Shown piece by piece: positions 1 to 64,000 of a stretch of 64,000 nt of DNA. Origin of the DNA: Bacilli bacterium. GTDB lineage: Bacteria; Bacillota_I; Bacilli_A; RFN20; CAG-826. The DNA is taken from positions 124,001-188,000 of the forward strand of contig JAKSVB010000001.1 of NCBI GenBank assembly GCA_024408335.1, read 5' to 3'. The translations under genes and the position numbers were made by a program. How positions within the stretch are numbered: the first letter of the stretch is position 1; each line of letters begins with the position of its first letter. The notes below the pieces were generated by a model. It did no database searches. It worked only from the letters and a program-made list of their open reading frames with translations, and was not told the origin of the DNA.

Positions 1-1779
1 AGGAAGAAGCCCATAAACGGCATGAATAAACACGGACTTTTTGTCTTTGAAAACTAACATATTTACCGTAGCGATAAGCGCTAAGGCGGAAACTAAAGCG
101 GCAACCCCAAGAAGATCCCTTCCACCGAAAGACAAGGCAACCATTGTAAGAGCGAATAAAATAGCCGACAAGAGATACGCTGTTCTTCTTGTTTTCGAAG
201 AGAGGAAAAGATGAATAAGGATCGAAAGCGTAACTCCTGAAATCATTACGATTATCGACCATACGAAAAGGGCAGAATTATCGGCGGACTTATCAACAAA
301 AGCGAAGGATAACAGCATTGATGAAACGATCGTAGCGATAAGACCGACAAGAGATGCGACGACCTTTGCGGTGGTGTTTGCTGTTTTAAGACAATCAACT
401 GGGTTTTCATTTAACTTTTGTTCAACAATGTATGCCTTCCTCTCGCTGATCATTGGGCATAAAAGAAGGACGTAATACGCTACTCCAGAAAGATTCGTAT
501 AAGCCAAATCGCCGCCTTCTGTAACGGTTCTTAAAATGATTGGCACGAAAAAGAGCAAACCAACAAATGCGTATTTCGATTTCCTGACAAAAAGCATCTG
601 AATGTTATAAATAACATATATCCAAAGAATGCCGGCGATAATAAGGCCAGGGAAGCCCATTTGGAACATATCTATAGCGTATGCGACATCCATTGGCTGG
701 TACTTGGTATAGTCGCCGGAATGCGCTGCGTAAAAGGAAGGAATCCAGTTAACGTATCCAAATCCAAATATCCTCGTAAACGGATGCCTATTGAGCTGAT
801 TAAGAGCGACACGGAACCAATATATTCTTGATTCGAAGGCGTTTTCGCTGAATTTAGGGAGTTCTTTTACAAGATATTTAAGGAACGTATGTCCATATCC
901 GAGGAATCCTTTAAAGTTAACTTCAGAGACAATTAAGAAGATGATTCCTAATATAACGGTTGAGAACGCTATAATGAACGCTCTCCATGGGTGGCTATTT
1001 AGAAGGCGAATAACCATCCAAGCGATGAACATAAAAAGCGCTATAACAGCTATGATGATCGCCGTCTTGCTAAATGTGAACAAGACGTTGAAGAAAAAGA
1101 AGAACATTAAAGGCCAATGCCAAATCATTCCATCATCTACGATGAGATAGGCCTCACAAAGCATAGAGATAACGAGAATGAAGGCATAGACGTTTCTGTT
1201 TGTAGTGAAACTTTGAGGAACTTGTGAGTATGCGTGCGGGTTGGTGAACAAAACCTGGTAAACATCCGATTCAAAAACATAACTATGAATGATTCCGTAT
1301 AAACCGACGCACGCACCGATAATGTAATAGATTTTGTAGTACTTTCTTCCTTTGACAACCTGTGGAACAATCGCCGCGTAAAGATACATGGCAAAAAACA
1401 CGAGAATTGTGGTAAAGATGCCTTTTAAGATTTCGATTTTGCTTGGAACGTATACGATTTCGCCGTTATATATGGCTCCAGGAAAGCCTAACAAAGTGAT
1501 CATGCCAAAGATAACACCTACAACCGCTATGATGAGGAAAGGCAAACGGAGACTAATCTTGAAGTATTTAATCGAGAACAAAAGAAAACAAATATCAAAA
1601 GCAAGCAAAACGGTGCCAGTAATGAAATAGTTCGATGTCGTAATTGCCTGCCCAGCATCCGCTCCGATCCAGTTCTGACATTCAAAGAAAAGATAGGTGA
1701 ATAGAGACAATAACAAAATAAAAAGACCTGAAACAACTAGAGTTATATTGATCTTTTTGTTTGAGGTCTTAAATAACAT
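1..1779 (-). CDS. O-antigen ligase/polymerase-like membrane protein, partial (C-terminus off the left edge)
   Basis: The minus-strand frame is open from an ATG at 1779 to base 1, 593 codons without a stop, so the C-terminus is missing. The translation is a polytopic membrane protein with roughly a dozen hydrophobic helices. Between the helices is a large soluble loop (about residues 275-330) containing SRIYWFRVALNQLNRHPFTR and then FGFGYVNW. That resembles the periplasmic/extracellular loop of Wzy_C O-antigen ligases and polymerases, which join polysaccharide repeat units or attach glycans to a carrier. Other sugar genes in the window (galE, glf, GT2) fit a surface-polysaccharide role. A weak AAAGAG precedes the ATG. 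The family is inferred from topology and loop pattern; the substrate is unknown. Confidence 0.6.
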   Translation of the reverse strand, partial: MLFKTSNKKINITLVVSGLFILLLSLFTYLFFECQNWIGADAGQAITTSNYFITGTVLLAFDICFLLFSIKYFKISLRLPFLIIAVVGVIFGMITLLGFPGAIYNGEIVYVPSKIEILKGIFTTILVFFAMYLYAAIVPQVVKGRKYYKIYYIIGACVGLYGIIHSYVFESDVYQVLFTNPHAYSQVPQSFTTNRNVYAFILVISMLCEAYLIVDDGMIWHWPLMFFFFFNVLFTFSKTAIIIAVIALFMFIAWMVIRLLNSHPWRAFIIAFSTVILGIIFLIVSEVNFKGFLGYGHTFLKYLVKELPKFSENAFESRIYWFRVALNQLNRHPFTRIFGFGYVNWIPSFYAAHSGDYTKYQPMDVAYAIDMFQMGFPGLIIAGILWIYVIYNIQMLFVRKSKYAFVGLLFFVPIILRTVTEGGDLAYTNLSGVAYYVLLLCPMISERKAYIVEQKLNENPVDCLKTANTTAKVVASLVGLIATIVSSMLLSFAFVDKSADNSALFVWSIIVMISGVTLSILIHLFLSSKTRRTAYLLSAILFALTMVALSFGGRDLLGVAALVSALALIATVNMLVFKDKKSVFIHAVYGLLP

Positions 1780-1784
1780 TCTCT

Positions 1785-1805
1785 TTGCCCTATGGGGCAA
1801 GTATA
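1785..1805 (-). promoter_or_regulatory. Promoter and leader hairpin of the polymerase gene
   Basis: On the minus strand a TATACT -10 box (1800-1805) is followed at once by a perfect 6-bp inverted repeat, TTGCCC-TATG-GGGCAA (1785-1800), just upstream of the ATG. It could be a 5'-UTR hairpin or an operator. No clear -35 was found. Confidence 0.35.
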
Positions 1806-1811
1806 CATTAT

Positions 1812-2714
1812 TTACTTAAATAAGAAATAGGAAATAGCATAATAAACGTCATCTTTTTTGTCTTCGTTAAGGATTTCGTGTCTCATGCCCTTGTACATTT
1901 TTAAGGTTAACTTGGTTAAACCGAGTTTTTGGTATTGCCATAAGAGTTCTCTTGGACCCTGGCCATTTCTTCCAACTGGATCGTCTTCACCAGAAATGAT
2001 GAGGATTTCTTCAGAAGTGCTGACATTTTTGAGCTCTTTTTTGGTTCCGATGGCTTTTAAGCCTCTGAGGAATTCCTTCCAGAAACCTCTTGTTGTGGTT
2101 GCGCCACAATATGGATCAGCGATGTATTTGTCAACGTTTGCTTCGTTGTATGAGAGCCAATCGAATTGAGTTCTTGGGTTCTTAATTGTCTTGTTGTAAG
2201 CGCCTGTTCCTAAATTCTCGAGGAATTTTGAATATTTGTCTGCGTTGTCTTTCTTGGTGATCATTGAAGCAAGAAGGAAACCGACGGAGCTAAGCATCAA
2301 AGGCATCTTGTTTGAGCCCATGATAACGACTTTCTCAACGGTGTTTGGGAAAAGGGTTAAGTAACGTTGGGTCATAAATGAACCCATTGAGTGACCCATT
2401 AAGCTTGTTGGGAGTTCGTTTTTCTTAACTTCTTCAATAAGAGCAGCACATGCTCTGACGTTGTCATCGAATGCGCCTTCGTACCATTTTTCTTGGTCTT
2501 CGACTTTTGGAGCGTTTAAGCCTTGAGCAACAGCATCAAGAACGTATACGTTCACGCCTTTTTCGTTGAGATACTTTGCAAAATCTTCATATCTTGCAGC
2601 GTGTTCGCCCATACCAGTCATGATGACAAGGTTCTTTTTGGCATTTTCGCATTCGAAGGCACGGCCTTTTTGTTCTTTGCCTAATGGCGTTTTAACGGTA
2701 AAAATGTTTTCCAT
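1812..2714 (-). CDS. Alpha/beta hydrolase (S33/monoacylglycerol lipase-like)
   Basis: This 300-residue cytosolic alpha/beta hydrolase has a complete catalytic triad. The nucleophile elbow GHSMG places Ser109, the acid is in SGEDDPVG (Asp244 or Asp245), and the His is in GMRHEILNE (His279). The opening MTGMGEHAARYEDFAKYL and the HEILNE motif are typical of the serine aminopeptidase S33 / lysophospholipase (PldB, monoacylglycerol lipase) group, which hydrolyses acyl esters. There is no signal peptide. AGAGGA stands 6-7 nt before the ATG. It follows galE on the same strand but has its own AT-rich upstream region of about 80 bp, so it may be a separate unit. The natural ester substrate cannot be told from the sequence. 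Confidence 0.85.
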   Translation of the reverse strand: MENIFTVKTPLGKEQKGRAFECENAKKNLVIMTGMGEHAARYEDFAKYLNEKGVNVYVLDAVAQGLNAPKVEDQEKWYEGAFDDNVRACAALIEEVKKNELPTSLMGHSMGSFMTQRYLTLFPNTVEKVVIMGSNKMPLMLSSVGFLLASMITKKDNADKYSKFLENLGTGAYNKTIKNPRTQFDWLSYNEANVDKYIADPYCGATTTRGFWKEFLRGLKAIGTKKELKNVSTSEEILIISGEDDPVGRNGQGPRELLWQYQKLGLTKLTLKMYKGMRHEILNEDKKDDVYYAISYFLFK

Positions 2715-2793
2715 AATTTTTCCTCTGAAATTACTAATATAGTATCAATAATGAATTATCCTGTAAAAGGTACAATTAATGAATTAATTGATT

Positions 2794-3810
2794 TTATTCG
2801 ATGCCGTTTGGGTTCTTCTTTTGGAAGTTGTATGAATCACGGCAAGCATCTGTGATGGTAAGTTTTGCTTTCCATCCAAGTTCATTGAATGCCTTATCGA
2901 CATTTGCGAAATTCTCATCGATATCGCCTGGACGTCTAGGCATGATTTGATAATGGATTTTGATGCCGTTTGCTTCTTCAAATGCATGGACAAGCTCGAG
3001 AACAGATGTTCCTTTTCCAGTGCCAAGGTTATAAACGACAAGTCCTGGGTTGGTAGCAAGGTGGTTAAGAGCGGCAACGTGGCCTTCCGCTAAATCGACG
3101 ACGTGAATGTAGTCTCTAACACCAGTGCCATCGACAGTTTTGTAATCGTCTCCGAAGACGCGGAGGAATGGAAGTTTTCCAATAGCGACTTGAGAAACAT
3201 ATGGCATTAAGTTGTTTGGTAATCCGTTTGGATCTTCGCCTAATAATCCTGAAGCGTGAGCGCCGATTGGGTTGAAATATCTGAGTAAGCAGATGTTCAT
3301 GCTTGGGTTTGCTTTTGAAACGTCTTCAAGAATTCTCTCAATCATGACTTTTGTTTCGCCATATGGGTTGGTTGCGTTGCCAACTGGATCTGTTTCATAT
3401 AGAGGGACTCTTTCTGGAACGCCATATACTGTGGCAGATGATGAGAAGATGAAATTCTTAACATCCTTTTCTTTCATGATTTTAAGAACAGTTAAGGCAC
3501 TTCCTAAGTTGTTCTCATAATACTCGATTGGTTTTTGTGTTGATTCACCAACGGCCTTGTATCCGGCAAAGTGAATGACTGAGTCGATGTCGTTTTCTTC
3601 AAAAACGGCTTTGGTTTCCTCGTATTTTGTACAATCGACTTGGTAGAACTTCGGACGAACGTGTGTGATTTCTTCAATACGATCAAGAACGGCCAATTTT
3701 GCGTTGTAGAGATTGTCGATGATAATTGGCTCATATCCGTTTTCGATAAGGCAAATTACTGCTTCGCTTCCGATGAAGCCAAGTCCACCTGTGACCAATA
3801 CTTTTTTCAT
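2794..3810 (-). CDS. galE: UDP-glucose 4-epimerase
   Basis: GalE interconverts UDP-glucose and UDP-galactose using tightly bound NAD+. The 338-residue length is normal for the family. The N-terminus has the Rossmann motif GGLGFIGS (residues 8-15), the catalytic Ser lies in FSSSATVYG (about 124), and the YxxxK pair is Tyr150/Lys154 in NPYGETK. The C-terminal PRRPGDIDE segment is the usual substrate-domain signature. Its start overlaps the stop of the DUF1836 gene by one base (TAATG), so the two are translationally coupled. UDP-galactose made here could feed the UDP-galactopyranose mutase encoded at 30943-32061 (inference). Confidence 0.95.
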   Translation of the reverse strand: MKKVLVTGGLGFIGSEAVICLIENGYEPIIIDNLYNAKLAVLDRIEEITHVRPKFYQVDCTKYEETKAVFEENDIDSVIHFAGYKAVGESTQKPIEYYENNLGSALTVLKIMKEKDVKNFIFSSSATVYGVPERVPLYETDPVGNATNPYGETKVMIERILEDVSKANPSMNICLLRYFNPIGAHASGLLGEDPNGLPNNLMPYVSQVAIGKLPFLRVFGDDYKTVDGTGVRDYIHVVDLAEGHVAALNHLATNPGLVVYNLGTGKGTSVLELVHAFEEANGIKIHYQIMPRRPGDIDENFANVDKAFNELGWKAKLTITDACRDSYNFQKKNPNGIE

Positions 3811-4643
3811 TATTTCTTAACCTCCTTGGTTAATTTTTCTTCTTGTTCTTTTTGTTCGCGAGCAAGCTTTTGTTGTTCTTCTTTTTCTTTGCGTCTTGCT
3901 TCGTTTTCCTTACGTTTCTCGTCTTTTCTTTGCTCTTTGATGATCTTCTGCTTAGCGGATGCAATGCTCTCGGCTTCTTTGTCGCTAGCGATTGCGCTGT
4001 GCTTCATAACCTTATGGTTCTTTTTGCTATTTTCTTCTTCAAAAGTCTTTCCAGAACTTCCTTTTTCAATTGCTGTAAGGAGCGCTTCAGCGACGATTCT
4101 CTCGAAGCTTGCGCGGATAGACATCCTAAGGGCAATAAGACCAAGTGAATCGATCAAATGTCTTTCTGCGCCTTCAGGGTCTTTTTCTTTGTTCTTTTCA
4201 TATTCTTCAGCAAAGCGGTTGACTCTTTGTTGGGCTAAAGAGATTGTGTTTTGACCAACGTCTTTTGTCATCATCGTAAAGAAACGATAAAGAACTGATT
4301 TATCTTGGGTGATATCAGCATCAAGAGCGATAAGGTGAGATAACTCGGCCATTGTTAAGGAGTTCTTTAAAGAGGAAATCGCTAAAAGATAGCCGAGATG
4401 TTCTTCGTTGTACTTCTTCTTGTTTGGCTCTTTGATGATCTTTGCCTTAACGTAGTTATTGACCATGTATGAGGTCAAAATCTCATTGTCTTTAGGAGAC
4501 ATTGGGGCGAGCGTTTTGTTAATGTAGGCTGTGACTTGCTCCATGTAGAGAGGGACGGCTGGGAGTTCTTTGAACGAAGGGAGTTCATAGGTTGAGGCCC
4601 TCTTTAACCACTCTTGGAGATTTTTTAATTCTTCTTCCATCAT
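3810..4643 (-). CDS. DUF1836 domain protein with charged coiled-coil tail
   Basis: This 277-residue protein has an N-terminal DUF1836-type region (about 20-125), recognisable by LPSFKELPAVPLYMEQVTAY, MVNNYVKAKIIKEPNKKKYN and EEHLGYLLAISSLK. Such proteins carry a MerR-like helix-turn-helix and are predicted regulators, though the function is not established. The last 75 residues are almost all Lys, Glu, Arg and Gln and should form a coiled coil, an extension I would not expect in the family. The gene sits inside the gatCAB-galE run with 4-bp (ATGA) overlap to gatB and 1-bp overlap to galE. This indicates co-transcription with the amidotransferase but gives no functional link. Confidence 0.75.
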   Translation of the reverse strand: MMEEELKNLQEWLKRASTYELPSFKELPAVPLYMEQVTAYINKTLAPMSPKDNEILTSYMVNNYVKAKIIKEPNKKKYNEEHLGYLLAISSLKNSLTMAELSHLIALDADITQDKSVLYRFFTMMTKDVGQNTISLAQQRVNRFAEEYEKNKEKDPEGAERHLIDSLGLIALRMSIRASFERIVAEALLTAIEKGSSGKTFEEENSKKNHKVMKHSAIASDKEAESIASAKQKIIKEQRKDEKRKENEARRKEKEEQQKLAREQKEQEEKLTKEVKK

Positions 4644-6067
4644 CTTTTGTCTAGCTCCTCTTTGAGTAACCTTGAGACTTCGGCGGCATTGACCTTACCA
4701 TGACTTGCTTTCATGACTTGACCAACAAGATAGCCTAATGCTCTATCTTTTCCGGCTTTAAAGTCTGTAATTGATTGCGGATTTGCATCTAAAACAGCTG
4801 TAACGAAGCCCATAAGGGTTCCTGTGTCACTGACTTGTGCCTCAATATGAAGTTCGGCTTTTGCTTCGGTAGGCGTGATGCCATCAGCGATAACCTTTTC
4901 AAGGATATTGACGCATTGTTTGTGTGACAAACCTCCACTCTCTTGCATAACAACAATCTCTGCTAAAGCAGCAGGTTTGAGTGAAAGTTCCTTAATCTTG
5001 ATACCATTTTTGTTCAAATGAGCATTAATTTCAACAATTACAAAGTTCGCAAAGTCTTTCGCGCTCTTAACTAAACCCATTCCTTCTTCGAAGAATGAAG
5101 CTGTATCTGGGTCGGAAAGGATGATCTCAGCATCGGTCTTAAGAAGGCCTGCCTTCAAGTATCTTTCCATCTTTGAATCATAGAGCTCTGGGCATGTTTT
5201 AATGGCGTTTTCGACGAATTCGTCACTGAGCTTGATAGGTGTGATGTTTGGCTCACAGAAATATTTGTAGTCAACTGCGTCTGTTTTCACACGCATCAAG
5301 ACGGTCTTACCGCTTCCTTCGTCAAATCTTCTGGTTTCTTGTTGGACCTTCCCTCCTTTTAGGAGAATTTGAGACTGACGTTCGATTTCGTAGTCAATTG
5401 CAAGTTCGACACTCTTGAATGAGTTAAGGTTTTTGACCTCGACTTTGGTGCCAAATTGTTTTGTTCCGATAGGACGGATTGATACATTTGTATCAACACG
5501 GAGAGAACCTTCTTCCATCTTACCATCGCTTGTTCCGCTATAAAGGACGATGTTTCTAATCGCTTCTGCGTATTGTCTTGCTTCAGAACCGTTAGACATT
5601 TCTGGATTGGAAACGATTTCGACTAAAGGTGTGCCTGCACGGTTGTAGTCCATGAGGGTGTAATCCATGAAGTGCTCCTGTTTACAGGTATCTTCTTCCA
5701 TGTGAATGCGTTCGATTCCGATTTTCTTTTTTCCTGAAGGGGTATCAACGACAACATAGCCATCTTTTCCGATCGGTCTTGCTTGTTGGGTGATTTGGAA
5801 TCCCTTAGGGAGGTCGCTATAGAAGTAGTTTTTTCTATCGAAATAGAGGGTGTGGTCAATTGTCATGTGAAGAGCGTTTGCCACACGGATAGCGTTAATA
5901 ACGGCTTGTTTGTTTACCACAGGCATAGTTCCTGGGAATGCCATATCGAGAGGGGCGATATTGACGTTTGGCTCATGAGAGAAGCGAACTGGAGCGGACG
6001 AAAACATCTTTGACTTTGTCTTCATCTGGACGTGAATCTCTAAACCAATGACTGCTTCAAAGTTCAT
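4640..6067 (-). CDS. gatB: Asp-tRNA(Asn)/Glu-tRNA(Gln) amidotransferase subunit B
   Basis: GatB binds misacylated Glu-tRNA(Gln) or Asp-tRNA(Asn), phosphorylates the side chain and receives ammonia from GatA. The 475-residue length is standard. The N-terminal signature FEAVIGLEIHVQMKTKSKMFSSAP, the SDLPKGFQITQ segment, HMEEDTCKQEH and RAGTPLVEIVSNPEM are all present. The C-terminal tRNA-binding YqeY-like tail ends in GKVNAAEVSRLLKEEL. It lies in the order gatC-gatA-gatB with 4-bp ATGA overlaps, so the three subunits are translationally coupled. This implies that the organism makes Gln-tRNA and/or Asn-tRNA by the indirect route. Confidence 0.97.
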   Translation of the reverse strand: MNFEAVIGLEIHVQMKTKSKMFSSAPVRFSHEPNVNIAPLDMAFPGTMPVVNKQAVINAIRVANALHMTIDHTLYFDRKNYFYSDLPKGFQITQQARPIGKDGYVVVDTPSGKKKIGIERIHMEEDTCKQEHFMDYTLMDYNRAGTPLVEIVSNPEMSNGSEARQYAEAIRNIVLYSGTSDGKMEEGSLRVDTNVSIRPIGTKQFGTKVEVKNLNSFKSVELAIDYEIERQSQILLKGGKVQQETRRFDEGSGKTVLMRVKTDAVDYKYFCEPNITPIKLSDEFVENAIKTCPELYDSKMERYLKAGLLKTDAEIILSDPDTASFFEEGMGLVKSAKDFANFVIVEINAHLNKNGIKIKELSLKPAALAEIVVMQESGGLSHKQCVNILEKVIADGITPTEAKAELHIEAQVSDTGTLMGFVTAVLDANPQSITDFKAGKDRALGYLVGQVMKASHGKVNAAEVSRLLKEELDKR

Positions 6068-7536
6068 AAGTTGCCCTCCTTCTTATTCAAAACGCTTAGT
6101 TCTGCTAAGCCTGTTGCTTCTTCAAACTTGGCAGCAATTTGGAAAAGTTTCTTTTCTTCGAACGCTCTACCCATAAAGTTAGCGCCTACTGGAAGTCCTT
6201 CTTTTAAGAAGAGAGGCAATGTAATTGATGGGAGGCCTGCGAAGTTTCCGAGGATTAAGTGATTATCAGCAATCAAATATTCATCAGAAAGCTTATCGCT
6301 GGATGCGCTGAATAATGGAGCTACGCTTGGAGCGGCGAGCATATAAATGAAGTCATAATCCTTAAGGATTTTGTTTGTTTCGTCGACAATTTTAGCTCTA
6401 TTTCTCTGTGCTCTAAGGAAAAGCTCATCTTGGTTTTCCCTCATTAAGCAATATGAACCGATGACGAAACGTCTCTTAATGAGTTCGCTGAATCCTTTGT
6501 TACGGGCATTGAACATGACTTCTTGATAGGTGTTTCCGCCTAAATATGGTCCGAACTTGATGCCGTCAAGGTTAGCGTTGTTGCTTGTGGCTTCAGCGCA
6601 GGAGATAACCATGTATGTTGCGTAAATTGATTCGAGAAGGTCTTTGTCAAAGCTAACAAAATCAACGGTAACACCCATGTTTCTAAGAGCTTCGATTGAT
6701 TTGTCGAAATGTTTGACAGCATCCTTGTCCCCAAGAGAATCGTAGATTTCTTTGATGATGGCAACTTTCATTCCTTCAACGGAGCTGCCGATGTTTGATT
6801 CATAATTCTCAACCGCTTTTGTTGAACTGGTTGAATCGTGGTAGTCACGTCCAGCAATAGCGTGTAAAACAACCGCCGATGCATAAACGTCACGGGTGAA
6901 ATATGCAACGTGGTCAAGTGATGGGGCGAATGGGAAAAGTCCATAACGGCTGATTCTTCCCCATGTTGGCTTCATACCAACAAGACCTGAGAATGATGCA
7001 GGTTTTCTAACTGAGTCTCCAGTGTCGCTTCCTAAAGCGAATGGGACGATTGAAGCTGAAACAGATACAGCGCTGCCGCTGCTTGAACCACCAATTCCTC
7101 TTTCGTGTTTTGGATCGTATGGGTTATATGTGATTCCTAAGTGGCCAGTTGTTCCTGTGCCACCCATTGCGAGTTCGTCTAAAGTTGATTTGCCAATCAA
7201 AACGGCTTTTGCGTCTTTGAGTTTTGCGACGACAGTAGCATCAAAGACAGGAACATATCCATTAAGGATATTGCTCGAGCCAGTTGTAGGGATTCCATTG
7301 GTCGAAAAATTGTCTTTTGCGACATAAGGGATGCCCCATAAAGGATTATTTGCTTCTGGTTCTACTAACGTTGCAGCAAATGCCTTTGCGCCTTCATCAT
7401 CGATATACTCAAAAGCGTTATCTTTGTTTTCGTGTGCTCTCTTAAGAGCTTCTTCCACGAGTTCGAGTGGAGTGACTTCCTTGGCAACAAGTGCTTCATG
7501 AAGTTCTTTAAGTGGTAAATCTAAGTACTTCATCAT
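6064..7536 (-). CDS. gatA: Asp-tRNA(Asn)/Glu-tRNA(Gln) amidotransferase subunit A
   Basis: GatA is the glutaminase of the complex and belongs to the amidase-signature family. The Ser-cisSer-Lys triad is visible: Lys74 in YVAKDNF, the cis-Ser in GIGGSSSGSAVS (about 151), and the nucleophile Ser175 in the DTGDSVRKPA motif, where the commoner form is DTGGSIRQPA. Its 490 residues match the family. It begins ATGATG, with the first ATG overlapping the gatC stop as ATGA, and its own TGA stop overlaps gatB the same way. TGA is therefore a stop codon in this organism. Confidence 0.97.
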   Translation of the reverse strand: MMKYLDLPLKELHEALVAKEVTPLELVEEALKRAHENKDNAFEYIDDEGAKAFAATLVEPEANNPLWGIPYVAKDNFSTNGIPTTGSSNILNGYVPVFDATVVAKLKDAKAVLIGKSTLDELAMGGTGTTGHLGITYNPYDPKHERGIGGSSSGSAVSVSASIVPFALGSDTGDSVRKPASFSGLVGMKPTWGRISRYGLFPFAPSLDHVAYFTRDVYASAVVLHAIAGRDYHDSTSSTKAVENYESNIGSSVEGMKVAIIKEIYDSLGDKDAVKHFDKSIEALRNMGVTVDFVSFDKDLLESIYATYMVISCAEATSNNANLDGIKFGPYLGGNTYQEVMFNARNKGFSELIKRRFVIGSYCLMRENQDELFLRAQRNRAKIVDETNKILKDYDFIYMLAAPSVAPLFSASSDKLSDEYLIADNHLILGNFAGLPSITLPLFLKEGLPVGANFMGRAFEEKKLFQIAAKFEEATGLAELSVLNKKEGNL

Positions 7537-7829
7537 AAAACCACCTTTGGCAATTTGACTTGATCGTCTTGTTTGCTGCCTGCGTTTTTAAGCGCCACAT
7601 CGCGAGGAAGAATCTCTTGTGGCTCGTCTTCACGCAAGAAATCCGTTTCGGCATTGAATGGGAAAGTCATCGGTTCGTAATTTTCAAGGCCCTCAATCTC
7701 ACCGATTTTGCCCATAAGTTTAGTAAGGGTCTTAAATTCTTGGTCGAGCGTTTCATATTGCTCGTCAGACATCGTAAACAGTAATCTGTTTGCTGCGTCT
7801 ACTAATACTTCTTTGCTAATCTGTTTCAT
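7533..7829 (-). CDS. gatC: Asp-tRNA(Asn)/Glu-tRNA(Gln) amidotransferase subunit C
   Basis: GatC is the small clamp that holds GatA and GatB together. I chose the ATG at 7829 (MKQISKEVL), giving 98 residues, close to the usual 95-100. The longer open frame starts from a TTG at 7859 and adds ten residues with no family resemblance. The conserved pattern is present: an N-terminal helix, FKTLTKLMGKIGEIEGLENYEP, FLREDEPQ and LKNAGSKQDDQVKLPKVV. It is the first gene of the gatCAB-DUF1836-galE operon, downstream of a terminator, so its promoter should lie between 7830 and 7870. Confidence 0.93.
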   Translation of the reverse strand: MKQISKEVLVDAANRLLFTMSDEQYETLDQEFKTLTKLMGKIGEIEGLENYEPMTFPFNAETDFLREDEPQEILPRDVALKNAGSKQDDQVKLPKVVL

Positions 7830-7833
7830 GTGT

Positions 7834-7851
7834 AATAGGTTACTACCTATT
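7834..7851 (-). promoter_or_regulatory. Inverted repeat in the gatC leader
   Basis: A perfect 7-bp inverted repeat with a 4-nt loop (AATAGGT-TACT-ACCTATT) lies 5 bp upstream of the gatC ATG. It would fold at the end of the 5'-UTR and partly hide the only AGG present, or it could be an operator for the gatCAB operon. Confidence 0.35.
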
Positions 7852-7870
7852 AGTCGCAATTAAAAGAAAA

Positions 7871-7888
7871 GCCACAAGATTTTGTGGC
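7871..7888 (-). terminator. Rho-independent terminator of the prfA-prmC-tsaC-rpiB operon
   Basis: On the minus strand GCCACAA pairs with TTGTGGC and is followed by a T-rich run (TTTTCTTTTA). It lies 27 bp past the rpiB stop. Confidence 0.8.
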
Positions 7889-7914
7889 ATTTTGCAGTAA
7901 TTTTTTGAGTTTTC

Positions 7915-8358
7915 TTATTTTTCTAAGTCTGCGATCATGTTGACTCTTCTAAGATGTTTGTCACCCATGAACTCTGTTGAGAGGAAGATGTCAACTCTCT
8001 TGAGAACGTCTGCGGTTGCCATAAAACGACCAGCGAATGCGACCATATTGGCGTTGTTGTGCATTCTAAGAAGACCAGTAACTTCGTCGTTATAGCCAAT
8101 ACCGCAGCGGATGCCTTTAACTTTGTTTGCTGCGATTGAGATGCCTTCAGCGCTGCCGCAGCAAAGGATGCCAAATTCTGCTTTTCCAGTTACAACGTCG
8201 TTTGCTGTTTTTTGAGCGTAGATTGGATAATCGACTGATTCAGGTGAATTTGTTCCTTCATCAATGACTTCATATCCTTTTTCGCAAAGATAAGCCTTAA
8301 TGGCTTCTTTTAATTCAAATCCTGCGTGATCGCTACCTAATGCAATTTTCATATTCAT
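7915..8358 (-). CDS. rpiB: Ribose 5-phosphate isomerase B (RpiB/LacAB family)
   Basis: RpiB interconverts ribose 5-phosphate and ribulose 5-phosphate in the pentose phosphate pathway. The N-terminal MKIALGSDHAGFELK and the SIAANKVKGIRC and NNANMVAFAGR segments are typical. The active-site loop reads GILCCGSAEG (Cys66-Cys67) where the family usually has CGTGIG, a visible departure around the phosphate/base site. The length (147 residues) is normal. The start may be Met1 or Met3. It overlaps tsaC by 4 bp and is the last gene before a terminator. In Bacillus subtilis the equivalent gene (ywlF) is also near prfA-prmC-ywlC, which supports the assignment. Confidence 0.88.
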   Translation of the reverse strand: MNMKIALGSDHAGFELKEAIKAYLCEKGYEVIDEGTNSPESVDYPIYAQKTANDVVTGKAEFGILCCGSAEGISIAANKVKGIRCGIGYNDEVTGLLRMHNNANMVAFAGRFMATADVLKRVDIFLSTEFMGDKHLRRVNMIADLEK

Positions 8359-8960
8359 TCCTCCCAGAACTTCTTAATTGTATCAAAAGGGATTGGCCCT
8401 TCTCTAACTAATGATAACGAATCTTTGGATAAGTTAACGATTGTTGTTGGAACCAAAGATTCGCATTTACCCTCAACAATAGCCTTAAGCTCTCCATCGA
8501 AAACCTTAACAACCTCTTCAAAAACCTTTGTTGTTGGTTCTCCTGATTTGTTGGCGCTTGTGACTAATAGAGGTTTGCCTACTTTTTTAATAAGCGACTT
8601 AACGTAACTCGAATCAGGGACCCTGATGCCGATAACGCCGGTACCAAGAGTAACCCATTCAGGTAATTCTGGTTTTGCTTTAACCAAAACGGTCAATTCC
8701 CCAGGAAGGAAGTGGTTCATAAGCTTCTTTGCTTTTGGCGAAACATCAATATAGTTAAAAGCCTCGTCTAAACTTTCGCACATCATCGCGAAAGGTTTAT
8801 CTGGGGATCTTCTTTTAAGATTAACGAGTCGTTCGAAAGCGACTTTTGAATCGAAAACGACACCAACACCATAAACGGTCTCGGTTGGGAAGCCTAAAAC
8901 ATCTTCGTTTATGAGCACGCTTGCTGCTTCATCTATTTCTTTTAAACTCAAAATTTCCAT
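8355..8960 (-). CDS. tsaC: L-threonylcarbamoyladenylate synthase (TsaC/Sua5/YrdC)
   Basis: This protein makes threonylcarbamoyl-AMP from threonine, bicarbonate and ATP, the first step of t6A modification of tRNAs reading ANN codons. The YrdC-domain signatures are FPTETVYGVGVVFDS near the N-terminus, the KRRSPDKPF basic motif and VGKPLLVTSANKSGEPT. At 201 residues it is the short TsaC form and lacks the extra C-terminal Sua5 domain of Bacillus YwlC. It lies between prmC (11-bp gap) and rpiB (4-bp overlap) in the prfA operon, the same neighbourhood as in Bacillus. Confidence 0.92.
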   Translation of the reverse strand: MEILSLKEIDEAASVLINEDVLGFPTETVYGVGVVFDSKVAFERLVNLKRRSPDKPFAMMCESLDEAFNYIDVSPKAKKLMNHFLPGELTVLVKAKPELPEWVTLGTGVIGIRVPDSSYVKSLIKKVGKPLLVTSANKSGEPTTKVFEEVVKVFDGELKAIVEGKCESLVPTTIVNLSKDSLSLVREGPIPFDTIKKFWEE

Positions 8961-8971
8961 GCAAATCCCGC

Positions 8972-9817
8972 TTATTTTACAAAAACATATAGGAATCTCG
9001 TGAATCCGTTGAGGTCTTTTGCGAATTCGTAGGTGTAGTCCTCAAGGTATTTCTTCATAAGATCTTCAAGCCAGAATTCAAGATCTGGAGAGATCTCAAA
9101 CGCCATAAAAAGAGACTCTTTTTTGACTTTTTTATAGTCTCTAAAGATCGATTCATAAACACTGTGTTCTTTGTCTAACCATAAAGCGCTTGCTGGTTCG
9201 AAATCTCTCACCGATTCTTGAGCGTCTTCTTGGTTAAGAATGTATGGTGGATTAGACACAATGATGTCTAAGTTAATATGGTTTTCAATGTATGGTGCCA
9301 AAGCATCGCCTTCGAGGACTTGGGCTCTAACGTTATATCTATCGAAATTCTCCCTTGCCACGTCTAAGGCTTTTGGAGAGATATCGCTAGCGATAAGAAG
9401 CCAGTTTCCAAAGCTTTGTCTAAGCCCAACGGGAATACAACCGCTGCCTGTGCCAATGTCGGCAGCAACAAGGTAGTTACGTGGGTCGTAATAGTTGCCA
9501 ATTCTTTCTGTAATACCAGCAACAAGTTCCTCTGTTTCGCTTCTAGGAATGAGTACGTTCTCGTTGATTTTTAGTTGGCGCCCTAAGAAATCTGCTTCTC
9601 CAAGGACGTATTCTACTGGTTCGCCTTTTATTAACCTTTGAACTTGCGCTCTAAAAACATCAGGATGCTTCATCTCTTTCTCTTTAGAGAACATAACATC
9701 GATTTGTTCTTCAAAGCCTTCGTTATGCATGATTAAAATACGCAAATCCATGGCCATAACGCCATAAGGTTTTGCGAGATCATACTGTTCTTTAAGGACT
9801 TCGCCGATTGTAGGCAT
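8972..9817 (-). CDS. prmC: Peptide chain release factor N5-glutamine methyltransferase
   Basis: PrmC methylates the Gln of the GGQ motif of release factors, using S-adenosylmethionine. The N-terminal helical recognition domain (to about residue 85) ends with the typical FLGRQLKINENVLIPRSETEELV. The methyltransferase domain has ADIGTGSGCIPV (motif I, 119-130) and the catalytic NPPY motif at 189-192 followed by ILNQEDA. At 281 residues the length is standard. It begins one base after the prfA stop, so enzyme and substrate are encoded together, as is common in bacteria. Confidence 0.95.
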   Translation of the reverse strand: MPTIGEVLKEQYDLAKPYGVMAMDLRILIMHNEGFEEQIDVMFSKEKEMKHPDVFRAQVQRLIKGEPVEYVLGEADFLGRQLKINENVLIPRSETEELVAGITERIGNYYDPRNYLVAADIGTGSGCIPVGLRQSFGNWLLIASDISPKALDVARENFDRYNVRAQVLEGDALAPYIENHINLDIIVSNPPYILNQEDAQESVRDFEPASALWLDKEHSVYESIFRDYKKVKKESLFMAFEISPDLEFWLEDLMKKYLEDYTYEFAKDLNGFTRFLYVFVK

Positions 9818-9818
9818 A

Positions 9819-10898
9819 TTAGTTTGCGCTTTCTAAAAGCTTTTGCTCCTGATCATAGTGGATGAGCGCGTCAATAACATCGTCGACTTCGCCTTCCATG
9901 ATGCGGTCTAATTGGTTGATGGTGAAACCGATTCTATGATCGGTGACACGGTTTTGTGGATAGTTGTATGTACGAATCTTTTCACTTCTTTCACCGGTAC
10001 CAACTTTGAGTTTTCTCTCCGATGAACGCGCTTCGTCTTGTTGAGCTTGATAGAAGTCATGAATCTTAGCACGTAACATTCTCATACAGATTTCCTTGTT
10101 TTGAAGCTGAGCCTTTTCGGTTTGGCAGCTAACAACGATTCCAGTAGGAATGTGAGTAACACGAACAGCTGATTCGGTTTTGTTGACGTTTTGACCGCCA
10201 GCACCTTGTGAACGATATGTATCGATCTTTAAGTCAGCTGGGTTGATCTTGACTTCGACTTCTTCTGCTTCTGCCATAACAAGGACGGTTGCGGTTGAAG
10301 TGTGGATACGGCCAGAGGCTTCGGTCTTAGGGACACGTTGGACACGGTGAGCACCACTCTCGAACTTAAGCTTAGAGTATACGTTCTTGCCTTTAACCAT
10401 GAATGAGACGTATGAGTAACCGCCTGCTGAACCTTCTTCAGCATCGAGGAATTGGACTTTCCAGCCTTGGTTTTCAGCGTAACGGGTATACATTCTTAAA
10501 AGGTCGCCAGCAAAAATGTTTGCTTCGTCGCCGCCTACGGCTCCACGAATTTCAACGATGATATTTTTGCTGTCGTTAGGATCTGCTGGAACGAGTTTTG
10601 CGTGAAGATCGACTTCGATTTGAGCCATCTTGTCTTCAAGCATCTTTCTTTCAGCTTTCATCATTTCAACTAATTCTGGATCACCAGAGTTAATGATTTC
10701 TTGTGCGTCTTTTAAATCGCTTTCGGCCTTTAAGTATTCAATGTAGGCCTCATATGGTTCATCAAGACTTGCTCTTTCTTTAGAAAGATCGGTGATCTTT
10801 TGAACGTCATCCATTAAAGCTGGATCTGCTAATTCATTATCTATTTCTTCGTGCCTAAGCTTAACAGCTTCAAGGCGTTTTCTCATACTGTCTTCCAT
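9819..10898 (-). CDS. prfA: Peptide chain release factor 1
   Basis: RF1 recognises UAA and UAG and triggers peptide release. I start at the ATG at 10898 (MEDSMRKRLEA), giving 359 residues, because GAGGT lies 6 nt upstream and this matches family length. The open frame extends further upstream, but that region contains the promoter. Codon recognition is by the PxT tripeptide, here PKT (residues 190-192) in RVPKTEASGRIHTST, which separates it from RF2 (SPF). The GGQ motif is in RSQGAGGQNVNKTE (234-236). It is the first gene of the prfA-prmC-tsaC-rpiB operon and is divergent from dnaX. Confidence 0.96.
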   Translation of the reverse strand: MEDSMRKRLEAVKLRHEEIDNELADPALMDDVQKITDLSKERASLDEPYEAYIEYLKAESDLKDAQEIINSGDPELVEMMKAERKMLEDKMAQIEVDLHAKLVPADPNDSKNIIVEIRGAVGGDEANIFAGDLLRMYTRYAENQGWKVQFLDAEEGSAGGYSYVSFMVKGKNVYSKLKFESGAHRVQRVPKTEASGRIHTSTATVLVMAEAEEVEVKINPADLKIDTYRSQGAGGQNVNKTESAVRVTHIPTGIVVSCQTEKAQLQNKEICMRMLRAKIHDFYQAQQDEARSSERKLKVGTGERSEKIRTYNYPQNRVTDHRIGFTINQLDRIMEGEVDDVIDALIHYDQEQKLLESAN

Positions 10899-10919
10899 AG
10901 TTACCTCGTTTGCTCCGTG

Positions 10920-10928
10920 ATTATACCA
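10920..10928 (-). promoter_or_regulatory. Extended -10 promoter of the prfA operon
   Basis: On the minus strand TGGTATAAT, a perfect TGn-extended -10, lies 22 bp before the prfA ATG, and GAGGT follows it. The -35 position at 17-bp spacing reads TTCTAG, a weak match. Confidence 0.75.
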
Positions 10929-10961
10929 TAGGACCCAATTGTCTAGAAGCACACAAATTAT

Positions 10962-10985
10962 GTTCTTCTCACTAGTGAGAAAAAC
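10962..10985. promoter_or_regulatory. Palindromic operator candidate between prfA and dnaX
   Basis: A perfect 16-bp palindrome, TTCTCACTAGTGAGAA (10966-10981), is extended by three further base pairs on each side across one mismatch. It lies in the intergenic space of the divergent prfA and dnaX operons and covers the position where the dnaX -35 should be. This is a protein-binding-site geometry rather than a terminator. Confidence 0.5.
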
Positions 10986-10995
10986 AGTTATAGGG

Positions 10996-11001
10996 TATAA
11001 T
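10996..11001 (+). promoter_or_regulatory. -10 box of the dnaX operon
   Basis: A perfect TATAAT lies 19 bp upstream of the dnaX ATG, leaving a short leader with CCAGGA as the likely ribosome binding site. The -35 position falls inside the palindrome at 10966-10981. Confidence 0.65.
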
Positions 11002-11020
11002 CAACCCAGGAACAGCATTT

Positions 11021-12796
11021 ATGTCATACAAAGCTTTATATCTAAAATACCGCCCACAGTCTTTTGAAGAAGTTGCAGGCCAAAAACCAATAGTCCGTAC
11101 TTTGAAGAACGCTTTGGAAACCGGAAAGATGGCTCACGCTTATCTTTTTGCAGGACCAAGAGGTACTGGCAAAACTTCCATGGCGCGTCTTTTTGCAAAA
11201 GCACTCAACTGCGAAGAAGGCATCGGACACCAATGTAACGCCTGCCAAAACTGCCACGATATTACCGATGGCACTCATCCAGACGTCATAGAAATCGACG
11301 CAGCATCAAATAATGGTGTTGACCAAGTCCGTGACCTTATTGAGAAGGTCATGTACGCACCAATCAAAGGCAAATACAAAATCTACATCATCGACGAAGT
11401 CCATATGATGACTACCGGCGCTTTTAACGCCTTGCTTAAAACCATTGAAGAACCGCCAGAGAACGTCCTTTTCATTCTTTGCACAACAGAACCTTACAAG
11501 GTTATTCCAACCATTCTTTCTCGTTGTCAAAGATTTGATTTCACAAAAGTCTCTGAAGCCGATATAGCCGAAAAGCTTAAAGAAATCTTAGCCAAAGAAG
11601 AAACCGACTATGACGAAGAAGGCCTTAAGGCAATTATCGATCTTGCTGATGGCGGTATGCGTGATGCTCTTTCCATCCTCGACCAAGTTCTTGCATATTC
11701 AAACAACGTGCTCCGTGCTGCTGATGTATTAGCCATTTATGGCCTTGCCAGTATGGAAGAAAAAGTCGATTTGCTTAAATCAGTTAAGGAAGGCGACGTA
11801 ACAAAAGTAGTCAAGAAGAGCGAGGCATATCTTGCAGGCGGCATTGATATTCGTCGTCTTGTCCTTGAATTAATATCGCTTCTCAAAGACCTTCTCATTT
11901 ATGAGAAAACCAACGAAATCTCCCTCATGGAGAAACTTGATAAAGATAACGCTGAAACATTGGCGAAAGTCATCAGTCCAAAAGACTGCAACTCAATGAT
12001 CGCTAACTTAATTGAGGCTCAAAACAATTTCAAAAACGTTTCAGACATCCGTTCACTCTTTGAGTTAACTCTCCTTAGAATGGCATCATTAGAAGATCAG
12101 GTTCCACTTGAGAAAGCGCCTGTTCAAAGACAAAAACCGGTGCAAAAACCGGTTGAAACAGCACCCGCACCTGCTCCAACCCCTGCACCACAGCCGAAAA
12201 AAGAAGAAGAGATCAACACCCCTTTATTCGATTTCATGAAGGAAAACAGATTCAGCCCTGAGCAAAAGAAAAAAGTTGCTCCACCAAGTTGGCTTTCAGG
12301 TGAAGAACCAGCGGCAGAACCTGAAATAGCAAGAGAGACAGCGTTAGACGTATCTAAAATCACTTCTCACGACATCGTCAACGCCGGTAACGTAATTGAG
12401 TTATCTGACGATCAGATATTCAAAATCAGTTGTCTCGCTTCAAAAGTGGAGAGAGGAGAACTCGCAAAGAAATGGGAGCTTCTCAACGAACTCATTATGG
12501 ACCCAGTATTTGGTCCTGTGGCAAGTCTCCTTCACGATGGAACGCCTTACTGTGTTTGTAACGAAGCCTTGATTCTCTCTTACCAACACAAGAATCAGGC
12601 AAACAAAGCAAACATCCAAAGCAACCAAGCGGCCCTTTCTCAACTTGTTGAGGCAATGTTGGGAAGAAAAGTCCTTGTATACGCTCTCGACCCAATTAGA
12701 AGAACAGAATCCCGCAATTTCTTCTATCAGAAAATCCAAGCCTCGCAAATCCCAAACAAAAACGACATTGTATTAGATTTACCAAAGATTAATTAA
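11021..12796 (+). CDS. dnaX: DNA polymerase III subunits gamma and tau
   Basis: DnaX is the clamp-loader ATPase that links polymerase, clamp and helicase. The Walker A motif GPRGTGKT is at 45-52, the zinc-binding cysteines are at 64, 72, 75 and 78, IIDEVHMM is Walker B, and ILSRCQRFDF is the SRC arginine finger. Domains I-III end near residue 360. A Pro/Ala/Lys linker (about 370-400) follows and then the tau-specific C-terminal domains. The total length is 591 residues. The linker codes for Lys-Lys from six consecutive A bases at 12197-12202, a possible frameshift site. It is the first gene of an operon that runs dnaX-ybaB-recR-tmk-holB-ricT-rsmI, the same order as in Bacillus. Confidence 0.96.
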   Translation: MSYKALYLKYRPQSFEEVAGQKPIVRTLKNALETGKMAHAYLFAGPRGTGKTSMARLFAKALNCEEGIGHQCNACQNCHDITDGTHPDVIEIDAASNNGVDQVRDLIEKVMYAPIKGKYKIYIIDEVHMMTTGAFNALLKTIEEPPENVLFILCTTEPYKVIPTILSRCQRFDFTKVSEADIAEKLKEILAKEETDYDEEGLKAIIDLADGGMRDALSILDQVLAYSNNVLRAADVLAIYGLASMEEKVDLLKSVKEGDVTKVVKKSEAYLAGGIDIRRLVLELISLLKDLLIYEKTNEISLMEKLDKDNAETLAKVISPKDCNSMIANLIEAQNNFKNVSDIRSLFELTLLRMASLEDQVPLEKAPVQRQKPVQKPVETAPAPAPTPAPQPKKEEEINTPLFDFMKENRFSPEQKKKVAPPSWLSGEEPAAEPEIARETALDVSKITSHDIVNAGNVIELSDDQIFKISCLASKVERGELAKKWELLNELIMDPVFGPVASLLHDGTPYCVCNEALILSYQHKNQANKANIQSNQAALSQLVEAMLGRKVLVYALDPIRRTESRNFFYQKIQASQIPNKNDIVLDLPKIN

Positions 12797-12808
12797 AGGA
12801 GAAAAATC

Positions 12809-13114
12809 ATGAACCCAATGCAACAAATGCTCGCACAAGCAAAGAAAATCGAACGTGAACTCAAGAATGCTCACGCTCAACTCGCCGAAAAAGAATTCGT
12901 CGTCAAGAAAGCTGGCATCATCGAAGTCACAGTCGGTGGAGACAAAGCAATCAAAGGCATCAAAATCGAGGCCGACGCCCTTTCCGCAGACAACAAAGAA
13001 ATGATCGAAGACACATTACTCATGGCAATCAAAGAAGCAATGGAACAAGTCCAAGCTGAAAGCGATGCCATTGATGAGAGAATCACCGGCCAAAAAGGAG
13101 CCTTTGGTTTCTAA
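12809..13114 (+). CDS. Nucleoid-associated protein, YbaB/EbfC family
   Basis: This 101-residue protein has the MNPMQQMLAQAKKIERELKNAHAQLAEKEF start and the VTVGGDKAIKGIKI sheet typical of YbaB/EbfC, a small dimeric DNA-binding protein. The place between dnaX and recR is conserved across bacteria and supports a role at sites of replication or repair, though its exact function is not settled. AAAGGAG stands 7-8 nt before the ATG, and the stop overlaps the recR start by one base (TAATG). Confidence 0.92.
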   Translation: MNPMQQMLAQAKKIERELKNAHAQLAEKEFVVKKAGIIEVTVGGDKAIKGIKIEADALSADNKEMIEDTLLMAIKEAMEQVQAESDAIDERITGQKGAFGF

Positions 13115-13710
13115 TGAAGGAGCTCCGTTCTCTTACTGAATTAGCCGAATCATTTAGCAAACTCCCTGGCGTAGGCATAAAAAGTGCTGAACGTATGGCC
13201 TATTCTGTCTTAAGAATGAGCCAAGAAGATAGAGAAGATTTCGTCAAAGCCATCAACGATGTTTCTACGAAAATCCACACTTGCCCAATCTGCGGTTTAT
13301 ACACCGAAGAAGAGAGATGTGAAATCTGTCTCGACCCAACCAGAAACAAAAAGATCATCTGTGTCGTTAGCGACAACAAAGATGCTTTAGCTATTGAAAA
13401 GATGAAGACATTCGGCGGCGTTTACCACGTCCTTGGGGGCGTTATTTCAGCAAGCCACGGAATCGGCCCAGAAGACTTAAAAATCAAAGAACTCTTTGAC
13501 AAAGTCAAAGCGGATGAAGTCGAAGAGGTCATTATCGCAACAAACCCAACAATCGATGGCGAAACCACAGCGCTATTCATTTCTAAGATGCTTGAATCGC
13601 TTAATATCAGCGTAACAAGACTTGGATATGGACTTCCTATGGGCTCATCGCTTGACTATGCAGACGCTTTGACTCTTTCAAAAGCGTTTGAAGGAAGGAA
13701 GAAGATCTAA
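13114..13710 (+). CDS. recR: Recombination protein RecR
   Basis: RecR works with RecF and RecO to load RecA at single-stranded gaps. The 198-residue protein has an N-terminal helix-hairpin-helix (LAESFSKLPGVGIKSAERMAY), a four-cysteine zinc finger (CPICGLYTEEERCEIC), and a Toprim domain with ICVVSDNKDALAIE and ATNPTIDGETTALFI. It is coupled to its neighbours by single-base overlaps: TAATG with ybaB at its start and with tmk at its end. Confidence 0.96.
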   Translation: MKELRSLTELAESFSKLPGVGIKSAERMAYSVLRMSQEDREDFVKAINDVSTKIHTCPICGLYTEEERCEICLDPTRNKKIICVVSDNKDALAIEKMKTFGGVYHVLGGVISASHGIGPEDLKIKELFDKVKADEVEEVIIATNPTIDGETTALFISKMLESLNISVTRLGYGLPMGSSLDYADALTLSKAFEGRKKI

Positions 13711-14330
13711 TGTTTATCACATTTGAAGGCGGAGAAGGCGCAGGAAAAAGCACTGCCATCAAGCGCATCGTAGCAAGACTTGAAGAAGAAGGTTACGAAA
13801 TCGTTCTTACAAGAGAACCTGGCGGAACTCCTATCGCTGAAGAAATCAGAAACGTCATTCTCGACAGAAAAAACACAAACATGGACCCTCGTACAGAGGC
13901 GCTTTTATATGCGGCAAGCCGTAGACAACATTTAGTGGAGAAAGTCATTCCTGCTTTAAAAGAAGGTAAACTCGTCCTCTGCGACCGCTTCTTGGACTCT
14001 TCCTTAGCATATCAAGGAGGCGCAAGAGGTTTAGGTATCGAGAATGTCTACAACATGAACCTTTTTGCAACAGAAGGCATGCTTCCTGACCTTACCATTC
14101 TCTTTGATATCGAGCCTGAACTTGGCTTGGCAAGAATTGCTGCCAATTCTCAAAGAGAAGTTAATCGTTTAGACGTAGAAAAAATGGCTTTCCATAAAGC
14201 CGTTCGCCAAGGCTTTCACGATTTGGCAGAAAAATTCCCTGAGAGATTCTTCATAGTCGACGCTTCAAAGACTCCAGACGAAGTCTTCGAGGCCGCTATT
14301 GGCGAAATCGAAAGAAGACTTAAGAAATAA
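13710..14330 (+). CDS. tmk: Thymidylate kinase
   Basis: Tmk phosphorylates dTMP to dTDP for dTTP synthesis. The P-loop FEGGEGAGKST (residues 4-14), the ILTREPGGTPIAEEIR-type motif, DRFLDSSLAYQGGARGLG (lid and base recognition) and FDIEPELGLARI are all present. At 206 residues it has family length. Start and stop overlap recR and holB by one base each. Its place next to holB is the same as in Bacillus. Confidence 0.96.
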   Translation: MFITFEGGEGAGKSTAIKRIVARLEEEGYEIVLTREPGGTPIAEEIRNVILDRKNTNMDPRTEALLYAASRRQHLVEKVIPALKEGKLVLCDRFLDSSLAYQGGARGLGIENVYNMNLFATEGMLPDLTILFDIEPELGLARIAANSQREVNRLDVEKMAFHKAVRQGFHDLAEKFPERFFIVDASKTPDEVFEAAIGEIERRLKK

Positions 14331-15313
14331 TGAGATTTGGCGAGTATCTAAAAAACAAACAACCACTAGTCTATAGGACTTTTGAGCACGCAATCGTCAA
14401 TAAGCGCATTGCTCACGCCTATCTTCTTTGTGGTGAGGCTGGAACGCCTCTTTTAGAGACCGCTATCTTCATGGCCAAAACGCTTGTTTGTGACCATCCA
14501 AACCCTCTTGCTTGTGAAGAATGCAGAAGCTGCGGAAGAATTGAGCACGGATCCCATTTGGATTTCCATGTTCTTGGCGCAACCGAAAGCGGAATCAAGA
14601 AAGAAGAAGTTGAAAATGTTGTAGAAGACTTTTCAAAAACCCCTGCAGAATCAAAGGGAATTATGATTTATGTCATTCACCTTGTCGAAACGATGAGCGT
14701 TGAAGCAATCAATTCCTTACTCAAATTCTTAGAAGAGCCTCCAGCACATACGTTTGCGATCTTAACAACCCAAAACGAAGCGAAAGTTCTTCCAACAATC
14801 ATCTCGCGCTGTCAATGCATGAGAATGCTTTTGTCTCCAAGAACCGAAGTAATAGAAGAGGCCGTTAAAGAAGGCGTCGAAAGAAAAGACGCGGAATTAA
14901 TTTCTTATTTCTCAAACAGCGTTCCGCTTATCGTTGAAGAAAGCAAAAGCGAAGAATACTTAAACGCAAAAGAGTCTTTCTTAGATGCCCTTGATGCCTT
15001 ATCAAGAAGTAAAAGCGAGGCTGTTTATATGTTCGAAAGAGACATCATCTCTAAAATCGACAAAAAGGCCAAGGTAAGGTATTTCCTTGATATGCTTTCC
15101 ATCGCTTTTAAGGATTTGGTGGCCATAAACCAAAACCAAGAGCCACTTTTAACATCTTATGTTACACTTATTGAGCCCCTTAAAAAGTGGCAGCACCTTG
15201 AGGAAAGCTTATTGGAGATTATGAAAACCAGAAATCTCCTAGATCTCAATATCAACACAACCCTTTTGCTTGAGCATTTGGTGAATTACATTACGAAGGA
15301 GTTCATTTTATGA
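14330..15313 (+). CDS. holB: DNA polymerase III delta' subunit
   Basis: HolB is the non-ATPase wrench of the clamp loader. The protein (327 residues) resembles the N-terminal part of DnaX: AHAYLLCGEAGTPLLE occupies the P-loop position but lacks GKT, as expected for delta', and there is a cysteine cluster (CDHPNPLACEECRSCG). SINSLLKFLEEPPAHTFAILTT and the SRCQCM arginine-finger motif are conserved. It overlaps tmk by 1 bp and ricT by 4 bp (ATGA). Confidence 0.92.
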   Translation: MRFGEYLKNKQPLVYRTFEHAIVNKRIAHAYLLCGEAGTPLLETAIFMAKTLVCDHPNPLACEECRSCGRIEHGSHLDFHVLGATESGIKKEEVENVVEDFSKTPAESKGIMIYVIHLVETMSVEAINSLLKFLEEPPAHTFAILTTQNEAKVLPTIISRCQCMRMLLSPRTEVIEEAVKEGVERKDAELISYFSNSVPLIVEESKSEEYLNAKESFLDALDALSRSKSEAVYMFERDIISKIDKKAKVRYFLDMLSIAFKDLVAINQNQEPLLTSYVTLIEPLKKWQHLEESLLEIMKTRNLLDLNINTTLLLEHLVNYITKEFIL

Positions 15314-16173
15314 ATGAAGCGATGAAAAAATATAAATATTTTGTTGGAATCGCTTTTGCAGGTACCAGCAAGTCTTACTATTTCGGAACAGACGATGGAG
15401 AACTCAAAATCGGTGACAAAGTCATCGTTGAGACAATCTCAGGCTTAGAGCTTGGAGAAGTCACCGTCTCCGTTAAACCAACAAGCGACTATAAATCAGA
15501 ACTCGAACTCAAGCCAATCATCAGACGCCCAACCACTGAGGATTTGCAAGATTATGAGATGAGCAAAACAGAAGCTGAAATTGCTTTGAAAATTACTCAG
15601 AAGGAAGTCACAAGACTTGATCTTCCTATGAGACTTTTAAGCGCAAATTACACTCTCGACGGATCAAAGGTCACAATCACATACACCGCTGACAATAGAG
15701 TCGATTTCCGTGAGCTTCTTCACGTTTTAGCACCTCAACTCAAGTGTCGTATCGAGCTCCACCAATTAGCACCTCGCGACAAAGCTAAGATGGTAGGCGG
15801 CATTGGTATCTGTGGTCTTCCTCTTTGCTGCTCCACCTTCCTCAACCAATTCGATGGCATTTCCATCTCAAAAGCCAAAAACCAAATGCTTACCCTTAAT
15901 ATTCCTAAGCTTTCTGGACAATGCGGCAAGCTTATCTGTTGCCTCAACTACGAAGACGACTTATACACAGAAGCAAGAAAGCTTTTCCCTCATGTTGGCA
16001 CACAAGTTAGACATAATGGCCAAGAATATGTTGTCGATTCGTTCTATATCCTTTCGGAAACCATCAAACTCACAAGTGAATTAGACGTAATGTTCATGAC
16101 TCTTGATGAATATAACGCCACATTCAACAAACAAAATAGAGATCAAAAGAAACACTTCCACCATGATAGATAG
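15310..16173 (+). CDS. ricT: RicT/YaaT-type PSP1 domain protein
   Basis: RicT is part of the Y-complex (RicA-RicF-RicT), which in Bacillus carries Fe-S clusters and stimulates RNase Y-dependent mRNA processing. The PSP1 C-terminal domain is recognised by RVDFRELLHVLAPQLKCRIELHQLAPRDKAKMVGGIGICGLPLCCSTF, with the cysteine groups GICGLPLCC and SGQCGKLICCLNYE that hold the cluster. The 287-residue length fits. It sits between holB and rsmI as in Bacillus, but no yabA is present. ricA and ricF are not in this window. Confidence 0.9.
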   Translation: MNEAMKKYKYFVGIAFAGTSKSYYFGTDDGELKIGDKVIVETISGLELGEVTVSVKPTSDYKSELELKPIIRRPTTEDLQDYEMSKTEAEIALKITQKEVTRLDLPMRLLSANYTLDGSKVTITYTADNRVDFRELLHVLAPQLKCRIELHQLAPRDKAKMVGGIGICGLPLCCSTFLNQFDGISISKAKNQMLTLNIPKLSGQCGKLICCLNYEDDLYTEARKLFPHVGTQVRHNGQEYVVDSFYILSETIKLTSELDVMFMTLDEYNATFNKQNRDQKKHFHHDR

Positions 16174-17023
16174 AGAGCTTAACTTTTTTGGGAAAAAACC
16201 ACTTTTGTATTTAGTGGCAACGCCTATTGGAAACCTAGGTGAAATGACACCTAGAGCTTTAGATGTGCTCAAAGAAGTCGATTTCGTAGCCTGCGAAGAC
16301 ACAAGAAATTCAGGTTCTTTACTAAAGAAATTCGGAATCGACAAAGCCTTCATTTCTTGTCACGAACATAACGAAGAAGAAGCATCAAATAAAATCATCG
16401 GCCTTCTCAAAGAAGGCAAAAAGGTCGCATATATGTCTGACGCCGGTTACCCAACAGTCAGTGACCCAGGAGAAAGACTTACAAAACGCTGCATCGAAGC
16501 GGGAATAAAAGTCTCCGTCATCAATGGCCCAAGCGCAGCAATATGCGGTTTAGTAGGTTCTGGTCTAGAGGCAAACCACTTCTATTTCTATGGCTTCCTA
16601 CCAAGCAAACCATCAGCCAGAAGAAAAGAACTTGAAGCGTTAAAGACTAGAGAAGACACAATTGTTTTCTATGAAGCTCCTCACCGCATCGGAGACACTT
16701 TATCCGATATGGCCAAGATTCTTGGAGAAGATAGAAAAGCTGTTGTCGCTAGAGAATTAACTAAACAACACGAAGAATATATTAGAGGCACTCTTGGTGA
16801 GATGGCTCTTCTTGATGAAAGCACCTTAATTGGAGAGATGGTTATCATAGTCGAAAAGGCAAAAACCATTGCAAAAACCCTCTCAAATGACGAAATAGTC
16901 GATCTCTTGAAAGAAAAACTAGAATCATTATCATCAAAAGAGGCAATCAAAGAAGTCGCAAAAGAACAAGGCATCTCAAAGAACGTTGTCTATGACGTAT
17001 ATCTAGAAAACTTCAAAAACTAA
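16163..17023 (+). CDS. rsmI: 16S rRNA (cytidine-2'-O)-methyltransferase RsmI
   Basis: RsmI 2'-O-methylates C1402 of 16S rRNA with S-adenosylmethionine. The tetrapyrrole-methylase fold is shown by LYLVATPIGNLGEMTPRALDVLKEVDFVACEDTR, SDAGYPTVSDPGERL and FYGFLPSKPSARRKEL. I place the start at the ATG at 16163 (MIDRELNFFG), inside the last codons of ricT (11-bp overlap). That gives 286 residues and the usual short lead before LYLVATPIG; an upstream in-frame ATG at 16103 would add 20 unrelated residues. No strong ribosome binding site precedes it, so coupling to ricT is likely. Confidence 0.92.
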   Translation: MIDRELNFFGKKPLLYLVATPIGNLGEMTPRALDVLKEVDFVACEDTRNSGSLLKKFGIDKAFISCHEHNEEEASNKIIGLLKEGKKVAYMSDAGYPTVSDPGERLTKRCIEAGIKVSVINGPSAAICGLVGSGLEANHFYFYGFLPSKPSARRKELEALKTREDTIVFYEAPHRIGDTLSDMAKILGEDRKAVVARELTKQHEEYIRGTLGEMALLDESTLIGEMVIIVEKAKTIAKTLSNDEIVDLLKEKLESLSSKEAIKEVAKEQGISKNVVYDVYLENFKN

Positions 17024-17025
17024 CC

Positions 17026-17499
17026 ATGAAAAAACTAAAGCTCACTAGCCCTGCCGCAAAAGAATTAGGCTTCTTGCCAATAAGATACAGCGCCTATGGC
17101 GAAGACGTGTCCCCTGAATTCGTTTTGAAAGGCCTCGACAAGAAAGGCAAAACCCTTGCGTTCGTTCTCGATGATATGGATCATCCTACAAAACCAGGAT
17201 TCAACCATTGGCTTGCTTGGAACATCCCTGCAATGGACGTTGTCCCAGAACGCTTACCAAAAGGCAGAAAAAAGGATCAACCATTCCATATTGAGCAAGG
17301 CATTGGATACGGGTTCTTTAGATATAGAGGTCCAAAAACCCCAAAAGGCGAGACACATATCTATAGATATACGGTCTTCGTTCTCGACGCTTCAATTAAG
17401 TTAGGGTTATTCCCAACCAAAAAGGCCCTCGTAAAAGCAATGGAAGGCCACATACTGCAACAAGCAGAATTGAACGTAAAATTTACTTTAAAGTATTAA
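17026..17499 (+). CDS. YbhB/YbcL family PEBP-like protein
   Basis: This 157-residue protein belongs to the bacterial phosphatidylethanolamine-binding-protein (Raf kinase inhibitor-like) family. It has the ligand-pocket motifs DDMDHPTKPGFNHWLAWNIP and GPKTPKGETHIYRYTVFVLD. Bacterial members have no settled function. It begins 2 bp after rsmI with no clear ribosome binding site, so it is probably the last gene of the dnaX operon. It converges on the lactate dehydrogenase gene with only 19 bp between them and no obvious terminator. Confidence 0.88.
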   Translation: MKKLKLTSPAAKELGFLPIRYSAYGEDVSPEFVLKGLDKKGKTLAFVLDDMDHPTKPGFNHWLAWNIPAMDVVPERLPKGRKKDQPFHIEQGIGYGFFRYRGPKTPKGETHIYRYTVFVLDASIKLGLFPTKKALVKAMEGHILQQAELNVKFTLKY

Positions 17500-17518
17500 A
17501 ACCCCTATTTTTATGTTT

Positions 17519-18553
17519 TTAGAAACATTTCTTGTTTCTAGATTTGCGACAGTTTTGTTCTCTGCCACAGTGATAGCACACCTCGTTTGCAGAAAGTTCT
17601 ATGCCGTTAAAGAAACTGTTGATATTTTCAATTGTGGTTTCTGCAATGTTGGATAGTGCCTCTTTCGTTAAGAAAGCTTGATGAGATGTGATTATTACGT
17701 TTGGCATACCAAGCAATCTAGAAAGAATATCGTCATCAAGTATGTGGTTAGACTTGTCGCTAAAGAAGATATCTGTTTCTTCCTGATAAACATCTAAGCC
17801 AGCGCTTCCAATTTGACGGCTCTTAATGCCTTCAAGCAAGTCTTCAGCGTTAATTAAAGCGCCTCTCGAGGTGTTAATGATATTTACGCCTTTCTTCATC
17901 AACTTAATCGAATCTTTGTTGATCATGAATTTGTTTCGCTCAGTTAAAGGGCAGTGTAATGAGATATAATCGCTTTCTTTATAAATTTCTTCTAAAGAAG
18001 CATACTTCACGTCCAAATTTTGGTTTGGATATGGATCGTAAGCAAGGACGTTCATGCCAAATCCTTTTGCGATATTGATAAAGACTTGTCCTATTTTTCC
18101 AGTTCCAACAACACCGATGGTTTTTCCATGCAAATCGCTTCCAGTAAGGCCTTCTAACGAGAAATTGTAGTCTCTAGTTCTGATGAACGCTTTGTGAATG
18201 CGTCTGTTTAAGGTCAAAAGAAGCGCAAAAGCAAACTCAGCGACCGCATAAGGGGAATACGCTGGAACTCTAAAGCAGTGTATCTTGCCAAAGCAATAAG
18301 ACACATCAACGTTGTTGAAGCCAGCACACCTAAGAAAGATTGCTTTGACTCCATTTGCTACTAAAGCGTCAATAATTACATTGTCGATTTTGTCATTAAC
18401 AAAAACACAAACGCCATCGAAGCCTTTAATAAGAGAGGCGTTATCTGCTGTTAATTTGCTCTCAAAAAATTTGAATTTTATATTGTCGGGCGCAAAAGAC
18501 TCAAACGAATCCTTATCGTAGCTTTTTGTATCAAATACAGCGATATTAATCAT
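17519..18553 (-). CDS. D-lactate dehydrogenase-like 2-hydroxyacid dehydrogenase with Cys-rich tail
   Basis: The 344-residue protein is a D-isomer-specific 2-hydroxyacid dehydrogenase. It has the NAD-binding GVVGTGKIGQVFINIAKGFGM and the catalytic Arg (INTSRGALI), Glu (GLDVYQEE) and His (TSHQAFLT). The FRVPAYSPYAVAEFAFALLL segment is typical of the D-lactate dehydrogenase branch that reduces pyruvate to D-lactate in fermentation. The C-terminus carries an unusual tail with cysteines 326, 329, 335 and 343 in CYHCGREQNC and KKCF, like a small metal-binding knuckle. AAAGGAG precedes the ATG. It follows the YfhO-like gene by 20 bp and is probably co-transcribed. Confidence 0.88.
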   Translation of the reverse strand: MINIAVFDTKSYDKDSFESFAPDNIKFKFFESKLTADNASLIKGFDGVCVFVNDKIDNVIIDALVANGVKAIFLRCAGFNNVDVSYCFGKIHCFRVPAYSPYAVAEFAFALLLTLNRRIHKAFIRTRDYNFSLEGLTGSDLHGKTIGVVGTGKIGQVFINIAKGFGMNVLAYDPYPNQNLDVKYASLEEIYKESDYISLHCPLTERNKFMINKDSIKLMKKGVNIINTSRGALINAEDLLEGIKSRQIGSAGLDVYQEETDIFFSDKSNHILDDDILSRLLGMPNVIITSHQAFLTKEALSNIAETTIENINSFFNGIELSANEVCYHCGREQNCRKSRNKKCF

Positions 18554-18573
18554 AATGTATCTCCTTTTATGTT

Positions 18574-21500
18574 TTATTTACCGGCTGTGGTTTCCGTCAT
18601 TCCGAGTTCAATTTTTCTCTTCTTGATTTTGAGTCCAATCATCGCGGCAGTATATCCAGCGAATAAGAACCAGGAAGTTGTTGCAAGAATCACTGCTTCC
18701 TTAAGATATGGCGTTACGTAGATCATTTCATATGAGACGTTGCCTTTTTTACCAACGAAGCCAACGAGGCCACCGTTAACTTTAAGAAGCTTAGGGTATG
18801 AGACGTTGCCTTTGTCATCGGTTGCCTTGATTTGCCATCCAGCGTCATAACCGATAGAAGTCATAACAACACTGTTCTTTGTGAACTTGGTGTCGAATGT
18901 GAACCTGTTCTTATCGTATTTGACGTTAAGGAGGTTGTGATCCTCTGCTGCCATGGCGTTTACTACGCCTTCGAGTTGAGATCTATCGCCAATAAAGACG
19001 GATGTATTTGTTGGGAATGTGCCCTTGCGTGTGTAATAGAAGTCACTTGGTTTGGCGTTGAAACAAATATACTTAACCTTTCCTTCTGGGTAGAAGCCAA
19101 CGAGGTCGCCATAACCACTGCCACCGATTCTGTAGCCCATGATGTTATTAAGAGCGTGGTATTCGTAGCTAAGCAATACGTTTTTCTCGATCTCACCATC
19201 TTCTTTCATTCTGTCACCAATGAAGTAGATTCTGGTTTTGTACTTTGTGTTTTGGCAGTTGTATTGGAGAGCGAAGTAAGCGCCGCTCCATTCTCTATTG
19301 AAGTATCCACCAAATGCAGGGTTTGCAGATTCTAAAACAACGATTTGCTTGTCAGCAACGTATTCGAAATCTCTGCTTGTGGTGAATGCGTTCTCAGCTG
19401 GAGCTAATTGGATGTAGTTGCTCTTGCTATCAACATAGATGCCAGTTCCATTAGATTTGTCGAGAAGGTCTGCGAAATAACCAGGGCCCATGTGAAGCCC
19501 TTTTTCGTCATAAGGTCCCCACCAATCGAAGTTAGTGTCATAGGTTGTGCCTTTGTAAGTCGTGCTTCCAACGATCATTGAGCTAGCGTTTGGAGTGGCT
19601 AAAGTGATTGTAGGATCTTCCTTGGTGATGGCTTCTGCGTCTTCGTCGCTTAAAATCGCGCCGTTAAGGAAGAGCTCATCGTTTCTAAGGATTTCTTTAT
19701 ATCCACCATTGCTGTTGCCATAGTTATCAAGTGAATAGAAGGCGTCTTGTTGATGGTTATCAGGGTTGTTTGCGTTTCTCTTGTAGACGTTATCGACAGC
19801 GTGGCCAAGAGGGATCTTATCAACTAATGGGTTTCTGTAATATCTATATGGTTGATTGTTGTCGCCATAAGCGATCTTGGAACCCCATGGGACGTTATCA
19901 CCAATGCCTTCATAGTTTCCATAGCCTTCTCTCTTGATGGCATAGTACTTCATCGAAAGAGCGAGGTCTGTGCCGATACGTTTGTTGCCATAGAAGGCAG
20001 ACCATGATTTTGATGAATATGTTTGGCCGTAAGCATATTCAGGGCCACGGTTATAGTCTGGTCTGTTTGCGTGGATATAAAGGTTAAGCTGTGCTAAATC
20101 GTAGTTGTAAAGGGAATGGAAGGTTGCTGCGCCATTTGAATGGAAAATGTATGGGCTATTTCTTTGGCTGATGCCGTCGTAGTAGGTTCTGTAATAGCCA
20201 GGATCTGTTTCTTGCAAGTATTCACCAGCCTCTGTTGCTTCGGTTCTTAATTCGACACCGCCATTCCACCATTCAAAATCCCATGTTCCCATGTAGAAGA
20301 ATGAAAGGTTGCCCCAAAGGATTGTTTCAACTGCAATTAGGCCTCCAAGAAGCTTGTTTACGTTCTTCTTGTGATGCATGAAGAAAAGGACAATGCCAGT
20401 TACTAAAACGGCGCCCATCTGATAGAAAAGAATCCAAAGACATGTATGGACGATGCCATCTTTGGTGAGTTGGTTTGGAACGAATTCGTATTCGCTGACC
20501 CAATATGGATCGAGCCATTGGTCAAATTTCTTATTTTGGACAAAGATGAGTGTCATTATCCATGTTGCTAAAGTAAGAGATAAGCAAAGGAATTCGCCCA
20601 TGAATATGGTGGACTTTTTCTCTTCCTTGATTCGGTCTAACTCTTGGCAAGCGTAGAAGATTACGCAAGGGACGAGGACAATATACCAACGTCCATAGCC
20701 GTCACCTGTGAAGGCGTAGAACATGTAATATGCGAGGTTTGTTAAAAGAAGGTATCCACAAAGGATAATCGCAATGATATGCTGCCATTTAAGCTTCTTG
20801 ATAGAGTTAACCATGGCGATGAAGAAGAGGACGACGATTGGTGTGTAGCAGAACGCGCTTGAGGTCCAAGCGTCATATGAGTTAGAAGCTGCAAGTGGAA
20901 GACGAGTGTAACCGATTGTTGGGTAGAAGAAACCTTGGAGGGCTTGCATTTCACGTCCAGGGTTACGACCAACAGGTTCAAATAAGAGCTTTAATAAGCC
21001 GCCGAAGTCTTTTCCTTTGAATGCAGTCTTAAGAGCCTCTAAATAGCCTTGACCAATCGATGTCGTTCTACCTGAAAGAGCAGATTCTCTGATTGAAGGG
21101 AATAATGTCCAGCTTGAAAGAAGGATACCAATGGCAAACGCACCAATTCCAAGACCGATTACGATGAAGCTATCTTTGGCTTTTCTTTCTCTGATCGTCC
21201 AAAAATAACGCCAAATTGCGTATAAAACGCCCCAAATACATCCAACAACAAGGAAGAAGAAGGACGAAATGCCAAGTAAGAACAACGCAAAAACAAGAAC
21301 GGTTGGTTTCTTCTCTTTGATTACTTTCTCAATGCCATGAAGCATCATCGGGAACGTAAAGGCAATCGATAAGAATGATGGGAAACCAACGAAATAGTTG
21401 CACCATCCGTTGAAAGCAAACGCTAAAGCGCCAACTCTAGAAGTTGATTCGCTTAATCCCATGTATTTGAGATAGGCTCTCATTGCCATTGCCCCAACAG

Positions 21501-21924
21501 CTCCTTTGAACATTGTGGCTACGGCAAACATTTGAGGAATCCAAACTCTTGGGAAGATGTAGCAGATGATAAGGAACGGATCAAAAAGACCATAATAGGC
21601 GTTTGAGCCAATGTTATCGGAACCTAAGTAGGTGTTTGGCGAATAAAGCTCAAAATACCCGGTCTTAAAGAAGTTATGCCAACAGTCCCAGTAATAGTGG
21701 GCCATCGTGACATATTGTCCAAAATAGTCTGTCCAAGGATAGAACTGGGTGAATGAGTTTGAGAACAAAGAAAAGATCATCCATAAGAATCCAAGGAAGA
21801 CAACAGCCCAGAAAAAATAGAAAAGGCTGCGGATGTTGAAAAGGAACGGAAGCTTTTCGCGGATAACTTGCTTAAAAGGGCGCTTTGCTTTAACTGTTGC
21901 TGCTTGTGCGCTTTCGTTTTCCAT
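18574..21924 (-). CDS. YfhO family large membrane protein
   Basis: At 1116 residues this is a polytopic membrane protein: about a dozen helices in the first 560 residues, a large extracytoplasmic domain (about 560-1060), and a final helix (EAVILATTSWFLFAGYTAAMIGL) before a short basic tail. The N-terminal loop FYPWTDYFGQYVTMAHYYWDCWHNFFKTG and the helix pattern match the YfhO family (bacterial membrane protein YfhO, GT-C-like fold). In Bacillus and Listeria such proteins are implicated in glycosylating lipoteichoic acid from undecaprenyl-phosphate sugars. AGGAGG is ideally placed before the ATG. It lies between rluA and ldh. The family is clear, the sugar is not. Confidence 0.82.
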   Translation of the reverse strand: MENESAQAATVKAKRPFKQVIREKLPFLFNIRSLFYFFWAVVFLGFLWMIFSLFSNSFTQFYPWTDYFGQYVTMAHYYWDCWHNFFKTGYFELYSPNTYLGSDNIGSNAYYGLFDPFLIICYIFPRVWIPQMFAVATMFKGAVGAMAMRAYLKYMGLSESTSRVGALAFAFNGWCNYFVGFPSFLSIAFTFPMMLHGIEKVIKEKKPTVLVFALFLLGISSFFFLVVGCIWGVLYAIWRYFWTIRERKAKDSFIVIGLGIGAFAIGILLSSWTLFPSIRESALSGRTTSIGQGYLEALKTAFKGKDFGGLLKLLFEPVGRNPGREMQALQGFFYPTIGYTRLPLAASNSYDAWTSSAFCYTPIVVLFFIAMVNSIKKLKWQHIIAIILCGYLLLTNLAYYMFYAFTGDGYGRWYIVLVPCVIFYACQELDRIKEEKKSTIFMGEFLCLSLTLATWIMTLIFVQNKKFDQWLDPYWVSEYEFVPNQLTKDGIVHTCLWILFYQMGAVLVTGIVLFFMHHKKNVNKLLGGLIAVETILWGNLSFFYMGTWDFEWWNGGVELRTEATEAGEYLQETDPGYYRTYYDGISQRNSPYIFHSNGAATFHSLYNYDLAQLNLYIHANRPDYNRGPEYAYGQTYSSKSWSAFYGNKRIGTDLALSMKYYAIKREGYGNYEGIGDNVPWGSKIAYGDNNQPYRYYRNPLVDKIPLGHAVDNVYKRNANNPDNHQQDAFYSLDNYGNSNGGYKEILRNDELFLNGAILSDEDAEAITKEDPTITLATPNASSMIVGSTTYKGTTYDTNFDWWGPYDEKGLHMGPGYFADLLDKSNGTGIYVDSKSNYIQLAPAENAFTTSRDFEYVADKQIVVLESANPAFGGYFNREWSGAYFALQYNCQNTKYKTRIYFIGDRMKEDGEIEKNVLLSYEYHALNNIMGYRIGGSGYGDLVGFYPEGKVKYICFNAKPSDFYYTRKGTFPTNTSVFIGDRSQLEGVVNAMAAEDHNLLNVKYDKNRFTFDTKFTKNSVVMTSIGYDAGWQIKATDDKGNVSYPKLLKVNGGLVGFVGKKGNVSYEMIYVTPYLKEAVILATTSWFLFAGYTAAMIGLKIKKRKIELGMTETTAGK

Positions 21925-21983
21925 AACTTCCTCCTTTCTTTTCTTTGGTTAGTGAAGCCATTCTATGTGGCTTTGACTATTTT

Positions 21984-23027
21984 TCAATGTTTCTTTTTGC
22001 CAAATGGTTTGCTGTTTCTTTCCTGTCTTGGTTTTTCTTTCTTCGCAGGTTTGTTCATAAGGCCGTTTTTCTTCTTTTCAATGGCCTCTCTTTTTTCGGC
22101 GTGAGTGACCCAGAAAAGCTTTTTGAATGAAGCAGGAATCTCAGCCTTTAATGAATACTTTTTGCCAGTTAATGGGTTTGTGAAATCTAATTCGTAGGCG
22201 TGAAGGCCAAGTCTCTTGATAGGGTTAGATGGCTCGCCATATCTGTCATCGCCGATAACGTAGTGGCCAATATGCCCGAGTTGGGCTCTAATTTGGTTCT
22301 TTCTTCCAGTATCGATGTTGACATCCAAAAGGGTATATCCGCCTTTTGAAATCATTTTTTTGAAATGGGTGATTGCTAATTTGCCCTTATCTTTGTTTCT
22401 GGTGATTCGGACGGTGAACGTGTCATCTTGCCAGAGATAATTCTTTAAGGTTCCTTCGTTTTCGATGTCTTCGCCTTCAACGATTGCATAATAGCCACGT
22501 TTTGTGACGGTTTCTGACCAGTTGTTTTGAAGCGCTTCTCTTGTTTCGAAGTTCTTTGCGAAAATCAAAACGCCTGAAGTGTCTTCGTCTAATCTATGTA
22601 CAACGAATATTCTGTTGTTTTTGTTCTTTTGAGTCATCCAGTCATTGACTAAACGATAAGCGGTTCTGCCTTTTTCTCTGTCTGAGGCAACAGAAAGAAG
22701 CCCAGAAGGTTTGTCTATCGCAATAATATCCTCGTCTTCGTAGATGATAGGGAGATCTTTTCTTTCTCTCTTCTTAATTGGAGTCCATGAGACGGTGACT
22801 TCATCTTCTGGGTAAAGCTTAAAGAACCATTGGTTTGTTGGAGCGCCTCCAACAGCGACTTGGTGATTTGAAATCATATGCCTGATGTTGTGTTGATTTT
22901 GGCCAGGCATTTTTTCACGCAAAAAAGTTAAAAGATCTGTCTCATGGTAGACCAAGTATGTCTTGGTTTTATTAGGGTCAATGAGTCCCTTGTTTGATTG
23001 TTTTTTCTTAATATCGTTCTTATTCAC
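21984..23027 (-). CDS. RluA-family pseudouridine synthase
   Basis: The 347-residue protein has an N-terminal S4-like RNA-binding domain (about 25-85) and a pseudouridine synthase domain with the catalytic motif HRLDEDTSGVLIFAK (Asp147), followed by GRKNQIRAQLGHIGHYVIGDDRYG. This is the RluA/RluC/RluD branch, which isomerises uridines in 23S rRNA or tRNA; the exact target cannot be told. The last 40 residues are a basic Lys/Arg tail. The start is GTG (23027) with no ribosome binding site, lying exactly 6 nt after a -10 box, so the message is probably leaderless. It heads a unit that continues into the YfhO-like and ldh genes. Confidence 0.9.
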   Translation of the reverse strand: MNKNDIKKKQSNKGLIDPNKTKTYLVYHETDLLTFLREKMPGQNQHNIRHMISNHQVAVGGAPTNQWFFKLYPEDEVTVSWTPIKKRERKDLPIIYEDEDIIAIDKPSGLLSVASDREKGRTAYRLVNDWMTQKNKNNRIFVVHRLDEDTSGVLIFAKNFETREALQNNWSETVTKRGYYAIVEGEDIENEGTLKNYLWQDDTFTVRITRNKDKGKLAITHFKKMISKGGYTLLDVNIDTGRKNQIRAQLGHIGHYVIGDDRYGEPSNPIKRLGLHAYELDFTNPLTGKKYSLKAEIPASFKKLFWVTHAEKREAIEKKKNGLMNKPAKKEKPRQERNSKPFGKKKH

Positions 23028-23033
23028 GTGGAT

Positions 23034-23062
23034 ATATTATCAAAATTCAATTTTGATATCAA
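23034..23062 (-). promoter_or_regulatory. Promoter of the rluA-YfhO-ldh unit with a palindromic spacer
   Basis: On the minus strand TTGATA (23057-23062), a 17-bp spacer and TAATAT (23034-23039) form a good sigma-A promoter with a TG dinucleotide before the -10. A perfect 21-bp palindrome (23038-23058; arms TATCAAAATT and AATTTTGATA) fills the whole spacer, which suggests operator control. Six nt separate the -10 from the GTG start. Confidence 0.7.
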
Positions 23063-23067
23063 AAAAA

Positions 23068-23083
23068 GCAGCGTTTCCACTGC
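23068..23083 (-). terminator. Terminator of the polyamine/mntP operon
   Basis: On the minus strand GCAGTG-GAAA-CGCTGC (one G-U pair, GNRA-type tetraloop) is followed by seven T residues. It lies 16 bp past the stop of the MntP-like gene, and its T-run touches the next promoter's -35. Confidence 0.82.
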
Positions 23084-23099
23084 AATTTGTTGGATATGT

Positions 23100-23717
23100 T
23101 TATCCAATGACGTTGAGTCCCTCTAAGAGAAGCAAGACGCCTAACGTCACTAGAACTACACCGCCAAGAATGTTCGTTGCCTCTGATTTCCCTTTGAGAA
23201 GCTTATTAATAAGCTTTCCACCAAAGAGACCTACAAGGGATATAGCGAATGTGACGACGGCGATGATGCCGAATGAAACAAACACTTCGTAACCTGCTGC
23301 TGTTTCTGGCAAGTGGATGAATGCTTTGATGGTTATGCCGATAGCGAAAGCGTCAATGCTATCTGCAATAGATTGAAGAACGATTGTCTTTAATGTGAGA
23401 GGTTTTGCCTCATCGTTCTCTTCGTCTTCTTTTTTAATAACGGCTTTGATGCCTTCGTAGATCATCTTTCCACCAATAAAAAGCAAAAGGCCAAAGCCAA
23501 TCCAATGGTCAACTTGATCGATCCATCTTGAGAAAGCGGCACCAAGAAGGAAGCCGATTAACGGGAAAAGTCCTTGGAATAAACCGAAAAACGCCGCAAT
23601 TAAAACGAATTTTCTCTTCTTCTCTTTTGCGTAGACAAGACCATCAACAATCGAAAGAGCGAGACAGTCCATAGCAAGCGCTACGCCGTATATAAGCGAA
23701 TATCCTATCCAGTTCAT
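23100..23717 (-). CDS. MntP/YtaF family manganese efflux pump-like protein
   Basis: This 205-residue membrane protein has six predicted helices and two half-repeats. The first carries MDCLALSIVDGL and the second DSIDAFAIGITIKAF, the paired Asp motifs of the MntP/DUF204 family, which exports Mn2+. An acidic loop (IKKEDEENDEA) separates the halves. AAGGAG precedes the ATG, and it starts 9 bp after the N-carbamoylputrescine amidase gene, so it is the last gene of the polyamine operon. No yybP-ykoY-type manganese leader is seen nearby. Whether it moves Mn2+ or another ion here is inferred from family only. Confidence 0.82.
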   Translation of the reverse strand: MNWIGYSLIYGVALAMDCLALSIVDGLVYAKEKKRKFVLIAAFFGLFQGLFPLIGFLLGAAFSRWIDQVDHWIGFGLLLFIGGKMIYEGIKAVIKKEDEENDEAKPLTLKTIVLQSIADSIDAFAIGITIKAFIHLPETAAGYEVFVSFGIIAVVTFAISLVGLFGGKLINKLLKGKSEATNILGGVVLVTLGVLLLLEGLNVIG

Positions 23718-23726
23718 CTTGTCTCC

Positions 23727-24593
23727 TTAATCATTAGAAGCGTCATGCTTGAGCAAATCTCCATAGAGATCTGTTCTTCTATCGCGGAAAACGCCCCACC
23801 CAATTCTCTCTTTTGCGATTTCGCCTAAATCGAATTCAGCAAATCTGAGGCCTTCTTCTTCGCGGTTCATTTCTTCAATGATTTCGCCATGTTGGTCAGC
23901 GATGAAAGATGAACCATAGAAAGTCATAGAAGAGTTGCCAAGGCTTTCTTCTCCGACTCTATTAGCTGCTAATAATGGCATTATGTTTGCGGCAGCGTGT
24001 CCTTTCATTGTATTTTGCCAATGTGTTTTGGAATCTTTTGGCAAAACAGGTTCAGAACCGATTGCGGTTGGGAACAAGAGAATCTCTGCTCCTTTTAAAG
24101 CAAGGATTCTAGCTGTCTCTGGGAACCATTGATCCCAGCAAATAGCAACGCCGATAGTTCCTGCTTGAGTCTTGAACGTCTTGAATCCGGTGTCTCCAGG
24201 TGTGAAATAGAATTTTTCTTCGTAGCATTCGCCGGTAGGAATGTGGCTCTTACGGTAAATATCTACGATGCTACCATCCTTATCGATGATGGCGATCGAA
24301 TTAAAATACACGTTTCCAGCTTTTTCAAAGAATGAGATTGGAAGGACGATATTATGTTCCTTCGCCATGGCTTGGAAGTGCTTTAAAGTCTTTGAATCGT
24401 TAGCAGGTTCTGCCTTGTCGAAGAAGTCATAATTCTCGATCTGGCAAAAGTAATATCCTTCAAAAAGTTCAGGTAATAAAAGCAAATCCGCGTGGTTTTT
24501 GCTGGCGTTTTTGATGCATTCATCAGCTTTTTCGATACATTTCTCGTAGTTATCGAACATTGAGAATTGCGCAATAGCCGCTTTGATTTTCAT
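23727..24593 (-). CDS. aguB: N-carbamoylputrescine amidase
   Basis: AguB hydrolyses N-carbamoylputrescine to putrescine, CO2 and ammonia. It is a nitrilase-superfamily enzyme with the Glu-Lys-Cys triad visible: Glu42 in LLPELFEGYYF, Lys115 in YRKSHIPTG and Cys152 in GVAICWDQWFPETAR. The TGECYEEKFYFTPGDTGFK segment is characteristic of AguB as opposed to other carbon-nitrogen hydrolases. The length of 288 residues is normal. It lies 2 bp after the gene for the fused decarboxylase/agmatine deiminase, which supplies its substrate, so the operon covers arginine to putrescine. Confidence 0.95.
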   Translation of the reverse strand: MKIKAAIAQFSMFDNYEKCIEKADECIKNASKNHADLLLLPELFEGYYFCQIENYDFFDKAEPANDSKTLKHFQAMAKEHNIVLPISFFEKAGNVYFNSIAIIDKDGSIVDIYRKSHIPTGECYEEKFYFTPGDTGFKTFKTQAGTIGVAICWDQWFPETARILALKGAEILLFPTAIGSEPVLPKDSKTHWQNTMKGHAAANIMPLLAANRVGEESLGNSSMTFYGSSFIADQHGEIIEEMNREEEGLRFAEFDLGEIAKERIGWGVFRDRRTDLYGDLLKHDASND

Positions 24594-24595
24594 AA

Positions 24596-27223
24596 CTATT
24601 CCTCCTTGCTTGGAATCTGCATTGTGATGCAGTGGATATTTCCTCCGCCCAATAAGACCTCATAAGAATTAACTTGATGGATCTCTTTGTCTGGGTAGAT
24701 CTTTTTCATGGTTTTTAACGCTAACTCGTCTTCCTTGATGCCGAAGGCTGGAAGGATGATGAAGTCCTTGCCCTGGTAATAGTTAACGTAAGAGGCTGCT
24801 AAGCGGCGACCGGCTTCTCTCTTTTCAATCGTCTCAGCGTTATTGATAAGCGATTTGCTTTCGTTCTCGCTCATATATAGCGGCTTCGAAGGAAGCATCA
24901 TCTTATGAATGATAAGTTGTCTTCCTTTAGCGTCTTTGTGCTTCTTTAAGGCTTTGAGAGCTTTCTGACAGTATTCGTATTGTGGGTCGTCTTTGTTATC
25001 GGTCCAGGCTAACAAAACTTCTCCAGGTCTAACAAACGAAAGCATGTTGTCAACGTGCTCGTTTGTCTCGTCTTCGTATATGCCGTTAGGGAGCCAGATG
25101 ATTGTTTCGACGCCGAGGTTTTCCTTAAGCGTTTCTTCGATCTCTGTCTTTGTGTATGTAGGATTACGTCCCTTTGATAAAAGACACGCTTCAGTTGTGA
25201 TTAATGTGCCTTCGCCATCTGTCGCTATTGATCCGCCTTCTAAAACGAAGTCTTGGAGATAATATGATGAGAGGTGAAGTTTCTTTGCGACCACGGAAGA
25301 AAGTTTATCGTCATCCTTCCAGTTTTTATAAAGGCCGTCAACAAGTCCTCCCCAAGCATTAAATCTGAAATCAACTGCTCTGATTCTCTTCTCGTTTCTG
25401 ACGAATAGCGGCATGTTGTCACGTGCCCAGGCATCGTTATAAGAAACTTTAAGAATCTCTATGTTCTCAAGGTTTTCGCATTTTGATGCGACTTTTTTAT
25501 AAATCTTTGGATGAACGCCGAGAATGACTTTTTCATGCTTGGCAATTGCTTTAGCAATCTCCAAATAGTTGTCTTGGGCAGGGACCGCTTTGTTTCTCCA
25601 CGTATCAAGACGATATGGCATAAGCATGAGGGTTGCTTCGTGCTTCTCGCCTTCGAACGGCAATGAATAACCATCATCAAGAGGGTTGGTCTTCTTGTTG
25701 AGATAGTAGTCATGAAGCTTCTTCTCGTAAACCGAATATCTTCTCCATGTGCTTGTATCAATTACTTCAAACCCATCATGGAATCCAGAAATGAGTTTAA
25801 CGCCGTTTTGCTTATGTTTTTCGAAGAATTTGACCCTGTTAATGAGGTCTTGGTTCCAAACTTCTCCCGGAACGATAAGAGGAATTCCAGGCGGGTACAT
25901 CATAACTTGTTCCTTGGAAATCTTTCCTTTCAGTTCTTCTAAAGGAAGGACAACGCCAGGTGCGTTAAAGGCAACACGAGGTCTAACGAGTTTGAAAGGG
26001 AATGATGTATCGAAGTGGTGATCTTTAGTGGTCTTATTCTTTTGGTAATGTTTCTTTGAGACGTCTTTAAGGGCTTCAACAAGCAAATCAACATGATGTT
26101 TGGTTGTGCCGATAGCGAAGATGCAAAGAATCTCGTGTGTTTCCGCTAACTCAACCTGAACTTTGTAGTCTTTTTGCAAAAGGAGGTATAACTCATAGCC
26201 ATCGATATCCATTTTATCTAGGCCAATAACAACCTTGCAGTCGTCATAGTTGAAAGCCCCACGAGCGATGAAGTGCTCTTTTCCTTTTGTTGAGAATCCA
26301 GGAATGGCATCAATCCTCTTTCTGGCCGATTCTGCAAGCGAATATGTGTCACGCATTGCTGCTTGCCCCTTCTTTGACGCCATAAAGGCTCTAGCGCCGT
26401 CTAAAGACGCCATAAGAAGCGTGGAAGGAGATGTTGAGTTAAGAATATTCAAAGAGATTTGGACTTCTTCCCTTGAGAACATACCTTCTTTTAGAAGAAG
26501 GGCGGAAGATTGCGTTAATGAACCAGCAGTTTTGTGGAACGAAACAGAAGCCATGTCTGCTCCAGCGTCCATTGCGGTCAAAGGTTGATTATCGAGATGG
26601 AAATAGAAGTGAGCGCCATGGGCCTCATCGACCAATACGGCCATCTGTTTGGAATGGGCAAATTCAACAAGCTCCTTAAGCTCGCCTACTGCACCAAAGT
26701 ACGTAGGGTTAATGACAAATATCGCTTTTGCGGATGGGTTTCTAGAAATTACTCGCTTCCAATCTTCGAGGGTTGGCTGGTTTGCGATCTCTAAATCGTT
26801 ATCGATTTGAGGCATAACATATACAGGGATTGCGCCAGAAATGGTTAAAGCGTTGATGACTGATTTGTGGATGTTTCTTGGGAGAATGATCTTTTCGCCA
26901 GCTTTAACAGCAGTCATTATCATCGCGATGATGCCACTTGATGTACCGTTAATTAAAAAGAACGAATGATCTGCGTTACAGACATCGGCAAGAAGCTCCA
27001 TCGATTCACGAAGGACTCCAACAGGTTTGGCCAAATAGTCAAGTCCAACCGGAGCGTTAACGTCTGTGACGAAAGCGTCATGCCCAATAACGTCGGCTGC
27101 TGGGTTATATGAATTGCCCATGTGGTGTCCTGGAACATCGAAAGGTGCAATGTCTTCTTGGGAGACGTAATCCTTAAGAGCAGATATGAATGGGGTCTTT
27201 TTTTGGTCAAATTTCATGTACAA
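24596..27223 (-). CDS. aguA: Fused Orn/Lys/Arg-family decarboxylase and agmatine deiminase
   Basis: A single 875-codon frame joins two enzymes. Residues 1-480 are a fold-type I PLP decarboxylase of the Orn/Lys/Arg group: PGHHMGN near the N-terminus, DEAHGAH (Asp199, His202), the PLP lysine Lys231 in SFHKTAGS, and the C-terminal domain with PRVAFNAPG and MMYPPGIPLIVPGE. Residues about 515-873 are a complete agmatine deiminase: WARDNMP, FNAWGG, LEGGSIATDGEGT, His723 in NEHVDN and the nucleophile Cys865 in GGGNIHCIT. As agmatine deiminase needs agmatine, the decarboxylase half is most likely arginine-specific (inference). The start may be TTG at 27223 (GAGGG 6 nt upstream) or ATG at 27217 (6 nt after a TATTAT box). 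Confidence 0.92.
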   Translation of the reverse strand: MYMKFDQKKTPFISALKDYVSQEDIAPFDVPGHHMGNSYNPAADVIGHDAFVTDVNAPVGLDYLAKPVGVLRESMELLADVCNADHSFFLINGTSSGIIAMIMTAVKAGEKIILPRNIHKSVINALTISGAIPVYVMPQIDNDLEIANQPTLEDWKRVISRNPSAKAIFVINPTYFGAVGELKELVEFAHSKQMAVLVDEAHGAHFYFHLDNQPLTAMDAGADMASVSFHKTAGSLTQSSALLLKEGMFSREEVQISLNILNSTSPSTLLMASLDGARAFMASKKGQAAMRDTYSLAESARKRIDAIPGFSTKGKEHFIARGAFNYDDCKVVIGLDKMDIDGYELYLLLQKDYKVQVELAETHEILCIFAIGTTKHHVDLLVEALKDVSKKHYQKNKTTKDHHFDTSFPFKLVRPRVAFNAPGVVLPLEELKGKISKEQVMMYPPGIPLIVPGEVWNQDLINRVKFFEKHKQNGVKLISGFHDGFEVIDTSTWRRYSVYEKKLHDYYLNKKTNPLDDGYSLPFEGEKHEATLMLMPYRLDTWRNKAVPAQDNYLEIAKAIAKHEKVILGVHPKIYKKVASKCENLENIEILKVSYNDAWARDNMPLFVRNEKRIRAVDFRFNAWGGLVDGLYKNWKDDDKLSSVVAKKLHLSSYYLQDFVLEGGSIATDGEGTLITTEACLLSKGRNPTYTKTEIEETLKENLGVETIIWLPNGIYEDETNEHVDNMLSFVRPGEVLLAWTDNKDDPQYEYCQKALKALKKHKDAKGRQLIIHKMMLPSKPLYMSENESKSLINNAETIEKREAGRRLAASYVNYYQGKDFIILPAFGIKEDELALKTMKKIYPDKEIHQVNSYEVLLGGGNIHCITMQIPSKEE

Positions 27224-27229
27224 ATAATA
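27224..27229 (-). promoter_or_regulatory. -10 box candidate of the polyamine operon
   Basis: On the minus strand TATTAT (5/6 match to the -10 consensus) lies exactly 6 nt before the ATG at 27217. A GAGGG sequence abuts it and would instead suit the TTG at 27223, so the two readings exclude one another. Confidence 0.4.
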
Positions 27230-27274
27230 CCCTCTTTTTCAATAAATAATAGATAAATCTTTTCTAAAAGAAAA

Positions 27275-27294
27275 ACCGCCCAATTTTGAGCGGT
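27275..27294 (-). terminator. Terminator of the GT2 glycosyltransferase gene
   Basis: On the minus strand ACCGC pairs with GCGGT around a 10-nt loop and is followed by a TTTTC run. It lies 8 bp beyond the gene's stop. Confidence 0.7.
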
Positions 27295-27301
27295 AATCTT
27301 G

Positions 27302-28348
27302 CTAGTTGAATTTGACGAATTTGTGTCCGAGCCAGTAGGCAAGTTTTGCTAAGAGACGACCGCCAAGCCAGTTTGGAATTGAGAGGTAAGAGACGGTGTA
27401 GTGGCGTCTAACGAGTCTGTATTGGCGTGGGTTGGTTTCTTTGCAGTGTTTCCAGAATGCCTTGACTGCTTCCTTTGATTCTTTGTCACCACGAATCTTT
27501 GGATAAAGGATGACTAAAACCATATTCATGATAAGGTGGTGAATAACTGCCTTACGTGTTTTCTTGTCTTCGATTGAGTAGACATCAACAGCGTCGAATA
27601 CGAGTTGTCCATCAAGGATGAAGTCTTTGTATTTTCTGAATAAAGTTTCGTTTTGCATTGATTGTCCTTCTCTGCCGATTAAGTAGCAGTAGAGTGAGAC
27701 AGGAACATAACGAACTTGTTTGACTAAATAAAGTGAAGCATAGATGAAGTAGTTGTCTTCGTATGAGACGTGTGCTGGGCAGTGAACACCGCTTTGTCTA
27801 AGAATTTCGGTGCGGTACATGGAGCTATGAAGAGTGAGGTTTTTGGTGTATCCAAATTCTCTCATTTCCTTGAATGTTCCACCCTTTGCAACGGTTTTGT
27901 CTTTTCCTTTGAAAAGGTAATCGAAGTGGATTCTCTTATCGCGGTTTGCTTCTTCTCTTCCGCCTTGGAAGTAGGTGTAGTCGCAGATGTAGAGATCAGC
28001 GATGCAATTGGTTGCCTTGATATCATCAAGAAGAGCCTTCATTGAATCGTGTTCCACCCAATCATCGCTGTCGAGAACTTTGAAATAGACGCCGGTGGCT
28101 AATTCAATACCGTGGTTGATACCTTCGCCGTGTCCGCCGTTTTCTTGGTGAACGGCCTTAATGAAAGGATACTTTGCGGCAAATTCATCAGCAACTTCGC
28201 CGGTGTTATCTTTTGATCCGTCATTGATGATCAAAACTTCAATGTCATCGCCAAAAGGGATGAGTGATTCAACAGCAAAATGTAAGAAAGGTCCGCTGTT
28301 ATACGAAGGAATGCAGAATGTAATTAAAGGTTGTTTCGTGTTTTTCAT
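27302..28348 (-). CDS. Family 2 glycosyltransferase
   Basis: The 348-residue protein has a GT-A fold typical of GT2. It starts with PLITFCIPSYNSGPFLHFAVESL, has VLIINDGSKDNT for nucleotide binding, and the metal-binding motif LDSDDW (about 94-99). The region after residue 220 is helical and basic with no clear membrane helix. Such enzymes transfer a sugar from a nucleotide donor to a glycan or lipid acceptor at the cytoplasmic face. It has its own promoter (TATAAT about 30 bp upstream) and terminator, so it is probably monocistronic. No Shine-Dalgarno sequence is evident before the ATG. Confidence 0.88.
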   Translation of the reverse strand: MKNTKQPLITFCIPSYNSGPFLHFAVESLIPFGDDIEVLIINDGSKDNTGEVADEFAAKYPFIKAVHQENGGHGEGINHGIELATGVYFKVLDSDDWVEHDSMKALLDDIKATNCIADLYICDYTYFQGGREEANRDKRIHFDYLFKGKDKTVAKGGTFKEMREFGYTKNLTLHSSMYRTEILRQSGVHCPAHVSYEDNYFIYASLYLVKQVRYVPVSLYCYLIGREGQSMQNETLFRKYKDFILDGQLVFDAVDVYSIEDKKTRKAVIHHLIMNMVLVILYPKIRGDKESKEAVKAFWKHCKETNPRQYRLVRRHYTVSYLSIPNWLGGRLLAKLAYWLGHKFVKFN

Positions 28349-28357
28349 AATTATTAG

Positions 28358-28423
28358 GGTCGCTTAAAAGCGTGTATTATTATACACCCCACGGAAATAA
28401 TTACCTCTTTTTTTCAAAAAGCG
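28358..28423 (-). promoter_or_regulatory. Promoter region of the GT2 gene with nested inverted repeats
   Basis: A TATAAT box on the minus strand lies inside a 16-bp inverted repeat, GTGTAT-TATT-ATACAC (28372-28387). Downstream of the -10, CGCTT-AA-AAGCG (28361-28372) can form a leader hairpin. GGTCGCTT (28358-28365) is repeated in inverted orientation as AAGCGACC near 28418-28425, so transcripts reading in from the GH3 gene could fold differently from those started here. Confidence 0.45.
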
Positions 28424-28428
28424 ACCTT

Positions 28429-30915
28429 TTACTCGGCAGTTTTCTCTTGTGCTTTTAAGAACACTTCACGTTCCTTGCGAATCTTCTTGAAGGCTTTTCC
28501 AGCTCTTCTGAATTCGCCTAAGCCTTTCCAGAAATGTCCGTTGAACATGGTGATGAGGCCCATTAATTGACCCCAGCAGATAATACCGCCAGAAGCACGT
28601 GACATGTTTCTAAGTGGGGTAAGATACACGCCCATAGTCATGGTGTTTGCGGTTGCTCTTTGTCCAAATTTTGGAAGGAGCCAGATGATGAATCTAAGGG
28701 CGCCGTTGAAGAAACGGCCAAACCAGCCTTTTGCGTATCTCATATCGCAGATTGCTGTTTCTGGTTTTACTTCGATTCTGATCTTCTTTCTCTTTCCTTT
28801 TGGCTCAATTGTGGTTCTTTCGATCTTGCGGCCAAGAAGCTTTTCGAATTCGTCTTCGTGAACGTGTCTGACTTGGCCAGTGTAATAAGCAGGAAGTTCA
28901 GTCTTCTTGTATGGTGCTTTTGCGCCTGTTCCTTCTTGGTGGACCTTGCCAGTAAGTCTAATGTCCATCGAAGATGCGCCGACATAGATGTCATAGTCGC
29001 CTTCTTCGACTTCCCATTTGTTGGTTTTGACGTTGAAGTAACGGAATGAGTATTCGTCGAATGCGATAGCGACTTCTTTTTCTTCGCCTGGTTCTAATGC
29101 GACTTTGCTAAAGCCCTTGAGTTCGTATGTTGGACGGAAGACTTTGCTATCCTTGAGTCCGATATACATTTGAACGGCTTCTTTACCAGCGACTTTGCCG
29201 ATGTTTTTGACTTTGATGGTGATACCTTTTTCGTCAACTTTTAAGTCACTATATTCGAATTTCGTATATGAAAGACCATAACCGAATGGGAATCTGGTTG
29301 GGACTGATGCGGTTAAGAAATAACGGTAACCGATGAAGATTGATTCACGGTATTCGATTTCGTTGTCGCTCTTACCGAAGTGGTCAGCGCTTGAACAGTC
29401 ATCATATGCAACTGGAAGGGTTTCGGAAAGTTTGCCGGAAGGGTTAACTTTGCCAGTTAAGACTTCAAGCATTGCTCTTGCGCCCGCTTCTCCGCCGAGA
29501 TAGCCATGGACTAAACCTTTGACGTTTTCGACGAAAGGAAGCTCAACAGGTGAGCCTGCGCTGATGACACAGATGATTGGTTTTGCTGTGTCGCTTAAGC
29601 TTTGGAGTAAATCTAATTGGTTTTGTGGGATGCTGATTGTTTTACGATCAAGACCTTCGGTCTCGCTGAATTCATCAAGGCCAAGGAAAAGGAGAACGTA
29701 ATCGGCTTTTTCTGCTAAAGCTTTAGCCTTCTTCTTAAGTGATTCGCTCTTCTTACCATATCTCTTGAAGCCAGGTTCGTAACCAACGACTTCAAGGCCA
29801 AATTGCTCTTCTTTAACGCATTCGTTAATGGTTTCGATCTTAAGTGGGTTAACGATGCTTGAGCCAGCGCCTTGGTAACGTGGAGTATTAGCAAAATCAC
29901 CAATGACGGCGACTTTTGAGCCAGGTTTAAGAGGAAGAATATCTTCATCGTTCTTAAGAAGAACAACCGATTCTCTAGCAACTTCTAAAGCGTTGTTGTG
30001 ATGTGCCTCTTTATCAAATTCTTGGCTCTTGCCTTTGAGGTTTTCTGCTGTTTCAAGAACGAGGTCAATTAAACGATCGATAGCTTGATCAACATATTTG
30101 ACATCAAGGGTCCCTTCGTTGATGGCTTTGAGAACATCTAAGTTTGTTTCGCCACAAGTTGAAGGCATTTCAAGCTCGTTTGATGCTTTTAAACCAAGTA
30201 CGCGGTCATTTTCTCCGCCCCAGTCTGTAACGACTACGCCCTTGAAGCCCCATTCTTTACGAAGAATGTCCAAGAGGAGGTGATCATTCTCGTTAGTGTA
30301 TGTGCCATTGATTTTGTTATAGGAAGACATGACGGTTTTTGTGCCGCCTTCCTTAATCGCCATTTCAAAAGCTGTTAAATATATTTCGCGAAGGGCTCTT
30401 TCATCGATGATGGAATCGCTAGCCATTCTCTTTGTTTCTTGGTTGTTTGCAGCGAAGTGCTTAACACAAGCGCTGATGCCGTTTGATTGGACGCCACGGA
30501 TATATGCTGCGCCCATTTTACCTGCAAGGTATGGATCTTCGGAGAAGTACTCGAAGTTACGCCCACACATTGGGTTTCTCTTCATGTTGACGCCAGGACC
30601 CAAAAGAATTGAAACTTGGTGAGCGGCAGCCTCTTCACCGATGGTTTGGCCCATTAAATAGCCAAGCTCAGGGTTCCAAGTGTTTGCCGTTGTGGCACTC
30701 GATGGGAAGCAGGTTGCAGGGACAGAAGGGTTTAAGCCAAGGTTATCTGCTGCTGCAGCTTGTTTTCTAAGTCCTGTAGGGCCGTCTGACAAGAAAGCTG
30801 ATGGAAGATCAATCTTTTTAAGGTCTTGGGTTTGCCAGAAGTCCTTTCCGCTTAAAAGCGAAACTTTTTCTTCAATCGTTAATTGGTCGATCAATTTTTT
30901 GTGTTTGAGTGCCAT
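28429..30915 (-). CDS. Glycoside hydrolase family 3 beta-glucosidase
   Basis: This 828-residue GH3 enzyme releases terminal beta-linked glucose or similar sugars. Domain 1 carries SDGPTGLR, CVKHFAANNQET and the nucleophile Asp231 in GVVVTDWGG. Domain 2 follows with ESVVLLKNDEDILPL and AVIGDFANTPRYQGAGSS. A fibronectin-III-like domain (about 560-665) carries PFGYGLSYTKFEYS and EGDYDIYVGASS. There is no signal peptide, so it acts in the cytoplasm. Beyond the usual end, about residues 725-828 are a hydrophobic/basic extension (FIIWLLPKFG and an amphipathic stretch) not typical of GH3. It lies 27 bp after glf and has AGAGGAG before its ATG. Confidence 0.92.
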   Translation of the reverse strand: MALKHKKLIDQLTIEEKVSLLSGKDFWQTQDLKKIDLPSAFLSDGPTGLRKQAAAADNLGLNPSVPATCFPSSATTANTWNPELGYLMGQTIGEEAAAHQVSILLGPGVNMKRNPMCGRNFEYFSEDPYLAGKMGAAYIRGVQSNGISACVKHFAANNQETKRMASDSIIDERALREIYLTAFEMAIKEGGTKTVMSSYNKINGTYTNENDHLLLDILRKEWGFKGVVVTDWGGENDRVLGLKASNELEMPSTCGETNLDVLKAINEGTLDVKYVDQAIDRLIDLVLETAENLKGKSQEFDKEAHHNNALEVARESVVLLKNDEDILPLKPGSKVAVIGDFANTPRYQGAGSSIVNPLKIETINECVKEEQFGLEVVGYEPGFKRYGKKSESLKKKAKALAEKADYVLLFLGLDEFSETEGLDRKTISIPQNQLDLLQSLSDTAKPIICVISAGSPVELPFVENVKGLVHGYLGGEAGARAMLEVLTGKVNPSGKLSETLPVAYDDCSSADHFGKSDNEIEYRESIFIGYRYFLTASVPTRFPFGYGLSYTKFEYSDLKVDEKGITIKVKNIGKVAGKEAVQMYIGLKDSKVFRPTYELKGFSKVALEPGEEKEVAIAFDEYSFRYFNVKTNKWEVEEGDYDIYVGASSMDIRLTGKVHQEGTGAKAPYKKTELPAYYTGQVRHVHEDEFEKLLGRKIERTTIEPKGKRKKIRIEVKPETAICDMRYAKGWFGRFFNGALRFIIWLLPKFGQRATANTMTMGVYLTPLRNMSRASGGIICWGQLMGLITMFNGHFWKGLGEFRRAGKAFKKIRKEREVFLKAQEKTAE

Positions 30916-30942
30916 ATGTTACTCCTCTTATGCTTGGCTTGG

Positions 30943-32061
30943 TTAGGCTATGCCTAATTCAACTAACCTATCAAACATTTCTTTGGCGGCAACGATACAG
31001 TCATCCATGTCATAGTACTTGTAGACCGCAAGCCTTCCAAGGAAGAAGGTCTTTGGTTCAAGTTTTGATGAGAGCTCTTTGTATGCCTCAGCGAGAGCGT
31101 TGTTCTTCTCGTCGTTGATAGGGTAGCAAGGGATTTTTCCTTCTTCGAAGGTATCTGGGTACTCAAACGTTGCCAAAGTACTGTGATGGTTCTCGCAGTA
31201 TGGGTCGAACGCTTTATGTTCTGCGCACCTTGTATATGGCTGATCATGGGTTGTGAAATTGATGACCGGATTGTTTTGGTAACGGTCCATTTCAAACCAT
31301 TGATTGTCAAATTTAAGGGATCTGTACTCTAGTTTACCAAGTTTGAAATCGAAATATTCATCTAACCTTCCGGTGTAGATAATGTGATTAGCGATTTTTT
31401 CAAATTCCGACCTTTTACTAAAGAAGTCAACGCCGGTTTGGACATCAATTCCCTCAAGCAAATTCTCGATCCATTTTGAGTATCCCCCCTTTGGGAGACC
31501 TTGATATGTGTCGTTGAAATAGTTGTTATTATATTCGAATCTGAGAGGAAGTCTTCTGATGATGCTTGCTGGAAGCTCTTTGCAGTCTCTTCCCCATTGT
31601 TTTTCTGTGTAACCTTTGATGAGTTTCTCGTAGATTGTTCTTCCAACAAGTTTGATTGCTTGTTCTTCAAGGTTTTTAGGTTCTCCTGGAACTTCTTTTG
31701 ACTCTTCAGCAATCTTTGCCTTAGCCTCTTCTGCGGTTGTAACACCCCAAAGTTCGTGGAAAGTGTTCATGTTGAATGGCATGTGGTAGAACTCGCCATG
31801 ACAGTTTGCGATTGGCTCGTTGATGAATGGATATACTTCAACGTTATCTTTGAACATGCTCCACGCAAATTCGTCTGATGTGTGGAAGATGTGTGGTCCA
31901 TATGAGTGGATGATGATTCCATCTTTGATTTCGGTAGAGATGTTGCCTCCAAGGTCATCTCTCTTTTCTATAACTAAAACAGTTTTGCCAGCTTTCTTGA
32001 GCAAGTTTGCAATTGTAGCGCCTGAAAGGCCGCTTCCAACAATTAAATAATCGTAATGCAT
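30943..32061 (-). CDS. glf: UDP-galactopyranose mutase
   Basis: Glf converts UDP-galactopyranose to UDP-galactofuranose with reduced FAD. The flavin-binding N-terminus YDYLIVGSGLSGATIANLLKKAGKTVLVIEKRDDLGGN is clear, as are the substrate motifs GPHIFHT, GYTEKQWGRDCKELP and EYRSLKFDNQWFEMDRYQNNPVINFT. Its 372 residues match bacterial homologues. AGGAG is placed well before the ATG. With galE it suggests galactofuranose in a cell-surface polysaccharide. It is followed at 27 bp by the GH3 gene on the same strand. Confidence 0.95.
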   Translation of the reverse strand: MHYDYLIVGSGLSGATIANLLKKAGKTVLVIEKRDDLGGNISTEIKDGIIIHSYGPHIFHTSDEFAWSMFKDNVEVYPFINEPIANCHGEFYHMPFNMNTFHELWGVTTAEEAKAKIAEESKEVPGEPKNLEEQAIKLVGRTIYEKLIKGYTEKQWGRDCKELPASIIRRLPLRFEYNNNYFNDTYQGLPKGGYSKWIENLLEGIDVQTGVDFFSKRSEFEKIANHIIYTGRLDEYFDFKLGKLEYRSLKFDNQWFEMDRYQNNPVINFTTHDQPYTRCAEHKAFDPYCENHHSTLATFEYPDTFEEGKIPCYPINDEKNNALAEAYKELSSKLEPKTFFLGRLAVYKYYDMDDCIVAAKEMFDRLVELGIA

Positions 32062-32110
32062 AAAGTGACTCCTATTGACCCTTAGTTTACCCTTTTTTTG
32101 TAAACAATGG

Positions 32111-32122
32111 TATATTTACCAT
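32111..32122 (+). promoter_or_regulatory. Leaderless promoter of the M24 peptidase gene
   Basis: TGGTATATT is a TGn-extended -10 whose hexamer (32111-32116) ends exactly 6 nt before the ATG at 32123. No ribosome binding site exists. The hexamer is also the centre of an inverted repeat, ATGGTA-TATT-TACCAT (32107-32122). Confidence 0.65.
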
Positions 32123-33295
32123 ATGGATCAACTAAAACTAATAAACAACACCCTCCAAGCCGAAGGCGCTGACGCTTGGATAATCGTGGATTACGAAAAC
32201 AAAAACAAAACCCTTGTTAGCTTCCTTGGTGATAAGATGCTCACAAGAAAAATCTTCGCAGTTTTCCCTGCAAATCGCGCTCCTTTTTTAATTTGCCACT
32301 CAATTGACACGGTATTTTTAAAAGATTGCGGATTTGATTTGAAAATCTATCACACTTGGGAAGAGATGCTCGAAATTGAAAAACAAGAATTCAAAAACTA
32401 CAAAAAGGTTTTAATGGATATTTCTGAGAACGGACTCTTACCACGTATCTCTTTAGCGGATTATGGATCCGTTGATTTTATCAAGAAGCTTGGCATCGAA
32501 GTCGCTTCAAGCGGCAACATCCTCCAACGTTTTAACGCTGTATATGATGAAGAGGCCTATGAGCTTCAAAAGCTCGCCAACAAGAAGAACCTTCAAATCA
32601 AAGATGAGGCTTTCGCAAAGATAAAAGAGCTCATCGAGAAAAAAGGAGAAACATCCGAATACGAAATTCAGCAATTCATTTGTAATCGTTATCACGAAGA
32701 AGGCATGGTTTATGATGAGGCGCCTATCGTTGCTATAGGCAAAAATGCCTCAGATCCACATTATGGCCCAACAGACAAATTGAGCTCGCCAATCAAAAAA
32801 GGCGACCTTGTACTAATCGATATGTGGGCGAAGATGGATCATCCAAATGCCGTATATTCAGATATCACTTGGATGGGGTATGTTGGTGAAGAAGTTCCTG
32901 CCATCTACAAAGAAAGATTTGAGGTTTTAAGAAACGCAATCGAATTATCCTTTGAGTACCTCGAAAACAACCTGCCTAACAAAGCCGTGCAGGGATACGA
33001 AGTTGACCGAGCCTCAAGAGATTACATTGAGTCTCAAGGCCATGGGCAATACTTCATCCATAGAACCGGACACAACATAGCGGTAGACGTTTCTCCTCAT
33101 GGTCCTGGCGCTAATATCGATGACTATGAATCGCATGACACCAGAGAACTTATTGATGGAGTTTGCTTCTCCCTCGAACCTGGGATATATGCGCCAGACT
33201 TTGGCATGAGAAGTGAGACAAACGTATACATTAAAGATAGAAAACCTATTTACGTTGCTGGCCACCAATTAGAGATAATTCCAATTCTCAAATAA
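32123..33295 (+). CDS. M24 family metallopeptidase (Xaa-Pro aminopeptidase type)
   Basis: Pita-bread-fold peptidase that removes N-terminal residues before proline. The N-terminal creatinase-like domain (1-150) precedes a catalytic domain whose metal ligands are visible: two Asp in LIDMWAK and VYSDITW, His in HRTGHNIAVDVSPHGPG, Glu in FSLEPGIY and Glu in RSETNVYI. I start at the ATG at 32123 (MDQLKLINN), giving 390 residues. The frame is open further upstream from a TTG, but that stretch contains the promoter. The message is probably leaderless. The gene is divergent from glf and ends at a bidirectional terminator. Confidence 0.88.
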   Translation: MDQLKLINNTLQAEGADAWIIVDYENKNKTLVSFLGDKMLTRKIFAVFPANRAPFLICHSIDTVFLKDCGFDLKIYHTWEEMLEIEKQEFKNYKKVLMDISENGLLPRISLADYGSVDFIKKLGIEVASSGNILQRFNAVYDEEAYELQKLANKKNLQIKDEAFAKIKELIEKKGETSEYEIQQFICNRYHEEGMVYDEAPIVAIGKNASDPHYGPTDKLSSPIKKGDLVLIDMWAKMDHPNAVYSDITWMGYVGEEVPAIYKERFEVLRNAIELSFEYLENNLPNKAVQGYEVDRASRDYIESQGHGQYFIHRTGHNIAVDVSPHGPGANIDDYESHDTRELIDGVCFSLEPGIYAPDFGMRSETNVYIKDRKPIYVAGHQLEIIPILK

Positions 33296-33310
33296 CACAT
33301 GCGAATACAA

Positions 33311-33337
33311 AAAAGACCCCTTAATAAGGGGTCTTTT
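33311..33337. terminator. Bidirectional terminator between the M24 peptidase and hsp20 genes
   Basis: AAAAGACCCCTTA and TAAGGGGTCTTTT form a perfect 13-bp stem around one A, with T-runs in both directions. It serves the convergent genes on either side. A separate 14-bp palindrome, TTTCGTGCACGAAA, follows at 33335-33348. Confidence 0.85.
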
Positions 33338-33378
33338 CGTGCACGAAAGGAGAGAAGATGCACGATTAAATATGGAGA

Positions 33379-33771
33379 CTAGTTGATGGCGATTTTGCGT
33401 GCAGCGTCTTTTTCCTCATTCTTTGGGAAGGTGAGGGTTAAGACTCCGTCTACATAAGATGCTTTGATGTTTTTCTCGTCTTTTAAGCCAACGTAGAAGC
33501 TTCTAGAAGCGGTTCCGTAGGATCTCTCGAAACGGACGTAATTCTTTTCTTCTTTTTCTTCTCTAGCGACAGAGACGGTGAGATAACCATCTTCTAATGT
33601 GATGTTAATGTTTTCTTTTTTGACACCAGGCATTTCGATGTTCATGATGTAATCATTTTCTGTTTCCTCAACGTCTGTTCTCATTGAGTAAGTATTGTTA
33701 TATCTGCTTCTTTTCTCTAAAGGATAGAAGAGATCGAAGAATGGATCGTAGTTGTTAAGTTCAAATGTCAT
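33379..33771 (-). CDS. Small heat-shock protein, Hsp20/alpha-crystallin family
   Basis: ATP-independent holdase chaperone that binds unfolding proteins. The alpha-crystallin domain (about 30-125) runs from NTYSMRTDVEETENDYIMNIEMPGVKKENINITLEDGYLTV to FERSYGTASRSFYV and the closing ASYVDGVLTLTFPKNE; a C-terminal KIAIN follows in place of a clear IxI. I start at the ATG at 33771 (MTFELNNYDPFF), which has AGGAGG 7 nt upstream, giving 130 residues. Two CIRCE operators and a TTGACA/TAATAT promoter precede it, so HrcA repression is expected. Confidence 0.93.
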   Translation of the reverse strand: MTFELNNYDPFFDLFYPLEKRSRYNNTYSMRTDVEETENDYIMNIEMPGVKKENINITLEDGYLTVSVAREEKEEKNYVRFERSYGTASRSFYVGLKDEKNIKASYVDGVLTLTFPKNEEKDAARKIAIN

Positions 33772-33794
33772 TTTTTTATCCTCCTGTTGGATTG

Positions 33795-33821
33795 TTAGCA
33801 CTCGTACTACCTAAGTGCTAA
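33795..33821 (-). promoter_or_regulatory. CIRCE operator 1 (HrcA site), start-proximal
   Basis: TTAGCACTC-N9-AAGTGCTAA matches the CIRCE consensus (TTAGCACTC-N9-GAGTGCTAA) at 17 of 18 arm positions. It lies between the hsp20 -10 box and its ribosome binding site, around the expected transcription start. Confidence 0.93.
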
Positions 33822-33825
33822 CTAC

Positions 33826-33853
33826 ATATTACGCTTAGTTTTAGCACTGTCAA
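33826..33853 (-). promoter_or_regulatory. hsp20 promoter
   Basis: On the minus strand TTGACA (33848-33853), a 16-bp spacer and TAATAT (33826-33831) form a sigma-A type promoter. The -35 lies inside the distal CIRCE element. Confidence 0.8.
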
Positions 33854-33867
33854 TACCTAAGTGCTAA
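33841..33867 (-). promoter_or_regulatory. CIRCE operator 2 (HrcA site), distal
   Basis: TTAGCACTG-N9-AAGTGCTAA is a second CIRCE element, 16 of 18 arm positions matching, 46 bp from the first. It covers the -35 box of the hsp20 promoter. Confidence 0.9.
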
Positions 33868-33871
33868 TTTT

Positions 33872-34276
33872 TTAAATATTTTTACCTCCTTTGCTTAGTT
33901 TGAAGAACATTGTTTTGAGATAGTCGGATACCTTAGAGCTATAAGCTCTAAAATCAATTAAAAAGAACGTGTTGGTTGAGTTGTTTCTAAATACAGAAAA
34001 TAGTTCATCGCTCACTTCTTCGCACATTTTGCATGCGCATACACCTGCAATATCCTCATAATATTTTGATTTTTCAGGTTCCTCTTTTGATGAGAAACCC
34101 CATCCGCATATCAGTGATAAAGCCTTTTGGAAGTTAAGCAGCAATTTCTTTTTTAAGCCGGTGAGCTTATATGATCCGCTTATCTCACAAGAATACGGTT
34201 CGACTGCCTCCTTAATGAGTTTTGTAAAATAAGAAACCATTTCAGTCTCCGCTTCTTGATAAATTAGGTTGTTCAT
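33872..34276 (-). CDS. Hypothetical cytosolic protein with CxxC-like cysteines
   Basis: I do not recognise this 134-residue protein. The start at 34276 (MNNLIYQEAETEM) is chosen because GGAGGGGG lies 6 nt upstream. The predicted structure is mostly helical with no signal peptide or membrane helix. Cysteines lie at SLICGW and in GVCACKMCEEV, the latter a C-A-C-K-M-C cluster that could bind metal. It stops just upstream of the distal CIRCE element and is oriented towards hsp20, so it might read through into that gene, although hsp20 has its own promoter. Confidence 0.6.
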   Translation of the reverse strand: MNNLIYQEAETEMVSYFTKLIKEAVEPYSCEISGSYKLTGLKKKLLLNFQKALSLICGWGFSSKEEPEKSKYYEDIAGVCACKMCEEVSDELFSVFRNNSTNTFFLIDFRAYSSKVSDYLKTMFFKLSKGGKNI

Positions 34277-34328
34277 AATTCCCCCTCCACCTTCATATAG
34301 AGGAGATTTTGAAAATTTGCGCAAAAAA

Positions 34329-34353
34329 AGAGCCGATTTTTAATTTCGGCTCT
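34329..34353 (-). terminator. Terminator of the four-helix membrane protein gene
   Basis: AGAGCCGA pairs with TCGGCTCT and is followed on the minus strand by seven T residues, 19 bp past the stop codon. Confidence 0.85.
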
Positions 34354-34371
34354 AAATGTTTGTTCAATTAA

Positions 34372-34827
34372 CTATTTCTTAAGGAAGGCTTTGACACCGC
34401 CAAAGATGGCTAAGAATCCACTTAAGAATGCCACAGCGGCTGTAGCAATGAATCCCCATGCAAGGCTGAGTTCAAATGATTTGCCATCGATTGTTAATGG
34501 TGAAACCAATGTTAAGACAGCTGCGATGACCATGCAAAGGCCGCCGGCGATTGCGAGGAATCCACCGAACTTGCCACCCCACCAGCCAAAGGCTGTTCCG
34601 ACGAGCTCTAAGAATGTGCCGACGATGAAGAGGACGAACATGGCAACCAAGACATCTGATTCTTTGATGGTTATTGGTGTTGAGTTGTTAGTGAAAACAA
34701 AGTCATAGCCGCGAACTAACGCACCGCTTGCAGAGATTCCAGGAGCGATTGGCATAAGGAATGCAATAAGGGCGAGCATTAACGCGAAGATCCCAAAGAG
34801 ACCTGTTATTGATAAGTTCTTTTTCAT
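34372..34827 (-). CDS. Hypothetical four-helix membrane protein
   Basis: This 151-residue protein has four predicted membrane helices: ITGLFGIFALMLALIAFLM, VAMFVLFIVGTFLELVGTAF, FGGFLAIAGGLCMVIAAVLTLV and LAWGFIATAAVAFLSGFLAIFG. An external loop of about 30 residues separates helices 1 and 2. I do not recognise the family; the layout resembles small tetraspan proteins of unknown function in Firmicutes. It has its own terminator and lies 70 bp after the PIN-domain gene. Confidence 0.65.
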   Translation of the reverse strand: MKKNLSITGLFGIFALMLALIAFLMPIAPGISASGALVRGYDFVFTNNSTPITIKESDVLVAMFVLFIVGTFLELVGTAFGWWGGKFGGFLAIAGGLCMVIAAVLTLVSPLTIDGKSFELSLAWGFIATAAVAFLSGFLAIFGGVKAFLKK

Positions 34828-34897
34828 AAATAATTCCCTTTTCTAAATCGAATTAATCTTACTAGTAACGCAAATTTTCTTCAAGAAGACTTAAACG

Positions 34898-36643
34898 TTA
34901 CTTAAGTTCCTTAAGTTTTGCTTGAAGAGCCTTGATTCCAAACTTAAGTTCTTTTGATTCGCCTGGTTTTAAGTGGCGGATGCGAACGATTTGTTCCTCA
35001 ATGTCCTTGATGGCAGAAGCTTTAGGGTAATTTGGGTTATTAAGGTTGGCGTTAAGAATCTTGTCGTTCTTTTCAGCCTCGGCAAATCCAGAGCTTCGTT
35101 TAACTTCGGCTTTTTCAGCTGGCTTTGCTGGTTCTTTTTCCTTCTTTGCTGGAGCTTTCTTGGAAGGCTTTTTAGGTTTTTCGGCCACTACAGGTTCTGC
35201 AGCAGGCTTTTCTTCCTTTTTAGCCTTTGAAGAAGTCTTCTTTGTTGTTTTTGGAGCCTTTGCTTTTTTTGCCTCAGGTTCTTTTTTCTCTTCTTTCTTA
35301 GGCTCTTCAACTTTTGTTGGTGCCTTCTTTTTAGCTTTCTTTGGTTTTGGTTCCTGCTTAGGAGCTTCTTCCTTAGCTGGTTCCTCCACTTTCTTGGTTT
35401 CTTTTTTCTTAGCAGGTTTTTTAGCCTTTTCTGGCTCAGGTTTAACCTCAGGCTTTGGTTCCTGCTTCTTCTCCTCAACCGGTTTCAAATACACGTGGAA
35501 TTCGTTCTTTGTGCGTTCGAAGACGAGGGTTAAAGATTTGATTTTGATTTCTTTTAATGTTTCAGGTTTTAAATCTGCCGCACCTTCGGAAAGCGCAAGA
35601 TCGTCTGTCGTTAAATCAACAGGGCCATGCACGCCTGCAAAAAAGGCGACGGTTGGGTCTCTAAACATCCAGCCATAATGATCGCCAAGTCTCTTTAAAG
35701 CTGCGCTTGGAGTCTTGCCATATTCGTAATATGGTTTGGCTTTAGCTGGAGCTTCCTGCTTAGGTGCTGGTTGCTCTTTGGCAGGTTTCTTTTGGGCTGG
35801 TTCTTTTTCTTTTGGCTTTGGTGCCTCGAGTTTTTTCTTTTCAGTTAGAAGTTTCTCTTCTGTAAGTTTTAAGTTGAGTTGCTTCTTTTCTTCTTCGGAT
35901 AAACCCTTTAGTAAAGCGATCTGATTTGCAATATCATCAAGCTTTTTGTTAACAGGGTAGTTTGGGTTGTTAAGATTAGCCAAAAGGGCGTTTTCTTTCA
36001 AAATAACCTGTGGTTTGTCAGGGTTTTTTGGTTTTTGAGGGGCTTTTGGTTTCTCCTCGACTGGTTTTCTTTCTGGTTTCTCAACGTTCTTTTTGCCGTT
36101 GAAGTTCCTTGCTGGAACAGGTGCGCTTCTATCGTCGAACTTGATTTCGAGTTCTCCAGATCTTCCGATTTGGTAAACGTGGATGTTGCGTCCTTTTTGA
36201 GATTCGAGATTGTTTAGACCTCTTATGTCTGCTTTAAGCTTTTTGTCTTGGGTAATAACAAGAATCTTTTGACTGATTCTTAGATCTGAGACTTTAGCAA
36301 ATATGGCTCTGTCCGCGAAAGCGTCTTTGTGTAATGCTTTTTCGATTTTAAGAACTTTGTTGCGGTTCCATATGCTTTGGTCGTGTTTCACGATTTTTAA
36401 TGCACGTTTTGCATTAATTCTCTTCTCGTGTTCTCCACTCTTTGAATGCTTCTTAAGTTCAGCCATGCATTCTCCGAGGATCACGACTCTCAATCCTTCT
36501 TTCCAATACCCATGAGATGTCACTAAGGCATCCATAAAGAGCGGAAACGAATCTTCCATCAAGGAACAAGTATCCAAGAGCACTAAGTCAAAATTTGAAA
36601 GCAATTTTGCTAGGCTCGAGGCTTTTGTTTCCTCGCTGTACAT
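34898..36643 (-). CDS. PIN-domain protein with Lys/Pro/Ala/Glu-rich linkers and two NLNNPNYP modules
   Basis: The N-terminal 165 residues look like a PIN ribonuclease domain, with acidic residues in order: Asp24 (LLDTCSLM), Glu58/Glu62 (GECMAEL), Asp111 (ADRAIFAK) and Asp133 (ITQDKKLKADI). The rest alternates low-complexity linkers with three folded parts. These are a helical module starting NLNNPNYP (223-230), a central globular region (about 305-388, YYEYGKTPSAALKRLGDHYGW to FHVYLKPV), and a second NLNNPNYP module (533-540) at the C-terminus. Each module continues with a helix containing DDIANQI or KDIEEQI. I know no family with this layout. AGGAGG precedes the ATG. Role in RNA turnover is inference. 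Confidence 0.7.
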   Translation of the reverse strand: MYSEETKASSLAKLLSNFDLVLLDTCSLMEDSFPLFMDALVTSHGYWKEGLRVVILGECMAELKKHSKSGEHEKRINAKRALKIVKHDQSIWNRNKVLKIEKALHKDAFADRAIFAKVSDLRISQKILVITQDKKLKADIRGLNNLESQKGRNIHVYQIGRSGELEIKFDDRSAPVPARNFNGKKNVEKPERKPVEEKPKAPQKPKNPDKPQVILKENALLANLNNPNYPVNKKLDDIANQIALLKGLSEEEKKQLNLKLTEEKLLTEKKKLEAPKPKEKEPAQKKPAKEQPAPKQEAPAKAKPYYEYGKTPSAALKRLGDHYGWMFRDPTVAFFAGVHGPVDLTTDDLALSEGAADLKPETLKEIKIKSLTLVFERTKNEFHVYLKPVEEKKQEPKPEVKPEPEKAKKPAKKKETKKVEEPAKEEAPKQEPKPKKAKKKAPTKVEEPKKEEKKEPEAKKAKAPKTTKKTSSKAKKEEKPAAEPVVAEKPKKPSKKAPAKKEKEPAKPAEKAEVKRSSGFAEAEKNDKILNANLNNPNYPKASAIKDIEEQIVRIRHLKPGESKELKFGIKALQAKLKELK

Positions 36644-36668
36644 AATTTTTTGTACCTCCTATGTTTTC

Positions 36669-36705
36669 ATTTTACACCATTCTGAGGTTATTAACCTCTA
36701 GAATG
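36669..36705 (-). promoter_or_regulatory. Promoter and palindrome upstream of the PIN-domain gene
   Basis: A TAAAAT -10 box on the minus strand (36669-36674) is preceded by a 28-bp imperfect palindrome (36678-36705). Its core GAGGTTA-T-TAACCTC is perfect, and ATTCT/AGAAT arms continue across a bulge. No T-run follows, so an operator is likelier than a terminator for the upstream ROK gene. Confidence 0.45.
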
Positions 36706-36706
36706 T

Positions 36707-37654
36707 TTAATCAAGCCAAAGAGCGGCTGCCCCAAGAAGGCCAGCATCGTTCTTTAATTCTGAAATGAGAATCTTGACTGCTGGTGTTCCTTTGAAGCCG
36801 TAATGAAGTTTTTTAAGCTTCTTTTCGATTTCGTCAGACAAAGCCTTTCCTTGGTTTGATAGTCCGCCGCCCAAAATAACGGCTTCTGGGCGGAAGATGT
36901 TGCAGAAATTAGCGATACCAAGCGTAAGATCGTCTTCATATTCATTGATAACCTTGATTGCGGTTTTGTCGCCTCTTTCCGCTGCTTCAAAACAGGTTCT
37001 TCCAGATACTTTCTCAAGGTCGCCGTCAACACATTCCCACATAAATGACGATTTGTCGTTAAGCATAGCTTCTTTTGTGTTTTTGATAAGCGCGGTAACA
37101 GATGCGTAAGCCTCAAAGCAGCCTTTAAGACCGCAAGTGCACTGTCTTCCGCCTTTCTCAATAACAACATGGCCAAGTTCAGTGCCTTTTCCTTCTTTTC
37201 CTTCGTAAAGTTTTCCATTAAGGAAAAGTCCGCCACCAACGCCTGTGCCAAGAGTTAACAAGACTAAATCGCTATAGTCCTTGCCAACACCGAATTTAGC
37301 TTCTCCAAGCATCGCAGCATTCGCGTCGTTTGTGACCTTGACTGGTAAACCAGTAATCTCTTGGATCGTATCTTTAAGAGGGGCTTTCTTCCAATTGAGG
37401 TTGCCAGAGAACTCACAAACACCGGTTACGTTGTTGATAGAACCTGGGCAGCCTATACCAATACCGACGAAATCCTCTTTAGTAAAACCTTGCTCAGTAA
37501 TGTTTTGATTGATTGCATCACCAAGTCTTTTGAGTGTTTTAGTTTGTGTTTCTGGTACGACCTTCAATACAAATTTGTGCTTAATCTCTCCATCTGGAGT
37601 AACGAAAGCGCATTTAATTGACATACCACCAATATCGATTCCAAGATACATCAT
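36707..37654 (-). CDS. ROK family sugar kinase (glucokinase type)
   Basis: The 315-residue protein phosphorylates a hexose, probably glucose. It has the phosphate motif GIDIGGMSIKCAF at the N-terminus, VTNDANAAMLGEAKFGVGK with the catalytic Asp, LTLGTGVGGGLFLNGKL, and the ROK zinc motif HVVIEKGGRQCTCGLKGCFEAYAS. No helix-turn-helix precedes the kinase domain, so it is a kinase and not a NagC-type repressor. GGGG/GGAAAG precedes the ATG. It could phosphorylate glucose released by the GH3 enzyme (inference). Confidence 0.92.
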   Translation of the reverse strand: MMYLGIDIGGMSIKCAFVTPDGEIKHKFVLKVVPETQTKTLKRLGDAINQNITEQGFTKEDFVGIGIGCPGSINNVTGVCEFSGNLNWKKAPLKDTIQEITGLPVKVTNDANAAMLGEAKFGVGKDYSDLVLLTLGTGVGGGLFLNGKLYEGKEGKGTELGHVVIEKGGRQCTCGLKGCFEAYASVTALIKNTKEAMLNDKSSFMWECVDGDLEKVSGRTCFEAAERGDKTAIKVINEYEDDLTLGIANFCNIFRPEAVILGGGLSNQGKALSDEIEKKLKKLHYGFKGTPAVKILISELKNDAGLLGAAALWLD

Positions 37655-37686
37655 AATCTTTCCCCTGTTTTCTTAATTTTGCTCGT

Positions 37687-37704
37687 TTTTATTAATTAAT
37701 AAAA
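37687..37704. promoter_or_regulatory. A/T-only perfect palindrome upstream of the ROK kinase gene
   Basis: TTTTATTAATTAATAAAA is an 18-bp perfect palindrome 33 bp upstream of the kinase ATG. It may be an operator or simply AT-rich promoter DNA. No clean -35/-10 pair was assigned. Confidence 0.3.
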
Positions 37705-37798
37705 GACGTCAGTATCTCTATTTGTTGAATTTTTAGCGTTTTTAAAAAGCAAAAAGCACAGCAAATTCTGATTGTTTTTGAGAGACGAAAACAAAAAA

Positions 37799-37826
37799 AC
37801 GCAGGATTTGCATAAGTTTCCTGCGT
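37799..37826. terminator. Terminator of the marR-ABC exporter operon
   Basis: ACGCAGGA pairs with TCCTGCGT, with T-runs on both sides (minus: TTTTTTTG). It lies 13 bp past the stop of the last ABC gene. Confidence 0.85.
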
Positions 37827-37839
37827 TTTTGTGTGTCTT

Positions 37840-39645
37840 TTAGTTCATGTTGAACTGTGAATTGTAGAGACCAGCATAGAAACCGTTTTGAGCAATAAGC
37901 TCTGCGTGGTTTCCTGTCTCGATGATGTTGCCGTCCTTCATAACAAGAATCATGTCGGCGTTTCTGATGGTAGACAATCTATGGGCAATGACGAAGGACG
38001 TTCTTCCTTTCGTGAGTTTGTCCATGGCTTCCTGAATCTCTATTTCAGTACGGGTATCAACATTTGAGGTTGCCTCATCTAGGATGAGTAACGGAGCGTT
38101 CTCGACCATCGCTCTGGCAATAGTAACGAGTTGCTTTTGTCCTGACGACAATGAGCTCTCTTCTGTGAGGCTGGTGTTGATGCCGTCTTTCAAAGTCGAA
38201 ACGAAGTAAGACAAGTTAGCCTCCTCAAGAACCTTGTTAAGTTCATCGTCAGAAATGCCGTTTTTGTTGAAAGTGATGTTGTCTTTAAGTGAACCTTCGA
38301 ACATCCAGGTGTCTTGGAGAACCATGCCAAATAGGTCTCTAACCTCTGTTCTTGGCATCTCCTTGATGGAAACGCCGTCGATTAAGATATCGCCATCAAG
38401 AACTTCGTAGAATCTCATCAAGAGATTGACGATTGTTGTTTTTCCTGCGCCTGTTGGGCCAACGATTGCAACCTTCATGCCAGGTTTAACCTCTGCGGTA
38501 AAATCAGGAATGATGATTTTGTCTTCGTTATAGCCAAACTTAACGTTTTTGAACTCGACTTTTCCTTTGAGGTTAGCGAGATCCAACTTACGAGATTTTT
38601 CACTTTCGTCTTCTTGCTCTTCTTCCTCCAAAAGGCCAAATACACGCTCAGCAGAAGCTGCGGCCATTTGAAGCGAGTTCATAGATTGAGCGATTTGAGT
38701 CATTGGGCTTTGGAATAAGTTGATGTAGATCATGAAGGCAGTGATTGTACCAAAGGTAATGCCTCCAATGTCGTTAGCAAGGAGTAATCCGCCGACTAAA
38801 CAAATAGCTGCATAAGAGAAGTATGAGATGAAACCGAGTAAAGGCTGCATCATACCGCCCGCAATTTGGGCTTTAAACATTGTCCAATGGAGCTTTTCGT
38901 TTGCTGCATCAAACTTTTTACCTTTAGTAGATTCAGCGTTATACGCTCTAATGAGCGTGTGGCCTGTGAAGTTTTCTTCAATGATGCCATTAATCAAACC
39001 GACCTCTGTTTGTCTTCTAACAAATAAAGGCATAGCAATCTTCATGATGAAGGCTAGAACAAGCATGACAACCGGAATCGAAGCAAGGGCTGCAAGAGCC
39101 ATTTGCCAACTAGTAATAAACATAGCGATGAGGACGCCGACTAACATCAACACCGATTGGAAAAGCATCGTAATGCTTTGTTGCATTGATTGGCCAATTT
39201 GATCGACGTCGTTAGTGATGATAGATAGCGTGTCGCCGTGAGCGTGGCCATCAAAATACTTAAGCTTCATCTTGTTGATCTTATTTGTGATGTCGCTTCT
39301 TAAATCAAAACAGTATCTTTGCGAAACGGTGCTCATAATGAACCCGGAAACGAATGTCATGAGGGCGTTAGAAACATAGAAGACTATAAGAACTATGGCA
39401 ATATCACCAATCTTTCCTAAATCGATGCTTCCTTTAGCTGCACCATTGGTGATTTCGTTAGTCAAATCCTTTAGGAACTGTGGCGCAACAATAGAGATGA
39501 CAACAGATATCGAAACGCAGATAAACGAAATCAATAATTGAGGTAAATATTTACGGAACGAGCCCATTAATCTAGCGACATTTTTCTTCATGTCGACTTT
39601 TTGCCTTGGGCCCATAGGCGCTCTTCTTCCCATCATTCCTGGCAT
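37840..39645 (-). CDS. ABC exporter half-transporter, canonical-site subunit
   Basis: The 601-residue protein has an N-terminal six-helix exporter domain (about 30-330) and a C-terminal ATPase. The ATPase carries GPTGAGKTT (Walker A), LSSGQKQLVTIARAM (signature, Ser for Gly), and LLILDEATSNVD with the catalytic Glu. The N-terminus MPGMMGRRAPMGPRQ is a proline/glycine lead often seen in this subgroup. It overlaps the upstream ABC gene by 13 bp. The pair resembles the heterodimeric multidrug exporters BmrCD, LmrCD and TM287/288. Substrates cannot be told. Confidence 0.93.
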   Translation of the reverse strand: MPGMMGRRAPMGPRQKVDMKKNVARLMGSFRKYLPQLLISFICVSISVVISIVAPQFLKDLTNEITNGAAKGSIDLGKIGDIAIVLIVFYVSNALMTFVSGFIMSTVSQRYCFDLRSDITNKINKMKLKYFDGHAHGDTLSIITNDVDQIGQSMQQSITMLFQSVLMLVGVLIAMFITSWQMALAALASIPVVMLVLAFIMKIAMPLFVRRQTEVGLINGIIEENFTGHTLIRAYNAESTKGKKFDAANEKLHWTMFKAQIAGGMMQPLLGFISYFSYAAICLVGGLLLANDIGGITFGTITAFMIYINLFQSPMTQIAQSMNSLQMAAASAERVFGLLEEEEQEDESEKSRKLDLANLKGKVEFKNVKFGYNEDKIIIPDFTAEVKPGMKVAIVGPTGAGKTTIVNLLMRFYEVLDGDILIDGVSIKEMPRTEVRDLFGMVLQDTWMFEGSLKDNITFNKNGISDDELNKVLEEANLSYFVSTLKDGINTSLTEESSLSSGQKQLVTIARAMVENAPLLILDEATSNVDTRTEIEIQEAMDKLTKGRTSFVIAHRLSTIRNADMILVMKDGNIIETGNHAELIAQNGFYAGLYNSQFNMN

Positions 39646-41507
39646 AATCCGAGTTCCTCCTTTGATAATTGTGATAAAGCAATATCTAAGTAGACTTTGC
39701 AGTTCTTAAGTAGCTCTTTATGAGTGCCGATTCCCTCAATTTTGCCATCATCGATGACAATGATCTTGTCGGCATCCATGATTGTTCCGATACGTTGGGC
39801 AACGATAACTTTGGTTGAATCCTTTTCGGTTTCTTTTAAATTAGCCCTAACTTTCTTATCGGTCTTGTAGTCAAGAGCGGAGAACGAATCGTCAAAGATG
39901 TAGATCTCTCTATGAAGAGCGATGGCTCTAGCGATACAAAGCCTTTGGCGTTGGCCGCCGGAAACGTTTGTTCCGCCTTGTGCGATTTCGAAATTGTAAC
40001 CGTTCTCTTTTGCTTCAACGAATTCTTTTGCTTCAGCAACTTCACACGCTTTAACGATGTCTTCATCGCTCATAGAAGGGTTTCCAAGAGCAACGTTTTC
40101 TTTGATTGTTCCTTTAAAGAGGAAACCTTTTTGAGGAACAAGACCCATAAACGATCTAAGCGTTGCTTGGTTAAGGTTTTTGACATTGACTCCATCAACC
40201 AAAACTTCGCCTTCGGTTGCGTCATAGAATCTTGTCATAAGGTTGATGATAGAGGTTTTTCCGCTTCCTGTAGCACCAATAAAGGCAACCGTTTCGCCTT
40301 GTTTGATTTCAAAGTTCAAATTGCTTAAGACGTTTTGATCGCCATCAGGATATTTGAATGATACGTTTTTGAATTCGATGGTGCCTTTTGAGGTGGTTTC
40401 CTCTTCAGAAGCAGGATCAACGATGGATGGTTCTTTCTCCAAGACTTCGTTGATACGTTTAGCGCAAACGGAAGCTCTTGGCCAAAGAACAAACATCATC
40501 ATGAGCATCAAGAACGACATGATGATTTGTGAACTAAGTGTTGAGAAGGCGGTTACTGTTGGATAGTCGATGGTGCCTTTGTTGATCAATGACGCGCCAA
40601 TCCAGTAGATAGCTAAAGTAATGCCGTTCATTATGAGCATCATCACAGGGCTCATCAAAGACATAACTCTTCCTGTGAAGATGTTTATATCAGTGAGGTC
40701 TTTGTTTGCCTTTTCGAATTTTTCTGTTTGGTATTCTTCCTTGTTGAAGGCTCTGATAACTCTAATGCCAGTAAGGTTTTCTCTAGAAATGCCATTAATC
40801 CTATCAATCATCTTTTGAACGACTTTGAACTTAGGAAGAACGACGATGATCATCATGGTGATGAAGACTAATAAGGCAAGGACCGCCATGATTGTGGCCA
40901 TAGTTAAATCAAAGCTTGAAGCACGGATCTTTAAGATAGCCCAAATAGCTGTAACAGGAGCGGCAAAGACCATACGCATCATCATAACGTTTGTGATTTG
41001 GACGTTTTGAATATCGTTTGTGGTTCTCGTGATCAAGCTTGCAGTCGAGAAGCCGTTGATTTCCTCTAAGGAAAAACGATCGACTTTTCTATAAATCTTT
41101 GTTCTGACTGTGGTTGATAAATCTGCAGAAACGTAGCTCGCCAAAACGGAGATAACCGCTTGAACGAGGACCATTAAGCCTGCAAAGGCGAGCATTAAGC
41201 CAGCGTTAATCCAAATGTCAGCTTGAGTGGCGTTTGCAATTGGAGCGATGAGTTCCCTAACTTCTTCAGGGAGAAGAGGGTTATTTAACGCGCCTGCCCA
41301 TCCTCCCATGGCTTGAAGCATTCCATCAATCTCTGGTCCTAAAAGTTCTGGGTGATTGTGGTAGTTAACATAGGTGATTGAGCCAATAACGTCTTTTATG
41401 TAGTCGACGATTGTCATCGTACACCATACCTGGAGAACGGTGAAACCGAGGATCAACACAACAAGAAGCCAATCACGTTTTTTAAAGTTTTTGTATAGCT
41501 TAAACAT
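39633..41507 (-). CDS. ABC exporter half-transporter, degenerate-site subunit
   Basis: The 624-residue partner has a six-helix membrane domain with an unusually long first extracellular loop (about 40-90). Its ATPase domain has GATGSGKTS (Walker A) and VSGGQRQRLCIARAI (intact signature). After Walker B it reads YIFDDSFSALD, with Asp where the catalytic Glu should be. This is the expected degenerate site of heterodimeric exporters, in which only one of the two ATP sites hydrolyses. It overlaps the marR-type gene by 8 bp and the next ABC gene by 13 bp. Confidence 0.93.
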   Translation of the reverse strand: MFKLYKNFKKRDWLLVVLILGFTVLQVWCTMTIVDYIKDVIGSITYVNYHNHPELLGPEIDGMLQAMGGWAGALNNPLLPEEVRELIAPIANATQADIWINAGLMLAFAGLMVLVQAVISVLASYVSADLSTTVRTKIYRKVDRFSLEEINGFSTASLITRTTNDIQNVQITNVMMMRMVFAAPVTAIWAILKIRASSFDLTMATIMAVLALLVFITMMIIVVLPKFKVVQKMIDRINGISRENLTGIRVIRAFNKEEYQTEKFEKANKDLTDINIFTGRVMSLMSPVMMLIMNGITLAIYWIGASLINKGTIDYPTVTAFSTLSSQIIMSFLMLMMMFVLWPRASVCAKRINEVLEKEPSIVDPASEEETTSKGTIEFKNVSFKYPDGDQNVLSNLNFEIKQGETVAFIGATGSGKTSIINLMTRFYDATEGEVLVDGVNVKNLNQATLRSFMGLVPQKGFLFKGTIKENVALGNPSMSDEDIVKACEVAEAKEFVEAKENGYNFEIAQGGTNVSGGQRQRLCIARAIALHREIYIFDDSFSALDYKTDKKVRANLKETEKDSTKVIVAQRIGTIMDADKIIVIDDGKIEGIGTHKELLKNCKVYLDIALSQLSKEELGLCQE

Positions 41508-41946
41508 TACATTTCTCCTTTCCGTATATCTTTAGCACCGCTTCGTTTATGTCCTTGCACAAAGCGATGTATTCATTAACTTTTTCAATGCCAAGTTCAT
41601 CGATGACCTTTCCACAGAAGCTAAGAGTCTCCTCTTTGAACTTGTTGAATTGTTCAATTCCTTTATCGGTTAGATAAACAACGGTTTTTCTTTTGTCTTC
41701 CGAACAGGTTTTTCTTTCAATGCATCCTGCTTCTTCAAGACTATTTAACGCCACGGCTATTCTTGCGGTCGATAGTCCGGAGTTACACGCTAAATCTTTT
41801 GAATAGACGGTTTTGTCTTTATGGCAATACAGGTAGCTGATGATAAATCCCGTTCCCTCTTTGTTCTTCATGAACTTTTTCATAAAGAGCAAAGGTGCGT
41901 TTTCTTGGATTTTGCTTATAACGGTTTCGGTTGTTTTTATATCCAT
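41500..41946 (-). CDS. MarR family transcriptional regulator
   Basis: The 148-residue protein has a winged helix-turn-helix with the MarR pattern KDLACNSGLSTARIAVALNSLEEAGCIERKTCSEDKRKTVVYLTDKGIEQF (about 50-105), flanked by dimerisation helices. It is the first gene of the operon with the two ABC half-transporters, a common arrangement in which the regulator represses its own operon until a toxic ligand binds. AGGAGG stands 7-8 nt before the ATG, and an inverted repeat next to the -10 is a likely operator. Confidence 0.9.
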   Translation of the reverse strand: MDIKTTETVISKIQENAPLLFMKKFMKNKEGTGFIISYLYCHKDKTVYSKDLACNSGLSTARIAVALNSLEEAGCIERKTCSEDKRKTVVYLTDKGIEQFNKFKEETLSFCGKVIDELGIEKVNEYIALCKDINEAVLKIYGKEKCNV

Positions 41947-41971
41947 TTAAGGCGCCTCCTTTTTTAAATTG

Positions 41972-42013
41972 CTAACATCGTTAGTATTTTATGTATATTT
42001 TGTGGAAGGTCAA
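41972..42013 (-). promoter_or_regulatory. Promoter and operator of the marR-ABC operon
   Basis: On the minus strand TTGACC (42008-42013), a 16-bp spacer and TAAAAT (41986-41991) form the promoter. The inverted repeat CTAAC-ATC-GTTAG (41972-41984) begins one base after the -10, where MarR binding would block initiation. Confidence 0.7.
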
Positions 42014-42059
42014 TGGTTTTCCTAACCCTATTAGCGGTTTTTATTTAATAAAATTAAAA

Positions 42060-42077
42060 GCGGCGGATAACCGCCGC
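42060..42077 (-). terminator. Terminator of the HAD phosphatase gene
   Basis: GCGGCGG-(4 nt)-CCGCCGC is a 7-bp G/C stem followed on the minus strand by TTTTAATTTTATT, 18 bp past the stop. Confidence 0.85.
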
Positions 42078-42095
42078 GATTAACGTTAGAGAACA

Positions 42096-42815
42096 TTAAA
42101 GTAATTCTTTGATTTCCAAGAGGTTTTTAACCGAATGATCAATTAGCGATAAATCACCGTGAGATTCCTTGTATTTTGTGTATAGGCAAGTTTCTAAGCC
42201 ATAAGTTTTTCCTCCGCCTATATCAGCAGTCATGGAATCACCAACAATAAAGACTTCTTCAGGCTTTAAGTCAGGCATTCCTGCCTCTTTCATTTCTTTA
42301 AAACAAACGTCAAAGAACTCTCTTGTTGGTTTTTGATGCCCAACCTTCCCTGAAATAAAAACGTGTTTGAAATATTTGTCGAGTTTTCCAACTTTCAATC
42401 TATTTACTTGTTGGTCATATGGGCCGTTACTCACTACGCATAACGTATAGCGTTCTTTGAGGTAATCAAGAATCTCGATAGCGCCTTCTTCAAGAATTGC
42501 GTTATAGAAAAGCCTGTCTCTAAACCACGCTTCAAAAATAATTCCATCAAAATCTATGCCTAATTCTTGGAAAACCATGTTCCAACGAATCTTTTTAAGT
42601 TCTTCAAAGGTTAGAGTGCCATCTTCTATTTGTCTCCAAAGTTTATCGTTTGTGTTCGTAAAGACTTTGTACATCCACTCTTCGTATTGCTTAAGCCCAA
42701 AATGATCAAATCCCACTTTCATGGATTCTTGAACGTATCCTTGAAAGCTTAATAGAGTGTCGTCTACATCAAACAATACTACTTTGAATTTTTTCGTCAT
42801 GTTCTCTTTGTTCAT
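42096..42815 (-). CDS. HAD superfamily hydrolase, YjjG-like nucleotidase
   Basis: The HAD nucleophile motif FDVDDTLLSF opens the protein. A helical cap follows, then VVSNGPYDQQ (motif II), GHQKPTREFFD (motif III Lys) and FIVGDSMTADIGGGKTYG (motif IV). This layout matches the YjjG/YfnB subfamily, 5'-nucleotidases that clean up non-canonical pyrimidine nucleotides. The start is taken at ATG 42815; a TTG one codon upstream and an ATG at 42800 (with AAAGAG before it) are alternatives. It is monocistronic and divergent from the YwaF-like gene. Confidence 0.87.
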   Translation of the reverse strand: MNKENMTKKFKVVLFDVDDTLLSFQGYVQESMKVGFDHFGLKQYEEWMYKVFTNTNDKLWRQIEDGTLTFEELKKIRWNMVFQELGIDFDGIIFEAWFRDRLFYNAILEEGAIEILDYLKERYTLCVVSNGPYDQQVNRLKVGKLDKYFKHVFISGKVGHQKPTREFFDVCFKEMKEAGMPDLKPEEVFIVGDSMTADIGGGKTYGLETCLYTKYKESHGDLSLIDHSVKNLLEIKELL

Positions 42816-42904
42816 CAAGGGTAATGATAATGAATATTTTGCCTTTTGTCTTCGTTTTCTTCCCTTCCTAACACTAATATGTGTTAAAGGGATTTGGGCT
42901 TGAA

Positions 42905-42916
42905 TATAATATCTAC
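42905..42916 (+). promoter_or_regulatory. Leaderless promoter of the YwaF-like gene
   Basis: A perfect TATAAT (42905-42910) ends exactly 6 nt before the ATG at 42917, with no ribosome binding site. An inverted repeat, AACAC-TAATAT-GTGTT (42870-42885), covers the -35 area. Confidence 0.65.
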
Positions 42917-43732
42917 ATGAACTTTTTAGAAATTATTAGAAGATTTTTTGGGCTGATCGATACGGGCGAAAGCAATTACCTTGATACCACTCACATTATT
43001 ATCGCCTCCATAGTAACGGTTCTAACGGTCGCCCTCGGACTATTCCTTGGATTCAAAAATAAAAACAAAAGCGACAAAGAGAAGACAAAACTCATATTGC
43101 CTTTTTCCATCGTCATGTGGGTCTTGATGATTTTTCGTTTTGTCATGATAGTCGTAAGAGGAAACAACTATGGAGAAAACGGTTGGATGAACTTGATCGA
43201 GGGCAATTTGCCACTTTTCTTATGCGACATCCAATATTTTGCTCTTGTAGCCGTCTGCTTTGGCAAAGGCCAAATCAAAAAGATCGGTTTAGATTTCTGC
43301 CTTTGCTTAGGCCTTCTTTCCTTTGCCATGGGCGTATGGCTTAACGCAGGAACATATGGCGGCAATCCATGGTGGTCATCCTGCTATTTCTATGAAATGG
43401 CCGTCCACGCAATACCTGGAGGCATATCGCTCTATATCATGGCTTCAAAGATGACCACACTCAAATTCAAAGACATTTGGAAAACCCTAGCGGTTCTTCT
43501 TGTGTTTGAAATCATCGCGCTCATATTTGACTATACACTTGATTCCAATTACATGTTCTTCAAAAAGGACTCAGGAACACCTTTCTTCATCTTTACCAAT
43601 TTGGCAAACGGAAACCAAATTCTCTACTCGTTCTTTGTTTGGCTTGGTATGACTTTCTATGTTGTTGTGTACTACGCAATATGGTGGGTCTGCTCATTTG
43701 TGTCCAGTAAAACAAAGAAGAAAAACGCCTAG
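42917..43732 (+). CDS. YwaF-like integral membrane protein
   Basis: The start at 42917 (MNFLEIIRRFFGLIDTG) gives 271 residues with about six or seven membrane helices. GNLPLFLCDIQYFALVAVCF corresponds to the LPLHLC motif of the YwaF/TIGR02206 family, and GTPFFIFTNLANGNQILYSFFVW resembles its C-terminal part. No function is known for the family. An upstream in-frame ATG at 42881 would add 12 residues but lies before the -10 box. The Lys-rich C-terminus is probably cytoplasmic. Confidence 0.62.
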   Translation: MNFLEIIRRFFGLIDTGESNYLDTTHIIIASIVTVLTVALGLFLGFKNKNKSDKEKTKLILPFSIVMWVLMIFRFVMIVVRGNNYGENGWMNLIEGNLPLFLCDIQYFALVAVCFGKGQIKKIGLDFCLCLGLLSFAMGVWLNAGTYGGNPWWSSCYFYEMAVHAIPGGISLYIMASKMTTLKFKDIWKTLAVLLVFEIIALIFDYTLDSNYMFFKKDSGTPFFIFTNLANGNQILYSFFVWLGMTFYVVVYYAIWWVCSFVSSKTKKKNA

Positions 43733-43772
43733 TTTTATTAAAAACCCTCTCAAAACACCGCTAAAACAAAAG

Positions 43773-43796
43773 AAAGCCGCCCCTAAGGACGGCTTT
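43773..43796. terminator. Bidirectional terminator between the YwaF-like and surface-protein genes
   Basis: AAAGCCG pairs with CGGCTTT around a short loop. TTTT follows on the plus strand and TTTCTTTTGTTTT on the minus strand, so it can serve both convergent genes. Confidence 0.75.
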
Positions 43797-43866
43797 TAAC
43801 ACATTAACGACTAGGTAGCCAGAAACTGAGTTTTATAGAATCAAGCTGATTGACGATTAATCGAAT

Positions 43867-45669
43867 CTACTTATCTTCTTTCTTCTCTTCGTCTTCCTTT
43901 TTATCGTCTTCTGTATTTTCCTCTTTTTTGGCAAGCTTCAACTTTGTTTTGATCGTTTTGATAACTGCATCAACTTTTGGTTTAACTCTTTGTTTAGTTT
44001 TTTCTACATAAGGCTCAACGCGGTCCCAGCAGAAAATAAGTACGGACGCTATCAAGACAAGGATGTTCAGGATGAAGAATAGTACACACACTCCGCACCC
44101 CATCGACATACCGATAATGCCAAATATAAGGGTGATTAAAGCAAACGCTGCTGATACAAAGATTGAAACGAGGTTGTACGTTTTGTTTCTAAGCACGAAG
44201 TTCCATACAGCTACGAATGCTATGAACCCAATAAAAGCAACTATTAAGATCCAGTGTGCCCAACATGATGAAGCGCCAGGTTTAGATCCAGGGTTTGAAG
44301 AATCGCCTGTCAAATTTTCTAAGAACGACTCGCTAAGCTGACCGGTTTGGTATTTTTGGAAGTAGCCGCCTTTCCAATATCCTTCAGCATCTGGAAGATC
44401 TGTCCAGCCTTTAGGAACAATCAAATATGACGGGTTTTCTTTGGTGCCAACGCCTTCGAAAGCCCAACTATCAATATAGAAGCTCGAGCTTTCTGGAATG
44501 TTTTTAAACTCAACAACTTTCAAGTTTACGCATTGGCCGAAATCTTGTCTTCCGATATGAAGCAATTTCTTTGCGTCTAATGTTGCTCTCTTTAATTTCT
44601 TACAATTGTAGAAGGCCCCGCCGTCAAAAGTTAGGAGGCTATCATCAAATTTTACTTTAGTAATTCTGTCACCATAAATGTTGACTCTTGGGTCAACACG
44701 ATCGTCATCGACGTCGTCATGGTATTCATTATCTGGACTGAAGAGGTATGCGCCCACCATGTCGATTCCGTTAAATACCAATTCGTAGCTTTGTCTTTTT
44801 TGGAACAACTCTAAGAAGTACTTAGCGCAGTTAACATCCATTTTGCCAGTGCCACTAAATGTTAATACGCCATTATGGTAGGCAGCTGTATGGTTGTGAT
44901 AATCGCGTACTGTTACAGGGTTACTTTCAATATCGGTGATGACAATATTGAAGTATCCTCCTTCCCAATAAGAGCCATATGGGCTATACATTGGCATTAC
45001 ACCATCCCATTTGCTGGAAACAATAAAATCAGCACGTTCTTCTTTTTTCTCGCTATCCGTGCTTGACTTACCAACACCTACAAAAGGGCCAGTTGAATAT
45101 GAGTCTCTTTGTATTGTTGGTGCGTGATCGCCTTTGAACTTAACAAATTTAATGTTTGAACAGCCTTCAAATGAGCTTCCGCCGAGTTCTTGAAGACCTG
45201 TACCAAAGGTAACGCCTGTGAGCTTGCTGTTGTCAGGCGTGAATCTTGCCAAGAATGTACTTCTTTCAATTACAGCGATACCGTCTCCGAATTCGATGTT
45301 GACGCCGGTTTCATCCTGTAGTTCTTCAAGGAACTTGTTTGCGCAGCGGTGATCAAATGAGCCGCTACCTTCAATTTTTAATGTACCGTTTGAAAATGTG
45401 GCTGTGTGATTGTGCCCATCCACGCCGCAAGGAATTGCGTTTGAGCCAATAGCCTTGTAGACTTTTAAACCGTTGTTTTGGAATACATTGCTATCGCTAA
45501 GAGTCAATGTAGATTCAAAATGGTTGTGTTCTAAGTCTCCACAAGAAACAGTTTCTGCGGTTGCCGCTTTAGCTGTGTTGCCTACGAACGAAGTGCACAT
45601 CAGTGCCGTCCCAAACACCACAGGGAGCAATTTGTTTAGAAATCCTTTTCCTTTTGTTTTTGTTTTCAT
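43867..45669 (-). CDS. Exported LRR-type surface protein with tandem HNHT repeats and C-terminal membrane anchor
   Basis: A signal peptide (FLNKLLPVVFGTALMCTSFVG, cleavage near AKA) starts this 600-residue protein. Two repeats follow, about 80-245 and 253-440. Each opens with HNHTA, then an NGxLxxxGxGxxDxxCAxxFLE stretch, then BspA-type leucine-rich elements (KLTGVTFGTGLQELGGSSFEGC and RITKVKFDDSLLTFDGGAFYNC), and closes with YWxGGYF. Instead of a sortase motif the C-terminus has three membrane helices (about 472-493, 499-521, 526-547) and a Lys/Glu-rich tail of some 50 residues. It is probably anchored on the outer face of the membrane. The binding partner is unknown. Confidence 0.72.
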   Translation of the reverse strand: MKTKTKGKGFLNKLLPVVFGTALMCTSFVGNTAKAATAETVSCGDLEHNHFESTLTLSDSNVFQNNGLKVYKAIGSNAIPCGVDGHNHTATFSNGTLKIEGSGSFDHRCANKFLEELQDETGVNIEFGDGIAVIERSTFLARFTPDNSKLTGVTFGTGLQELGGSSFEGCSNIKFVKFKGDHAPTIQRDSYSTGPFVGVGKSSTDSEKKEERADFIVSSKWDGVMPMYSPYGSYWEGGYFNIVITDIESNPVTVRDYHNHTAAYHNGVLTFSGTGKMDVNCAKYFLELFQKRQSYELVFNGIDMVGAYLFSPDNEYHDDVDDDRVDPRVNIYGDRITKVKFDDSLLTFDGGAFYNCKKLKRATLDAKKLLHIGRQDFGQCVNLKVVEFKNIPESSSFYIDSWAFEGVGTKENPSYLIVPKGWTDLPDAEGYWKGGYFQKYQTGQLSESFLENLTGDSSNPGSKPGASSCWAHWILIVAFIGFIAFVAVWNFVLRNKTYNLVSIFVSAAFALITLIFGIIGMSMGCGVCVLFFILNILVLIASVLIFCWDRVEPYVEKTKQRVKPKVDAVIKTIKTKLKLAKKEENTEDDKKEDEEKKEDK

Positions 45670-45774
45670 AAGAATTCACCTCAAACTTAAACAATTTTTG
45701 TACCTTTATTGTAATTGCCTAGTGAAAGTTATGTAATTCCGCAAAAAATCATTTTAGCTCTATCTTAAAAATAG

Positions 45775-45798
45775 AAAGCCGTCATTGAAGACGGCTTT
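45775..45798. terminator. Terminator-like hairpin in the 45.7-46.1 kb intergenic region
   Basis: AAAGCCGTC pairs with GACGGCTTT around ATTGAA. The T-run is longer on the minus strand (TTTCTATTTTT) than on the plus strand (TTTT). No recognised gene ends here on either strand. Confidence 0.6.
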
Positions 45799-46060
45799 TG
45801 AAAAGTGTTGATGTCAAAGGACAGGCTCGATGTTCCTCGTCTGCTCAGCCGTTTTCGGCTTGGATATGGGGGTTTTGCGCGAGTTTGGACAGAAGAGGCC
45901 AAAACGATGCATATAAAGCCCTTTGTCCATCTCATAATAAAAACCCCTTCAGTTGGTTGTCCAACTTTTGGGATTCATATCAAAACGAGGCTTTTTGTTG
46001 TTGGACATGTCTTTGATTAAATTTCTCAGGCGTGCAGTAATTAAAACTATGATGGCAGTA
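45799..46060. other. Non-coding stretch with repeats; possible IS150-like end remnant
   Basis: No convincing gene lies here. The string TTGTCCAACTTTTGGGATTCA-like segment at 45957-45977 resembles the TGTCCAACTTTTTGGGG ends of IS150-group IS3 elements. AGTTGG-TTGT-CCAACT forms a hairpin at 45951-45966, GCCG-TTTT-CGGC a small one at 45848-45859, and GGGGTTTT (45870-45877) can pair with AAAACCCC (45936-45943). Two overlapping open frames of about 70 codons have no ribosome binding site and are not called. It could be a degenerate insertion sequence or a structured RNA. Confidence 0.3.
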
Positions 46061-46070
46061 ATTATGGTGT

Positions 46071-46076
46071 ATAATA
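46071..46076 (+). promoter_or_regulatory. -10 box of the lipoprotein gene
   Basis: TATAAT lies 24 bp before the lipoprotein ATG, in the centre of GTGTAT-A-ATACAC (46068-46080). AAAGAGGG provides the ribosome binding site. No strong -35 is seen. Confidence 0.55.
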
Positions 46077-46099
46077 CACACAAAAAAGAGGGCACATTC

Positions 46100-46789
46100 A
46101 TGAAATCTAAAATTCTAATTATCGCATCAACAGCGGCCTTGCTCGCTAGCTGTGGAGCACAAGAAATAAGCTTTGAAAGCTTTAAAAATGTAAGCCAGGA
46201 GATCCTTAATGTCATTACTTCTGATGACTTTAAAGCTCCTACAAAACTTACCGCAAACATAAGCATTACGGACGATGACCAAAAAGGCACAATCAAATTT
46301 ATTGCTGACGATGACAATAATAACCTTTATGTTTACGAATCGGTCGAAAAAAAGAACGAAGACCCAATCGTATACGAAGTATGGTCATATGCAGAAGGAA
46401 CCAATTACATCATTGCAACGGCCGTTTCTGAAAAAGGGAAGACATCAAAGTATTATTACACTTCTCCAAGACCATATAACGCTGAAAACAGCATCTCTTC
46501 CTATCTTGAATTCGAAGAAGACTTCCTCGCAACCATGGTCGAAATAGAAACAGAAGAATTTTATGACGAAATCGAACGCGCCACATTTAAGAGCAAAGGC
46601 AAAGGAAGCATTATCTGCGAAGCAAAAGGCAAAAACGGCGAATACGGCTACTTTGAATTCAGCAATAACTTGATTGTCACCAACAACATCAAAGGCGAAA
46701 ACAGAGAAGAATCGATGGCCTTCAAGTGGGGCGAGGCAAATTTCAAAAAACCAAACCTCAAGGATTTCGAGAAAGTTGACCGTGAATAA
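46100..46789 (+). CDS. Hypothetical lipoprotein
   Basis: The start at 46100 is chosen because AAAGAGGG lies about 8 nt upstream and it gives a perfect lipoprotein signal: MKSKILIIASTAALLASCGAQ, with lipobox LASC. The 229-residue mature part is acidic and probably beta-rich (KGTIKFIADDDNNNLYVYESVEKK, GTNYIIATAVSEKGKTSKYY). It resembles small LolA/LppX-like or YxeF-like envelope lipoproteins, but I cannot assign a family. It is a single gene ended by a bidirectional terminator shared with rlmD. Confidence 0.72.
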   Translation: MKSKILIIASTAALLASCGAQEISFESFKNVSQEILNVITSDDFKAPTKLTANISITDDDQKGTIKFIADDDNNNLYVYESVEKKNEDPIVYEVWSYAEGTNYIIATAVSEKGKTSKYYYTSPRPYNAENSISSYLEFEEDFLATMVEIETEEFYDEIERATFKSKGKGSIICEAKGKNGEYGYFEFSNNLIVTNNIKGENREESMAFKWGEANFKKPNLKDFEKVDRE

Positions 46790-46809
46790 GAGCCTCTTAT
46801 AAACAACTA

Positions 46810-46833
46810 AAAAAGACGCTTATGCGTCTTTTT
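46810..46833. terminator. Bidirectional terminator between the lipoprotein and rlmD genes
   Basis: AAAAAGACGC-TTAT-GCGTCTTTTT is a perfect 10-bp stem with T-runs both ways. It overlaps the rlmD stop codon by two bases. Confidence 0.88.
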
Positions 46834-48199
46834 ATTTACCTTTTCTTGTAAGCAAAACAACTGTTTCGACGTGGTAATTTCTTCCAAATTCGTCGACAGG
46901 TTGGATTTTCTTGATTTCGTATTTCTTCTTTAAAAGTTTAAGGTCTCTTGCAAGAGTAAGAGGATTACATGATACGTATACGATCTTTTTTGGTTCTAAG
47001 AAAAGAGCGGCAGAAATAAATTTCTCTGTTGAACCCTTCCTTGGTGGATCCATGAACAAAACGTCTAATGGCTCATGTCTCTTTGCCATTCTATTAATGA
47101 AGGCGGTAGCGTCGTCGTTATATGCCTCAAAATTATCGATGTGGTTAATCTTGGCGTTCTTTATAGCGTCTTTGACCGCTTCTTCAACGAGTTCAACCGA
47201 AATGACCTTCTTAACTTGCTTTGCTGCAATTAAACCGATCGTTCCAATGCCTGAATATGCATCTAAAACAACGTCGTTTTTGCTTAATTCTGCAAAATCC
47301 ATAGCGGTTTTGTAGAGGATTTCAGTCATTACAGGGTTTGTTTGGTAGAAGCTTTCGGCGGAAATCTTGAATTTGATTCCACAGAGATAATCTTCAATAT
47401 ACCCCGGGCCAAAAAGGTTATAGAACCTCTTTCCTAATATTACGTTTGTCTTCTGTCCATTAACGTTTTGGACAAGAGATGTCACTTCAGGGCAATCACG
47501 TTTGATCCTTTCGACAAGAAGATTCTTTTTCGGGAAGAAGGCTTCTTTGGTGACGATCGCAAGCATGATTTCCTTCTTGTAATAGGACGTTCTAATCATC
47601 GCATAGCGAATAGTTCCGCTGTCGGCAGCCTCAACATAAGGCGAGATATGTAGGTCATTAATGATCTTTGTAAGCTTATCGAGCAACTTATTTGCCCTAA
47701 CGTCTTCAATGAAGCACTCTTTTCTAGGGACGATTACATGGGTTCCTTCTTTGTAGAAACCGTAGAACGCCTTGCCTTTTTCGTCGATTCCAAAAGGAAC
47801 CTGGATTTTGTTTCTGTAATATTCCGGCGTCTTCATACCAATGGTAGGCATAACCTTGGCATCGACTTCTGCGTACTTGTTAATTTGCTCTTGAACCTTC
47901 TTGGTTTTGTATTCAAGTTCAGCTTCGTAAGCGTATGGCTGGAAAACACAACCGCCACATGCGCTACAAACTTTGCATTTAGGTTGGATTCTATTTGGGG
48001 ATAAAACGGTTAGTTTCTTAACTTTGCCGAAATACTGGCCGTTTCTCTTGTAGTCAATCTCCACTTCTCCTTCATCGCCCGGGTACATGGCCGAGACGAA
48101 AACCACTAGTCCGTCTAGTTTGCATATACCTTTTCCTTCTATGCTTAAATCGATGCATTTCAGGGAATAGGTGTTGTGGATAATGGAGTCTTTATTCAT
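46832..48199 (-). CDS. rlmD: 23S rRNA (uracil-5-)-methyltransferase, RlmD/RumA family
   Basis: The 455-residue protein methylates C5 of a uridine in 23S rRNA (or T54 in some tRNA paralogues). It has an N-terminal TRAM domain (about 10-65), an Fe-S cysteine group CKVCSACGGC, a SAM-binding domain with LDAYSGIGTIGLIAA, DPPRKGS, and the catalytic Cys in VYVSCNPLTLARDL. The C-terminal VDEFGRNYHVETVVLL is typical. Target specificity between RlmD and RlmCD types cannot be settled here. Only a weak AGG precedes the ATG. Confidence 0.9.
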   Translation of the reverse strand: MNKDSIIHNTYSLKCIDLSIEGKGICKLDGLVVFVSAMYPGDEGEVEIDYKRNGQYFGKVKKLTVLSPNRIQPKCKVCSACGGCVFQPYAYEAELEYKTKKVQEQINKYAEVDAKVMPTIGMKTPEYYRNKIQVPFGIDEKGKAFYGFYKEGTHVIVPRKECFIEDVRANKLLDKLTKIINDLHISPYVEAADSGTIRYAMIRTSYYKKEIMLAIVTKEAFFPKKNLLVERIKRDCPEVTSLVQNVNGQKTNVILGKRFYNLFGPGYIEDYLCGIKFKISAESFYQTNPVMTEILYKTAMDFAELSKNDVVLDAYSGIGTIGLIAAKQVKKVISVELVEEAVKDAIKNAKINHIDNFEAYNDDATAFINRMAKRHEPLDVLFMDPPRKGSTEKFISAALFLEPKKIVYVSCNPLTLARDLKLLKKKYEIKKIQPVDEFGRNYHVETVVLLTRKGK

Positions 48200-48230
48200 G
48201 AAATACGCCTGTTTTGCGGTGGTTTTTCAA

Positions 48231-49838
48231 TTAAGCAGCTGCTTTTTCTTTTGGTGCGAGCATTAAGTCCTTGATGAATTGAACTTCGGTTTCAACATCT
48301 AAACGTGGGAAGAGTTGGTCGCCTTTGTTGACTGTTTGTCCTCCAAGAGAACCAAACTTTGCTGCAGCATCATAGTTTCTCATTTCAGCTGGAACTCCAA
48401 GTTGATCAAAGATCTTTTCTGATTTGGTGACAAGGATTGGGCTTAATAAAGAGCCCGCTAAGAAGATGGCGTTTGCAAGATGTGACATGCAGCTAGCTAA
48501 GACGTCTGCCTTTGCTTGATCTTTTGCAAGTGCCCATGGGGCGCTTTCTTCAATGTACTTGTTAGCAGCGCCAACAAGTTCCATTACTGAAGCATAGGCT
48601 TCTGTAACCTTTAGTTCGTCGTTTAAGACTTCGTATGACTTAACGGTCTTTTCAGCGACTTCCTTAAGGTTCTTATCTAAATCATTAAGCTCGCCTTTGT
48701 ACTCTGGGATAACGCCACCAAAATACTTAATAATCATGGAAACGCTACGGTTTAAAAGGTTTCCAAGGCTGTTTGCGAGGTCTGCATTAAGTCTTTCAAC
48801 GAATTGTTCTGGGGTGAATTGTCCGTCTTGGCCGAAAACAATCTCTCTTGCCATGTAGTAACGGACAGCATCGACACCAAAACGATCAACAAGAGGTGGA
48901 ACAGGGATAACGTTTCCCTTGCTCTTGCTCATCTTGCCATCCTTCATCATCATAAGGCCGTGAACGAAGACCTTATTTGGTTGACGTAAGTTGAGTGCTT
49001 TTAAGAACATTGGCCAATAGATGGTGTGGAATCTAGTGATGTCTGCACCGATGACGTGAACAATTTCAGCTTCAGGATCATTCCAGAATTTTTGGAATCT
49101 AGAATCATCTTCTTGGTTATAACCAAGAGCGGTGATGTAGTTTGTAAGTGCATCAAGCCAAACATAGATAACGTGGCCTGGAGCCTCGTTTACAGGAACG
49201 CCCCAATCGAATGTGGTTCTTGTGACACAAAGGTCGTTTAAACCAGGTTTGATGAAGTTGTTGACCATCTCTGCTTTACGTCCTTCAGGTGTAATGAAGC
49301 CAGGATGTGTATCGTAATGATTCATTAACACGTCGACGTATTTGCCACATCTAAAGAAGTATGATGGTTCTTCTTTTTCGACGACTGGTCTGCCACATTC
49401 TGGGCAAAGGTGTTCTTCGCCTACTTGCGTTTCTGTCCAATATGATTCTTCGTGGACACAGTACCATCCTTTGTATGAACCGAGATATACGTCATCATTC
49501 TTGACGAATTCAGAGAAGATCTTTTTTACTGTTTCGTAGTGGCGTGGTTGGGTTGTTCTGATGAAATCGTCGTTGGAAATGCACATTGTGTTCCAAAGAT
49601 CGGTGAATCTAACCGCAATCTCATCGACGAAAGCTTGTGGCGTAACGCCTTTAGCGGCAGCGTTCTCTTGGATTTTTTCTCCGTGCTCATCTAAGCCGGT
49701 TACGAAATATGTTTCAAAGCCTCTTAATCTTTTGCCTCTAGCGATAATGTCGCACATTGTTGTGCAATAAGCGTGACCAAGGTGTGGTGAGGCGCTTGGA
49801 TAATAAATTGGCGTTGTAATGTAGAATTTTTTACTCAT
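48231..49838 (-). CDS. metG: Methionyl-tRNA synthetase
   Basis: MetRS charges tRNA-Met. The class I motifs are present: HIGH as HLGH in TPIYYPSASPHLGHAY, and KMSKS in MMKDGKMSKSKGNV. A cysteine pair in EEHLCPECGRPV is the remaining zinc knuckle. The 535-residue protein ends after the anticodon-binding helical domain with a short GGQTVNKGDQLFPRLDVE tail and lacks the C-terminal dimerisation/tRNA-binding domain of longer forms. GGAGG lies upstream of the ATG, with a CGCAT/ATGCG hairpin and an extended -10 (TGCTAAAAT) before it. The leader is too short for a T-box. Confidence 0.95.
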   Translation of the reverse strand: MSKKFYITTPIYYPSASPHLGHAYCTTMCDIIARGKRLRGFETYFVTGLDEHGEKIQENAAAKGVTPQAFVDEIAVRFTDLWNTMCISNDDFIRTTQPRHYETVKKIFSEFVKNDDVYLGSYKGWYCVHEESYWTETQVGEEHLCPECGRPVVEKEEPSYFFRCGKYVDVLMNHYDTHPGFITPEGRKAEMVNNFIKPGLNDLCVTRTTFDWGVPVNEAPGHVIYVWLDALTNYITALGYNQEDDSRFQKFWNDPEAEIVHVIGADITRFHTIYWPMFLKALNLRQPNKVFVHGLMMMKDGKMSKSKGNVIPVPPLVDRFGVDAVRYYMAREIVFGQDGQFTPEQFVERLNADLANSLGNLLNRSVSMIIKYFGGVIPEYKGELNDLDKNLKEVAEKTVKSYEVLNDELKVTEAYASVMELVGAANKYIEESAPWALAKDQAKADVLASCMSHLANAIFLAGSLLSPILVTKSEKIFDQLGVPAEMRNYDAAAKFGSLGGQTVNKGDQLFPRLDVETEVQFIKDLMLAPKEKAAA

Positions 49839-49915
49839 GGCTAATGGAACCTCCTCGCATTTTTAATGCGAACAACTAATTTTAGCATATATTTTGGCGA
49901 TGTGGGCAAAACAAA

Positions 49916-49934
49916 AGGCTCCGTTTTGGAGCCT
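49916..49934 (-). terminator. Terminator of rpmE
   Basis: AGGCTCC pairs with GGAGCCT; the minus-strand continuation is TTTTGTTTTG. It lies 22 bp past the rpmE stop. Confidence 0.8.
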
Positions 49935-49955
49935 AGAGTTTTAATGTTACAAAGC

Positions 49956-50177
49956 TTATTTCTTAGCAGCTTCAGCCTTAGCAAGTTTCTTGTTGAACTT
50001 GTCGATACGGCCGTCAACAGCAGCGCTTCTTTGTTTGCCGGTGTAGAATGGGTGGCAGTTTGCGCATGTTTCAACCTTGAGTTCTTCGCCGAGGGTTGAG
50101 CCGGTGATGAATGTGTTGCCGCAGCTGATGCAGGTAACTTTGCATTCATGATACTTTGGGTGGATGTCTTTTTTCAT
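49956..50177 (-). CDS. rpmE: 50S ribosomal protein L31, zinc form
   Basis: The 73-residue protein begins MKKDIHPKYHECKVTCISCGNTF and contains CANCHPFYTGKQR, the cysteines expected of the zinc-binding C+ type of L31. A basic Lys/Ala tail closes it. AAAGGAG lies about 7 nt before the ATG. It has its own promoter, a leader with a palindrome, and a terminator, so it is monocistronic. Confidence 0.96.
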   Translation of the reverse strand: MKKDIHPKYHECKVTCISCGNTFITGSTLGEELKVETCANCHPFYTGKQRSAAVDGRIDKFNKKLAKAEAAKK

Positions 50178-50196
50178 TTTCTTTACTCCTTTCGCC

Positions 50197-50217
50197 TTGG
50201 TAAATAATCATTACCAA
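50197..50217 (-). promoter_or_regulatory. Palindrome in the rpmE leader (L31 leader or Fur/Zur-type box)
   Basis: TTGGTAA-N7-TTACCAA lies about 15 nt downstream of the predicted transcription start of rpmE. The centre contains TAATCATTA, the core of Fur-family (Zur, Fur, PerR) boxes. As RNA it forms a 7-bp hairpin just before the ribosome binding site, as expected for an autoregulatory ribosomal-protein leader. Confidence 0.5.
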
Positions 50218-50233
50218 AGAGAGTTCGGTTGTA

Positions 50234-50262
50234 ATCATACTTGAGTGCACCAAGATGTGCAA
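50234..50262 (-). promoter_or_regulatory. rpmE promoter
   Basis: On the minus strand TTGCAC (50257-50262), a 17-bp spacer and TATGAT (50234-50239) form a good sigma-A promoter 57 bp upstream of the rpmE ATG. Confidence 0.75.
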
Positions 50263-50307
50263 GCAAAAAAGGCAAAATGTAAAAGAGTATTTCTTAAGAA
50301 AACTCCG

Positions 50308-50793
50308 TTATTCCTCTTTTGTTAGGCTGATTTGGTTCTCTTCGTCGATCTTTTGCTCTGGTTCTGCCTTTTTGTTCTTAACAAAGAACATGGCTCCGGC
50401 AGCGATCTCTATGACCGAAAGAGTTGTTACTGGAAGCATGCCTACCACTGCGTACATAACGCTGAGAGTTGGATCGTTATTACAGGCAACAATCGCTTTA
50501 GCGATTATAAAAATCGATGTGAATAACATAACCGCAAAAGGAACGGTTAGAACCCACGGATAAATATTCTCTTCGATCTCTTTAGGCTTTCCGATCACCA
50601 AAAGTTGGAAGAGAAGAGTTATGCCTAAGGTGAGGATTGAGTAAATGGCAGGAAGGAAGGATGCCTCAAACGCTTTTGATGAATCGATGTAGTAGGCAAG
50701 CGCAACGGTAACCGAGTTCTTTAAAAACAAAGAGGCCGCGATTACGAACACCAAGTAGCTTATGATTCGCTTAATGATCTTTAAGGCTTCCAT
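50308..50793 (-). CDS. Hypothetical four-helix membrane protein
   Basis: This 161-residue protein has four predicted membrane helices (about 8-30, 44-67, 78-101, 110-135) and a charged cytoplasmic tail (KNKKAEPEQKIDEENQISLTKEE). I do not recognise its family. It starts 1 bp after the metallo-beta-lactamase-fold hydrolase gene ends and is probably co-transcribed with it. No terminator was found after it. Confidence 0.62.
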   Translation of the reverse strand: MEALKIIKRIISYLVFVIAASLFLKNSVTVALAYYIDSSKAFEASFLPAIYSILTLGITLLFQLLVIGKPKEIEENIYPWVLTVPFAVMLFTSIFIIAKAIVACNNDPTLSVMYAVVGMLPVTTLSVIEIAAGAMFFVKNKKAEPEQKIDEENQISLTKEE

Positions 50794-50794
50794 C

Positions 50795-51391
50795 TTATTT
50801 CTCCAGCTCGATTTCTTCGTTTGGTCTCATGAGCATCGCCATCGGTGCGGTGACTCTCATAGCTTGCTTGATGTCGATTAAAACTCCTGGCCTCATGTGC
50901 ATTGGAATCATGTGCTTTGGGTTTATTGCAATTGCTGCTTTTGTTGCGTCCTCAGGTGTCATCGTGTAGGTGCCATCAATTGGTAAAAGAGCATAGTCAA
51001 TATTTTCGTTTTTTAATTCAAGCATCTCAGGAATAAAATCTGTATCTCCAGGGTGATAGAGTTTGATTCCTTCAACTTCGATAAGGTAGCCAACACATGC
51101 ATTTTTGTCATGGTGTGAGTTATAGGCAGGAACTGCCTTAATCTTAAGGCCCTTGGTTTCGAAGGTACGATACACTCCATCAGCTAAAGCGTCTTTTGAA
51201 CGGATTGCATAACCTCCAGGATTAAAGGTAATAAGATTGATGTCGTTATGATCGTAATGTTCGTGGGTGATTAGAACTAAGTCTGCAGGGGTCTTGTATC
51301 CTTCACCTGCAAAAGGGTCGATGAAAATTACTTTTCCTTCGCTAGTTGTTAATCTAAATGAAGCGTGTCCTTGATAAAAAAGCTTGGCCAT
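50795..51391 (-). CDS. Metal-dependent hydrolase, UPF0173/YtkL-like metallo-beta-lactamase fold
   Basis: The 198-residue protein has the metal-binding motif THEHYDHND (H-x-H-x-D-H) at about 37-45, further histidines in YNSHHDKN and LYHPGDTDFIPEM, and NPKHMIPMHMRPG near the C-terminus. This is the UPF0173 (UlaG-like) group of metallo-beta-lactamase-fold hydrolases, whose substrates are mostly unknown. Its N-terminus ITYQGHASFRLTTSEGKVIFIDPFAGEGYK-like opening is typical. AGGAG precedes the ATG. Confidence 0.87.
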   Translation of the reverse strand: MAKLFYQGHASFRLTTSEGKVIFIDPFAGEGYKTPADLVLITHEHYDHNDINLITFNPGGYAIRSKDALADGVYRTFETKGLKIKAVPAYNSHHDKNACVGYLIEVEGIKLYHPGDTDFIPEMLELKNENIDYALLPIDGTYTMTPEDATKAAIAINPKHMIPMHMRPGVLIDIKQAMRVTAPMAMLMRPNEEIELEK

Positions 51392-51461
51392 GTTGATATC
51401 TCCTTACCTATAGTTTATCAACTTCAAAGCACAGTATAAAATACAAAATTCAAAATATGTT

Positions 51462-51496
51462 TTTACCTTTTTTCTAGGTCTTGTTATAATTCGGCT
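51462..51496 (+). promoter_or_regulatory. Leaderless promoter of the AbiEi-like gene
   Basis: TTTACC (51462-51467), a 17-bp spacer and TATAAT (51485-51490) preceded by TGT give an extended -10 promoter. The ATG (51497) lies exactly 6 nt after the -10 and has no ribosome binding site. Confidence 0.7.
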
Positions 51497-52111
51497 ATGA
51501 ATAATGTTTTACTTACAACAATTAAAAAGCAATTCAAGAAAAACGAACTCTTTTCAGCAAGCGATATCAAAGGAAAAACCTTAAGCGCCATAACAATCAA
51601 GGAAGAACTCGTTGAATTAGTAAAACAAGGTCAGCTCAAAAGATTCTCTTATGGTTTCTATTATATTCCCGGAGAAGGAGAACCAAAGGCCTCTGATGCA
51701 ATAGAGCTTCGCTACATTAATAATGGCTCTGAAGTCTATGGCTTTTATACGGGCGATTGCTTTATTAGTGTCCTTAACGGATCCTCGCCAACGGATAATG
51801 ATAAGATAGAGATAATGACAAACAAAGCGACTAGCGGAAAGAAAAACGTCTATATGTTTTCTAGGAGGTTCGTTCTTAGAAAGCCATACGTGAAGATTAA
51901 TAAAATCAATGTCTCTATCAATTCTTTCCTTAGTTATATCACAATGACTCCATTAGACAAAGTTAAAGAAAACTATTCTATCCTAGCGAGCTTTATTAAG
52001 AAGGCTCATTTAGCTGCTACAGACGTTATGGAGCTTGCTTCGAGTTATCCTTCAAAAACAGCTTCAAAGCTTCTAGCCTCCGATCTATATAGATGTCTTT
52101 GGAAACATTAA
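51497..52111 (+). CDS. AbiEi/DUF6088-like antitoxin-type regulator, orphan
   Basis: The 204-residue protein has an N-terminal winged-helix-like part (FSASDIKGKTLSAITIKEELVELVKQGQLKRFSYGFYYIP) followed by YGFYTGDCFISVLNGSSPTDNDKIEIMTNKAT. This pattern resembles AbiEi-type antitoxins and DUF6088 proteins, which repress type IV toxin-antitoxin operons. No AbiEii-type nucleotidyltransferase toxin is adjacent on either strand. The stop codon TAA is completed by the first base of the IS1182-type element. The family assignment is from pattern only and could be wrong. Confidence 0.55.
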   Translation: MNNVLLTTIKKQFKKNELFSASDIKGKTLSAITIKEELVELVKQGQLKRFSYGFYYIPGEGEPKASDAIELRYINNGSEVYGFYTGDCFISVLNGSSPTDNDKIEIMTNKATSGKKNVYMFSRRFVLRKPYVKINKINVSINSFLSYITMTPLDKVKENYSILASFIKKAHLAATDVMELASSYPSKTASKLLASDLYRCLWKH

Positions 52112-52139
52112 AAGGGGCTGTTCGAAAACCTATAGGTGA
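52111..52139 (+). repeat. Left terminal inverted repeat of the IS1182-type element
   Basis: Identical over 29 bp to the complement of 53872-53900. It contains the palindrome CCTATAGG. Similarity continues less perfectly for about 15 bp inward. Confidence 0.92.
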
Positions 52140-52161
52140 GTAGACGCTCCTTTTTTTATGA

Positions 52162-52197
52162 AAAAAGATGTGAAATCGCGAGAAATCACATCTTTTT
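52162..52197. terminator. Internal insulating terminator of the IS element
   Basis: AAAAAGATGTGA pairs with TCACATCTTTTT over 12 bp around a 12-nt loop, with T-runs on both strands. It lies between the left end and the transposase ribosome binding site, so it should shield the transposase from read-through. Confidence 0.85.
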
Positions 52198-52251
52198 GTT
52201 ACAATACTCTTGTTCAGGGAGGTATTGTATGCCTTATTTTAACACGGAAAA

Positions 52252-53856
52252 ATGTTTTTGGTTCCTTCCTTAGACCTCGATGTTAAGGAAAAGGAAAAAA
52301 TGCAAAGATTTTTGACTTTATTAGATAACTCTAATGTTGGTTCGATAATCGATAGATATATAAGAAACAACACTTCTTTGGGTGGTAGGCCAGGATATAA
52401 CTACTTTCATTTATTTGCCACAATACTCTATGGATTTGCATTTGGGAAATCTACATTAAGGGAACTTGCTGATGCGTGCAAATATGATCTTAGATACATT
52501 TACCTAATGGAACAGGAAACGCCTTCATACACTAAGTTTTGCGATTTTATTAATAAGGTGATCGTCCCTAACGAAGAAGAGATATTTTCATTAATAAATG
52601 CAGAAATCCAAAACGAGACGGGCATCGATTTTGAAGACGCTTTCATAGACGGAACAAAATACGAGGCAAACGCAAACAAATATAAATTTGTTTGGAAACC
52701 CATCAAACATCACAAGAACATTTCCATTAAGGCAGGGAACATCATCAAAGAACATGATTTGATACCGAACTTCAACGATGAGGCCATGATCAAAAGCTCC
52801 ACTGTCGCCTATGCCTTAACCCATTTAAACAACAAGAGAGACAGTTTCGATGAGAAGACATACATAACGCTTCATAAAACGCTTTTAGCAATTCTCGATA
52901 AAGTGATGGAATACGAAGAAAAGGAAGAGATATGTGGCCCTGATAGAAAGTCATATTATAAAACGGATAAAGACGCTACTGCGATGGCATTGAAAGCTGA
53001 TTACTATTCGGGTTTGGGAAGCAATATGCATGCCGCTTACAACATCCAGCTTTTGGTCATCAAAGGATATGTTTTTTCATATGATATATCCCAAGAAAGA
53101 ACAGATATTGACGTGTTTATTCCAACAATCGATAGATTTTTTCGACTTTATGGGTATTTTCCAAAAAGAATATGTGCAGATGCCGGATATGGCTCATTAG
53201 ATAATTATCGCTACCTTCATAAATGCCGCATTGAAAATTACGTTAAGCATCAATCGTGGGAAGGCAATAAATCAGGGAGAAATCCTGATTGCTATCATTT
53301 GAATGATGACGACACGATCACTTGTTTAAATGCGAAAAAGGGATATGAGGTAAAACTTGATTATCGCCATCCAAGAAAAGCAGAAGCTGTATTTTATAAA
53401 GTTGAAGGATGCGGCCCTTGTCCATGGTCCCCATTTTGCAAAAAGTACATGAGAAGACAAGATGAGGATTTTAGGATATTCGAGGTCGTCAAAGAACTTG
53501 AAAGATATAAATATGAATCAGAAGAAAACCTATGTTCGCCAAAAGGGATAGAGATAAGAGTTAATCGCTCTATACAAGTCGAAGGTGCGTTCGGCATCAC
53601 GAAACAAGATTATGGGTACACAAGGGCAAGAAGAAGAGGGATAAATAAAGTATCGACCGAAATAATGCTAAATTCACTTGGTTTAAATGTCGCAAAATTA
53701 TTTCGTTATTTTGAGACTGGAAAGCTTAATTCGTTTTGGATTGCTCCTATTGATTTACAGCCTGAAGAATTTAAAAAACCAAACCTAAAAAGATTGGTTA
53801 AAAAGGGAAAGAAAATTAATGCCTCAATGATAGAAAATTATGGCAAAGCAAAATAA
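52252..53856 (+). CDS. IS1182-family DDE transposase; start ambiguous (possible frameshift)
   Basis: The 534-residue frame has an N-terminal DUF772-type domain (RPGYNYFHLFATILYGFAFGKSTLRELADACKYDLRYIYL) and the DDE triad Asp133 (AFIDGTKYEAN), Asp310 (ICADAGYGS) and Glu444 (QVEGAFGITKQDYGYTRARRRG). A cysteine cluster CGPCPWSPFC lies between the last two. The ATG at 52252 has no ribosome binding site. A strong GGGAGG serves an ATG at 52229, whose frame reads MPYFNTEK and would join this frame after a -1 shift in the A-run at 52248-52252. Either the copy has lost one A, or frameshifting is used. Confidence 0.9.
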   Translation: MFLVPSLDLDVKEKEKMQRFLTLLDNSNVGSIIDRYIRNNTSLGGRPGYNYFHLFATILYGFAFGKSTLRELADACKYDLRYIYLMEQETPSYTKFCDFINKVIVPNEEEIFSLINAEIQNETGIDFEDAFIDGTKYEANANKYKFVWKPIKHHKNISIKAGNIIKEHDLIPNFNDEAMIKSSTVAYALTHLNNKRDSFDEKTYITLHKTLLAILDKVMEYEEKEEICGPDRKSYYKTDKDATAMALKADYYSGLGSNMHAAYNIQLLVIKGYVFSYDISQERTDIDVFIPTIDRFFRLYGYFPKRICADAGYGSLDNYRYLHKCRIENYVKHQSWEGNKSGRNPDCYHLNDDDTITCLNAKKGYEVKLDYRHPRKAEAVFYKVEGCGPCPWSPFCKKYMRRQDEDFRIFEVVKELERYKYESEENLCSPKGIEIRVNRSIQVEGAFGITKQDYGYTRARRRGINKVSTEIMLNSLGLNVAKLFRYFETGKLNSFWIAPIDLQPEEFKKPNLKRLVKKGKKINASMIENYGKAK

Positions 53857-53871
53857 AAAGAGGCGTTCTAT

Positions 53872-53900
53872 TCACCTATAGGTTTTCGAACAGCCCCTTT
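53872..53900 (-). repeat. Right terminal inverted repeat of the IS1182-type element
   Basis: Exact complement of the left repeat at 52111-52139. Confidence 0.92.
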
Positions 53901-53918
53901 ATGCTTCTGTTTTGGACC

Positions 53919-55076
53919 CTATTTAAGAGCTTCAGCGTACTCTGAGAAATCCCAGTCAGGATGAAGTTCCATAATCATCTTCAAGCCTTCTTTCATGAGG
54001 GTTTCTTCGACGGCTCTCTTGTCTTCTCCTGACGATTTGATTGCGGCGTCTGCTTTATCCATAGCGACCTTAACTTCGCCTTCTGATTCTTCTACAAGAC
54101 CGCTGACTAATAAGTAAGCTCTTACAGCAGGAGCGGTGCCAAGATCAGCGATGAAGCGTTTTTCATCGTGCTTAAGGAACTTGTATTCCTCAACAGCCTC
54201 TGCTCTTGGGTTTAAGTAAAGGTGTAATGCCATCTTTTGAGCGATAGCGTTAAGGTATGTTCTAGCAGAAACCTTGTCTTTTGAAGCGATCGTAAGTTCG
54301 TTGATTCTTAATGCTTCATCGAACTTCTTTTCTTGAAGGGCCTTATATAAGGCAACATCGTTCATTTTAACTGTGAAATCAGTAACTGAGTCGTAGATTG
54401 GTGTTTCGCCAACGTCTTCGCCACGTGCCATCTTGTCGTTAGCAATGAGGATTTCGTTAAAGGCCTTAACGTTGGTTTCGTTGTTGAAGATAGCGATATA
54501 TTGGCCATCATTCTTTGAATCTAATGCAGCAGGGAAGATGTTGTACATGAAGATTAAACATCCGACGGTTAAATCAACAAGAGCGATCAAATATGGGGTG
54601 ATCATGTTGCCGTTTCCTGCATTCATAGCGGATTTGCTGACAGACATCAAAACAACACAAATAGCGACTTCAACTAAGAAAAAGACAAGAGGCATATAGA
54701 TCATGTGTCTTGGGTTGCTCTTTTCTGCATCTAATGGAACGACTTTGGTTTCGCCGGTGATTCCGTCAAAACCACCAACTGTAAGTTTGAATTTGTCGTC
54801 TTTCTTTCTTTTAAATTGGATTCCTAAGCAAGTTAATGAGGTGATTTTGTATTTACCAATCTTAGCGCCGATAAAGTGACCTAATTCTAAGATAACGGCA
54901 TTAAGAACGACGCCAACCAAAACAGAAAGTAAAACAAGAACGATGCCGTTCATTGGGATGAATCTTGCAAAGTTTTCGTCAGAAACTGTTGGTCGAATAA
55001 AAGAAAGGCCAACCCAGATGGCGCCTCCAAGCATGAGGATATATACGAGATATCCCATTAAATCGTTTTTCTTCAT
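53919..55076 (-). CDS. M50-like membrane protein with degenerate zinc motif
   Basis: The 385-residue protein has about five membrane helices in its first 200 residues. In helix two VILELGHFIGAKIGKYK is the site-2-protease (M50) pattern HExxH with the first His replaced by Leu63 (Leu-Glu-Leu-Gly-His67). MYNIFPAALDSKNDGQYI (178-195) corresponds to the third-ligand NxxPxxxLDxxNDG motif. The C-terminal 190 residues are soluble, helical and TPR-like. It may be a pseudoprotease, or the motif may work differently. AGGAGG precedes the ATG. It follows the alcohol dehydrogenase gene by 15 bp and converges on the IS element. Confidence 0.68.
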   Translation of the reverse strand: MKKNDLMGYLVYILMLGGAIWVGLSFIRPTVSDENFARFIPMNGIVLVLLSVLVGVVLNAVILELGHFIGAKIGKYKITSLTCLGIQFKRKKDDKFKLTVGGFDGITGETKVVPLDAEKSNPRHMIYMPLVFFLVEVAICVVLMSVSKSAMNAGNGNMITPYLIALVDLTVGCLIFMYNIFPAALDSKNDGQYIAIFNNETNVKAFNEILIANDKMARGEDVGETPIYDSVTDFTVKMNDVALYKALQEKKFDEALRINELTIASKDKVSARTYLNAIAQKMALHLYLNPRAEAVEEYKFLKHDEKRFIADLGTAPAVRAYLLVSGLVEESEGEVKVAMDKADAAIKSSGEDKRAVEETLMKEGLKMIMELHPDWDFSEYAEALK

Positions 55077-55091
55077 TTTGAGTCCTCCTAA

Positions 55092-56267
55092 TTAAAGACA
55101 AAGAGCGTAAACCGCTTTTATGTCGGATTCGTTTAGTGGTTGGGGATATAAGCCAATCACACGTGTGCCATCGCAACTCGCTAAACGAACTAATTCAGGA
55201 AGGTCGCTTTCGGTTATGCCAACTTCTCTTAATGTAGTTGGGATTCCTAGAGAGATATAGAAATCTCTCATTGCTTCGATCCCTATTATAGCTGCTTTTT
55301 CATCGTTTTGCTCTTCAATATTGAAAAGTTTGCGACTTAAAGCAGCAAATTTTTTCAAATCTTTCTTATAAACGTACTTCGCCCAACCAAGATAGCATAT
55401 TGCGATGCCTGCTCCATGGGTAACATCTGTTTTATAGCCAGAAACGGCGTGTTCTAAAGCGTGAACGACAAAAGGTGACTTAATCTTACCGATTGCGGTC
55501 AAACCGTCGTGAGAAAGGCTGGAATCAAGCATAAGGGCAGCTTGCGCCTCATAATCGGTTGGATTATTGTATGCGATTCTAGCGTTTTCCACTTCATGCT
55601 TTAAAAGAGCTAAGGCCCATTCGTCGCAGATCATGTTCCCATCTGACACCCCAAAGAAGCGTTCCATGGTGTGCATCATCATATCCGCTACGCCAACGGC
55701 GATTTGGAATTTTGGTAAGGTAAATAAGAGTTCTGGATCTTCGATTGCGAATAAAGGTCTATTTAATGGGTGGTTAAAACCGGTTTTGTTCTTTGTTGAT
55801 GGTTCTGTTATGACACACGAATCGCTTGATTCGCTTCCTGCTGCAGCGATAGTGAGAACTACGCCAAGTGGAAGTGTTTTGGTTGGAACGGCCTTCTTCA
55901 AATTGAAATCGAAAGGATGGCCATCGTAGAAATAGTTGGCGCAAATTGATTTAGCGACATCGATGACGCTTCCTCCGCCTACTGCTAATAAACAATCAGG
56001 CTTATATTGTTTTGCGATTCCTAATCCTTCTTCGACAAAACGGAGTTCTGGGTTTGGAGAGATGCCGGAATACTCAACAAAGTCGAGCTCTGCTTCTTTG
56101 AGTTTACAGACTATACGATCAAATAATCCGCTCTTTTTGACTGAGTTTTGCCCGCAAATAAGCATTATTTTCTTAAAACCATAGCCTTTTAAGATATCTC
56201 CAACCTTCTCTTCGCTCTTTCTTCCAAAGATGATTCTTGTTGAATTAATAAAATCGAAGTCTCTCAT
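55092..56267 (-). CDS. Iron-containing alcohol dehydrogenase (group III)
   Basis: The 391-residue enzyme interconverts an alcohol and aldehyde with NAD(P)H. The nucleotide-binding LAVGGGSVIDVAKSI, the Fe ligands within VADMMMHTMERFF and HDGLTAIGKIKSPFVVHALEHAVSGYKTDVTHGAGIAICYLGWAKYV, and the VLTIAAAGSESSDSCVIT segment identify the butanol-dehydrogenase-like branch. It overlaps the TetR-type regulator by 4 bp, which suggests that the regulator controls this dehydrogenase. Confidence 0.93.
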   Translation of the reverse strand: MRDFDFINSTRIIFGRKSEEKVGDILKGYGFKKIMLICGQNSVKKSGLFDRIVCKLKEAELDFVEYSGISPNPELRFVEEGLGIAKQYKPDCLLAVGGGSVIDVAKSICANYFYDGHPFDFNLKKAVPTKTLPLGVVLTIAAAGSESSDSCVITEPSTKNKTGFNHPLNRPLFAIEDPELLFTLPKFQIAVGVADMMMHTMERFFGVSDGNMICDEWALALLKHEVENARIAYNNPTDYEAQAALMLDSSLSHDGLTAIGKIKSPFVVHALEHAVSGYKTDVTHGAGIAICYLGWAKYVYKKDLKKFAALSRKLFNIEEQNDEKAAIIGIEAMRDFYISLGIPTTLREVGITESDLPELVRLASCDGTRVIGLYPQPLNESDIKAVYALCL

Positions 56268-56821
56268 TTCTTCCTCTCCTCTCTAGATAATTCAACCAAC
56301 CCAGGGAGGATGGTGAGCAGTGATGCGTTAATAAATCTTCTCATGTATTTTTCGAACTTCACGACGGTGATTGTAGGGTCTCTAAAGCAATAGCTGAACT
56401 CGTTTCCAACAACGTTCGCATATCTTCTAGAAATATTTCTATAACAAGCAACTGTGAGGTTGTAGTTGTCTGCGCTTCTTAAAAGGGCGAAAACCTTTGA
56501 GATGATTTTGTTGTAGAAGAACGCGTCAACTAAATCGTGGGCAGCACTGTTATATGTCGATTTAATAAAATCAAAGTTCTTTTTTGAGTATTCAAGAATT
56601 GAATAGAGGACGCCTTGAATATCTGTTGCTTCGTTAACGCCGCTGACGGTTTCATTTAAAAAGACCGCAGCTAAAAGGTCATAGATATCTGTGTAGTGGT
56701 AATAGAAAGTTTGCCTATGGCAATTACACTTTTCGCAAAGAATGGTGACGTTAATATCATCTAAAGACTTTGTTTGGAGCAGTTCTTTTAAAGCGTGCTT
56801 TAATCTAGCTTCGGTAATCAT
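56264..56821 (-). CDS. TetR/AcrR family regulator
   Basis: The N-terminal helix-turn-helix reads TEARLKHALKELLQTKSLDDINVTILCEKCNCHRQTFYYHYTDIYDLLAAVF, typical of TetR proteins of the DhaS type. The remaining 130 residues are the helical ligand domain. I start at the ATG at 56821 (MITEARLKHAL), giving 185 residues; the frame extends 12 codons further but into the P-type ATPase gene. It overlaps the dehydrogenase gene by 4 bp (ATGA). Confidence 0.85.
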   Translation of the reverse strand: MITEARLKHALKELLQTKSLDDINVTILCEKCNCHRQTFYYHYTDIYDLLAAVFLNETVSGVNEATDIQGVLYSILEYSKKNFDFIKSTYNSAAHDLVDAFFYNKIISKVFALLRSADNYNLTVACYRNISRRYANVVGNEFSYCFRDPTITVVKFEKYMRRFINASLLTILPGLVELSREERKK

Positions 56822-56825
56822 ACGA

Positions 56826-59282
56826 CTAATCCTTTTTGTTAGTTTTGCGGCTAGCAATAACCATATCCAAAAGAATGTAGATAGCGCTCATAGCAACAAA
56901 GATAATGACGACAATGCCCCAAACAGCAGGGCTTAACGATTTAACGCCGGCGTGAAGGATTGCTGTATCAGCAACAGATCCGTTTGGATGAGGGAATACA
57001 AAGTTATCAAGATAAACGATGCCTAAAGCACTAACTAACGCGGCAAAGAAGACGGTTCCTCTATAGAGGTCTAAAGGCATACAGATTAAGAAGAGGGACA
57101 ACAAGGAAATGGCAGAGAATAGGAATACGCATACCGTTGTTGCGGCTTCAAAGCTAAGTAAGCTTGGAGCAAGAAGGTGGATGGTAAACACCACAACGAC
57201 AGTAACGACTTGAACGATACCGCCTGGGATGGAACGTCTTAAAACGTTACCAATAAAGCTTCTGTCAATTCTCTTTGATGCAGGCTGCAACGCCAAGAAG
57301 AATCCACCAAAGCCAATAGAAACGATTTCCCAAATAAGCATACTACTTGTGGTAAATGGGTACGTTGGGCCACCAACCATAAGAGAGACAAGGAATATCA
57401 AGCTGACAAATACAGCAAAGATGTTCTTACAAAGGAATAATGACGCAGTTCTCTGAAGGTTATTAATAACGCGTCTTCCCTCTGCAACAACGTCAGGTAA
57501 CTTTGAGAAGTCGTTATCGACGGAAATCATGTGTGCAGCGCTTCTAGCTGCGCTAGATCCTGAAGCCATAGCAATAGAGCAGTCTGCCCTCTTTAACGCT
57601 AGGATATCGTTGACGCCGTCGCCTGTCATAGCGACTTTGTGTCCGGCTTTTTGCATAGCTTTGATGAGCATGGCCTTTTGCTCAGGCTTAACTCTTCCAA
57701 AGACAGAATATTTGCCAACAATGTCAGGGATATCTTCGTCTTTGACTTCGTGCATTGAAATATAGTTTTCTGCGTTAGGAACGCCGACCTTTTTAGCGAT
57801 TTCGCTAACGGTTTTTGGATCGTCGCCGGAAATAACCTTGACGTCGACCCCGTTTTCTTTGAACCATTCGATGTTAGCTTTTGCATCTGGTTTGATGTTG
57901 TCAGAAATAGCTATGACACCAATAACCTCAAATTTGTGTGGCGCTTTGCCGTCTTTGATGGCTTTTGAACTATGGAAAACGGTAAGGACTCTATAGCCCT
58001 TTGCAATCAACCTGTTGATTCTGCCTTCAACGATTTCGTTGGTTTCTGCCTTAAGGAAGCCAAACGCACCCATTGCAAACGTTCCAAGTTCACCAAAGGT
58101 GGCAGCACTAAATTTTCTATCTGAATCGAATGGTAAGAATTCGTCGGCCGCTTGATCGATAGGCGAATACGCTTTTGAAACAGCCAAGGCTGTAGGGTTT
58201 GCGTCTCCAGTTGCCTTAACGATGCCAGCAACAACGGACTTCAACATATCATCAGAGAAATTACTGAAGTTATAGAAGTCATGAATTGCGAGATTGCCGT
58301 CAGTTAAAGTGCCAGTTTTGTCGAAACATATGGTGTCAACGTGGGCAAGCATCTCAATACAGTAGAGTTCTTGGACGTTCATGTGTTTCTTCGCAAGGTT
58401 CAAAACGCCAATGCCCAAAGTTAACGAAGTTAACAAATATAAGCCGGCAGGAATCATGGCGACGAGCGATCCAGATAAGCTAGAGATGAATTCTTGGTAT
58501 CCTTCAAAGGAAATGGTCCAGTTTGTTCTTAAGAGTCTAACGATAGTCATAAGAACACCAACGGCAATGGCAACGCCGCCAGTAACACGGAAAATCAAAA
58601 GGGTAGATCTCTTGATTTCACTTTTTGGTCTTGAGAATTTCTTTGCCTTTTCTTGGATTCCTTCAGCGTAGTTAGCGACACCAACCATAGTGACTCTAAC
58701 ATAAGCCTTCCCAGAGGAAACATATGTTCCAGATAAGATTTCGTCACCTACGCCTTTGGCGATTTTGATCGATTCGCCAGTAACGAGGGATTCGTCCATG
58801 TTTAAATGGCCTTCAATAACAACGCCGTCTGTAGCAATTTGGTCTCCGGATTCATAAACAACGATATCGTGCAAAACGACTTTTTCGATTGGGAGCCTTT
58901 TTTCTTCGCCGTCTCTAACGACTGTGACTTGAGGGTCAACGATAAGCTTAAGCTTATCGACAGCGATTCTAGCGCGAACGTCTGTAATAACACCGATGAC
59001 GATGTTAGATAAAACAGGTAAAAGGAAGAAGAAATTTGATAAAGGCAATTTGGCAACAGCCATGAAGATGCCTATAACGATATAGATAAGATTGAAAAAC
59101 GAAAGAACGTTGTCCAAGAAGATGCGCCAAAAGCTTTTGGTAACTTTCTTAGAAACCTTGTTTGCGAGGCCTTGTTTGATTCTTTTTTCGACCTCTTCTG
59201 AAGACAAACCTTCCTTATAGTTTTTCTCTATAAGCTCGGCCTGCTTAATCTCTTTAATTAATTCGTCTCTTTTATTGAACAT
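56826..59282 (-). CDS. Cation-translocating P-type ATPase
   Basis: The 818-residue pump has the phosphorylation motif CFDKTGTLTDG, the actuator motif MDESLVTGES, GDDPKTVSEIAKKVGVP and the hinge MTGDGVNDILALKRADC. The first membrane pair precedes an actuator domain and about six helices follow the catalytic domain. N-terminal heavy-metal CxxC domains are absent, so it belongs to the P2 or CtpE-like group, probably moving Ca2+ or Mg2+; the ion is not certain. The start is taken at ATG 59282 (MFNKRDEL) because the -10 lies just upstream. The TetR-type gene begins within its last bases. Confidence 0.88.
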   Translation of the reverse strand: MFNKRDELIKEIKQAELIEKNYKEGLSSEEVEKRIKQGLANKVSKKVTKSFWRIFLDNVLSFFNLIYIVIGIFMAVAKLPLSNFFFLLPVLSNIVIGVITDVRARIAVDKLKLIVDPQVTVVRDGEEKRLPIEKVVLHDIVVYESGDQIATDGVVIEGHLNMDESLVTGESIKIAKGVGDEILSGTYVSSGKAYVRVTMVGVANYAEGIQEKAKKFSRPKSEIKRSTLLIFRVTGGVAIAVGVLMTIVRLLRTNWTISFEGYQEFISSLSGSLVAMIPAGLYLLTSLTLGIGVLNLAKKHMNVQELYCIEMLAHVDTICFDKTGTLTDGNLAIHDFYNFSNFSDDMLKSVVAGIVKATGDANPTALAVSKAYSPIDQAADEFLPFDSDRKFSAATFGELGTFAMGAFGFLKAETNEIVEGRINRLIAKGYRVLTVFHSSKAIKDGKAPHKFEVIGVIAISDNIKPDAKANIEWFKENGVDVKVISGDDPKTVSEIAKKVGVPNAENYISMHEVKDEDIPDIVGKYSVFGRVKPEQKAMLIKAMQKAGHKVAMTGDGVNDILALKRADCSIAMASGSSAARSAAHMISVDNDFSKLPDVVAEGRRVINNLQRTASLFLCKNIFAVFVSLIFLVSLMVGGPTYPFTTSSMLIWEIVSIGFGGFFLALQPASKRIDRSFIGNVLRRSIPGGIVQVVTVVVVFTIHLLAPSLLSFEAATTVCVFLFSAISLLSLFLICMPLDLYRGTVFFAALVSALGIVYLDNFVFPHPNGSVADTAILHAGVKSLSPAVWGIVVIIFVAMSAIYILLDMVIASRKTNKKD

Positions 59283-59297
59283 AACTCTTTGAGTTAG

Positions 59298-59306
59298 ATT
59301 ATAACA
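59298..59306 (-). promoter_or_regulatory. Extended -10 promoter of the P-type ATPase gene
   Basis: On the minus strand TGTTATAAT lies 15 bp before the ATG at 59282. The predicted leader is only about 9 nt and contains AAAGAG. Confidence 0.6.
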
Positions 59307-59377
59307 CAAAAACAAAAATTGCCGATTATTAATGGCAATTTTTAGACAAACCGTTAAATAATGGCTGTTTTTTATGT

Positions 59378-59836
59378 TTAGAGACTGCGTTTTCGCTTAT
59401 TTTCAAAAAACTCTGTCAAAATCTTGTCACATTCCTCTTCAAGAACGCCGCCAAAAACAAGAGGCCTTTCATGAATACATGGCGAATCGTATACAAAATA
59501 AGAAGAAACCAAGGCTCCATCCCTTTTGTCGTAAGAGCCAAAGACAACTTTAGAAATGCGGCTTTGCAAAATTGCGCCAGCACACATCAAACAAGGTTCG
59601 AGAGTTACGTATAATGTTGCCTCATTGAGCCTCCAATTATTGATTTTGGCTTCTGCGGCTTTGATCGCTTCTATTTCTGCGTGAGAAGAAATGTCGTGTT
59701 TGGTCTCCCTTTTGTTAAAGCCAGCGCCAATGATTTCGTCATTTAAAACAACCACTGCTCCAACAGGGATTTCACCAGCATTTTCCGCCTCTTTTGCCAA
59801 ATTAATGGCTATTTGCATATATTCTTCGTCGCTCAT
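59378..59836 (-). CDS. tadA: tRNA-specific adenosine deaminase
   Basis: TadA converts A34 to inosine in the anticodon of tRNA-Arg. The 152-residue protein has the zinc/catalytic motifs HAEIEAIKAAE and EPCLMCAGAI, separated as in the family, and RISKVVFGSYDKRDGA. I start at the ATG at 59836 (MSDEEYMQIAINLAKEAENAGEIPVGAV); the upstream GTG lies inside the SRP RNA. No ribosome binding site is visible. In Bacillus tadA also neighbours the SRP RNA gene, but there the RNA lies downstream of tadA. Confidence 0.94.
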   Translation of the reverse strand: MSDEEYMQIAINLAKEAENAGEIPVGAVVVLNDEIIGAGFNKRETKHDISSHAEIEAIKAAEAKINNWRLNEATLYVTLEPCLMCAGAILQSRISKVVFGSYDKRDGALVSSYFVYDSPCIHERPLVFGGVLEEECDKILTEFFENKRKRSL

Positions 59837-59846
59837 AGTTAGTAAC

Positions 59847-59929
<83 letters not shown>

Positions 59930-59935
59930 TCATAT

Positions 59936-59964
59936 ATTATAAATAAGGATAAGGCGATAAACAA
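59936..59964 (-). promoter_or_regulatory. SRP RNA promoter
   Basis: On the minus strand TTGTTT (59959-59964), a 17-bp spacer and a perfect TATAAT (59936-59941) precede the RNA. The structure-defined 5' end (59929) lies 6 nt after the -10, fixing the usual distance for this genome. Confidence 0.75.
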
Positions 59965-59972
59965 AGAAAAAA

Positions 59973-59990
59973 GCGCACACGGTTGTGCGC
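59973..59990 (-). terminator. Terminator of the gyrA-glycosyltransferase-serS unit
   Basis: GCGCACA pairs with TGTGCGC around a 4-nt loop, followed on the minus strand by TTTTTT. It lies 17 bp past the serS stop. Confidence 0.85.
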
Positions 59991-60007
59991 GCTAATTTGA
60001 AAGGCAA

Positions 60008-61288
60008 TTATTTGATTGGCTTAAGAACGCTTAATCCGCCCATGAATGGTCTAAGGACTTCTGGGATGATAACGGATCCGTCAGCTTGTTGATTTTGTTC
60101 AAGAAGAGCTGGGAAGACACGTGATGTTGCTAAGCCTGAACCGTTGAGTGTGTGGCAGAAGTGCATTTTGCCATCTTTGTCTTTGTATCTGATCATACCA
60201 CGTCTAGCTTGATAATCTCTTGCGTTAGAGACGCTTGAGACTTCTTTGTAGATCTTCATTGATGGGATGAAGACTTCGATGTCATATGTTCTTGCCATTG
60301 AGTGTGAGCAGTCGCCTGCAGCAAGTTTGTTAAGTTGGTAGCAAAGGCCTAAACCTTCAAGTAAGGCTTGAGCTTTCCTGACTAATTCGTCGAACGCTTT
60401 ATCTGAGCCATCATCGGTGGTGTATTGAACCATTTCGACTTTGTCGAATTGATAACCACGGATCATGCCTCTTTCTTCGGTTCTATAAGAACCGGCTTCT
60501 TTACGGTAGCATGGGGTATAAGCGAAATATCTCTTTGGAAGATCTTCTTCGCTTAAGACTTCGTCTCTGTGGAGGTTAACAAGAGCCGTTTCTGCAGTTG
60601 GAAGAATGAATTTCTTTGGTTCTTGTCCTTCGAGCCAGAAGACGTCTTCTCTGAATTTAGGGAATTGTCCTGCGGTGAATCCGCTTTGTTCGTTAAGAAT
60701 GTGAGGTGGAAGGATCATTTCATAGCCATCGTTGAGGTGGGTTGTGATGAAGTAGTTGAGAAGTGCCCATTCAAGTCTTGCACCGAGGTTTGTGTAAACC
60801 CAAGTTCCTGAACCAGAGATCTTTGCGGCTCTCTTGTAGTCGATTAAGCCAAGTGATTCAGCGAGTTCGACGTGATCTTTTGGGGTGAATCCTTCGAATT
60901 TTGGTTCTTCGCCAAAGTGATAAATTGGTGTGTTGTTCTCTTTTCCGCCAGCAAGAAGGTCATCGTCTGGCATATTTGGAAGAACTTCGATTTGAGCTTG
61001 GATGTCTTTTTCGACTTGATCAAGTTCAACTTCTTTATCTTTGTTTAATGCAGCGAGTTCTTTGACTTTTGCGAATAAAGCTTGGACGTCTCCGCCTTCT
61101 TTTTTGACTTGTGGAACTGATTTTGATAAGCGGTTTTGTTCTGCTTTGTTGCTTTCAACTTCCTTGAGGAGTTCTCTTCTCTTAACAAATAAAGCGAGAA
61201 GTCCTTCTGGTTCAAAATCCCAGCCCTTCTTGGCTAATGCTTCTTTGACATAGTCAGGTCTGGTTTCGATTAACTTTGCGTCGATCAT
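60008..61288 (-). CDS. serS: Seryl-tRNA synthetase
   Basis: SerRS charges tRNA-Ser. The N-terminal coiled-coil arm (about 1-110) is followed by class II motifs: motif 2 in FAYTPCYRKEAGSYRTEERGMIRGYQFDKVEMV and motif 3 in HTLNGSGLATSRVFPALLEQNQ. The length of 426 residues is normal. GGAGG stands 7 nt before the ATG. It follows the glycosyltransferase gene by 15 bp and has no T-box leader, so it probably depends on read-through from gyrA. Confidence 0.97.
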   Translation of the reverse strand: MIDAKLIETRPDYVKEALAKKGWDFEPEGLLALFVKRRELLKEVESNKAEQNRLSKSVPQVKKEGGDVQALFAKVKELAALNKDKEVELDQVEKDIQAQIEVLPNMPDDDLLAGGKENNTPIYHFGEEPKFEGFTPKDHVELAESLGLIDYKRAAKISGSGTWVYTNLGARLEWALLNYFITTHLNDGYEMILPPHILNEQSGFTAGQFPKFREDVFWLEGQEPKKFILPTAETALVNLHRDEVLSEEDLPKRYFAYTPCYRKEAGSYRTEERGMIRGYQFDKVEMVQYTTDDGSDKAFDELVRKAQALLEGLGLCYQLNKLAAGDCSHSMARTYDIEVFIPSMKIYKEVSSVSNARDYQARRGMIRYKDKDGKMHFCHTLNGSGLATSRVFPALLEQNQQADGSVIIPEVLRPFMGGLSVLKPIK

Positions 61289-61303
61289 TTTTTAATCCTC
61301 CGA

Positions 61304-62299
61304 TTAGATTAAGGTCTCATAAACCTTTTTTAATTTTTGTCCTATGTGGCTAATGGAATTCTCCTTAGCGGTTTTGTACCCTTCGATTATAATCGTGTTT
61401 TTATCCAATTGGGATAAAGAATCAAACATATTTGCTGCTTGTTCGACAGAAAGAGGGGCAAAACAGTTAATTCCAGGCTTCAAAATCTCGCTTCCGTACG
61501 TTTTTCCAATAAATACGATAGGCGTTTTGGCCGCCATGGCCTCGAGCTCATGCATTGGAGAGCTTAGTACTTCACCAAATTCCAAGAAATATGATGCGCC
61601 GCAAAGACCGCTGCGGAATACGTCGTCTTCGGTTAGAACGACGAAGTGAAGGTTGTCTCTGCTTTTGCGGTTCAGTTTTTTGACAACACCATCGCCGCCT
61701 TTTGGTAAAGGACCGAAATAGAAGAAATGGTAATTTGGAGCCATCTCTGCAATCTTTTTTATGCGAGAAATGTTAACCAAATCTTCAAAATCCCCTACAG
61801 AAACCACATATTTTTCATTTTTCTGGATTCTGTAGTACCTAGGAAACACTTCGCTTTCCAAAGCATCTAAATCCTCGAATCTAGTGAGGTTGACACCTGG
61901 AGAAACCACTTCAATGTTTTTGTTTTTAAGACCACATTGAAATAAAAGGTTCTTTGCCGAGAGGCAAGGAACCAATATTTTGTCAGCTAACTCTAAAATC
62001 TTCAAAGATCTTGGGGGAAGGCTGCAACAATTATTGTTATCTCTATCTAAAAAGCATCCGAATGGGTCGCTTTCTGAATAGAGGGCGCTGACGACAATGG
62101 GATAGCCGTCATCTTTAGCGTCGCGCGCTTTGGTGACATCAACAGGCGAAAGATAGTGACAAACATCAGGGTCAGCGAAAACGCTATCGACCCATTTGAT
62201 GTCGTTTAATTCAAGACCGCCTTTGATATTCTTCCTTAGACGTGCGCCTTCAAATGAATCGAAGCGCACGCCAGGAGCAAAGCGCACAAGCACTTTCAT
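61304..62299 (-). CDS. GT4-like (GT-B fold) glycosyltransferase
   Basis: The 331-residue protein lacks membrane helices. The segment NKNIEVVSPGVNLTRFEDLD resembles the linker and donor-site start of GT-B enzymes (GT4: VIPNGVD). MHELEAMAAKTPIVFIGKTYGSEILKPGINCFAP matches the C-terminal E-x7-E region (EAMAxGxPVV...) with Ala-Lys for the Gly. The first half has an unusual CFLDRDNNNCCSLPPRS stretch. It starts 2 bp after gyrA, an odd place for a sugar transferase, and precedes serS. The donor and acceptor are unknown. Confidence 0.7.
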   Translation of the reverse strand: MKVLVRFAPGVRFDSFEGARLRKNIKGGLELNDIKWVDSVFADPDVCHYLSPVDVTKARDAKDDGYPIVVSALYSESDPFGCFLDRDNNNCCSLPPRSLKILELADKILVPCLSAKNLLFQCGLKNKNIEVVSPGVNLTRFEDLDALESEVFPRYYRIQKNEKYVVSVGDFEDLVNISRIKKIAEMAPNYHFFYFGPLPKGGDGVVKKLNRKSRDNLHFVVLTEDDVFRSGLCGASYFLEFGEVLSSPMHELEAMAAKTPIVFIGKTYGSEILKPGINCFAPLSVEQAANMFDSLSQLDKNTIIIEGYKTAKENSISHIGQKLKKVYETLI

Positions 62300-62301
62300 G
62301 A

Positions 62302-64000
62302 TTATTCAACGTCGTTTGGAGTTGGGTTGTTGATTGGTTCAGCTGGTGCTGCTTCCTCTTCAACAACCGCTTCTTCTGCCATTTCTTCAGCGTCAACGTG
62401 TGGAACGATTGCAAATGATGCAACCTTGTTCTTTGGATCGAGGTTGATGATCTTAACACCAACGGTGTTACGGCCTGCGATATGGACTTGTGATAATGGG
62501 GTTCTGATAACGATACCTTTGTTGGTGATAACCATAAGATCTTCGTCACCGTGGATTGAACGCATGCCGGTTAATTCACCATTCTTTGCGTTTTCTTTAA
62601 GTGAAAGGACACCTTTAGCGCCTCTAGAAGTGCGGCGGTAGCCATCGTAGTGTCTGGTTGTTCCGTCTTCTTGGAGAACGTCTGTTTCTTCAGCGTAGCT
62701 GATCTTACCGTAACCAAGGGTTGTAAGGACAAGGATCTTATCACCTTCAAGTGATGTAGTTGCGTCGACGAGGTGTGAACCGTCTTTAAGATCCATACCT
62801 GTGACACCGGCAGCGCTACGGCCCATTGAACGGACTTCTTTTTCGTCGAATGAACAGACTTTGCCATTGCTTGAAGCGAGTTTAATGATAGCGTTTCCGT
62901 CTGTTTTCTTAACACAGAGGAGTTCGTCACCATCTCTTAAGGCAAGAGCTTTCTTACCATTTGAGTGGATGCTTTCGAATTCTGACATTGGTGTTCTCTT
63001 AACAACGCCGTTAACAGTAACGAAGAAGAGGTAGTTTTCTGCGCCATATTCGTCTGCTGGGACGATTGCGACAATCTTTTCTTCTTGTTCGAGGTTGAGA
63101 AGGTTGATGGCTGGCATACCTTTTGAGTCTCTTGCGCCATCTGGGATCATGTAACCACGCATTCTGTAAACCTTACCGAGTGATGAGAAGAACATGATGT
63201 CGGTGTGGGTCTTAGTGTGGAGCATGAGGTGGACGGTGTCACCGCTTGTGGTGGTAACGCCTTTAACGCCACGTCCTCCGCGGTTTTGGGTGCGGAAGGT
63301 TTGGTCATTCATTCTCTTAACGTAACCGTTCTTTGTAAGAACAACGATGATGTCTTCTTGTGGTAAGAGGTCTTCGTTTTCGATTGAAGCGGCTTCGTCT
63401 GTGATTTGAGTCTTACGTTCATCTCCGAAACGTTCGCGGATTTGAGTAAGTTCTTCGATCATAAGGTCGACGATGTTTTGTTTGTCGCTTAAGAGGAAGT
63501 TATAGTGTTCGATGTTTTTGACGAGTTCAGCGTGTTCGGCTTGGAGCTTATCTTGTTCCATGCCTTGTAAACGGCGGAGTGTCATAGCGAGGATTGAGTC
63601 GATTTGAGGTTTTGATAAACCAAATCTTGCTGCTAATTTCTCGCTTGATTCTTCATCGTTTTTGCTGCCACGGATGATGTCGATGACTTCATCGATGTTA
63701 TCGTGAGCAAGGATAAGACCGACGACGATGTGATCACGGTCGCTATCTCTCTTGAGGAGATATTTGGTTCTGTTTGTGAGAACTTCGAATTGGAAAGCGT
63801 TGTAGTTTTCAATGAGTTCTTTCATAGAAAGAACTTTTGGTTCGCCATTAACTAAGCAGAGGTTGATGACGCCATATGTGATTTGCATTGAAGTGTGTTT
63901 AAGAAGGTTATTTGCAACGACTTCTGGGATGAAGTCTTTCTTAACTTCAATGACAACACGTGTACCTTCTTTGTTTGATTCATCACGGATATCAGCAATA
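62302..64000 (-). CDS. gyrA: DNA gyrase subunit A, partial (N-terminus off the right edge)
   Basis: The frame is open to the right edge, so the breakage-reunion domain with the active-site Tyr is missing. What remains covers the end of the tower (IADIRDESNKEGTRVVIEVKKD), the coiled coil (LRRLQGMEQDKLQAEHAEL) and the C-terminal beta-pinwheel that wraps DNA. The GyrA box is present as QNRGGRGVKG, which distinguishes gyrase from topoisomerase IV. An acidic Glu/Ala tail ends the protein, a common GyrA feature. gyrA heads the genes read towards serS. Confidence 0.95.
   Translation of the reverse strand, partial: IADIRDESNKEGTRVVIEVKKDFIPEVVANNLLKHTSMQITYGVINLCLVNGEPKVLSMKELIENYNAFQFEVLTNRTKYLLKRDSDRDHIVVGLILAHDNIDEVIDIIRGSKNDEESSEKLAARFGLSKPQIDSILAMTLRRLQGMEQDKLQAEHAELVKNIEHYNFLLSDKQNIVDLMIEELTQIRERFGDERKTQITDEAASIENEDLLPQEDIIVVLTKNGYVKRMNDQTFRTQNRGGRGVKGVTTTSGDTVHLMLHTKTHTDIMFFSSLGKVYRMRGYMIPDGARDSKGMPAINLLNLEQEEKIVAIVPADEYGAENYLFFVTVNGVVKRTPMSEFESIHSNGKKALALRDGDELLCVKKTDGNAIIKLASSNGKVCSFDEKEVRSMGRSAAGVTGMDLKDGSHLVDATTSLEGDKILVLTTLGYGKISYAEETDVLQEDGTTRHYDGYRRTSRGAKGVLSLKENAKNGELTGMRSIHGDEDLMVITNKGIVIRTPLSQVHIAGRNTVGVKIINLDPKNKVASFAIVPHVDAEEMAEEAVVEEEAAPAEPINNPTPNDVE

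Follow-up and report, generated by a model that had tools for sequence, protein, structure and literature searches.

The decarboxylase family considered here comprises arginine, ornithine and lysine enzymes. Fusions of polyamine biosynthetic enzymes as such are already known (PMC8503589, PMC10407285, PMC11107197), and the nearest described to the gene studied here is that of an ornithine decarboxylase with an arginase/agmatinase-like domain in Fusobacterium (PMC8503589). We have analysed a window of 64,000 nucleotides from a Bacilli bacterium (contig JAKSVB010000001.1), in which a decarboxylase of this family is fused to an agmatine deiminase (AguA). Both enzymes are well known singly, and in relatives their separate genes already overlap. 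A fusion of this enzyme pair was not found in the open-licence literature, nor did the first-pass annotation of the window know of one, and the fusion appears to be undescribed.

Two complete enzymes in one reading frame

The window gene is a SpeA-type PLP decarboxylase joined to a complete agmatine deiminase (Table 1). It is a single frame of 875 codons without internal stops, and its translation may start at a TTG (position 27223, with a ribosome site 6 nt upstream) or at an ATG (position 27217, 12 nt). The Pfam models OKR_DC_1 and OKR_DC_1_C match residues 10-316 (E 4e-68) and 424-472 of the decarboxylase half, and PAD_porph matches residues 521-871 of the deiminase half (E 2e-108). Residues 513-871 also score 452.1 bits against the NCBIfam agmatine deiminase model TIGR03380, for which the equivalog cut-off is 381.8, and they cover this model in full length (positions 2-356 of 357). 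The closest solved relatives of the second half are agmatine deiminases, and those of the first half are the short S. aureus protein 2x3l and winged decarboxylases. Compared with unfused relatives, in which the end of the decarboxylase gene overlaps the start of aguA, no linker has been added at the seam. A fusion of the Fusobacterium type was ruled out, as the C-terminal half is of the PAD_porph/AguA family and does not have an arginase/agmatinase fold.

Table 1. Features of the fusion locus (window coordinates).
Feature	Position	Strand	Basis
Fusion gene, 875 aa (decarboxylase + agmatine deiminase)	24596..27223	minus	ORF and Pfam/NCBIfam matches
Ancestral-form AAT-fold (SpeA-type) decarboxylase half, residues 1-485	25769..27223	minus	Pfam and alignment to unfused orthologues
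PLP lysine K231 (SFHKT, 228-232)	26531..26533	minus	invariant in 49 fusions
Seam, residues 486-512	25688..25768	minus	corresponds to overlapping decarboxylase end/aguA start in unfused relatives
Agmatine deiminase (AguA) half, residues 513-873	24605..25687	minus	TIGR03380 and structural match of model
AguA catalytic Asp602 (DAWARD)	25418..25420	minus	invariant in 49 fusions
AguA catalytic Glu662 (LEGGS)	25238..25240	minus	invariant in 49 fusions
AguA catalytic His723 (TNEHVDN, 720-726)	25055..25057	minus	invariant in 49 fusions
AguA nucleophile Cys865 (GGGNIHC, 859-865)	24629..24631	minus	invariant in 49 fusions
aguB, N-carbamoylputrescine amidase, 288 aa, 2 bp downstream of fusion	23727..24593	minus	TIGR03381
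aguB ribosome site AGGAGG within last codons of fusion	24601..24606	minus	sequence
Intrinsic-terminator-like hairpin upstream of fusion	27275..27294	minus	sequence

K231, E200 and H202 of the decarboxylase half and D602, E662, H723, D725 and C865 of the deiminase half are invariant in all 49 distinct fused sequences. We take the deiminase residues to be catalytic on the basis of established work on agmatine deiminases. D199 of the decarboxylase half is present in the window and invariant in an alignment of 17 fusions. For either half, dN/dS amounts to about 0.02-0.08 in 12 close pairs of fusions, and judged by these measures both halves are under purifying selection, with no decay of either. 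The predicted activity of the deiminase half is the hydrolysis of agmatine. The first-pass annotation was right in describing an uninterrupted frame for a PLP decarboxylase and a complete agmatine deiminase, in placing the PLP lysine, histidine and cysteine at residues 231, 723 and 865 of catalytically intact halves, and in finding aguB 2 bp downstream. As a separate observation, the residue before the catalytic histidine (window 25055-25060, residues 722-723) is a glutamate in 49 of 49 fusions (TNEHVDN). The aligned agmatine deiminases from the PDB have glycine at this position (TNGHVDD/N), and glutamate is also found in many free AguA proteins of Bacilli.

The fusion is shared by a lineage of gut and rumen Bacilli

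A search for the same domain architecture in other genomes detected the full-length fused frame in 68 of the 279 genomes of the order to which the window belongs. The carriers belong to seven genera of one family (g1, g21, g23, g30, g31, g32 and g48 of f1), apart from one genome that was assigned to family f5, and two further carriers (G417 and G476) belong to family f23, which is listed as of the same class. The fusion is therefore present in at least 70 species-level genomes of a gut/rumen Bacilli lineage. An independent collection of public metagenome-assembled genomes, scanned with one genome per species, yielded 18 related loci, and the complete ones are 58-73% identical throughout their length. 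Of these loci, 17 keep both halves in the same frame through the seam. In the 18th (L018) the seam is also read through, while the frame breaks within the deiminase part near the contig end.

An assembly join or a frameshift error could in principle have merged two genes, all the more so as the gene arrangement in relatives is just one frameshift short of the fusion. The probability of such an artefact is, however, negligible: the fusion is full length in the separate genomes counted above, the genes flanking it are common to close relatives, and one of the carriers is a single-contig, 99%-complete genome (G028, locus L064). No stop or frameshift interrupts the seam in independent genomes, and because they share this seam, an assembly join at positions 25700-25760 is excluded in practice. 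The view that the two families are normally separate proteins holds for the majority of Bacilli; the fusion, however, is stable across a whole lineage rather than a curiosity of a single genome. The fusion in the f5 genome (L062 of G069) is of the f1 type and 58% identical, and both of its halves fall within the f1 clade, a placement that may reflect either a transfer or a mis-binned contig.

Unfused relatives and the origin of the fusion

The genes for the decarboxylase, AguA and AguB are separate and consecutive in two groups, genus g56 of family f3 and family f27. In all seven of these unfused loci aguA, read in the +1 frame, overlaps the end of the decarboxylase gene by 8 or 23 nt, and in most overlaps a GGAGG site lies inside the decarboxylase gene. 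Fused and unfused forms are about 50% identical.

In trees of each half the fused f1 sequences group together, near the operon forms. The approximately unbiased (AU) test did not reject a single clade of fusions for either half (p-values of 0.57 for the decarboxylase and 0.13 for the deiminase), and parsimony on the free trees gave two changes of fusion state. The fusion in f23 may thus have arisen separately, been acquired by transfer, or go back to a single event that was followed by fission. Taken together, the trees and parsimony suggest that gene overlap preceded fusion. We infer from this a direction and a mode for the fusion event, in which the stop between the adjacent decarboxylase and aguA genes would have been lost through a frameshift within their overlap of 8-23 nt; a frameshift at this place gives the seam as it is found in the fusions. 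Likely intermediates of this evolution have been preserved: some relatives have the overlapping pair, the window lineage has the fusion, and in other genomes the slot after the decarboxylase is occupied by agmatinase.

A free agmatine deiminase might also be made from the fusion gene through an internal translation start. Of 60 fetched fusion loci, some of which are repeats of one genome, 7 indeed have a start codon and a stretch resembling a ribosome site near the seam. At the seam of the window, no candidate for an internal start was found and the GGAGG of most unfused overlaps is missing, which makes this additional product very improbable.

The operon with aguB

The aguB gene adjoins the fusion in every locus whose contig extends far enough. 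Its product matches TIGR03381 with an E-value of 1e-122 and 408.6 bits, slightly below the cut-off of 410.25. The ribosome site of aguB lies within the fusion gene (Table 1), and translation of AguB is probably coupled to that of the fusion. The terminator-like hairpin upstream of the fusion gene suggests that the operon begins with this gene. On the other side of aguB, a gene for a manganese-efflux-pump-like protein (PF02659; window 23100-23717, minus strand) starts after 9 bp. Several relatives, but not all, have a PF02659 gene in this position or close to it.

The substrate of the decarboxylase half

The first-pass annotation had assigned arginine to the decarboxylase half because of the enzyme to which it is fused. 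The genome context strengthens this assignment, whereas the partner alone, as detailed below, is no proof of it. Outside the fusions, the orthologous decarboxylase gene is usually followed by a gene for agmatinase: speB comes directly after it in 17 fetched loci of the class, and aguA in others. Of 23 genomes with this decarboxylase, which are related and therefore count as fewer than 23 independent observations, 16 have AguA without agmatinase, 7 have agmatinase without AguA, and none has both; several AguA/agmatinase switches are involved. In the genome of the window neither a second AAT-fold decarboxylase match nor an agmatinase was found, and no decarboxylase of the alanine-racemase fold scored above the cut-off.

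In the tree, the decarboxylase half is separate from the tmk-linked YaaO paralogues and clusters with decarboxylases that are linked to speB or aguA. An orthologue of YaaO was ruled out by this grouping and by the absence of a tmk neighbour, since a motif search of the fetched loci revealed no tmk-like gene next to the orthologous decarboxylases. The clade is also distinct from the SpeA of B. velezensis, a reference identified by its gene neighbourhood and not by an assay of that protein, and from the ornithine decarboxylase of Fusobacterium (F. vincentii, 783 aa), identified by species and length and not by assay. As the clade is apart from both references, the tree alone leaves the substrate unfixed.

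Another decarboxylase, SP_0916 of S. pneumoniae, is presumably a member of the same family. This enzyme prefers arginine 24-83 fold (PMC7531197). On the other hand, in C. botulinum the decarboxylase found alongside AguA and AguB acts on ornithine (PMC8503589), so that the partner alone does not prove the substrate. The decarboxylase half might accordingly act mainly on ornithine or lysine while the deiminase half takes imported agmatine, in which case the fusion would provide shared expression instead of consecutive steps. Besides the C. botulinum enzyme, the repeated substrate switches among ancestral-form decarboxylases and the Fusobacterium fusion of an ornithine decarboxylase with an inactive arginase (PMC8503589) would fit this possibility. 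It is nevertheless quite unlikely in view of the next-gene pairing with agmatinase or aguA in many families, the mutual substitution of AguA and agmatinase in 23 of 23 genomes, and the retention of the deiminase residues in 49 of 49 sequences. The decarboxylase half thus likely acts on arginine, a prediction that is well supported by genome context. Such a genome-based argument is of value for a family of decarboxylases in which the substrate is difficult to annotate.

Two other arrangements of the decarboxylase gene were observed. In other families of the order (loci L056, L058, L095, L157 and L159-L161) it lies directly after metK, and this adjacency suggests a methionine/polyamine operon. 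In genera g20 and g38 of the same family (loci L054, L053 and L066-L068) a lone decarboxylase gene is located beside a phosphoesterase-like gene, and agmatinase is encoded elsewhere in the genome.

A putative route from arginine to putrescine

The fusion protein is very probably a bifunctional arginine decarboxylase-agmatine deiminase that supplies N-carbamoylputrescine to AguB. The N-terminal PLP half would convert L-arginine to agmatine, the C-terminal half with its Cys/His/Glu/Asp residues would convert agmatine to N-carbamoylputrescine and ammonia, and AguB would release putrescine, CO2 and ammonia from N-carbamoylputrescine. We infer both the preference for arginine and the presence of the two activities in one protein from sequence comparisons.

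AdoMet decarboxylase was found in none of the 11 fused genomes checked for it, and putrescine may therefore be the end product there. Spermine_synth is matched only partially in fused genomes, by sequences that resemble other methyltransferases. In a genome of the same family that has AguA and AguB without such a decarboxylase (G272), a 275-aa ORF with two AdoMet-decarboxylase-like stretches (L183:2912-3739) resembles the SpeD tandem fusions described in PMC10407285 and may be the source of agmatine in that organism.

The benefit of the fusion is probably a fixed 1:1 expression of both enzymes, combined with the removal of agmatine beside its producer, although this is conjecture. Product inhibition in ancestral-form decarboxylases is reported to hit mainly the preferred substrate (PMC8503589), and we conjecture that a consumer of agmatine tied to its producer could relieve such inhibition. 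As an addition to the bifunctional enzyme proposed here, agmatine might be passed directly between the two active sites, so that free agmatine never accumulates. The first-pass annotation had considered such channelling, and it would be in keeping with consecutive steps in one chain and with a YPPG-to-PFEG distance of 76-79 residues across the seam in all fusions measured. However, conservation of the seam can be inherited, and agmatine is small and diffusible. A structure predicted from the alignment of 17 fused sequences (mean pLDDT of 64 overall) was good for the deiminase half, with a TM-score of 0.92 against 2jer (target length) and of 0.91-0.92 over 2jer and 3h7c. The decarboxylase half of this model was unusable, which makes it impossible to place the two active sites relative to each other and leaves the model too weak to lend structural support to channelling. 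Direct transfer is therefore doubtful. The same applies to a bolder version of the proposal, which we regard as unlikely: an obligate two-step enzyme without a free agmatine pool, in which agmatine would be handed over or used before it inhibits the decarboxylase, and which would have been fused either twice, independently in f1 and f23, or once with subsequent spread.

With this fusion, polyamine biosynthesis gains a pairing of enzymes that is apparently undescribed. At an identity of about 50%, the fused and unfused proteins offer a natural experiment on whether joining neighbours in a pathway alters flux, product inhibition or the leakage of intermediates.

Comparison with known systems

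The window fusion shares its N-terminal family with the Fusobacterium protein of about 780 aa, and in both cases the C-terminal partner comes from the agmatine/arginine step. The Fusobacterium partner is, however, a catalytically dead ureohydrolase fold and the substrate is ornithine, whereas the window partner is an agmatine deiminase with all residues kept (PMC8503589). Fold, length and motifs of the decarboxylase half are shared with the ancestral-form SpeA of Bacillus, and the B. velezensis SpeA homologue is 41% identical, but the Bacillus enzyme is stand-alone and on another branch of the tree. The deiminase half matches AguA of E. faecalis (2jer) and Arabidopsis (3h7c) over the full length of the family, with the catalytic residues kept; these proteins are stand-alone and have a glycine before the catalytic histidine instead of the glutamate of the window protein. 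Neighbouring steps of the same pathway are also fused in the aguA-aguB fusion of Ca. Diapherotrites (PMC10407285), which joins steps 2 and 3, whereas the window fusion joins steps 1 and 2. Lastly, the AdoMet decarboxylase-aminopropyltransferase fusions of Pelagibacter (PMC11107197), both parts of which are functional, likewise combine polyamine enzymes that are consecutive in a pathway, but they involve other enzymes and another step.

Follow-up and report, generated by a model that had tools for sequence, protein, structure and literature searches.

A conserved, probable PIN-domain nuclease joined to twin helical modules and a central domain, confined to two genera of Bacilli among the genomes sampled

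We describe a probable PIN nuclease with a new, conserved architecture which, as far as sampled, is confined to two genera. Its gene lies in a 64,000-nucleotide stretch of contig JAKSVB010000001.1 (assembly GCA_024408335.1), referred to below as the window, from a relative of uncultured Bacilli of gut and rumen, and is a conserved single-copy gene in these related genera. The protein combines the PIN domain with two kinds of small domain that matched no family in the libraries searched, a helical module present in two copies and a central α/β domain, held together by long linkers (Table 1). None of the titles listed by a literature search concerned this protein. On balance, we favor the view that it is a tethered chromosomal endoribonuclease, long kept in these bacteria and docked on a partner through its twin modules.

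Table 1. Parts of the PIN-module gene in the window
Feature	Position	Strand	Basis
Whole gene, PIN - module A - central domain - module B, 581 aa	34898..36643	-	ORF, ATG start
PIN domain, residues 1-172	36128..36643	-	AF2 model, fold searches, acids
Linker 1, residues 173-211, low complexity	36011..36127	-	pLDDT <50 at 170-209
Module A, residues 212-273, helical	35825..36010	-	profile match, pLDDT, homology to module B
NLNNPNYP of module A	35954-35977	-	residues 223-230
Linker 2, residues 274-297	35753..35824	-	pLDDT <50 at 275-301
Central domain, residues 298-386, alpha/beta, His-Gly at 339-340	35486..35752	-	profile match, AF2
Linker 3, residues 387-516, Lys/Pro/Ala/Glu-rich	35096..35485	-	charge, pLDDT nearly all <50
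Module B, residues 517-581, C-terminal	34901..35095	-	profile match, pLDDT
NLNNPNYP of module B	35024-35047	-	residues 533-540

The four-part architecture is conserved and under purifying selection

Family members were taken from 116 loci by the motif DT[CS]SL; eight loci without it were left out, including L116 and L005, the latter being kept in alignments A1 to A5 with a non-ATG codon set as its start. The 56 distinct members were reduced to 50 by dropping four flagged as truncated at one end (L021, L026, L028, and L034) and two near-copies (L009 and L016). Each of the four parts was represented by a profile of 11 to 13 members, with which all 56 were searched; 12 of the 50 retained members had served in building the profiles. 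The PIN domain, module A, central domain, and module B were found in this order in 46 of the 50 complete members and in 36 of the 38 that were outside profile building. Module A is missing in L011 and L083, the central domain in L055, and both modules in L013. In the ortholog L013, one stretch (L013:619-840, genome G017, minus strand) is similar to the FtsK gamma winged helix, with E 1.6e-4 and 21.8 bits against a Pfam cut-off of 30.6 and E 0.078 against FtsK structure 2j5p.

The gene is under purifying selection, as computed from dN/dS. Median dN/dS was 0.08-0.10 across the five parts tested, as estimated from nonindependent pairs (38 in the case of the PIN domain, 23-27 in that of each remaining part) picked by a PIN identity of 0.72-0.985, with median dS above 1 for the central domain and linker 3.

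The N-terminal domain has a predicted PIN fold with invariant acids

Twelve of the 17 ten-residue blocks of the PIN model have pLDDT values of 85-94, and the lowest block is at 72 (AF2). With this model, Foldseek returned two rows below E 0.001, both of them PIN domains (AF0591, E 5.1e-4; SMG6, E 7.5e-4). The top VIA-align rows, which are tied within 1 of Z, were chain 5K of the yeast 90S pre-ribosome 6ke6 (Z 12.5, rmsd 3.2, 123 aligned, 25%), SMG6 2hww (Z 12.3, rmsd 3.2, 130 aligned, 14% identity), and Utp24 entry 5yz4 (Z 11.8, rmsd 3.3, 124 aligned, 27% identity). Among PDB chains, the sequence profile of the PIN part also put Utp24 at the top, at a weak E of 0.028. The first-pass annotation, made from the sequence alone, had proposed a PIN-like fold; AF2, Foldseek, and VIA-align bear this out, and the computed model places the predicted PIN domain nearest to Utp24 and SMG6, both RNases of eukaryotes.

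The same annotation listed an acidic tetrad of Asp24, Glu58/62, Asp111, and Asp133. D24, E62, D111, and D133 are invariant in all 50 members, which upholds the tetrad; E58, offered as an alternative second acid, is present in 24 of the 50 and drops out. The four invariant acids align on Utp24 residues whose spacing (37, 33, and 19) equals that of the Schizosaccharomyces pombe acids Asp70/Glu107/Asp140/Asp159, as given in PMC5895043. The protein therefore has the fold of a PIN-domain nuclease in the model and its conserved active-site acids in the alignment. A catalytically dead scaffold, like degenerate PIN proteins such as Utp23 (whose domain is termed degenerated in PMC5895043), would fit the long linkers and repeated modules, but the invariance of all four acids makes it highly improbable.

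The window protein gave only weak rows against Pfam, NCBIfam, and PHROGs, all below or without a cut-off; the best Pfam row, also below cut-off, was an unrelated plant-virus family, and a sequence search of the PDB gave a single row at E 0.51. When ten PIN parts were scanned with Pfam PIN_4 (PF13638; cut-off 21.9 bits), L004 (28.2 bits) and L027 (25.2 bits) passed, L035 and L053 were below the cut-off, and the window protein had no row; among whole members, 9 of the 50 matched PIN_4 at E 0.01 or better. The best of the ten PIN parts against Pfam Fcf1 (PF04900) reached 14.9 bits (L004) versus a cut-off of 21.4, and Fcf1 was absent among the families matched by the 50 members at E 0.01.

The twin modules are homologous

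The two copies of NLNNPNYP are 310 residues apart, and the exact repeat is nine residues, ANLNNPNYP. The longest exact repeat in 2000 residue shuffles of the protein was eight residues, seen in one shuffle. Family profiles of modules A and B aligned over 58 columns with 98.7% probability (E 1.6e-16), while control pairs (module A or B with the central domain, module B with the PIN domain) stayed below 1%. Judged from these profiles, modules A and B are true homologs. The duplicated module that had been noticed about 310 residues apart is thus confirmed, with an exact repeat one residue longer than described. It does not begin with the octapeptide, as had been assumed: in the full AF2 model, NLNNPNYP forms the turn between the first two helices of each module (module A, residues 212-224 and 231-246; module B, residues 518-534 and 541-556). 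In the full-length model, pLDDT is 81-90 over residues 211-270 and 88-95 over residues 521-581.

In profile searches, no described domain or family in the libraries used matched the module. From the PDB, the module B profile retrieved only designed coiled coils and rows that look like chance, the best at E 0.0099. When the module B profile was run on the window's own genome, module B itself was recovered at E 6.5e-31, and up to the limit of E 10, the module was found just in its two copies within the PIN gene.

The central domain and the linkers

The central domain, for which an AF2 model of residues 298-392 alone has a pLDDT of 91.7 and pTM of 0.82, contains a His and a Gly that are invariant in 47 aligned sequences. 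It had been set down as a domain of unknown family; it is about 90 residues long, and no family in the libraries searched matches it. The best Foldseek E values were 0.12 in the PDB and 0.092 in viral models, and the central-domain profile gave at best integrase rows at E 0.026 in the PDB. The best VIA-align row was the SrrB PAS domain (Z 4.1, rmsd 4.2, 71 aligned), tied with other PAS rows, KICSTOR/GATOR1 chains, and YeeU. No known fold was assigned from these rows.

In its own genome, the central-domain profile matched the PIN gene; one further row was weak (E 0.27). Across the order sample of 279 genomes, the central domain tracks the PIN domain: its profile matched 62 genomes at E 0.01 or better, of which 60 also belong to the 62 with a PIN match. 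The exceptions are G133 (a short piece) and G155 (a weak row), which have a central-domain match without a PIN match, and G200 and G146, which have the reverse.

All linkers are predicted to be disordered (pLDDT below 50), in line with the earlier description of low-complexity Lys/Pro/Ala/Glu linkers. The net charge is +6 for linker 1 and +22 for linker 3 of the window protein (pI 9.9); across the family, linker 3 has a median net charge of +15 (range -4 to 36, n=46). The Lys/Pro/Ala-rich tails may resemble those of histone H1. The chief rival explanation starts here: the protein could be a DNA-associated nuclease or nucleoid protein whose Lys/Pro/Ala tails coat DNA while branched or damaged DNA is the target of the PIN domain. 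The basic charge of linker 3 in most members fits this reading, as does the PIN fold common to FEN-type DNA nucleases, which appear lower in the VIA-align list (ExoIX 3zdd, Z 7.3, rmsd 4.3, 127 aligned; Taq 1taq, Z 7.2, rmsd 3.8, 125 aligned); the divergent L013, in which an FtsK gamma-like stretch occurs and the modules are absent, points the same way. However, Utp24 and SMG6 give higher Z and tighter rmsd, and the FtsK-like stretch is below the Pfam cut-off and occurs in 1 of 50 members. We therefore consider a DNA-associated role doubtful.

The gene is near-universal in one genus and probably descends within a two-genus clade

With the PIN part as a single query, the family sample of 116 genomes gave 14 positive ones, the window's own included, all in two genera. 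A profile search found the gene in 35 of 37 genomes of the own genus, with one match each, and in all 21 of those with a completeness of 90% or more and a contamination of 5% or less. The order sample contained 62 positive genomes out of 279: the 35 of the own genus, 26 of the second genus, and one far relative, G146. At least five second-genus genomes among those listed had no match, and since two of the listed ones, G044 and G094, are of good quality, the gene is not needed everywhere. The class sample (11 of 395 genomes) and the phylum sample (13 of 392) yielded matches from the same two genera and revealed no further genus with the gene.

A collection of named genomes held 84 candidate stretches, 57 of which could be confirmed. 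They come from genomes labeled as uncultured Bacilli, Bacillales, Erysipelotrichaceae, Firmicutes, Bacillota, Mollicutes, or bacterium; ten carry the labels rumen, reticulum, abomasum, or feces, and one belongs to Candidatus Alloenteromonas pullistercoris (Bacillota incertae sedis according to NCBI). Since the gene is near-universal in one genus and present in most of the second, it probably encodes a house enzyme rather than a toxin. A VapBC toxin, already dismissed in the first-pass annotation, was rejected on the same ground together with the length of 581 residues and the absence of an antitoxin neighbor.

In a tree of 45 rows, three of which had their genus assigned from contig positions, three own-genus members group with all 17 second-genus members on a branch with 95/93 support, and the two genera separate in 6% of the bootstrap trees. 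Descent within the two-genus clade is likely; because the tree lacks a clean split between the genera, strictly vertical descent is not proven. A mobile or phage origin was rejected: the PIN part had no match in phage records at E 0.01, and none of 21 stretches in viral contigs was confirmed.

Neighboring genes do not name a partner

Upstream of the gene lies a ROK-family protein (36707-37654). Downstream are a small protein (34372-34827) that has one sub-cut-off Pfam row and is membrane-like by eye, a gene without any Pfam row (33872-34324), and, as the third gene, an Hsp20-type gene (33379-33801). No antitoxin-like gene adjoins the PIN gene. No gene is constant in the 58 neighborhoods compared (57 loci and the window), many of which end at contig ends and whose genes were grouped by blastp, which may split diverged genes. 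The ROK cluster was present in 9 of the 58 and that of the membrane-like protein in 10, the window included in both counts; the cluster of the gene without a Pfam row was present in 8. The Hsp20 cluster is found in the flanks of 18 neighborhoods, including the window, in both genera (e.g., L059 and L088). The complete order ROK - PIN - membrane-like - unknown - Hsp20 recurs in seven named loci out of 57, L059 to L064 plus L066, with a small extra ORF in one of the seven; elsewhere, the neighbors differ. Since there is no constant neighbor, gene order indicates no partner, and naming one on this basis was rejected.

In seven loci, the gene directly upstream falls in a cluster whose sample protein (L103:4471-5898) is membrane-like, with a repeated stretch that presumably resembles DUF1508/YegP repeats. 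Rfam at gathering scores gave nothing within 30000-42000. Promoter-like sites were fewer than the shuffle mean (3 versus 7.2), and terminator-like ones were similar (7 versus 5.3).

Far relatives place the PIN unit in other settings

In G146 (L116:3432-3950, minus strand), the PIN domain stands alone in a protein of ~170 residues (PIN_4, 27.4 bits), flanked by what we take to be recG-like and DAK-type kinase-like genes. A Butyrivibrio plasmid carries a PIN relative in a 251-residue protein. In Fusobacterium vincentii, a 773-residue frame (L118:3911-6229, NZ_CP084075.1) joins PIN, protein kinase, and CFI-box parts; its PIN is 28% identical to that of the window protein over 149 residues (E 1e-11) and passes PIN_4 with 27.3 bits against the cut-off of 21.9. 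The NZ_CP084075.1 record, which contains a second match, is 2.1 Mb long and labeled a plasmid; it is chromosome-sized and has one listed feature. CFI-box is also the annotation of a related protein on a Lysinibacillus plasmid, and a further relative occurs in Streptococcus salivarius. Neither the module nor the central domain had a clear match in the three far relatives checked. A search limited to these three sequences gave at best module B in G146, with E 0.002 and 5.8 bits, and in Fusobacterium the central domain, with E 0.011. The PIN unit is thus used in several settings and is joined here to new parts.

These relatives bear on the second rival explanation, a stress or defense effector RNase restrained by the docking modules until a signal arrives. 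Far PIN relatives are indeed found in apparently regulated proteins such as the Fusobacterium kinase and CFI-box fusion, whose kinase part matches PD-T4-6 in PADLOC (E 3e-9), the Butyrivibrio relative matches CARF_PIN (E 5.6e-4), and the Hsp20 cluster recurs near the gene. However, the window protein has no PADLOC row at E 0.1 or better, the phage and viral searches described above gave no confirmed match for the PIN part, and the gene is single-copy and near-universal in one genus and under purifying selection. Therefore, a stress or defense role is unlikely.

DISCUSSION

The preferred reading, a tethered endoribonuclease, can be sketched as follows. The PIN domain, with D24, E62, D111, and D133, would cut single-stranded RNA in the manner of Utp24 and SMG6. 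Two helical docking modules would grip a partner, which might display one surface twice, be bound in two copies, or be the module itself in a dimer; the central domain may provide a third contact. The long Lys-rich disordered linkers would let the nuclease swing and add weak affinity for nucleic acids. RNase activity, RNA as the substrate, and docking by the modules are what we infer from these features. The "repeated ligand" suggested in the first-pass annotation, for example the ribosome or parts of a degradosome, stays equally conjectural, since there is no constant neighbor and neither the modules nor the central domain has a convincing match elsewhere in the genome.

A more specific version, in which the enzyme is an RNase of the Utp24/SMG6 type for ribosome-bound RNA, held by the new twin docking modules and the central domain, is tentative and rather doubtful. 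It would serve surveillance or rRNA trimming, having arisen in two gut and rumen Bacilli genera on top of RNase Y and RNase J.

Among the closest known proteins, Utp24/Fcf1, the 18S pre-rRNA endonuclease of eukaryotes, has the PIN fold and four equivalent acids in common with it. PMC5895043 gives Cys103, Cys132, His134, and Cys142 as the zinc ligands of S. pombe Utp24. In a profile alignment, the window PIN has no Cys or His at the matching columns, and the protein was therefore not filed as Utp24; the module and central-domain profiles likewise returned no Utp24 row from the PDB. SMG6, the endonuclease of nonsense-mediated decay, is alike in PIN fold at low identity, the comparison being with its PIN domain. 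Pfam PIN_4 covers the PIN part only and takes in some members over its cut-off, leaving the window protein without a row. The F. vincentii protein has a related PIN but combines it with a kinase and a CFI-box in place of any clear module or central domain.

Among bacterial PIN proteins, small toxins are the best known. The present one resides in genomes that also contain the usual RNases. In the family sample, RNase Y (TIGR03319) was detected in 111 of 112 genomes (108 over cut-off), TIGR00649, which we take to be the RNase J family, in 111 (106 over cut-off), and YbeY (TIGR00043) in 105, all over cut-off; all three are present in 8 of 8 sampled own-genus genomes. There is therefore no sign that it substitutes for a lost RNase Y, RNase J, or YbeY, an option that was rejected, and it looks like an added tool. 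Since the same RNases are present as in its kin, no vacant role points to its substrate.

In outline, the PIN-module protein is similar to degradosome scaffolds of the RNase E type, which combine an N-terminal nuclease with a disordered basic tail and small docking sites; the catalytic fold of RNase E differs from PIN. The twin module offers a ready bait for finding the partner. If the protein does cut RNA on a docked partner, it would add to the scaffolds of the RNase E and RNase Y types a further means of directing an RNase in bacteria.
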